In this document: piece after piece, positions 1 through 24,496 of the stretch | Position numbering within the stretch: the first letter of the stretch is position 1 | How the letters are laid out: each line of letters begins with the position of its first letter | Origin: a virus | IMG/VR virus record: IMGVR_UViG_3300007346_000225 | Coordinates: 1-24,496 of that record | Length of the DNA stretch: 24,496 nt | Reading direction: 5' to 3' (one strand) | Made by a program: the position numbers and the translations under genes | Notes under the pieces: generated by a model | Told to the model about the DNA's origin: nothing | Seen by the model: only the letters and a program-made list of their open reading frames with translations | Database searches by the model: none

Positions 1-771
1 ATACGTAGCGCTGAAAAAGGCCGAGCAGTTGGCTTAGGTGTTTTAGGCTGGCATACTTTGTTGCAGCAAAAGGGAATTGCTTTTGAAGGATTATTAGCAC
101 AATTTAAAACACGTGAGATTTTTAGTAAAATTAAAATTGAGTCTGAAAGAGCGTCGAGAAAGCTTGCAGAAATATATGGGGAGCCGCTCTGGTGTGTGGG
201 TACTGGTATGCGTAACACTCATCTTCGGTCTGTGGCTCCTACAGTCTCTAATAGTAAGCTTAGTGGCAATATATCTCCTGGAATTGAGCCTTGGGCTGCC
301 AATGTATTTACAGAGCAATCGGCTAAAGGGACGTTTATACGCAAAAATAATGAACTTAAAAAAGTATTTAAAAAGATTGGTATTGATACCAAAGAAATTT
401 GGGATAAAATTTTGGAAGATGGTGGATCCGTTCAAGGAATTAAAGAACTCGATGGATGGTTTTACGATCACCTCGGACGACTAACTCAGGAAGATGGCGA
501 GCCAGTTAAAAATGTATTTAAAACATTTAAAGAAATAAACCAATTAGAATTGGTTGGTCAAGCGGGTATACGGCAAGATTATATAGATCAGTCAGTATCG
601 CTTAATTTAGCTTTCCCTTCAGAAGCAGAACCTAGATGGATTAATCAGGTTCATTTTGAAGCTTGGAAAAGAGGTATAAAAACATTATATTATATGCGTA
701 CAGAATCAGTATTGCGAGGCGATATAGCCGCAAAAGCAATGGATCCTAGTTGTATATCTTGTGATGGGTAA
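1..771 (+). CDS. nrdA: Ribonucleoside-diphosphate reductase class I, large (alpha) subunit, C-terminal part (5' end outside window)
   Basis: The frame is open from base 1, so the true start lies upstream. The TTG at 58 is internal, not a start. The 256 residues visible match the end of class I NrdA, which reduces ribonucleoside diphosphates to deoxyribonucleotides together with the NrdB radical subunit. Seen: the stretch RNTHLRSVAPTVSNSKLSG, aligned with the RNSxxxAxAPTAxxAxxxG loop of NrdA; IEPWAANVF just after it; the paired tyrosines in KTLYYMRTES near the C-terminus, which in the family relay the radical; and a terminal CISC (codons 751-762), the CxxC pair that is re-reduced by thioredoxin or glutaredoxin. 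The gene ends at a hairpin terminator and converges on the structural block. No nrdB lies in this window. Family assignment is firm; the regulator and start are not visible. Confidence 0.93.
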   Translation: MRSAEKGRAVGLGVLGWHTLLQQKGIAFEGLLAQFKTREIFSKIKIESERASRKLAEIYGEPLWCVGTGMRNTHLRSVAPTVSNSKLSGNISPGIEPWAANVFTEQSAKGTFIRKNNELKKVFKKIGIDTKEIWDKILEDGGSVQGIKELDGWFYDHLGRLTQEDGEPVKNVFKTFKEINQLELVGQAGIRQDYIDQSVSLNLAFPSEAEPRWINQVHFEAWKRGIKTLYYMRTESVLRGDIAAKAMDPSCISCDG

Positions 772-781
772 AAAAAATAAA

Positions 782-813
782 GGGGTAGCCGTAAATGGTT
801 ACCCCTTTTTTTT
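782..813. terminator. Bidirectional rho-independent terminator between nrdA and the structural block
   Basis: The 9-bp stem GGGGTAGCC / GGTTACCCC (one G-T wobble) has a 6-base loop. It is followed on the + strand by eight Ts (806-813). On the other side it is flanked by an A-rich run (770-781) that becomes a T-run when read on the minus strand. It lies in the 47-base gap between two convergent stop codons (771 and 819), so it can end transcripts coming from either side. Confidence 0.88.
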
Positions 814-818
814 ATTTA

Positions 819-1646
819 TTATCCTCGCTTTTTAAAATATTCTTTTTTCATAAAAGAATAAGGATTCGAGTCTTCACTTTCAAAACTTCCTAAAGATTGA
901 ATATTGTTAGAAAGCAAATCTGAATTATCATTTCCAATAGATGAAAAAGAGCTAAATATATTTTCAGTGTCAGTTTCTTGCTGGGCTTTTTTTGTAGCAA
1001 CCTCAGCACTAGCTCCTGATAAAGTTGAATCATTAGTAGGAGCATCATCTGTTTCACCAAATCCTCTTATTGGTGCAGCTTGCTCTCCTCTTGCTAATTG
1101 ACTAGCAAAGTTTCTAAGATATTGTTTTCTAGCTTCACTTCTTTTTTTCTTTAAAGCTGCTGCATCTTGAAATGTAGCTTTATCCCCCATTCTAAACGCT
1201 AATCTTTCAATAGATTTATCTTTTCTACTTTGCTTTTTATCAGCTCTATCTTTCATTTTTTCAAGCTTAGCTAATTTTTGCTTGTCAGATTCAGATAAAG
1301 AACGCTCTTTTTTTGCTTTGATATTTTCTCCTTTAACAGAAGTGTCCAGCTTTTTAATTTTAGCGTCTGTAATACTACTAGCTACTGATTGTTTTTTTCT
1401 TTTAGGTGTAGAACTTTTAGGTGCAGAAGAAGAGGTTTCAGAAAAGCCCATTGTATTTTTTATTTTTTCTACTTGAGCTTTTTGAGCAGCATTATCTTTA
1501 ATTTTTTTATTTCTAGCATCTCTACTTTCAATAAATTGTTTTCTATTTTTTTCCGCTTGCTCTTCTTTTTTGCGCTGAGACATAAGCTTAACGCCATATT
1601 TATCATAACCAGGTTTACCAGCGTTTGGATTTGTTTTTTTAGCCAT
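819..1646 (-). CDS. Very basic, low-complexity phage protein, function unknown
   Basis: 275 residues, ATG at 1646, two bases after the stop of the giant gene; it is the last gene of the block. Residues about 1-185 are extremely rich in lysine, arginine, glutamine and alanine, for example MAKKTNPNAGKPGYDKYG at the start and several KK/KR clusters, with predicted helical charged segments. Residues about 190-265 switch to a Ser/Asp/Asn/Thr-rich acidic tail. It has no membrane segment, signal peptide or enzyme motif that I recognise. The composition fits a disordered nucleic-acid-binding or virion-packaged protein, and the position directly after the putative ejection proteins supports a virion role, but both are inference. 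The bidirectional hairpin follows its stop. Confidence 0.75.
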   Translation of the reverse strand: MAKKTNPNAGKPGYDKYGVKLMSQRKKEEQAEKNRKQFIESRDARNKKIKDNAAQKAQVEKIKNTMGFSETSSSAPKSSTPKRKKQSVASSITDAKIKKLDTSVKGENIKAKKERSLSESDKQKLAKLEKMKDRADKKQSRKDKSIERLAFRMGDKATFQDAAALKKKRSEARKQYLRNFASQLARGEQAAPIRGFGETDDAPTNDSTLSGASAEVATKKAQQETDTENIFSSFSSIGNDNSDLLSNNIQSLGSFESEDSNPYSFMKKEYFKKRG

Positions 1647-1648
1647 AA

Positions 1649-4600
1649 TTAATTAATTTGTTTTTCTGCTTTATTCGCAGCTTTTTCCCAAGGCAAAGCT
1701 GGAGAGCCTTCAATATATAATTTTCCCTTGTAATCTATTTTTTTATCGGGAGTTCTTTTATATTTCTCGTTGTTCCAATAAATAAAATTTTTATCATAGT
1801 TTAATTTACCAGACTTCATATCTTCTTGATGCTTTTTTTCATGAGCTATAACCTGCTTCTTTTTTGTAGGTGATAACCCATTAGCAACTTCTATAGTGCC
1901 ATTTTTATTAGCTCTACCCAATACTCCTTTTGGTAAACTATTTGAAAAATCTTTTTTAAATAAAGGTAAACCTTTTTGAATTCTCTTTTTAGCGTACTCT
2001 TTACGCTCCTCTTTATTCATTTTTTGGTAAGCTTGCATTCTTTTAAGCTTAGGATCAATTTTAGGACCATACTTTTTCATAAAAGCCTTTTTAATTGTAT
2101 CAGCTTTCTTTTGCTCTTTATCTTTCTTTTGTTGAGCCTGTATCATTCCCAAATCCCATTCGCTATAACCTAAAGCTAAACCAATAGATTGCCACAATTC
2201 AGTATCTTGATCAACTGCAGTTTTTAAGTTGTTCATTTTACGCACAGCTCTATCTAAAGGTATATTAGCTAATGCAGAAACGGTTTGTCCTACAGCCATA
2301 TAAGCTGGATTGTCAATATCAAAACCTCTAGTTTTCATTTTTTCAATCTCTTGCTTATAAGTAAACGTTCTACCAACAGACTGTAGCTTTCTTATTTTAG
2401 AATCTACAGGTGGTGATATACTTGTTATTTTAGCTGCAGCTTTAGTATAATCTGGTCTTCCGCTATTGTATTGTTTAATAGCTTCCATAACAATGTTCTT
2501 AATCATCGCTACGCCAGCCCCATACACACCTGAACCTCTTAATAAAGTATCAGCAATACCATTACCAATCCTACCGATCTTTTCTTTTTCATCATCATCT
2601 TCTTCATCAGAAAATAACATTGCAAACATTGCAGACTGTAAAGCTGTAAATATAATATTTTGAACAGCTCCATAATAAGCAAGTTTAGAAAGATTAGTCT
2701 TCCAGTCGCCGCGTCCATTAAAGAGATCTAAAGCAGCTTTTTTAGTCAATCTAGTATATTGCATAGGTGTGTTAGCAAAAGCTAATACAACGCGCCCTAA
2801 TGGACTTGCCTGCTGCATAGAAACTCTATCAGGTCTTGACGACTGCTGAGATTCTTCAGTTGTTTCTTTAAAATCTAAAAACGCTTGCTCTTTTGCCTGC
2901 TCTTCAGTAAGTCCGTCTTTCATTAACGACTTAATTCTGTTTCTATAAAAAGCAGCACCTCCAATTGATATTGCAAAACTATCTGCAAGTTGAGTTGGTA
3001 AAAAACCTTTCTTTAATACAGCAGCCAATGCAGCTCTAACTTTGTTGTCAGAAGTTGAAGCAGCTCTAGCTATTTCATCAGCATTAACATCTGTTTTTAA
3101 TCCACCTCTTCTTTGTTTTAAAAAGTCAGAATTAAATATTTCAGAAAAATCAGCCCAATACTGTTTTTGATTTGCAAACGCAGCAGCAACTCTCAATGGA
3201 TTATTATCTGTAAAGTTTAAATAGTTAACTGCCGATATTGTTTGTAGCAATGCAGATCTAGTGTTAAAGAACATTATAGTACCTACAGAGTCATTAACCC
3301 AGTTCATAAACTGATTAGTTAATTTATTAGCACCTGTAGGTCTATTGCGACCGGTCTTCATTCTATAAAGCATATCGCTTAACGCTTCAGTGTAATCTTC
3401 ACCGTAGATAGCACGAAGTTTATTCATGTTATCTTTGCTATACACTGTATCTACGTTTTCTTGCCACTGGCTTAAGTACTGTTCTCTACTAGCTGTATTT
3501 GTATAATTAACTAAATCAGTAGTTATTGTACCGGCTAACCAATCACCTGTTGGTGCTGGATAACCATCTAGAGTTAAACCTTGTATTTGCTCTGCAAAAC
3601 TTTTTAGCTCAGGCTTGCTTTCAATATATTTATTTATTGCTTCAATATCTTTTTTAGCAACATTATCAGGCAGCATACCTTGCTGGTCCCATAAATATAA
3701 TCTTATAGCCTCTTCATTACTAAAATCTCTTACAGCGTCATTACCTAACTTAGCGGGTGAATTTTTAATTTGCTTTTTAAGCTCGGTCCACTGTGTCATA
3801 GACTGCTGCTTAGCTATTTCAAAATCACGAATACCTCTTGCGTAAACATCGGTAATATTTTCTTTATACCATTTAAGATTTCTATCACCCTCAGCTCCCT
3901 TACCAAGCGTAGGATATATTAATCCCATATAGTCTTCAGCTGAATAAGGTACAAAAAACTTAAAAGGATTATTTTTCTTTCCAAGCTTTATAGCTCTAGC
4001 TTCAGAATATGTAGCATCAGCTGCAACCCCTTTAACTCTTTCAAGCAAATTATTAAAATCGTCGCTAAGATTTTTGCTAGCCAGAGCTCTTTGTGTTCTT
4101 GATTTTACATCAACTGTTTTTAAAGCTTCTTTTACAGCGGTAACATTTTTAATTGCATCATCTGCAAAATAAAAATCATTATACCCTTCTTTAGTTTTAC
4201 CTAATATCCAGTCTGCTTTTGCCTTCGCAGTGCCGTCTCCAAGCCCAACAATATTTTCTTTTTTAAAGTTTATACCAGCTAAGCTTAAAAACTTTTGTAT
4301 TGCATCAGCGGCGTCAGCGGGTCTAGCGGTAAGAACAAATAAATCTTCATTTCCTCTAGCGTCCGCTATTTTTTTAGCAACATTAAATAAAGGTCCTTTT
4401 TTACCATCAATTACTTTGCTAAATTCTGAAAAATCAAATTTTGCGCCTTTGTCTTTTAGCTCTTGATCTCTTTTTGCATATTCAGTTGCATTAAGACTAC
4501 CAGTAGTGCCGTTGGGCAAAGTATATTTAACTTGAGAATTACTTTTAGCTAAAGTGTCATCAAAATCAAATACTCTTATTTTTTTAACTGGATCAACAGA

Positions 4601-7600
4601 CTTGCTTGCTAATATTCTTTCCGTAGCAATTGGTTGTCCTGTAGCGTCTACACCGTATACTTCTTGAAAAGTGCCTCCGTTTAAATCTATAATACTTGAA
4701 GGATCTAAACCTCCATCAAACAAAGCAACAGTTGGATTAAAATACCTTTCTGTCCAGCTATTTGAAAATACTTTCCAGCCTTCTGGCATTCCGGTTCCTA
4801 AACCAGCATCACCTAGTTTATAATTTAAAGCTTTATCTAATGCTATTACTTTATAGTTATTTTTAACAGCTTTAAAATCTTGATAAAAATTTCTATTAGA
4901 AAGTATACTGTCTAGTAAATACAAATAAGCACCAGTAGCGGGCATTGCATGTTCAAATTCAAACAGCCTCCTGCCATCTCCTTTAACATTTAATGATCTG
5001 CCTATAACTTCAGCACCTAATCTATGTGGATGATTTTTTACATTAGCTACTAACTTAAAATAGTTTCCAAATACAATAGCTGCATTTTTATCTTTCTTAA
5101 TAGCATCGTGAATTCTTTTCCACATTTCGTCAAAAACTAAACCATTTTGTTCATTGAACTTAGCAGTTGTGCCGTTTTCAAAATTTTGTTTTTGTTTAGC
5201 TTCAGTATTACCTACAGCTTTACCATTTTCATACAATCTTCTTGTATAATCAGTAACGCCTGGAATATCATCACCCCAGTTTTTAAAATTATTATATGAA
5301 TCTTTTAATTTATTTCTATAATAATTATATACTTCATCTCTTTCTTGCTCAGTAAAAGACCTAGATTTACCACCTATAACTCTTTTACTGTGAGTAAACA
5401 TTCCTGTTCCTTCTCCTGTAAATAAAAACTTTTTAGGAAATATTGGAAATACATATTTTTCTAAGTCAGATATATATTTATCTATGTTTTCTTTTTTTCT
5501 TAAATCATATATACCTCTACCTAAATATTTATTTAAAAGCTTATTAACATCACCTGTTTCTAATCTAAACTCTCTATCTAAACTAGACTTAGGCTTATCA
5601 AATTGACTTTTACTAGCTAAAACAACACCGTGCTTCTTTTTAAATATTTCAGCAGTAGCAGGATCTTTTTTAGCAAATTCAATTCTAGCCTCATTTGCTA
5701 ATTGTCTAGCTATAGCATTATTTAAAGACTTTTTACGATCAGCTCTTGTTGATGCTTTTTCGTCCGTAGCTTCATAATAATCTATAAACTCTTCTTTTGT
5801 TGGTGGGTTTGTATTCCAATCTGCAGATATACCGCCACCTTTTTGAAAGTCTATATTATTTAATGCAGCATCTAATAACGCTTCATAATTCTTATTTAAA
5901 TACTTAGAAAAATCATCTGAATTTTTAGTGTTTTTACCTAATTCATTTTTAATATCATTAAATAATTGCTTACTAAAAATATCATTAAAAGCCTTATTTC
6001 TAGCAGAAAGCTTTTTAACATCAGATGTTTGTTTTCCTTCTAAAGATTTATCTGCCTTTATAGCCGCTAATTCTGCTAATTTATTTGTTTTTTCTGAAAG
6101 CTCTTTAGGCAGCTTTAAAGCTTCAGCTATAGGTTTTTTAGTTGAAACTTCGTCTGGTGCTTTTTCTTCAGCCGTAACAGCTTTAGCTTCTGTTACATCT
6201 GTTGTAATACCTACACCGCCTTCTTCAACTATAGATTCAATACCTAATTGCTTTGCTAATCTATTAGATCTTTGAAATGCTCTAATGCTAACAAATTTAT
6301 CAATGTCCTGCTTTGCGGGATCATATTCTTGATCTACTATCGTAGCCAAGTCTGAAATCATTGCATTTTTATATTCCTGTCTACTTACGCCTTCTTTAGC
6401 TTCTTGTGGTATTGGATCATATAATCTTTTAGTTACCGCCTCAACTATTGGCGCCACTTCTTGGCCAAATTCAGATTTTACAAAATCAAAAGTTTCCTGT
6501 CCTTGTGGCGTTTTAAGTAAACTTTGTTGAACTAAAGTTCTTTTATCCCCATATTTTTCAAGTAAGCCTTTTAAATTTGAACGGGAATCTTTTCTAGCTT
6601 TTTTAGCTTCTTTCTGAATGTCTTCAGTTTTAATTAGCCTTCCTTCAAAACCTTCTTTAGCCCCTCTTATTAAAGCTTGTCTTAATCCGCCTTTTGAAAT
6701 ATCTTTATTATAATCTTTTATAAAGTTATAAACATCTTTACCAGAATCAAATTTTCTTTTAATACCTACAGCGTCAAATATTTTTCTAAATTGATCACCT
6801 ATTTTTGTAAATAAGTTTTCATTAAATTTTAAATCACCAGTAGCAGTAGCATCAGAAAATAAAGCTAAAACTTCTTCACCCCTTACAGCTTCTTTTTCGG
6901 TTTTGTATAATTCTAATCTGTCCTTAAAAACAGAATCTTTTACTTCATTACTATTTAATTTATCAATTTCTGTTTTTAAAGCATTGCCTAATGATACAGC
7001 TGTAGCCGGACTATCTTGTAAAGTTTTAAATAATACAGCGTGAAGAAATTCGTGGGACCCTACATTTATAGCGCCTGTTTTTTTAGAAACTTCTTCATTT
7101 ATTATTATTTCTTGGCTGCCATCAGGGTTTTGTATTATAGTACCGTCATTACTTTCGGCTAATACTTTTGATTGCTTTGTTTTTCTTTTATCTTTAGAAA
7201 GCAAATAATTTTCAACCTCTTGCGATGTTCCAAATCTTTTAAATGAAAGGTTATCCAGTTTACTAGATAAACCTTCAATTGTTTTAAGATTTTTTTCTAA
7301 ATCAGCATCTGATCTATTTATAGCGTCAGATTTAATTTTAGTTAACTCTTGTATACTATTATTAATATTTGAATTTATTTCTTCTAAAAGTATATTTTGA
7401 TCTTCTTTGGTTATTTCACCATTTTCAAATCTTGAATTAACTTTATCTTGTTTTTGTTCTAATTTAGTTACTTTATCATATTCCTTTGATGCTCGATAAA
7501 CTTCATTATCAGTCATTGCATTAAACATTTTATTGTTTTGCAATATAACCTCAGCAGCTTCTTGCTGCTTTTCTTTTATTTGTTTATCAATAGCTTTTTT

Positions 7601-8881
7601 TACTTCTTTGTCTTTTGTGGCTGTTTTTTGCTCACGTAAAGTTTCTACGTCCTCTAAAGCTTTTCTAATATATTTTGATTCAAAAACAGAACGCATAGCT
7701 GTTGCAGCTTTTAATTTATCTGTTTTATCAATTAATAAATTTGATTTACCCCCGCGCAAAATTCCGCCACCAACAAAGCCCTGTAAATATGACTCCAATC
7801 CTTCTTCTGAAAATATTGCATCAGCAAAAGCTTCTGTTTTATTTTCACCTTTAGCGCCAGCTATATTGGCCGCATCTAATCCGGTTTGAGCCAATTCAGT
7901 TAATCCTTCTTTGTTTCCAGACAATAGTGCTGCAGCAATAGTTTTATTAATGCCGCTTTGAACAGCTTTATTCATTATTGCCTTACCAGCACCTTCTAAA
8001 CCAGATCTTTCTAATATAGCGCTCATTGCTCCTATTGTAGCCGGAAGCGCAACTTTATCTTCGTTGTCTCTTATTAAATCTGAAAGTGTCTTGCCTTTTT
8101 GGGCAGCTAAGGTATCATTGTAATCAATATATGATCTTCCAATTAAATCAGTAGCTAAACCGCCTCCTTGTGTTAGCAAGTTTATAGCTAAAGAAGATCC
8201 TATAGAAGTAATACCATTTACCACTCCTGCGGCAATTTCACCTATATCACCTTCTTTAAAACCTTTAACTATTGATCCGGTTTTACCCATTTCAGCTTCT
8301 TGCAACTTTTGTTGTTGTATTGCAAAATCTAAATCTTCTTTAGATAAACCTTCTTTAAAAAATTCTGGTATTTTTTCGTTAGCGACAAAAGCATCAATAG
8401 CCTCATCTCCAAATATACCTCTAAATATTTTATTACTAGCTACTACAGTGTTGGGTATAAATTGTTGGAATTGGTCAGCAACATTAGTTATACTATTAAC
8501 CATTTTATCTGTAGTGGATAATTCGCCTTGTGCTTTTTCTTTAGCTAATCTTTCGTTTATTTTATTGCGCAATTCAATTTCTTGCCTTGCTTCTCTTTCT
8601 TGATATGTTTCGTTTCTTTCAACGTCTGGCTTAAATATTTGGTCTACAATACCTAAAGCAGGATCTTCACTTTGTAATTCCGACGAACCACTTTCCAACT
8701 GCAATCCCGTATCGGGTCTTTGCCCTGCTGCAGGTGCAGTTATCTCCGCAACAGGTTCGGGCTTTTCCACTTGAACTTCTTGTTCTTCCAAAGTAGCATT
8801 AGGAAATTTTTTAAGAAATTCTTCCTCTCTATTTGGAGCAACATTATATTTTACTCCATCTACAATATAAATTTTATTCAT
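1649..8881 (-). CDS. Giant multi-domain virion/ejection protein with two HExxH motifs and a HAD phosphatase domain
   Basis: 2410 residues counted from ATG at 8881. An in-frame TTG at 8896 would overlap the previous gene and is rejected. Seen in order: an N-terminal motif IYIVDGVKYNV...FLKKFPNA (1-30); a Gly/Ala-rich hydrophobic patch (about 215-245); HEFLH at 610-614, followed by EE at 669-670, a gluzincin-like arrangement; a complete HAD set, DFDDT (D1439, D1441), LTAR (T1518) and FADD (D1574, D1575); a helical region (about 1860-2090) resembling C-terminal parts of large polyvalent phage proteins; a hydrophobic segment (about 2068-2092) followed by an acidic DEEDDDEKEK; and a second HEKKH at 2347-2351. 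Its place after 14- and 15-like genes matches T7 gene 16, the large ejected protein, but I see no lytic transglycosylase motif and no RNA-polymerase catalytic motif. Virion/ejection role is inferred; enzyme motifs are seen, activities unproven. Confidence 0.85.
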   Translation of the reverse strand: MNKIYIVDGVKYNVAPNREEEFLKKFPNATLEEQEVQVEKPEPVAEITAPAAGQRPDTGLQLESGSSELQSEDPALGIVDQIFKPDVERNETYQEREARQEIELRNKINERLAKEKAQGELSTTDKMVNSITNVADQFQQFIPNTVVASNKIFRGIFGDEAIDAFVANEKIPEFFKEGLSKEDLDFAIQQQKLQEAEMGKTGSIVKGFKEGDIGEIAAGVVNGITSIGSSLAINLLTQGGGLATDLIGRSYIDYNDTLAAQKGKTLSDLIRDNEDKVALPATIGAMSAILERSGLEGAGKAIMNKAVQSGINKTIAAALLSGNKEGLTELAQTGLDAANIAGAKGENKTEAFADAIFSEEGLESYLQGFVGGGILRGGKSNLLIDKTDKLKAATAMRSVFESKYIRKALEDVETLREQKTATKDKEVKKAIDKQIKEKQQEAAEVILQNNKMFNAMTDNEVYRASKEYDKVTKLEQKQDKVNSRFENGEITKEDQNILLEEINSNINNSIQELTKIKSDAINRSDADLEKNLKTIEGLSSKLDNLSFKRFGTSQEVENYLLSKDKRKTKQSKVLAESNDGTIIQNPDGSQEIIINEEVSKKTGAINVGSHEFLHAVLFKTLQDSPATAVSLGNALKTEIDKLNSNEVKDSVFKDRLELYKTEKEAVRGEEVLALFSDATATGDLKFNENLFTKIGDQFRKIFDAVGIKRKFDSGKDVYNFIKDYNKDISKGGLRQALIRGAKEGFEGRLIKTEDIQKEAKKARKDSRSNLKGLLEKYGDKRTLVQQSLLKTPQGQETFDFVKSEFGQEVAPIVEAVTKRLYDPIPQEAKEGVSRQEYKNAMISDLATIVDQEYDPAKQDIDKFVSIRAFQRSNRLAKQLGIESIVEEGGVGITTDVTEAKAVTAEEKAPDEVSTKKPIAEALKLPKELSEKTNKLAELAAIKADKSLEGKQTSDVKKLSARNKAFNDIFSKQLFNDIKNELGKNTKNSDDFSKYLNKNYEALLDAALNNIDFQKGGGISADWNTNPPTKEEFIDYYEATDEKASTRADRKKSLNNAIARQLANEARIEFAKKDPATAEIFKKKHGVVLASKSQFDKPKSSLDREFRLETGDVNKLLNKYLGRGIYDLRKKENIDKYISDLEKYVFPIFPKKFLFTGEGTGMFTHSKRVIGGKSRSFTEQERDEVYNYYRNKLKDSYNNFKNWGDDIPGVTDYTRRLYENGKAVGNTEAKQKQNFENGTTAKFNEQNGLVFDEMWKRIHDAIKKDKNAAIVFGNYFKLVANVKNHPHRLGAEVIGRSLNVKGDGRRLFEFEHAMPATGAYLYLLDSILSNRNFYQDFKAVKNNYKVIALDKALNYKLGDAGLGTGMPEGWKVFSNSWTERYFNPTVALFDGGLDPSSIIDLNGGTFQEVYGVDATGQPIATERILASKSVDPVKKIRVFDFDDTLAKSNSQVKYTLPNGTTGSLNATEYAKRDQELKDKGAKFDFSEFSKVIDGKKGPLFNVAKKIADARGNEDLFVLTARPADAADAIQKFLSLAGINFKKENIVGLGDGTAKAKADWILGKTKEGYNDFYFADDAIKNVTAVKEALKTVDVKSRTQRALASKNLSDDFNNLLERVKGVAADATYSEARAIKLGKKNNPFKFFVPYSAEDYMGLIYPTLGKGAEGDRNLKWYKENITDVYARGIRDFEIAKQQSMTQWTELKKQIKNSPAKLGNDAVRDFSNEEAIRLYLWDQQGMLPDNVAKKDIEAINKYIESKPELKSFAEQIQGLTLDGYPAPTGDWLAGTITTDLVNYTNTASREQYLSQWQENVDTVYSKDNMNKLRAIYGEDYTEALSDMLYRMKTGRNRPTGANKLTNQFMNWVNDSVGTIMFFNTRSALLQTISAVNYLNFTDNNPLRVAAAFANQKQYWADFSEIFNSDFLKQRRGGLKTDVNADEIARAASTSDNKVRAALAAVLKKGFLPTQLADSFAISIGGAAFYRNRIKSLMKDGLTEEQAKEQAFLDFKETTEESQQSSRPDRVSMQQASPLGRVVLAFANTPMQYTRLTKKAALDLFNGRGDWKTNLSKLAYYGAVQNIIFTALQSAMFAMLFSDEEDDDEKEKIGRIGNGIADTLLRGSGVYGAGVAMIKNIVMEAIKQYNSGRPDYTKAAAKITSISPPVDSKIRKLQSVGRTFTYKQEIEKMKTRGFDIDNPAYMAVGQTVSALANIPLDRAVRKMNNLKTAVDQDTELWQSIGLALGYSEWDLGMIQAQQKKDKEQKKADTIKKAFMKKYGPKIDPKLKRMQAYQKMNKEERKEYAKKRIQKGLPLFKKDFSNSLPKGVLGRANKNGTIEVANGLSPTKKKQVIAHEKKHQEDMKSGKLNYDKNFIYWNNEKYKRTPDKKIDYKGKLYIEGSPALPWEKAANKAEKQIN

Positions 8882-8885
8882 ATTA

Positions 8886-10427
8886 TTATTTTGCAAAGTC
8901 GTTATTTATTTGAGCTTGTCCTATTCCCTGCATTTCTGTTATAGGGTCATTAGTACCTGTTTTAGTACCTGCTGGAATTGGTTTTCTTCCGAAAGATTCC
9001 ATACCTGTAGCTGCATATATTTTTTTATATACATTATCTAGATTATTAAAATCATCTATATAAACCTGCACAGGTGTTCTTCTATTTGCTGGTAATTTTT
9101 CATTAACAATTTCATAGCCTAAAAATCTACCTGGAATTATTTCACCATCAGCACCTATGGATGGCTCGGTATAAATAGGTTTAGGATTGTTAAACCCTTT
9201 TTCTATAAGACTTGTTTTTACGTCGTTAACAAACTTACCTGGCTTAGTTGCAATTTCCTCTTTAAACATATAGTTTTTAGAAAGAGGATCGTTTTCGTTG
9301 TTATTATTAATAGTAGCTGCTGGTAAATTTGCTATTGTATTATTAACGTCTCTTCTATTATCAAGCTTTTCTTTGTATTGTTCATATTGATCTTGTCTAG
9401 CTCTACGTTCTGTACTAACAGCTTTTTGGTTAATACCGTACATGGCTTCTGCTTTTTGTAACCACTTTTGTTGCAATAGTCTATCGCCTTCTGTTACAAT
9501 ACCATCCGCTTTTTCTTGAGGTGTTAATTGATCTTCATCTATAACAGCTGTAAAAAGCTCCTTAGCTTTAGATCTTGGAACCCCAAAATGATCAACCAAT
9601 AAAGCAGCACTTTTTCTTTCTTTGTTTCCAGGGCCTGCAGTATTTATAAGATCAGTTAAACTATCTGCAGCTAAATCAGCAGCACTTAAACCTTGCCCAC
9701 CAATTCCACTAGGACTTTGGTTAAAGTCTAATATATTACCATCTCTGCCTGCGTTTAAATTTATAGATGATTTTATTAATGTATCAACATCATCTTTAAC
9801 CTGCAGCTTTTTAGATAGCTCACTAAATTGACTTGCTGCAACTTGATACGGCTTGCCATCAACAGTTTCAGATACCCATGTTGTAACACCGTTAATGTTT
9901 TCAAATCTACCTTTAGGTGATCCTCTTCTCATATCTTCAGCCATGCCTAATAATTCAGGTGAATTATAATCTGAAAATGTACCATTTTCTATAGCAGTGT
10001 TAACCGCACCTAAAAAAGACTTAGCTTCCTGATCCATGTTTTTAATGCTACTAACCTCCCCTTTTAATCTAGCCATAGCTGCAGAATATGATGTCATATC
10101 TCCAGTTCTTTTAAGCTCTTTATTTAAGTAAGCAGCTTGATCTGCAATAGATCTTCCAGCAGCAGTCATAATTTCATCCATTCCCTGCACACCAGCAGTA
10201 GGCATGATATTTAAATCGTCCATATCTTGCGCCATTTTTTGCGCATAATTATAGTTTAAAATATCTCTTTTAAGCTGTCTGTCTCTTTTAGCTTCAGCTC
10301 TATCTGCCATTAATCGTCGCTCTGCTATAGATTCGTCTATAGCTTGCCCAATCATCTGTTGGCTTTTAGCGCCACCAGGCTTGTATTCAAATTCTTTTGA
10401 CCAAAAGTCGTAATTATAGTTTGCCAT
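8886..10427 (-). CDS. Probable internal virion/ejection protein (T7 gp15-position)
   Basis: 513 residues from the ATG at 10427 (MANYNYDFWSKEFEYKPG). The longer frame to 10484 would add 19 residues and overlap the preceding gene by 53 bases, whereas the ATG at 10427 leaves a 4-base gap like its neighbours. The protein is soluble and mostly helical: residues about 20-70 are charged with many Arg/Lys/Asp/Gln; the middle is mixed; and residues about 320-375 form another charged helix (QDQYEQYKEKLDNRRD). There is no signal peptide, membrane segment or catalytic motif that I recognise. It sits between an Ala/Gln-rich repeat protein and the 2410-residue giant, the slot held in T7-like phages by gp15, a tube-forming ejection protein. 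Function is inferred from position only. Confidence 0.72.
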   Translation of the reverse strand: MANYNYDFWSKEFEYKPGGAKSQQMIGQAIDESIAERRLMADRAEAKRDRQLKRDILNYNYAQKMAQDMDDLNIMPTAGVQGMDEIMTAAGRSIADQAAYLNKELKRTGDMTSYSAAMARLKGEVSSIKNMDQEAKSFLGAVNTAIENGTFSDYNSPELLGMAEDMRRGSPKGRFENINGVTTWVSETVDGKPYQVAASQFSELSKKLQVKDDVDTLIKSSINLNAGRDGNILDFNQSPSGIGGQGLSAADLAADSLTDLINTAGPGNKERKSAALLVDHFGVPRSKAKELFTAVIDEDQLTPQEKADGIVTEGDRLLQQKWLQKAEAMYGINQKAVSTERRARQDQYEQYKEKLDNRRDVNNTIANLPAATINNNNENDPLSKNYMFKEEIATKPGKFVNDVKTSLIEKGFNNPKPIYTEPSIGADGEIIPGRFLGYEIVNEKLPANRRTPVQVYIDDFNNLDNVYKKIYAATGMESFGRKPIPAGTKTGTNDPITEMQGIGQAQINNDFAK

Positions 10428-10431
10428 ATTA

Positions 10432-11628
10432 TCAGTTGTTGCCGAAGCCTGCTTTATCCATGAAACCCGAAACTTTATCCCCAAAAAGTCCCCCTGTTGC
10501 TGCGCCTACTGCAGCATTAGCAACGCCAGCTATACCGCCAATAAGATCTGACTTAGCTTGAGCTCTTGCCGCATCAGCAGAATTACTTCTTGCCATTGCT
10601 CTACTTGTTTGATCTTGCAATCTATCAAATTCAAATTGTTGTCTAGCAGCATCGCCTTGTCTTTCCATAACATCAGTTTTAAACTGATAATCAGCTGCAG
10701 CCATTTGTGCTTGGTTTGCAGCCGTTGCTCCAAATCTAGCGGCGTTGTTTTGTGCTTGTTGATTAGCTAATGCAAATTGATTTTCAGCACCAAATTGTGT
10801 TTGTGCAAAACGATTTTGCGCTCCAGCATTAAACTGATTCATTTGATTTTCAGCTCCAAACTTAGCTAATGCAAATTGATTAGCTGCACCTGCTCCAAAC
10901 CTTGCGGCTTGATTTTGTGCCTGTGCACCAAATTGTGCTGCTTGATTTTGTGCTTGTGCTCCAAATTGTGCAGCTCTGTTTTGAGCCCCCACATTAAATT
11001 GACTTTGACCTAAATCAAATTGAGACGCTAAATTTCCTTGTGCTAATTGAGCTCTTTGTAATTCACTTTCACCCTGAGCTCTAAGCATTTCATTTCTTTT
11101 AACCTGCTGATCTATAGAAGCAGCCACACCAGCTTTTGATTTTGCTGCTGCTGCCGCTAACGCCGTAGCGCCACCTGCTCCCGTACCGGCTTGCGCAGCT
11201 AAATCTTGTGATGCTGCTAATGACTGATCTGCTTCTCTAGCTTGCATATCCGCAGCCGCTGTTGAAACTTGCAAGTTAGCCATTGTATTAGTTAACCCTG
11301 TGTCAGCTCCTCTAGCTAGACCCGCTACTGAAGTTGTTCTTGGATCATATCCTTGTGCCGTATAACCCTGTGCTTCATAACCCTGTGATGGCGCTAACGT
11401 TGCTAGCTGAGCCTGAGCAGCGGGGCCTAATTGACCAACTTGAGCCTGAGAAGGATCATAGCCTGACATTGAAATATCAGGAGTATCCATTCCTGCATAT
11501 ACATTTTGTAAATCAAAAGCGTCTTGTCTGCCTCTAGCGGCTTCTAAACCTGCGGTAGCAGCTTTCTGTTCTCTTCTTCTTTTTCTACCTCCAAAAAGTG
11601 ATGCTACACCTTTTACTATATCTCCCAT
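10432..11628 (-). CDS. Ala/Gln-rich repeat protein, probable internal virion/ejection protein (T7 gp14-position)
   Basis: 398 residues. The ATG at 11628 shares its A with the TAA of the upstream gene (TAATG), which implies coupled translation. It opens MGDIVKGVASLFGGRKRRRE, a short amphipathic start followed by a basic cluster. Residues about 78-96 hold three AQGY-type units. Residues about 210-305 hold about seven imperfect copies of an 11-residue unit FGAQAQNQAAR, some with short insertions. The C-terminus has a Gly/Ala hydrophobic stretch (IGGIAGVANAAVGAATGGLF) that could enter a membrane. Ala, Gln and Asn dominate the composition. Small, Ala-rich proteins with such termini are usual as the first ejection protein (gp14-like) in podoviruses; that role is inference from order and composition. 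Confidence 0.74.
   Translation of the reverse strand: MGDIVKGVASLFGGRKRRREQKAATAGLEAARGRQDAFDLQNVYAGMDTPDISMSGYDPSQAQVGQLGPAAQAQLATLAPSQGYEAQGYTAQGYDPRTTSVAGLARGADTGLTNTMANLQVSTAAADMQAREADQSLAASQDLAAQAGTGAGGATALAAAAAKSKAGVAASIDQQVKRNEMLRAQGESELQRAQLAQGNLASQFDLGQSQFNVGAQNRAAQFGAQAQNQAAQFGAQAQNQAARFGAGAANQFALAKFGAENQMNQFNAGAQNRFAQTQFGAENQFALANQQAQNNAARFGATAANQAQMAAADYQFKTDVMERQGDAARQQFEFDRLQDQTSRAMARSNSADAARAQAKSDLIGGIAGVANAAVGAATGGLFGDKVSGFMDKAGFGNN
10720..10995 (-). repeat. Tandem 33-bp-type coding repeats (FGAxAQNQAAx units)
   Basis: Inside the Ala/Gln-rich protein gene, about seven imperfect units recur. The clearest two adjacent copies lie around 10915-10980 (gctTGATTTTGTGCcTGTGC-type, about 33 bp each) and differ at only a few bases. 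Units further left are more diverged and carry insertions of 2-9 codons. This pattern is expected from unequal recombination or slippage within a coding repeat, so copy number may vary between related phages. Confidence 0.75.
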
Positions 11629-12068
11629 TAGTATTTTAGTATTAATTCATAGGAAGGAGTTTCATCGCAATAATACTCCGCCTTTTTATATTTTTCTAAT
11701 AATCTACCTGGCTTTGCCCATGCAAAAGCATATTTATAACCTAAGTCTTCAGCAAAATCAGTTGTAAAATCTACTAAGAGTTGCAATGCATCACTTCTGT
11801 CGGTGTCACGATAAGATCTATCACTCACTACAACAGCTGGAATTGCCATCTTACTATTTGTCATCCATAGCCACATAGCTGCAATAGGATCATTTCCTTT
11901 GCAAACCATAAAGCCGCCTAGTCCTTCACGTTTTTTTTCTTGTTCATCACCCACTTGAAATGCTCCGGGTAAAAAGTCACGAGGGAAGCCTTCAGAACCA
12001 TAAGCTTCCCACCAACTTGGTATTAAATCCCAATCGGATTCTTGTAATTTTCTTACTTGTAATTTCAT
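11628..12068 (-). CDS. GNAT-fold protein with degenerate acetyl-CoA loop (T7 gp13-position)
   Basis: 146 residues, ATG at 12068. The C-terminal half follows the GNAT pattern: strands around IAAMWLW and AIPAVVVSD; then a helix where the pyrophosphate loop should be; then YKYAFAWAKPGRLLEKYKKA, comparable to the final strand-helix-strand in which GNATs have a FYxKxGF-like motif. The usual R/Q-x-x-G-x-G/A loop is replaced by RDTDRSDALQ, so acetyl-CoA binding is doubtful. In T7, gene 13 encodes a virion-assembly protein of similar length placed directly before gene 14, and T7 gp13-type proteins have been related to the acyltransferase fold. Here, as there, the protein precedes the ejection-protein genes. 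I infer a virion-assembly or scaffold-like role rather than an active acetyltransferase; activity remains possible. Confidence 0.68.
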   Translation of the reverse strand: MKLQVRKLQESDWDLIPSWWEAYGSEGFPRDFLPGAFQVGDEQEKKREGLGGFMVCKGNDPIAAMWLWMTNSKMAIPAVVVSDRSYRDTDRSDALQLLVDFTTDFAEDLGYKYAFAWAKPGRLLEKYKKAEYYCDETPSYELILKY

Positions 12069-12073
12069 ATAAT

Positions 12074-12313
12074 TTAATTCGATGAATTGACTGCCTCTGA
12101 ATTTAATGCAAACAGCTCTTTTTTTGTGCTTGCATTTTCAATAGGCAATACTAATTTTATAATAGCAAAGGCACCTTTTATACCTGATATTAACTCTTTG
12201 CCATCTTCTACTATAGCTCCGTTCTCAACCTTATATTTAGTTTGTTCAGAAACTATAGGCGTAAAATACTTGCCTTCTTTTTTTTCAAAAGGAAATTTTA
12301 TTATATCAGCCAT
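12074..12313 (-). CDS. Small phage protein, function unknown
   Basis: 79 residues, ATG at 12313 one base after the TGA of the muzzle gene, and 5 bases before the next gene's start. It begins MADIIKFPFEKKEGKYFTPI and contains a predicted strand-rich core and one hydrophobic stretch (GIKGAFAIIKLVLPI), which is not long enough for a confident membrane span. No motif is recognised. Tight packing between two virion genes makes it a real gene in the structural operon; a minor tail or ejection accessory role is possible but unsupported. Confidence 0.66.
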   Translation of the reverse strand: MADIIKFPFEKKEGKYFTPIVSEQTKYKVENGAIVEDGKELISGIKGAFAIIKLVLPIENASTKKELFALNSEAVNSSN

Positions 12314-12314
12314 A

Positions 12315-15300
12315 TCATCCCGCTTGTGTTATTGTTATTGTTTTTGTTGCATCTGGAGACGTAACTACTCTAGTGTTTCTATTTGTTATAGTTGCTATAA
12401 CACTTCTTGAAGAGCCTGTTGAATTAACAGAAGCACCTATGAAAAATGCAGTATTAGCATTTACAACAGCTGTTCCATTATTATTATTAAATTCTACCCA
12501 TGTATTACCTTGTGCAGGTTGCACTTGTATTTCAACATTCCAGGTACCCGGAATATTAACAGCGTCCCCATTTTGGTTTAACGAAATAGTTGATGGTATA
12601 GATCCTAATGTAGCAGCATCAGCTCCTGTTCCAGTAATTGTAGCAGTAGCTACAGTGTCTGAGGATATTGCAGGTAATTGTATGCTTGCTGTTAAGACCC
12701 CGTCCATCGGGTTAGATCCACCAGTGCCGGTTCCTAATTGTTTTGTTATACTAGCGTTTGTAACATCATATGTAACATTAAAAGAGTTAAGGTTAAAAAC
12801 CTCATTAACGCCCGCTGTAAAAACTATAGTAGCTAATCTATTCGCACTATCTTCAAAAGGAGATATATAATAGGGGTTTCCTATTGTAGTGTTAATAGGT
12901 GTGTTTAAAACGCCTCCGCTACTGCCTGTTAATGCGGCCCACGTTAATGTTGGCTTCAAATTTGCCGCTCCATTTATTGTTATAGTTCCTGCTGTAGCTT
13001 CTGTTGGTACAGTTACAGGAAGAGTATAAACAACATTATCTCCGTCTCTAGAGTTTGTAAGAATACCAGGGTTTGTTGTAGCGGGCATTCCTGAAGTATT
13101 AACTGTAATATTAGCGGGATCTACATAATAATTTGTAAATGCTGCAGTAGAAAAAACAACATTATTACTTCCACTATTATTAAATATTTGAGATGCTGGA
13201 GTTATTGCAGAAAAAGCAACCGTATCTATAGTGTTAACCGTCAATAAAGCTACAGTAAATGCTAAACTAGCGCCAGTACCAGATATATTTAAAGTTTGAA
13301 TAGTATTTGAATTTCCTACAGTATGTTGAACTAAAAAAACTAATTTTCCTTCAGTTATAGCTGGAGGATTAATTACAGTTAAATTACTTCCTATTTCTGG
13401 AGTTAAAACAATATCGCTAACGCTATTAAATTGAAACTGTGAATTTAAAGGCTCAACAAATACTGCCCAAGAAACACCTTCGTTTTCTTTTGCAATTACC
13501 GTATTAGCACCATTAAAAACAGAATTATCTGCAGCACCTGATAGTTGTAATGTTGTAGAAAAAGAAGTAGCCGTTTGAGGAATTTCGCCTGAATTATCTA
13601 TATCTGTTTGAATATATTCAACTCCCCATCCTTCGTCGCCTTCATAACTCAAAGCATTATACTGTTTTATTAAAGATGGAGCATCATTAAATATTGGAAC
13701 TACATAAGATTTTTGAGTTCCAGAATTATAAAAATTATTATGAGTTACATTTTCCGTATGATGTTCCCATAGTGTTCCGCCATTAAATGTGTAATAATAA
13801 TTATTTAATGAAATACCACCTTCTTGTTTAAATCCTTTAAAGCTAGTCCAACCATTAGATCTATCATCAAAAGACAACGTTAAATAACCTTCACTAGCTG
13901 TTTCAGTATTTGTATCCTCATTGCTGTCAAATCCTTGTCCAATAATGGTTAACTCGTAGCAGCGATTATATTCATCATAAGATCCAATTATTTGAGTAGA
14001 TTGTTTTAAAGCGTCTCTAAAAAAATCTCCCATCCCTGCCTTAGCTATTTCAGTAATACCATTTTGAGATAACCTCAATACAGTCCCTCGGTTTTTATCA
14101 GTAAAGTATTTTGCAAAGCCATAGCTAGCAAAAGACTGAGGATCTTGTGATATTCCAAATTCACCTGCATAAGCAGCCACTGTACCTAAAAATTGTGTAT
14201 TACTAGTTACAGGTACCGCTCCACCTTCTGCAGAATATATAAAGTTTTTATTTACAGGAGATCTAGAAACCTTGTCTTCTTGAAATATTATAACTTGAGT
14301 ATCGTCAACAAATAATTTTTGTACGGAACCATCTAATGGATCTAATGAGATTGTTAAACCACCCTCAGACTCATTAAATTGATTTATATAATTAATACCT
14401 GTTCTAGAGTTTAAAAGCCCACTAGAATGTATCAATGTGTTTCTTCTTCTTTCTTGTGTAAAGTTTTCTTGTACAACAAAAGCTCGAACACCTATATCAA
14501 AAAACGGTTCATTAAAACCAGCTCGTATTCTATTTATTTCAATGTGATTACCTGCTGTAAAAGTTAACAGTATACAATTAAAAAACGAAATATCTGTTGT
14601 AGTAGCGGGTATTTCTGATACTAATCCGCCTGTTGACGTTTCGTAAAATATATCCAACTCTGAAGACGTTGGCTCAGTTTCAAAAACACAAAGACCACTA
14701 GTTACTGAAGCACCAGAATTATTTATTGTTGTTACTAATGCATCCCCTGATGGATTTGCAATAGACTGCACTTTAGTTAAATTAGCGTACGGTTTTGTGT
14801 ACACATTGCCTCCAGATAAAAATTTAGGATATACAGAAACATCACAAGGTGATATTGTTGGAGATGTACTTGGCGGAATAGTTGCCGTTTGATCTCTAGG
14901 TATTTTATTTATACTATCACCAAAACGATTAACAGTATTGGCGGCATCGATTGTAGAAATCCAGTTATAATATTCTTGCTCTCTTTGCTTTACAACAACT
15001 CTATATGAATATGCCCAAGAGGGTATTTGTGTAGTATCCGTAAAAGTAATACGCAGAGCATTGAACGCAGTTGTAGATGCTGCATCTCCATTTCCTGGAT
15101 CTATAAAAACAGTATCTGTACCAGAGCTTGATAATATAACAGGTGATTGTCTTCCAAATTTGTCTGCTAAAACAATACCTACCTGATATGTTCTTCTTGA
15201 CTTAACTGATTGGTTTTCTAATATATTATTTCTAGCAGAAGTTTCACCTGTTCTTGTAATTGTAAAAGAAATATCTGGAATATCGTAGTTTTGTAAAAAA

Positions 15301-16310
15301 TTACCATATACTAATCTTCCGCCAGCAACCTCTTGTGCTTTTGCTTTAATTGGTACCGCATCATAAACTCTTGTAAGTTGATCGCCTGGTAATGTTCTAA
15401 ACGGGTCAGTAGACGAATATGTAAAGTTTACAAAAGGCTCAGTTGTAACATCTTGATCATCAACAACATATAGTGTTCCTGAACCAGACTCTTTGTATAT
15501 TAGCTCAACGTTTTTTATTCCGTAACCCGTAGGTGTTGGTATTTGAAGTTGAACTTGATTAATTGCGTTAACAAACGTTTCAATTTCACCAAAATTAGAT
15601 AACGAAGTACTTATGGTGTCTGTTTCATTTAGTCTTGAAAAAACTATAGGACTAAATGGAGCTAATGTGCTATACTCATTATCATCAAATTGCCATCTAT
15701 AAGAAAATCTAATTAGCTTGTCTTCCATAAACGTAGAAGATATATTAGATTCTCTTGTTGCAGATACTAAAGTTGGCGACTCATAAGGGGCAAACTTTGC
15801 AACTGATATTAAATTATCAATATCATTAGCTGCTGTATAATAAGATGTGTTGTTTCTAGCGGTTACTACATTTATTTTTCTAGGATAATTTCTATTATCC
15901 GTCCAAAATAATAAATCATCTACAATGTTTATTCCTGTTATTGGATAGCTTTGATGTAGATTAAGTTGGGCTGAAACAACTAACGCGGTAGTTTGCTTTG
16001 TTTTTTGGTCATATTCAAATAAACCATGCTGCCCAGTGTTCGTTTCATTGTAAGAAGAATTACTTGTTACAAAAAAATATATTTTTTCTGTACCTGTATC
16101 GCTTATGTATCCAATACATTTACCATTAGCTAAATTGCTTTGAGAAACAGCTTCATTACCCAATAAGTTTTCAATAGAACCAACATCCGAACTTTCAGAT
16201 TGCCCAACAGTAATATTAAAACCTTCCCGGTATTCTCCAGGAGGCACTAGTCTGTCGTCCAAATCGCGGTTCATTTTACCAACGTTGAACGTTCTTTTAA
16301 TTTCTGGCAT
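12315..16310 (-). CDS. Muzzle / tail-stabilisation protein (P22 gp10-like, crAss-type) with beta-rich BACON-like C-terminus
   Basis: 1331 residues, ATG at 16310. The start KRTFNVGKMNRDLDDRLVPP followed by GEYREGFNI and a SDVGSIENLLGN stretch is the N-terminal signature I know from tail-stabilisation/muzzle proteins of crAss-like and other podoviruses, which close the portal-ring channel. A WD/propeller-like body follows (strand-turn units such as GKCIGYISDTGTEKIYFF, DDLLFWTDNRNYPRKINV). From about residue 900 the protein changes to Thr/Ser/Asn/Val-rich beta structure with three similar units of about 100-115 residues, ending near 1010, 1112 and 1227 (ISGTGA, INGAAN, ITGTGA). The last 75 residues (from W1257) end ITITQAG and look like a BACON domain. 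The gene starts 9 bases after the second ring gene. Body assignment is good; the surface-binding role of the tail part is inference. Confidence 0.84.
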   Translation of the reverse strand: MPEIKRTFNVGKMNRDLDDRLVPPGEYREGFNITVGQSESSDVGSIENLLGNEAVSQSNLANGKCIGYISDTGTEKIYFFVTSNSSYNETNTGQHGLFEYDQKTKQTTALVVSAQLNLHQSYPITGINIVDDLLFWTDNRNYPRKINVVTARNNTSYYTAANDIDNLISVAKFAPYESPTLVSATRESNISSTFMEDKLIRFSYRWQFDDNEYSTLAPFSPIVFSRLNETDTISTSLSNFGEIETFVNAINQVQLQIPTPTGYGIKNVELIYKESGSGTLYVVDDQDVTTEPFVNFTYSSTDPFRTLPGDQLTRVYDAVPIKAKAQEVAGGRLVYGNFLQNYDIPDISFTITRTGETSARNNILENQSVKSRRTYQVGIVLADKFGRQSPVILSSSGTDTVFIDPGNGDAASTTAFNALRITFTDTTQIPSWAYSYRVVVKQREQEYYNWISTIDAANTVNRFGDSINKIPRDQTATIPPSTSPTISPCDVSVYPKFLSGGNVYTKPYANLTKVQSIANPSGDALVTTINNSGASVTSGLCVFETEPTSSELDIFYETSTGGLVSEIPATTTDISFFNCILLTFTAGNHIEINRIRAGFNEPFFDIGVRAFVVQENFTQERRRNTLIHSSGLLNSRTGINYINQFNESEGGLTISLDPLDGSVQKLFVDDTQVIIFQEDKVSRSPVNKNFIYSAEGGAVPVTSNTQFLGTVAAYAGEFGISQDPQSFASYGFAKYFTDKNRGTVLRLSQNGITEIAKAGMGDFFRDALKQSTQIIGSYDEYNRCYELTIIGQGFDSNEDTNTETASEGYLTLSFDDRSNGWTSFKGFKQEGGISLNNYYYTFNGGTLWEHHTENVTHNNFYNSGTQKSYVVPIFNDAPSLIKQYNALSYEGDEGWGVEYIQTDIDNSGEIPQTATSFSTTLQLSGAADNSVFNGANTVIAKENEGVSWAVFVEPLNSQFQFNSVSDIVLTPEIGSNLTVINPPAITEGKLVFLVQHTVGNSNTIQTLNISGTGASLAFTVALLTVNTIDTVAFSAITPASQIFNNSGSNNVVFSTAAFTNYYVDPANITVNTSGMPATTNPGILTNSRDGDNVVYTLPVTVPTEATAGTITINGAANLKPTLTWAALTGSSGGVLNTPINTTIGNPYYISPFEDSANRLATIVFTAGVNEVFNLNSFNVTYDVTNASITKQLGTGTGGSNPMDGVLTASIQLPAISSDTVATATITGTGADAATLGSIPSTISLNQNGDAVNIPGTWNVEIQVQPAQGNTWVEFNNNNGTAVVNANTAFFIGASVNSTGSSRSVIATITNRNTRVVTSPDATKTITITQAG

Positions 16311-16319
16311 ACAATTTTA

Positions 16320-17243
16320 TTAGTGTTTAATCCACTTTGCTTTATTACGTAATATTTGAGCCATTTCAGTAGACTTCATATTAGATAATCTTATTTTTGC
16401 ATTTCGCATTTTAGAAGAAGCTTCTTTTTTGTAAAGCCCAGCAGCACCCGCAGCAGAGCCTCTAAGCTTAGCTAAATTATAAAGCATTGAAGCGTATACA
16501 GCGTCTTCCGCTAATTTAGGAACGTATACATTATCAAAATTACCATTATCACCTAAACCGTCAGATATATATGTAAAAGTTATAAAAGTGCCTTCTTTAA
16601 AAGCAGCATCAAAATAAACTTTTCCAGCTTCTGTATCTAAAACAAAAGTGCCATTTATATTTTGGTATTCAGGAGTTGATCCGTATCTTCTTCCGTAATA
16701 CAAATAATCATCAGTGTCAAAATAGCCGTTATAATAATCTTGAGTTTGTTGAACGTCCATTAATCTTTCAGCTGATTGATATTTTTCAATAGTTTCAGAT
16801 ATTTCTTTAAAAACTATATTACCTTCTTGATCGTATATATATTTGTAATCTTGATCTTGTGCAACTGATTTGTTTGCTGTAGTTGTTCTGCTTGGCAGTA
16901 TTGGCTTCATTACACCGTTAGCATCAGTGTATTCAATCCTAACATAATTAACATAGTCAGATGGTAAAGAAATGCTTTTAGTTGGGCTTAATTCTATTTC
17001 TATAGATTTTTCAGAATGTAAAACATCATAGCTAAATTCTTGAACAGATCTTTGCGCCCAAAAAGCAACTTCATATCTAGGAACCTTTGTTAAAACTTTA
17101 CCATCACCCACATAAGCAATCATAAAGTTATTAATTATATCATTTAAGTTTGTTCTACTATAGTATCCCGGTATAGCTAATCCTGTTCCGCCATCTAAAG
17201 CAGAATAATTATTTACATCTAAAGGTTTTCTTGATATTGCCAT
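16320..17243 (-). CDS. Ring / tail-tubular-type connector protein
   Basis: 307 residues. The ATG at 17243 overlaps the stop of the upstream gene by one base (TAATG). It contains NDIINNFMIAYVGDGKVLTK, then VPRYEVAFWAQRSVQEFSYD, a helix-rich start typical of connector proteins, then a beta domain (ISLPSDYVNYVRIEY; KVYFDAAFKEGTFITFTYIS) and a C-terminal helical part rich in Lys/Arg (KKEASSKMRNAKIRLSN). This helix-beta-helix layout and position just after the other ring gene match the tail-tubular/ring proteins of crAss-like and T7-like podoviruses, which dock beneath the portal. No enzymatic motif is seen. I am fairly sure it is a neck/tail ring protein; which ring it forms is not decidable here. 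Confidence 0.76.
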   Translation of the reverse strand: MAISRKPLDVNNYSALDGGTGLAIPGYYSRTNLNDIINNFMIAYVGDGKVLTKVPRYEVAFWAQRSVQEFSYDVLHSEKSIEIELSPTKSISLPSDYVNYVRIEYTDANGVMKPILPSRTTTANKSVAQDQDYKYIYDQEGNIVFKEISETIEKYQSAERLMDVQQTQDYYNGYFDTDDYLYYGRRYGSTPEYQNINGTFVLDTEAGKVYFDAAFKEGTFITFTYISDGLGDNGNFDNVYVPKLAEDAVYASMLYNLAKLRGSAAGAAGLYKKEASSKMRNAKIRLSNMKSTEMAQILRNKAKWIKH

Positions 17244-17986
17244 TATTGTTCAGTTGCTGCTATTTGTTGTTCTTTACCTTGTCCAAATCCTGCTATATCA
17301 GCTTGTTTTATAACTACCCCTGCATATGTTAAAATTTTAACAACTAAATCATATTCTTCTGAAGCATGTAGCTCAAAATTATAAGACTTTGCAGATGAAC
17401 TATAACTATCCGTAGCGGGATCAAATACGGTTGGATCATAAATAGGCTTGTTAGGTATACCTGCCGCTATCTGCGCAGCTGTAGGCATAATATAGCCCCA
17501 TTTAGGTCTGTTAGGCTTTTTTAAATAATCTATGCTAACACCTGTAGTTATTGTGCTAGGATAAACCTTAACCCCATCTTTAGCTAATGTATATACAGGT
17601 TGGCTATCAACAGGGTAGGTTAAAGGTGATTGGTTAATATATTTTATATCTGAATGATGTGCAAAATCTGCCACTTTATTATTAACAGATACAACGCCTA
17701 ATCTATAAAAGTCACTAGGATAGTTAAAAACACCATTGCTTAATACTAAATTAGCATCACCGTAAAATTCATTTATTTTCTCAGAAGTGTTTAAAACAGG
17801 ATCTGCAAAATCACTAGTAATATTTGCATTAAGCTCATATGAAGATTGCTTTCTAAAATAGCTTTCAAATATTTCATTTTGAGCTTGGTTTGCTAGCCTA
17901 TTAAACTCTTCTGGCGTTATATATCCACGGTTGTCTTTATTAGTTATTACTAATACAGTATTGTAGACGTTATCTATATTTACCAT
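17243..17986 (-). CDS. Ring / neck connector protein (tail-tubular A-like)
   Basis: 247 residues, ATG at 17986. The start MVNIDNVYNTVLVITNKDNR then GYITPEEFNRLANQAQNEIF recalls the N-terminal helices of crAss-like ring proteins and tail-tubular A proteins, where a pair of helices leads to a beta-sandwich. The beta part includes PSDFYRLGVVSVNNKVADF, VYTLAKDGVKVYPSTI and SIDYLKKPNRPKWGY, a strand pattern also common to this group. The C-terminal helix (EEYDLVVKILTYAGVVIKQA) ends in a Gln-rich tail. It is translationally coupled to the next ring gene. A stem-loop sits between it and the gene before it. Assignment rests on family-like sequence and order. Confidence 0.76.
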   Translation of the reverse strand: MVNIDNVYNTVLVITNKDNRGYITPEEFNRLANQAQNEIFESYFRKQSSYELNANITSDFADPVLNTSEKINEFYGDANLVLSNGVFNYPSDFYRLGVVSVNNKVADFAHHSDIKYINQSPLTYPVDSQPVYTLAKDGVKVYPSTITTGVSIDYLKKPNRPKWGYIMPTAAQIAAGIPNKPIYDPTVFDPATDSYSSSAKSYNFELHASEEYDLVVKILTYAGVVIKQADIAGFGQGKEQQIAATEQ

Positions 17987-18011
17987 TTATATTTATTGTG
18001 TTGGTTTAGAC

Positions 18012-18040
18012 GGCATAGAGTTAATTTCTTACTCTACGCC
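18012..18040 (-). terminator. Stem-loop after the 256-residue gene, possible attenuator
   Basis: Two arms, GGCATAGAGT and ACTCTACGCC, pair over ten positions with one A-C mismatch and leave a 9-base loop. It begins 6 bases beyond the stop codon at 18047 (reading leftwards) and about 25 bases before the ATG of the ring gene at 17986. No T-run follows on the minus strand, so strong intrinsic termination is not supported; partial termination, RNA processing or mRNA end protection are alternatives. Confidence 0.55.
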
Positions 18041-18046
18041 AAGTGT

Positions 18047-18817
18047 TTATGAAAGCTTTTTTGTTATAGATTTCATTAAATCTACACCTTCATCAGTTTT
18101 AAAATATTGAGCTAACGCCGCGTATGGGTGCTGTTCAAATGGTACTGTTAAAACTTTTTTGCCATTAGCAAATTTAAAAACAGTATTGTCATCAGTAAGT
18201 TGTAAAATTCCAACTTCAACAGCTCTGTTAGCTAGATTTCTTAATTTTATATCTTCGTCTTGAACAAGTTCTAAAAATAAAACAGGTTGCGATTTAGCAA
18301 ATCTATACGCGTCCCTTTTTAATTCTTTAGAAGAAAGGCTAGCAACTGTTGAACCTAACTCAGTTCTCATAATAGCTTCTAAATGTTCAATATCAATTTC
18401 GTTAACTAAGTTTAAAGCTTCAAGTTCTAATTCTAAAACATCAATTTCATCTTCAGCTTCTTGCACTTCGTCAACTTCTTCCCATAATTTATTTCTTTCT
18501 GGGTGATATAAAGAAAGTAATTTTTGTAAATTTTGTTCTTCTTTTGGAACATATAATACACCATCTAAAAACATTACATGAGATAATGTTACGGCTCCAT
18601 CTTGTTCATCTACGAATAAAGATCTTTGATTTGTAGCGTAACGTATTTCTCTGTTTATTCCGTTTGCTTCATCAAAATAAAGCAAAGGTTTTCTAGCTGT
18701 GTGTTTTGTTTGTATTGTCCAAGAAATAGGTGATCTATTACCTGTTAGTACATATGTTCTATTTTTTATCTCCCATCCTTTTTCAACGTCAGGAGCTTTT
18801 GTTGTTTTTGTTGTCAT
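18047..18817 (-). CDS. Unknown phage structural-block protein downstream of the capsid gene
   Basis: 256 residues, ATG at 18817. Residues 1-105 are a beta-rich basic region (TYVLTGNRSPISWTIQTKHT; RSLFVDEQDGAVTLSHVMFL). Residues about 105-150 are a strongly acidic coiled-coil-like helix (EEVDEVQEAEDEIDVLELEL). The C-terminal third (from about 165) has helices with KDEDI-type and LRNLANRAVEVGILQL segments, then NTVFKFANGKKVLTVPFEQH. I recall the C-terminal pattern as a recurring segment in proteins of unknown function of marine phages, but no function is known to me. Its place after the major capsid gene suggests a head-decoration, head-completion or assembly role; that is inference. Stem-loops border it on both sides. 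Confidence 0.7.
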   Translation of the reverse strand: MTTKTTKAPDVEKGWEIKNRTYVLTGNRSPISWTIQTKHTARKPLLYFDEANGINREIRYATNQRSLFVDEQDGAVTLSHVMFLDGVLYVPKEEQNLQKLLSLYHPERNKLWEEVDEVQEAEDEIDVLELELEALNLVNEIDIEHLEAIMRTELGSTVASLSSKELKRDAYRFAKSQPVLFLELVQDEDIKLRNLANRAVEVGILQLTDDNTVFKFANGKKVLTVPFEQHPYAALAQYFKTDEGVDLMKSITKKLS

Positions 18818-18839
18818 AATTAAATAATATAAAATAAGA

Positions 18840-18864
18840 ATACTGGGCTCCGAAGAGCCCGTAT
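18840..18864 (-). terminator. UUCG-tetraloop stem-loop downstream of the major capsid gene
   Basis: On the transcribed minus strand the hairpin reads GGGCTC-TTCG-GAGCCC, a perfect 6-bp GC-rich stem closed by the very stable C(UUCG)G tetraloop. Beyond a single bulged base the stem is extended by ATAC/GTAT. It lies 20 bases past the capsid stop and about 22 bases before the next ATG. What follows is AT-rich but has no long T-run, so I read it as a partial terminator and/or a 3'-end stabiliser that raises capsid mRNA relative to downstream genes. Confidence 0.72.
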
Positions 18865-18883
18865 CCTATAGTTAAAAAACTTA

Positions 18884-20419
18884 TTAAGCTTTAAATAATA
18901 CGAAGTTATTTGCAGCTTGAGTAATAAGACATCTTTCAGTCAGATAGTGCATTCTCATTTCGTCAATATCTGAGCTAGTAGGTCCTCCAACAGATCCTGT
19001 AATCCAAGATTTCATTTTTCTGTTGTCAGTTTCTGAAGCTCTATATCTTACGTGTAAGAATGGACGCTTAATGTTTGTACCAAGTTGTTGGTCATAAACA
19101 GTAGACGTACCAGCAGGCACTAAAACACCTTCAACATCTCCAAAACCTCCACGAGTTGACCAGTCATTTAAGTATTTCCAGTCAGTTTTGTAAAAGTCAT
19201 AAGATCCTCTGCGGTATCCAGTAAACCCTAAAGTAAGCGCCATATCTTCGCTGTTGTTAAATACTCCATAAGAAGTACCACCACTAGCGTAGCCACCATT
19301 TTGTTGAGCAAGAATATCATCAATTTCTAATGATAAATCACGATTTAAGAAAAGCATGTTTTCTTCAATAGCTCCTTGCTTGTCTAATTGCTTAAGAACA
19401 GCATCAAAATCAGTAAGTGCTCCACCACCTGTAGCTTGCGCTCCAAATCCTGAATATACATTACCTCTTTCTTCAATTGCATCAAAGAAACCTTGAGTAC
19501 CACGTGCATTTTGCGCAGCAAGGCTACCTCCATAAGTTCCAAGAGCGATATTAGCTCCTCCAGCAGCTTTTTCAACACCTTCAACCATAGCCATTTCTAC
19601 GTAGTCTTCCCAACGTAGTCTATTTTCGTGCTCTGATTTTAAGTACCATAGGTATCCATCTGCTCCGTTTTCTGAAGTTACTTCAATCCATCCAATCTGA
19701 GCTGTGTCAGATCCATTGATTGAATAGTGCTCTTTCATAATGATTGGAGCATTAGTAAATGTAGCATAGCTAGGATCTAGCTTTTCAGTAAAGTTTCCAG
19801 TACCTTTAGCAAATTCAGATCCATATACCATTGCAGTTACTCGCTCAGCAGCAGTTACACCAGCATGAGCTTTGTAAGCTTTAATTTGGAAGCTAGCGCC
19901 TGAAACTGCTGTTACCACACCTTTAATAACATCAGCAGTTCCACCAACAGCAGAAGTTGCAGATGACTGAACTTGTACCATAGCCGTTTGACCAACTTTA
20001 AAGTTACAGTTTGATGTAGTATTAGATGTTAAACCAACACTTGTTGGTTGAGCAGGAATAGTGAAGTTTAATACTCCACCTGCGTTAGCGTTAGCTGCAA
20101 TAACTGCAGCAGCACCAGGAGCTGGTAATGTAGCTGCGGTTCCTTGAGGAAGTACATTTGCATAACGAGTATGTAAACGTCCTTGCTCAGTCCAGATAAT
20201 TTGATCTGAAGTTGAAGGCATCTCTGCAGATACCATTCTTAAAAATGATCCGATTGAACGATTTCCGTAGCGTTCTACTTCTTTTTCGTATACATCGGGT
20301 AAAAATTGTTGTGTCCATTGATCATGCGCCGCTGAGGTGAAGTCAATGTAATTCCCAGCATAAAGTGTTTTAGACTGAGTTGGTTGTAATGCGGCAGGAA
20401 TGCCACCAGTAAAAGCCAT
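18884..20419 (-). CDS. Major capsid protein (HK97-like fold expected)
   Basis: 511 residues, ATG at 20419 preceded by an A-rich leader (AAATCAAACAAA). It opens MAFTGGIPAALQPTQSKTLY and runs through DQWTQQFLPDVYEKEVERYG, an N-arm then long-helix layout usual in crAss-like and other podovirus capsid proteins. A Thr/Ala/Gly-rich beta insertion follows (about 100-190; VMVQVQSSAT-like strands) and the helix IDEMRMHYLTERCLITQA near the C-terminus. Length is within the range for this group. The coding sequence is visibly less AT-rich than its neighbours, as expected for the most highly expressed gene. It follows the scaffold candidate and precedes a UUCG stem-loop. Homology by eye is moderate; order, length and composition make the call strong. 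Confidence 0.85.
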   Translation of the reverse strand: MAFTGGIPAALQPTQSKTLYAGNYIDFTSAAHDQWTQQFLPDVYEKEVERYGNRSIGSFLRMVSAEMPSTSDQIIWTEQGRLHTRYANVLPQGTAATLPAPGAAAVIAANANAGGVLNFTIPAQPTSVGLTSNTTSNCNFKVGQTAMVQVQSSATSAVGGTADVIKGVVTAVSGASFQIKAYKAHAGVTAAERVTAMVYGSEFAKGTGNFTEKLDPSYATFTNAPIIMKEHYSINGSDTAQIGWIEVTSENGADGYLWYLKSEHENRLRWEDYVEMAMVEGVEKAAGGANIALGTYGGSLAAQNARGTQGFFDAIEERGNVYSGFGAQATGGGALTDFDAVLKQLDKQGAIEENMLFLNRDLSLEIDDILAQQNGGYASGGTSYGVFNNSEDMALTLGFTGYRRGSYDFYKTDWKYLNDWSTRGGFGDVEGVLVPAGTSTVYDQQLGTNIKRPFLHVRYRASETDNRKMKSWITGSVGGPTSSDIDEMRMHYLTERCLITQAANNFVLFKA

Positions 20420-20440
20420 TTTGTTTGATTTTAAGTTGTG

Positions 20441-21685
20441 TTATTTATTCCATTTAATGCGCAACTTATCAGATGAATTTCCAGATACAACTCTAATTTT
20501 ATCTCCGTATTCGGTTTTTATAGTTGAATTATCGGAGCGAGGGTCCATATTAATGTTTTTTGCTTGCTTGGCAGCTTCTTTCACGGCGTCGGCACGGCCT
20601 TGCTCATAAAAGTGATTTGCAATCTTATCTGCATTTTTAGCAGCAAACAACGCTCTATGGTATCCTGCAGCGTCCGCTACAGAACCGTCGTCACCTAAAA
20701 ATTCATTAATAAAATTAGAAATATCTGATTGATATTGTTTAACTTTTTCAGTGTTATCTACTTTAAACCTGTATTTGTTTTCTCCGACCTTAAAATCAAA
20801 ACCTTTGAAATTATCATTAAAAACTTTATTTGTTTTTTCAATAAACTCTTTTTGAAGATTATTATACTCTTCTGATTGTTGCTTAGAATTATTATAATAC
20901 TCCATAGCTTCAGCATATTCAGGAGCAACACTTTCTTGCTTTCTTAACTTAAGATCGGCATAGTATTTTTCCCTACTATTGTTAAAATAATTTTGGGCAT
21001 TATATAATTCTTCTTTAAAAGCTAATTGCTTAGCTTTAATTTCTGACGGATCGTCCGTCTCTTCATCATATGCAAAGTTTTTGTTGAATAAAAAATCAAC
21101 ATCATCTACATCTAAATGAGGTTTTGTATTTTTATAATATTCTCTTAATAAAGTTGTGCTATCCATTTTAGAAATGTCACGATTAAGATTAACATAATCT
21201 TCTACCGTTCCGCCAGTTTCTTCCATGAATTGCACCAGCTTTTCAACATTTTCAGGTAAAACAACTTTTGTTTCTTCTTGTTTTATTTCCTGTTTTGTTT
21301 CTTGCTGGATTTCTTTCTGTACTTCTTGTTTTTCTTCTTCTTGTGGTTCATCATTTACTAATTGCAATGGTGAATCATCAATTACTTCTTCTTCTTCGTT
21401 TTCTTCTTTTGTATCTTGCTCCCGTACTTGTTCGTCCACTTCCGGGCTATCTTCGGCTCCATCGCCCACAGATACGCTCTCTGTTTCTTGCTCTTGAATG
21501 GCATCTTCTTTAGGTGTTGGTGGTTTATCTAAATTTACTTTGTAAACGCCGTCGTCTTGAAGACCATACGATTCATCAACAGAACCTTCTTCAATAGCCT
21601 GTTCTAAAACAGCAGCTTCTTTTTCTTGTGGTGTTGCAGGAGGTGTATTGTCTTCTACAACGTTAACTTTAACTTGTTCTTCCAT
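20441..21685 (-). CDS. Probable capsid scaffolding protein
   Basis: 414 residues, ATG at 21685, 21 bases before the capsid gene. Residues 1-140 are acidic and low in complexity, with many Glu/Gln/Asp and repeats of QE/KQE type around 95-137 (EIQQETKQEIKQEETK). Residues about 150-340 are helical and coiled-coil-like with many aromatic and charged residues (EELYNAQNYFNNSREKYYAD). The C-terminus is basic and ends KLRIKWNK. An acidic helical protein with a basic C-terminus, encoded between portal and capsid, is the usual arrangement of phage scaffolding proteins, which guide capsid assembly and leave or are degraded. No protease domain is visible. Function is from position and composition. Confidence 0.72.
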   Translation of the reverse strand: MEEQVKVNVVEDNTPPATPQEKEAAVLEQAIEEGSVDESYGLQDDGVYKVNLDKPPTPKEDAIQEQETESVSVGDGAEDSPEVDEQVREQDTKEENEEEEVIDDSPLQLVNDEPQEEEKQEVQKEIQQETKQEIKQEETKVVLPENVEKLVQFMEETGGTVEDYVNLNRDISKMDSTTLLREYYKNTKPHLDVDDVDFLFNKNFAYDEETDDPSEIKAKQLAFKEELYNAQNYFNNSREKYYADLKLRKQESVAPEYAEAMEYYNNSKQQSEEYNNLQKEFIEKTNKVFNDNFKGFDFKVGENKYRFKVDNTEKVKQYQSDISNFINEFLGDDGSVADAAGYHRALFAAKNADKIANHFYEQGRADAVKEAAKQAKNINMDPRSDNSTIKTEYGDKIRVVSGNSSDKLRIKWNK

Positions 21686-21716
21686 AATTGTATATAATAA
21701 AATAATTTAAATAGTT

Positions 21717-24137
21717 TTATCTAGGTTCAAATCTTGATAAATCGAAACCCCCTAAAACATCATTGCCTTTAGACTCAAAGGACTTTTGTGGTTTGCCCGT
21801 ATCAGGCGGTCCAGTTATTTTGGACGCACTAACTTTTGTGTTAGCTATTTCTTTTTGAGTTTCACTTTGCTTTTCAACAAGCTCTTTTTGCGCTTGTAAC
21901 TCTAATTGTTTTAATCTAACATTTAAATCAAACTCATATTGCATAAGTTCTCTTTTTGTTCTTGCCTCAACTTCCATCTTTTTAATAGAAAGCTCATTTT
22001 CAGCTGTAGAAACTTGAATTTTAGATTCTGTTTTAATTTGTTCTGCTTGCGCTTTTGCTTGTTCAACAACAATTTGTGCTTGACCTTGAGCTTCTGCTTG
22101 TGCCGCACTAGCTGCTTGAGCTTGAGCTTGGTCAACCTGTTGCTTTTTAATTCTTCTAAATTTTAAAAGCTGATTAGCTAATTTTGTATTATTAATTTCT
22201 CTTATATCAATAGCGTCTTCTAAAAATATACTTTTTTGTGCTAGTGCTGTTTGTATATTAGCCTCTAGCATTTGTTTTTCTTCTTGATCAGGTTCTAATT
22301 CTAAGAATATACCAAAATCATGCATATGCAAGTCTTTTAGCTCTTCTAAAGAACCAACCGTAAATCTACCTAGTGCAGTTATAAAAGCTTCTTTTGACGG
22401 GTGAAATTCTAATACATCTTTAAATCTTAAAGAAATTGCTTCTGCTAAAGAAGTTGTAATAAACATGCTACTTGTTAGTATGTGTCTTGTAGCTGTATTA
22501 CTATTTGCAGCTGCTAGCTTTTGAACACCCACTAAAGCTTTTGGATCTGGATCAGATCCATCTCTAGCTTCATTTAAACCAGTAACATCACGCATCATTT
22601 GTATGTACTGATTATATGCTCCTATTAAAACCTGTATTTGACCTCCACCACCACCAGGTAATTCTTGAATAGGTACTTTGCCAGGATTCATTTCACCATC
22701 TACAGTTTGAGATCGCCCTATTATAGAACCGGTTTGGAAGTACATGTTCAATGCCTCTTGTGGATTGTAACTTGTACCGTTTCCTAAATCAATTTCAGCT
22801 AAACCATCAGCATCTAAATAAACACCAGATGGAGTCATTCTTTGTATTGCTTGCTGTAATTTTAAATGCGTTAGCTGTATTAAATCCGCATAAGGTGCCA
22901 TTTTAGATACCAAGGAATTAATGTTTCCTTTATAAAGTCTTGGCGCACTTGCAATATAATTCATCATTACCTTATTTGTATTAGATAATGGTCGAATCAT
23001 GTTAGTCGCCTTTTCCCACTTTAATAATTCTGTAGTACCTAAAATAAAAGCTCCTTCGTATATTACTTCTCTTGCTTGCGCAACCTTTTTAAATCTAGTT
23101 CTTTTATCTTTGGGTGGATCAAAAGAATCATCTTTAGGGATAGCTTTTTCAGCACCTGTAGATGTTTCTTTTATTTTGTATACATTATTTTCCCAAGTTT
23201 TCCAGTTAAAATATAATACTGTAACTACGTTATTGTCATCTATAACATTATCATTAGTATTACCTATATTATTATAGTCTGTCCAATTTGAACCCTTTTT
23301 TGTATACTCTGCAATTTTTTCATCTGTTAAAGATGGGAATTGCTTTTTTAATTCGTTTAATTTTATTTTTTTTACTTCACCAAAATAGTAACAATCAGCA
23401 AAATTAGGATCTTCTGTATATGACCATACTAAATTAGCAGGATCTACATAATCAAGCTTAATACCATCTGTATTATTAAAAGAATGCTTAGCACATCCAA
23501 TACCTATAACAGCTAAATCATAATCAATTCTGCTTTTAATTTCGTCATATTTATTTGAAAGAAAAACGTTGTTTATAGCCTGCTCTTGAGCAATTTCAAT
23601 ACCTTGCTTGTAATTTAATTGCATAAAAAGCTCTAGCTCTTCCGTATTTGCAGGAAGTTCTTCTTCAGGTACATTACGAGCGTTAACACCTAATTCAGCT
23701 TCTATATCCGCTAATATTTTTTTTGCGGCTAAATCTCTTTGAATATTGTTAACAAACTTTGTTCTTTTACCTGTGGATATAGGATCTTGAGCAAAAGCTT
23801 TAATACTAAAAAGCCTATCTTGCATACCGTTAACAACAATATCTACAAACTTAGGAACAATAGGAACTGGTTTCCAATCAAGATTTAAATAAGAAAGATC
23901 ACCATTGATAGCAAATTCATCTTTGTACTTTCTTATTGATTGCTCTCCCCTGGCATATAATCTCAACCTATGATATTCATCACGTGTTTGGTAATACCTT
24001 CCGGACCCGTTATCCTTGTTAAACCAGTCTTGCTCAATTGCTCTAGCTACAGATAAACCATAATCCTTAGATTTTTTAACTGCATCTGAGACGGCTTGAC
24101 TCGGAAACTGTGTTATTTGTCCTTTATTTTTTGCCAT
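21717..24137 (-). CDS. Portal protein with extended Ala/Gln coiled-coil C-terminus
   Basis: 806 residues, ATG at 24137, two bases after the terminase stop. The N-terminal half matches the large portals of crAss-like and related podoviruses: RDEYHRLRLYARGEQSIRKY, then PIVPKFVDIVVNGMQDRLFS, a helix-clip region and the DYDLAVIGIGCAKHSF and LDYVDPANLVWSY strands. The stem/crown part carries GLNEARDGSDPDPKALVGVQ at about residue 520-540. Residues about 662-782 are a long Ala/Gln/Glu-rich coiled coil (QAQAQAASAAQAEAQGQAQI onward), followed by a Gly/Pro tail. In the virion it would form the dodecameric DNA channel at one vertex and bind TerL during packaging. The coiled-coil barrel is long for the family and could project into the capsid. 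Assignment is firm. Confidence 0.88.
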   Translation of the reverse strand: MAKNKGQITQFPSQAVSDAVKKSKDYGLSVARAIEQDWFNKDNGSGRYYQTRDEYHRLRLYARGEQSIRKYKDEFAINGDLSYLNLDWKPVPIVPKFVDIVVNGMQDRLFSIKAFAQDPISTGKRTKFVNNIQRDLAAKKILADIEAELGVNARNVPEEELPANTEELELFMQLNYKQGIEIAQEQAINNVFLSNKYDEIKSRIDYDLAVIGIGCAKHSFNNTDGIKLDYVDPANLVWSYTEDPNFADCYYFGEVKKIKLNELKKQFPSLTDEKIAEYTKKGSNWTDYNNIGNTNDNVIDDNNVVTVLYFNWKTWENNVYKIKETSTGAEKAIPKDDSFDPPKDKRTRFKKVAQAREVIYEGAFILGTTELLKWEKATNMIRPLSNTNKVMMNYIASAPRLYKGNINSLVSKMAPYADLIQLTHLKLQQAIQRMTPSGVYLDADGLAEIDLGNGTSYNPQEALNMYFQTGSIIGRSQTVDGEMNPGKVPIQELPGGGGGQIQVLIGAYNQYIQMMRDVTGLNEARDGSDPDPKALVGVQKLAAANSNTATRHILTSSMFITTSLAEAISLRFKDVLEFHPSKEAFITALGRFTVGSLEELKDLHMHDFGIFLELEPDQEEKQMLEANIQTALAQKSIFLEDAIDIREINNTKLANQLLKFRRIKKQQVDQAQAQAASAAQAEAQGQAQIVVEQAKAQAEQIKTESKIQVSTAENELSIKKMEVEARTKRELMQYEFDLNVRLKQLELQAQKELVEKQSETQKEIANTKVSASKITGPPDTGKPQKSFESKGNDVLGGFDLSRFEPR

Positions 24138-24139
24138 AT

Positions 24140-24496
24140 TTATTTTATTATCTGACTTCTTAATCCTGAATTTGTATATTTAGAAAATCCAAAATCAAGT
24201 TTTTTTGTTTTTCTTTCACCGACGGGTCGGTATAAATGTTTTTGACAAGCCATTATAGCAAGTCCGCTGCTAATAGAAGCATCATGCGCTGTTCTTTTTG
24301 AAATATCAAATCTAGCCCAGTCTTCTAAGGTTCTTTGAAAATACATATTACCGTGAGACTCACCTAGATTGCCCACGTGGGATTCTATATATGTTTCAAT
24401 TGCTGCAGCATGTGCTTGTCTAATGTCTTCAGATGAATTGGGTATACCACCCAACTCTAATTCTGTTTTAGATAATTTAATTTTTGTTTTATCAGG
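24140..24496 (-). CDS. Terminase large subunit, C-terminal end (5' part outside window)
   Basis: The minus-strand frame is open from the right edge to a TAA at 24140, giving 118 residues. The TTG at 24454 is internal because the frame continues upstream with PDKTKIKLSKTELEL. The segment ISKRTAHDASISSGLAIMA resembles the end of TerL nuclease domains, where a conserved Asp in a HDxxxxxGxAxxxA-type helix is the last catalytic acid. The tail is basic (GERKTKKLDFGFSKY). TerL is the ATPase/nuclease motor that cuts and packages DNA and normally precedes the portal gene, as here. The ATPase domain is not in view, so the call rests on this motif plus gene order. Confidence 0.66.
   Translation of the reverse strand, partial: PDKTKIKLSKTELELGGIPNSSEDIRQAHAAAIETYIESHVGNLGESHGNMYFQRTLEDWARFDISKRTAHDASISSGLAIMACQKHLYRPVGERKTKKLDFGFSKYTNSGLRSQIIK

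Follow-up and report, generated by a model that had tools for sequence, protein, structure and literature searches.

What does a phage gain from one very long late protein that carries several separate enzyme signatures? This question was raised by the window, the whole stretch of 24,496 nucleotides analyzed here (IMG/VR record IMGVR_UViG_3300007346_000225), a 24.5-kb virus record that is probably a fragment. Reading of its open reading frames placed the giant gene on the minus strand, with an ATG at position 8881 and a stop codon at 1649-1651; an alternative TTG start at 8896 would give a protein of 2,415 instead of 2,410 residues. The motifs HEFLH (residues 610-614, with E670), DFDDT (1439-1443), LTAR (1517-1520), FADD (1572-1575) and HEKKH (2347-2351) all lie in this single chain, exactly where a preliminary description of the sequence had located three enzyme signatures. 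Its proposal that one late virion-module polypeptide unites a HAD phosphatase with a pair of metallopeptidase-type domains was borne out by invariant active-site columns in the relatives, and the signatures belong to real domains and not to chance. The chain combines several unrelated enzyme domains, namely a zincin, a HAD domain and a mini-zincin. Two further domains had been overlooked: one with an EHxxPA motif and a probable sigma-region-2-like one. The features of the giant are as follows.

1649..8881, minus strand: giant polyvalent ejection-type gene, 2,410 aa (relatives L002-L014 and hundreds more)
6647..7249, minus strand: predicted gluzincin-type zincin, residues ~545-745 (HEFLH 610-614 at 7040-7054, E670 at 6872-6874)
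6164..6613, minus strand: probable sigma-factor region-2-like helical domain, divergent copy, residues ~757-906 (VIA, profiles, hhalign)
4787..5044, minus strand: EHxxPA domain, residues ~1280-1365, borders approximate (E1310 and H1311 at 4949-4954)
4082..4591, minus strand: HAD phosphatase, optional module, residues ~1431-1600 (phrog_415, motifs, VIA, in-frame absence in L004)
2147..4078, minus strand: conserved all-helical core, residues 1602-2245, family-wide (13-member alignment, model)
1667..1933, minus strand: C-terminal mini-zincin, residues ~2317-2405 (HEKKH 2347-2351, PWE 2397-2399)

Standard searches with the whole giant returned little. Pfam gave a chance match only, with no LPD or peptidase model matched, and tblastn against 50,697 phage records gave no matches; a Pfam scan of 19 giants yielded DUF3293 in one and SHOCT in one, and the HAD, zincin, mini-zincin and core profiles found only chance matches among PDB sequences. 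Among the BFVD matches was one called 'large polyvalent protein associated domain-containing'. Structure models were obtained for residues 520-1430 (AF2) and 1415-2410, and folds were searched with VIA-align and Foldseek. The earlier remark that the giant lacks a lytic transglycosylase and an RNA polymerase agrees with these results at the level of sequence searches: Pfam matched neither, profiles revealed no similarity to the RNA polymerase N4 gp50, and the models relevant to a transglycosylase covered residues from 520 onward.

The zincin region was compared across 51 relatives, in an alignment with a mean column identity of 15%, and H610, E611, H614 and E670 were its only strictly invariant columns. 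The AF2 model of this region showed strands at residues 545-550, 580-584 and 590-595, an HExxH helix at 607-623 and a helix at 664-681 bearing E670, an order of elements that matches the one defined for the metallopeptidases of polyvalent proteins in the survey by Iyer et al. (PMC5512222). The best non-sigma structural matches near the zincin were anthrax lethal factor chains, although these matches were weak (Z of about 6, with weak Foldseek E values); the lethal-factor fold is the one that Iyer et al. named for the N4 domain (PMC5512222). Residues 610-670 carry the gluzincin signature of a conserved HExxH and a downstream glutamate, and zinc binding and peptide cleavage are predicted. The first zincin that had been proposed for the giant is supported by its invariant residues and the zincin-like order of strands and helices; the scores of the fold matches were modest. 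At the other end of the chain, H2347, E2348, H2351 and P-W-E (2397-2399) did not vary in an alignment of 15 relatives, both fused and solo, solo proteins of ~120 aa being found in some 40 other phage contigs (among L121-L162). PHROG matches of this domain were phrog_16532, phrog_10499 and phrog_87 (metallo-protease), and residues 2347-2399, with a conserved HExxH and a downstream glutamate, constitute a predicted metallopeptidase module.

In the HAD domain, D1439, D1441, T1443, T1518, K1555, D1574 and D1575 were invariant in 69 HAD rows, with the invariance of motif I biased by the search pattern and that of motifs II-IV unbiased. The domain matched phrog_415 (polynucleotide kinase) with an E-value of 2.4e-7, and a DUF2608 match was just above its cut-off. 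The phosphatase of T4 Pnkp (5uj0_B) was found to be the top fold match and showed a Z-score of 10.6 and an rmsd of 2.7 Å over 120 residues (VIA-align); the next matches were Pnkp1/Rnl/Hen1 and T4 PNK, with 4xru_D at a Z-score of 10.2. Pnkp phosphatases occupied ranks 1-3 (Z-scores of 9.2-10.6), with other HAD folds close behind at 8-9. As modeled, the domain is most like the 3'-phosphatase of T4 polynucleotide kinase, and removal of 3' phosphates is its predicted activity; the suggestion that nucleic-acid ends are the substrate fits both the fold match and phrog_415. The giant's HAD shares its catalytic motifs and its best fold match with T4 Pnkp, which is a separate enzyme with a kinase half; in contrast, no kinase half was found in the giant, where the HAD is fused into a virion-module protein. 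The HAD is an optional module: L004 and other relatives are about 88-93% identical in the flanking protein, yet the HAD is absent from them, in frame in L004. At the joint, ATERILASK is directly followed by NLNQDFN in L004, whereas in the window giant ATERILASKS leads into the HAD domain, which is followed by RALASKNLSDDFN. In two other contigs (L110 and L111), the HAD does not adjoin the core but precedes it by about 700 residues, which is evidence of module shuffling.

The most conserved part of the giant is the core of 640 aa that follows the HAD, with a mean column identity of 73% in 13 members. Its model was all-helical, carried no enzyme signature and had no clear PDB match when searched as part of the larger model. 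Homology of the core to the giants of elemo, ctfjg026 and phi38:1 was considered on the basis of a few MAFFT co-alignment columns and was set aside, as the profile search gave it no support. The EHxxPA domain follows the sigma-like region and precedes the HAD; in it, E1310 and H1311 are near-invariant in 51 relatives and the model shows a strand that ends in EH and is followed by a helix; no PDB match was listed for it in the fold search with the 520-1430 model.

The IMG/VR search revealed 13 direct relatives of the giant, and a scan with the HAD alignment revealed at least 505 HAD-bearing stretches in viral contigs, of which 80 were kept; among these 80, nearly all HAD stretches immediately preceded the 640-aa core seen in the giant. 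The giant family has hundreds of marine relatives, and its domain make-up is now defined. Counted in sampled ORFs, many of them 5'-incomplete, the combinations were zincin, HAD and core (40), HAD and core (38), core and mini-zincin (7), zincin, core and mini-zincin (6), HAD, core and mini-zincin (5), and zincin and core (3). All four modules occurred together only in the window giant among the ORFs sampled, so the triple combination that first drew attention brings together common modules in a way that is uncommon.

To place the giant in its genomic setting, three neighboring genes are needed.

8886..10484, minus strand: second ejection-cassette gene, ~516-532 aa, start uncertain (synteny; positional counterpart of phi40:1 gp100)
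10432..11628, minus strand: first ejection-cassette gene, 398 aa, homologous to phi40:1 gp099
11628..12068, minus strand: GNAT-like protein, 146 aa, homologous to phi40:1 gp098 (iterated profile search)

PHROG matches in the window comprised a terminase C-terminus, a portal and several virion structural genes, which the giant gene adjoins. The portal and capsid have relatives in named phages on Bacteroidota, namely Flavobacterium phage elemo, the Cellulophaga phi38:1 and phi46:3 groups, Maribacter phage Panino and Tenacibaculum phages, as well as in the environmental ctfjg026, all at about 23-50% identity. The order portal, scaffold, capsid, tail, (GNAT), 398, 516 and giant was common to elemo, ctfjg026, Panino and phi38:1/phi40:1 with small differences, and in the annotated relatives examined a large gene occupied the corresponding position, towards the end of the structural genes. 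The giant closes a three-gene cassette (398 aa, ~516 aa and 2,410 aa). The 398-aa protein, which contains A/Q/N-rich imperfect repeats (NQAAQFGA...), matched gp099 with an E-value of 7e-58 in an iterated profile search, while sequence relatives of the ~516-aa gene were found only among L002-L006. The GNAT-like name derives from the sequence and from the annotation of a relative, and a virion-borne acetyltransferase is possible. MS/MS data underlie the annotation of gp098-gp101, the last four genes of phi40:1, as structural. The phages phi38:1/phi40:1 (Pervagoviridae) agree with the window in gene order, in having homologs of the GNAT-like and the 398-aa protein, and in a large protein at the giant's position, the MS/MS-proved gp101; however, gp101 of the phi40:1 type has 1,691 aa and neither HExxH nor DxDxT, and the giant and the ~516-aa gene share only their positions with gp101 and gp100, with no detectable sequence similarity. 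This synteny, with the MS/MS of the positional counterpart, indirectly supports the original assignment of the giant as a virion protein. The N4 cassette gp52-gp51-gp50 likewise runs from small to medium to giant, and its three proteins are ejected, form a channel and deliver the giant (PMC12633501); for crassviruses, ejection of large, partially unfolded cargo proteins has been proposed (PMC10172136). From the gene order, the phi40:1 MS/MS data and the N4 and crassvirus parallels, we infer with good support that the giant is packaged in the head and ejected with the DNA; it would be the largest protein in the particle of this marine flavobacterial phage. N4 gp50 and the giant are also alike in that each carries an HExxH domain and a long helical part with no known fold, whereas gp50 is a virion RNA polymerase, to which the giant shows no sequence similarity.

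Directly behind the zincin, the 520-1430 model matched, unprompted, sigma70, sigma28, WhiG, sigmaA and Caulobacter sigma70 domain 2 over residues ~769-881, with rmsd values of 2.6-4.4 and Z-scores of 4.6-6.7, the latter within the noise range of VIA for helical models. The copies in relatives read like region 2 (for example, IIEEFKPIVNKIVQRRSEAPGFDRQLLTDEIETGKRGILDLIREYDPESGVPLAAYINKFLPARAIEASKRVL in L100), and their profile matched FliA, RpoH, RpoS and RpoD in register in a six-sequence test. Against 177,635 PDB sequences, this profile placed sigma factors first (8b3z, E 0.005; FliA, E 0.07; sigma-K, E 0.09), with Piwi AF1318 also among the top matches (E 0.08), and a second alignment of the family placed sigma factors first again. 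When the family was compared with six E. coli sigmas by hhalign, alignment A9 gave a P-value of 8e-5 and a score of 30.8 and alignment A11 a score of 23.9; the reversed control scored 12.9, the maximum in 300 match-column shuffles was 16.1, and the probability fell from 61 to 18 with the second alignment. Nine of 300 whole-column permutations scored near 131, which we took as a program artefact, the printed case being a 10-column end alignment with a zero probability sum; the match-column shuffle served as the cleaner control in its place. The window giant scored 79 bits against the iterated family profile, and PF04542 matched two relatives (best E 0.02). Residues ~757-906 and their relatives probably resemble region 2 of the sigma-70 family in profile and fold, whereas the window giant's own domain is below Pfam detection (no PF04542 match at E <= 10), the WW aromatic pair of -10 melting is absent from alignment A9, and region 4 was not seen in the giant.

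Structure matches, profile matches and shuffle controls each lend modest support to the sigma-like assignment. A generic helical bundle with a fortuitous resemblance would account for a best Z-score that the tool itself warns about, for the silence of PF04542 on the window giant, for the drop in hhalign probability and for the weak similarity to the phages' own sigma described below; it would account less well for structural and sequence routes that converge on one family, for first-ranked PDB chains that are sigma factors in register, for a real score of 30.8 against a shuffled maximum of 16.1 and for the PF04542 matches in two relatives. We consider the bundle the less probable of the two, and a true fold resemblance to sigma region 2 likely; that the domain binds RNA polymerase is a tentative suggestion.

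Fourteen of 16 related contigs (L256-L269) encode an ORF of ~250 aa with a PF04542 match, ten of them above the cut-off, and an alignment of these solo sigmas matched E. coli sigmas at 98% probability. The RNA polymerase beta subunit was not found in the related contigs, which may be incomplete, while the controls were detected; the relatives therefore have their own sigma factor, with no multi-subunit RNA polymerase of their own seen. An origin of the giant's domain as a duplicate of the solo sigma was considered and is not claimed, the similarity being weak (P 0.005). Speculatively, a large family of marine flavobacterial phages would package a sigma-region-2-like domain in an ejected giant, the zincin could free it on entry, and the domain would bind the beta' clamp of the host's RNA polymerase. 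There it would either initiate early transcription of the phage or keep the host sigma away until the solo sigma is made. Such a virion-delivered sigma factor or sigma mimic, of which we found no example in the part of the literature covered, would replace a virion RNA polymerase and, if true, offers podoviruses without a detected RNA polymerase of their own a candidate route to seize host transcription at time zero; the giant may help this takeover from the first moment of infection.

Taken together, the domains, the invariant active-site residues, the model-level folds and the synteny with MS/MS-proved virion genes point to a polyvalent ejection protein of the phage type (probability of about 0.8). 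It would be the last and largest product of a three-gene ejection cassette in a flavobacterial podovirus whose relatives include Pervagoviridae and Elemovirus. Polyvalent proteins are a known class; as in the survey by Iyer et al. (2017, PMC5512222), the giant joins unrelated enzyme domains in one chain, belongs to the late virion genes and has a zincin-like metallopeptidase hub with an HExxH helix and an E helix. In contrast, a HAD or Pnkp-type phosphatase and a sigma-like domain, such as the giant has or probably has, are not named in the main text of this founding survey (PMC5512222). We infer packaging, ejection, the order of events, catalysis and substrates as follows. The 640-aa core and the N-terminal region would pack the giant in the head and carry it through a channel formed by the two smaller cassette proteins, in the way that gp50 of N4 follows gp52 and gp51. 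Once inside the host, the gluzincin and the mini-zincin would cut the chain into working pieces, host proteins or both, while the sigma-2-like domain may contact host RNA polymerase or DNA. The HAD would act like the phosphatase half of T4 Pnkp and strip 3' phosphates where DNA or RNA is broken, making it harder for host nucleases to halt the incoming genome or its translation. A peptidoglycan role, which had also been suggested, found no support, and neither did host-protein cleavage as the default, self-processing being at least as likely.

What counts against the polyvalent ejection protein is that position is all the giant shares with gp101, the elemo giant and N4 gp50, to none of which it shows detectable sequence similarity, that no LPD or peptidase model of Pfam matched it, and that the structural scores of the zincin are modest. 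A narrower role as a pre-loaded effector, with the zincins acting on host proteins, the HAD on host metabolites or phosphoproteins and no self-processing, would suit the two separate peptidase-type domains and a HAD that is optional, as expected of effector cargo, and host targets are retained as an alternative by Iyer et al. (PMC5512222). We regard it as less likely, since the HAD is closest to nucleic-acid 3'-phosphatases, and the zincin, unlike the variable other modules, is present in most of those family members whose length allows for it, which fits general processing better. Still less probable is a structural ejection protein in which the core does the work and the enzyme-like domains are mostly vestigial. 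That the core is the most conserved part, that the enzyme modules come and go and that the N4 vRNAP has an HExxH domain yet is packaged unprocessed (PMC5512222) would be expected of such a protein; however, the active-site residues are strictly invariant where their surroundings fall to about 15-20% identity, which speaks for selection on catalysis.

As a polyvalent ejection protein, the giant would deliver a Pnkp-like end-healing phosphatase just as the genome enters. What this one cargo domain contributes is open to direct test in natural pairs that differ in the HAD while their backbones are otherwise ~90% identical. The giants of elemo and ctfjg026 (L020 and L021; 3,694 and 3,859 aa) have an HExxH of their own, with no detectable similarity to the window giant family. 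In Maribacter phage Panino (L015, 35438-40927), the protein at the giant position is annotated as a tRNA methyltransferase, which suggests that different phages carry different cargo here. In two contigs (L125 and L133), the mini-zincin is fused to a PAP2-like phosphatase segment (PSGHSAQG).
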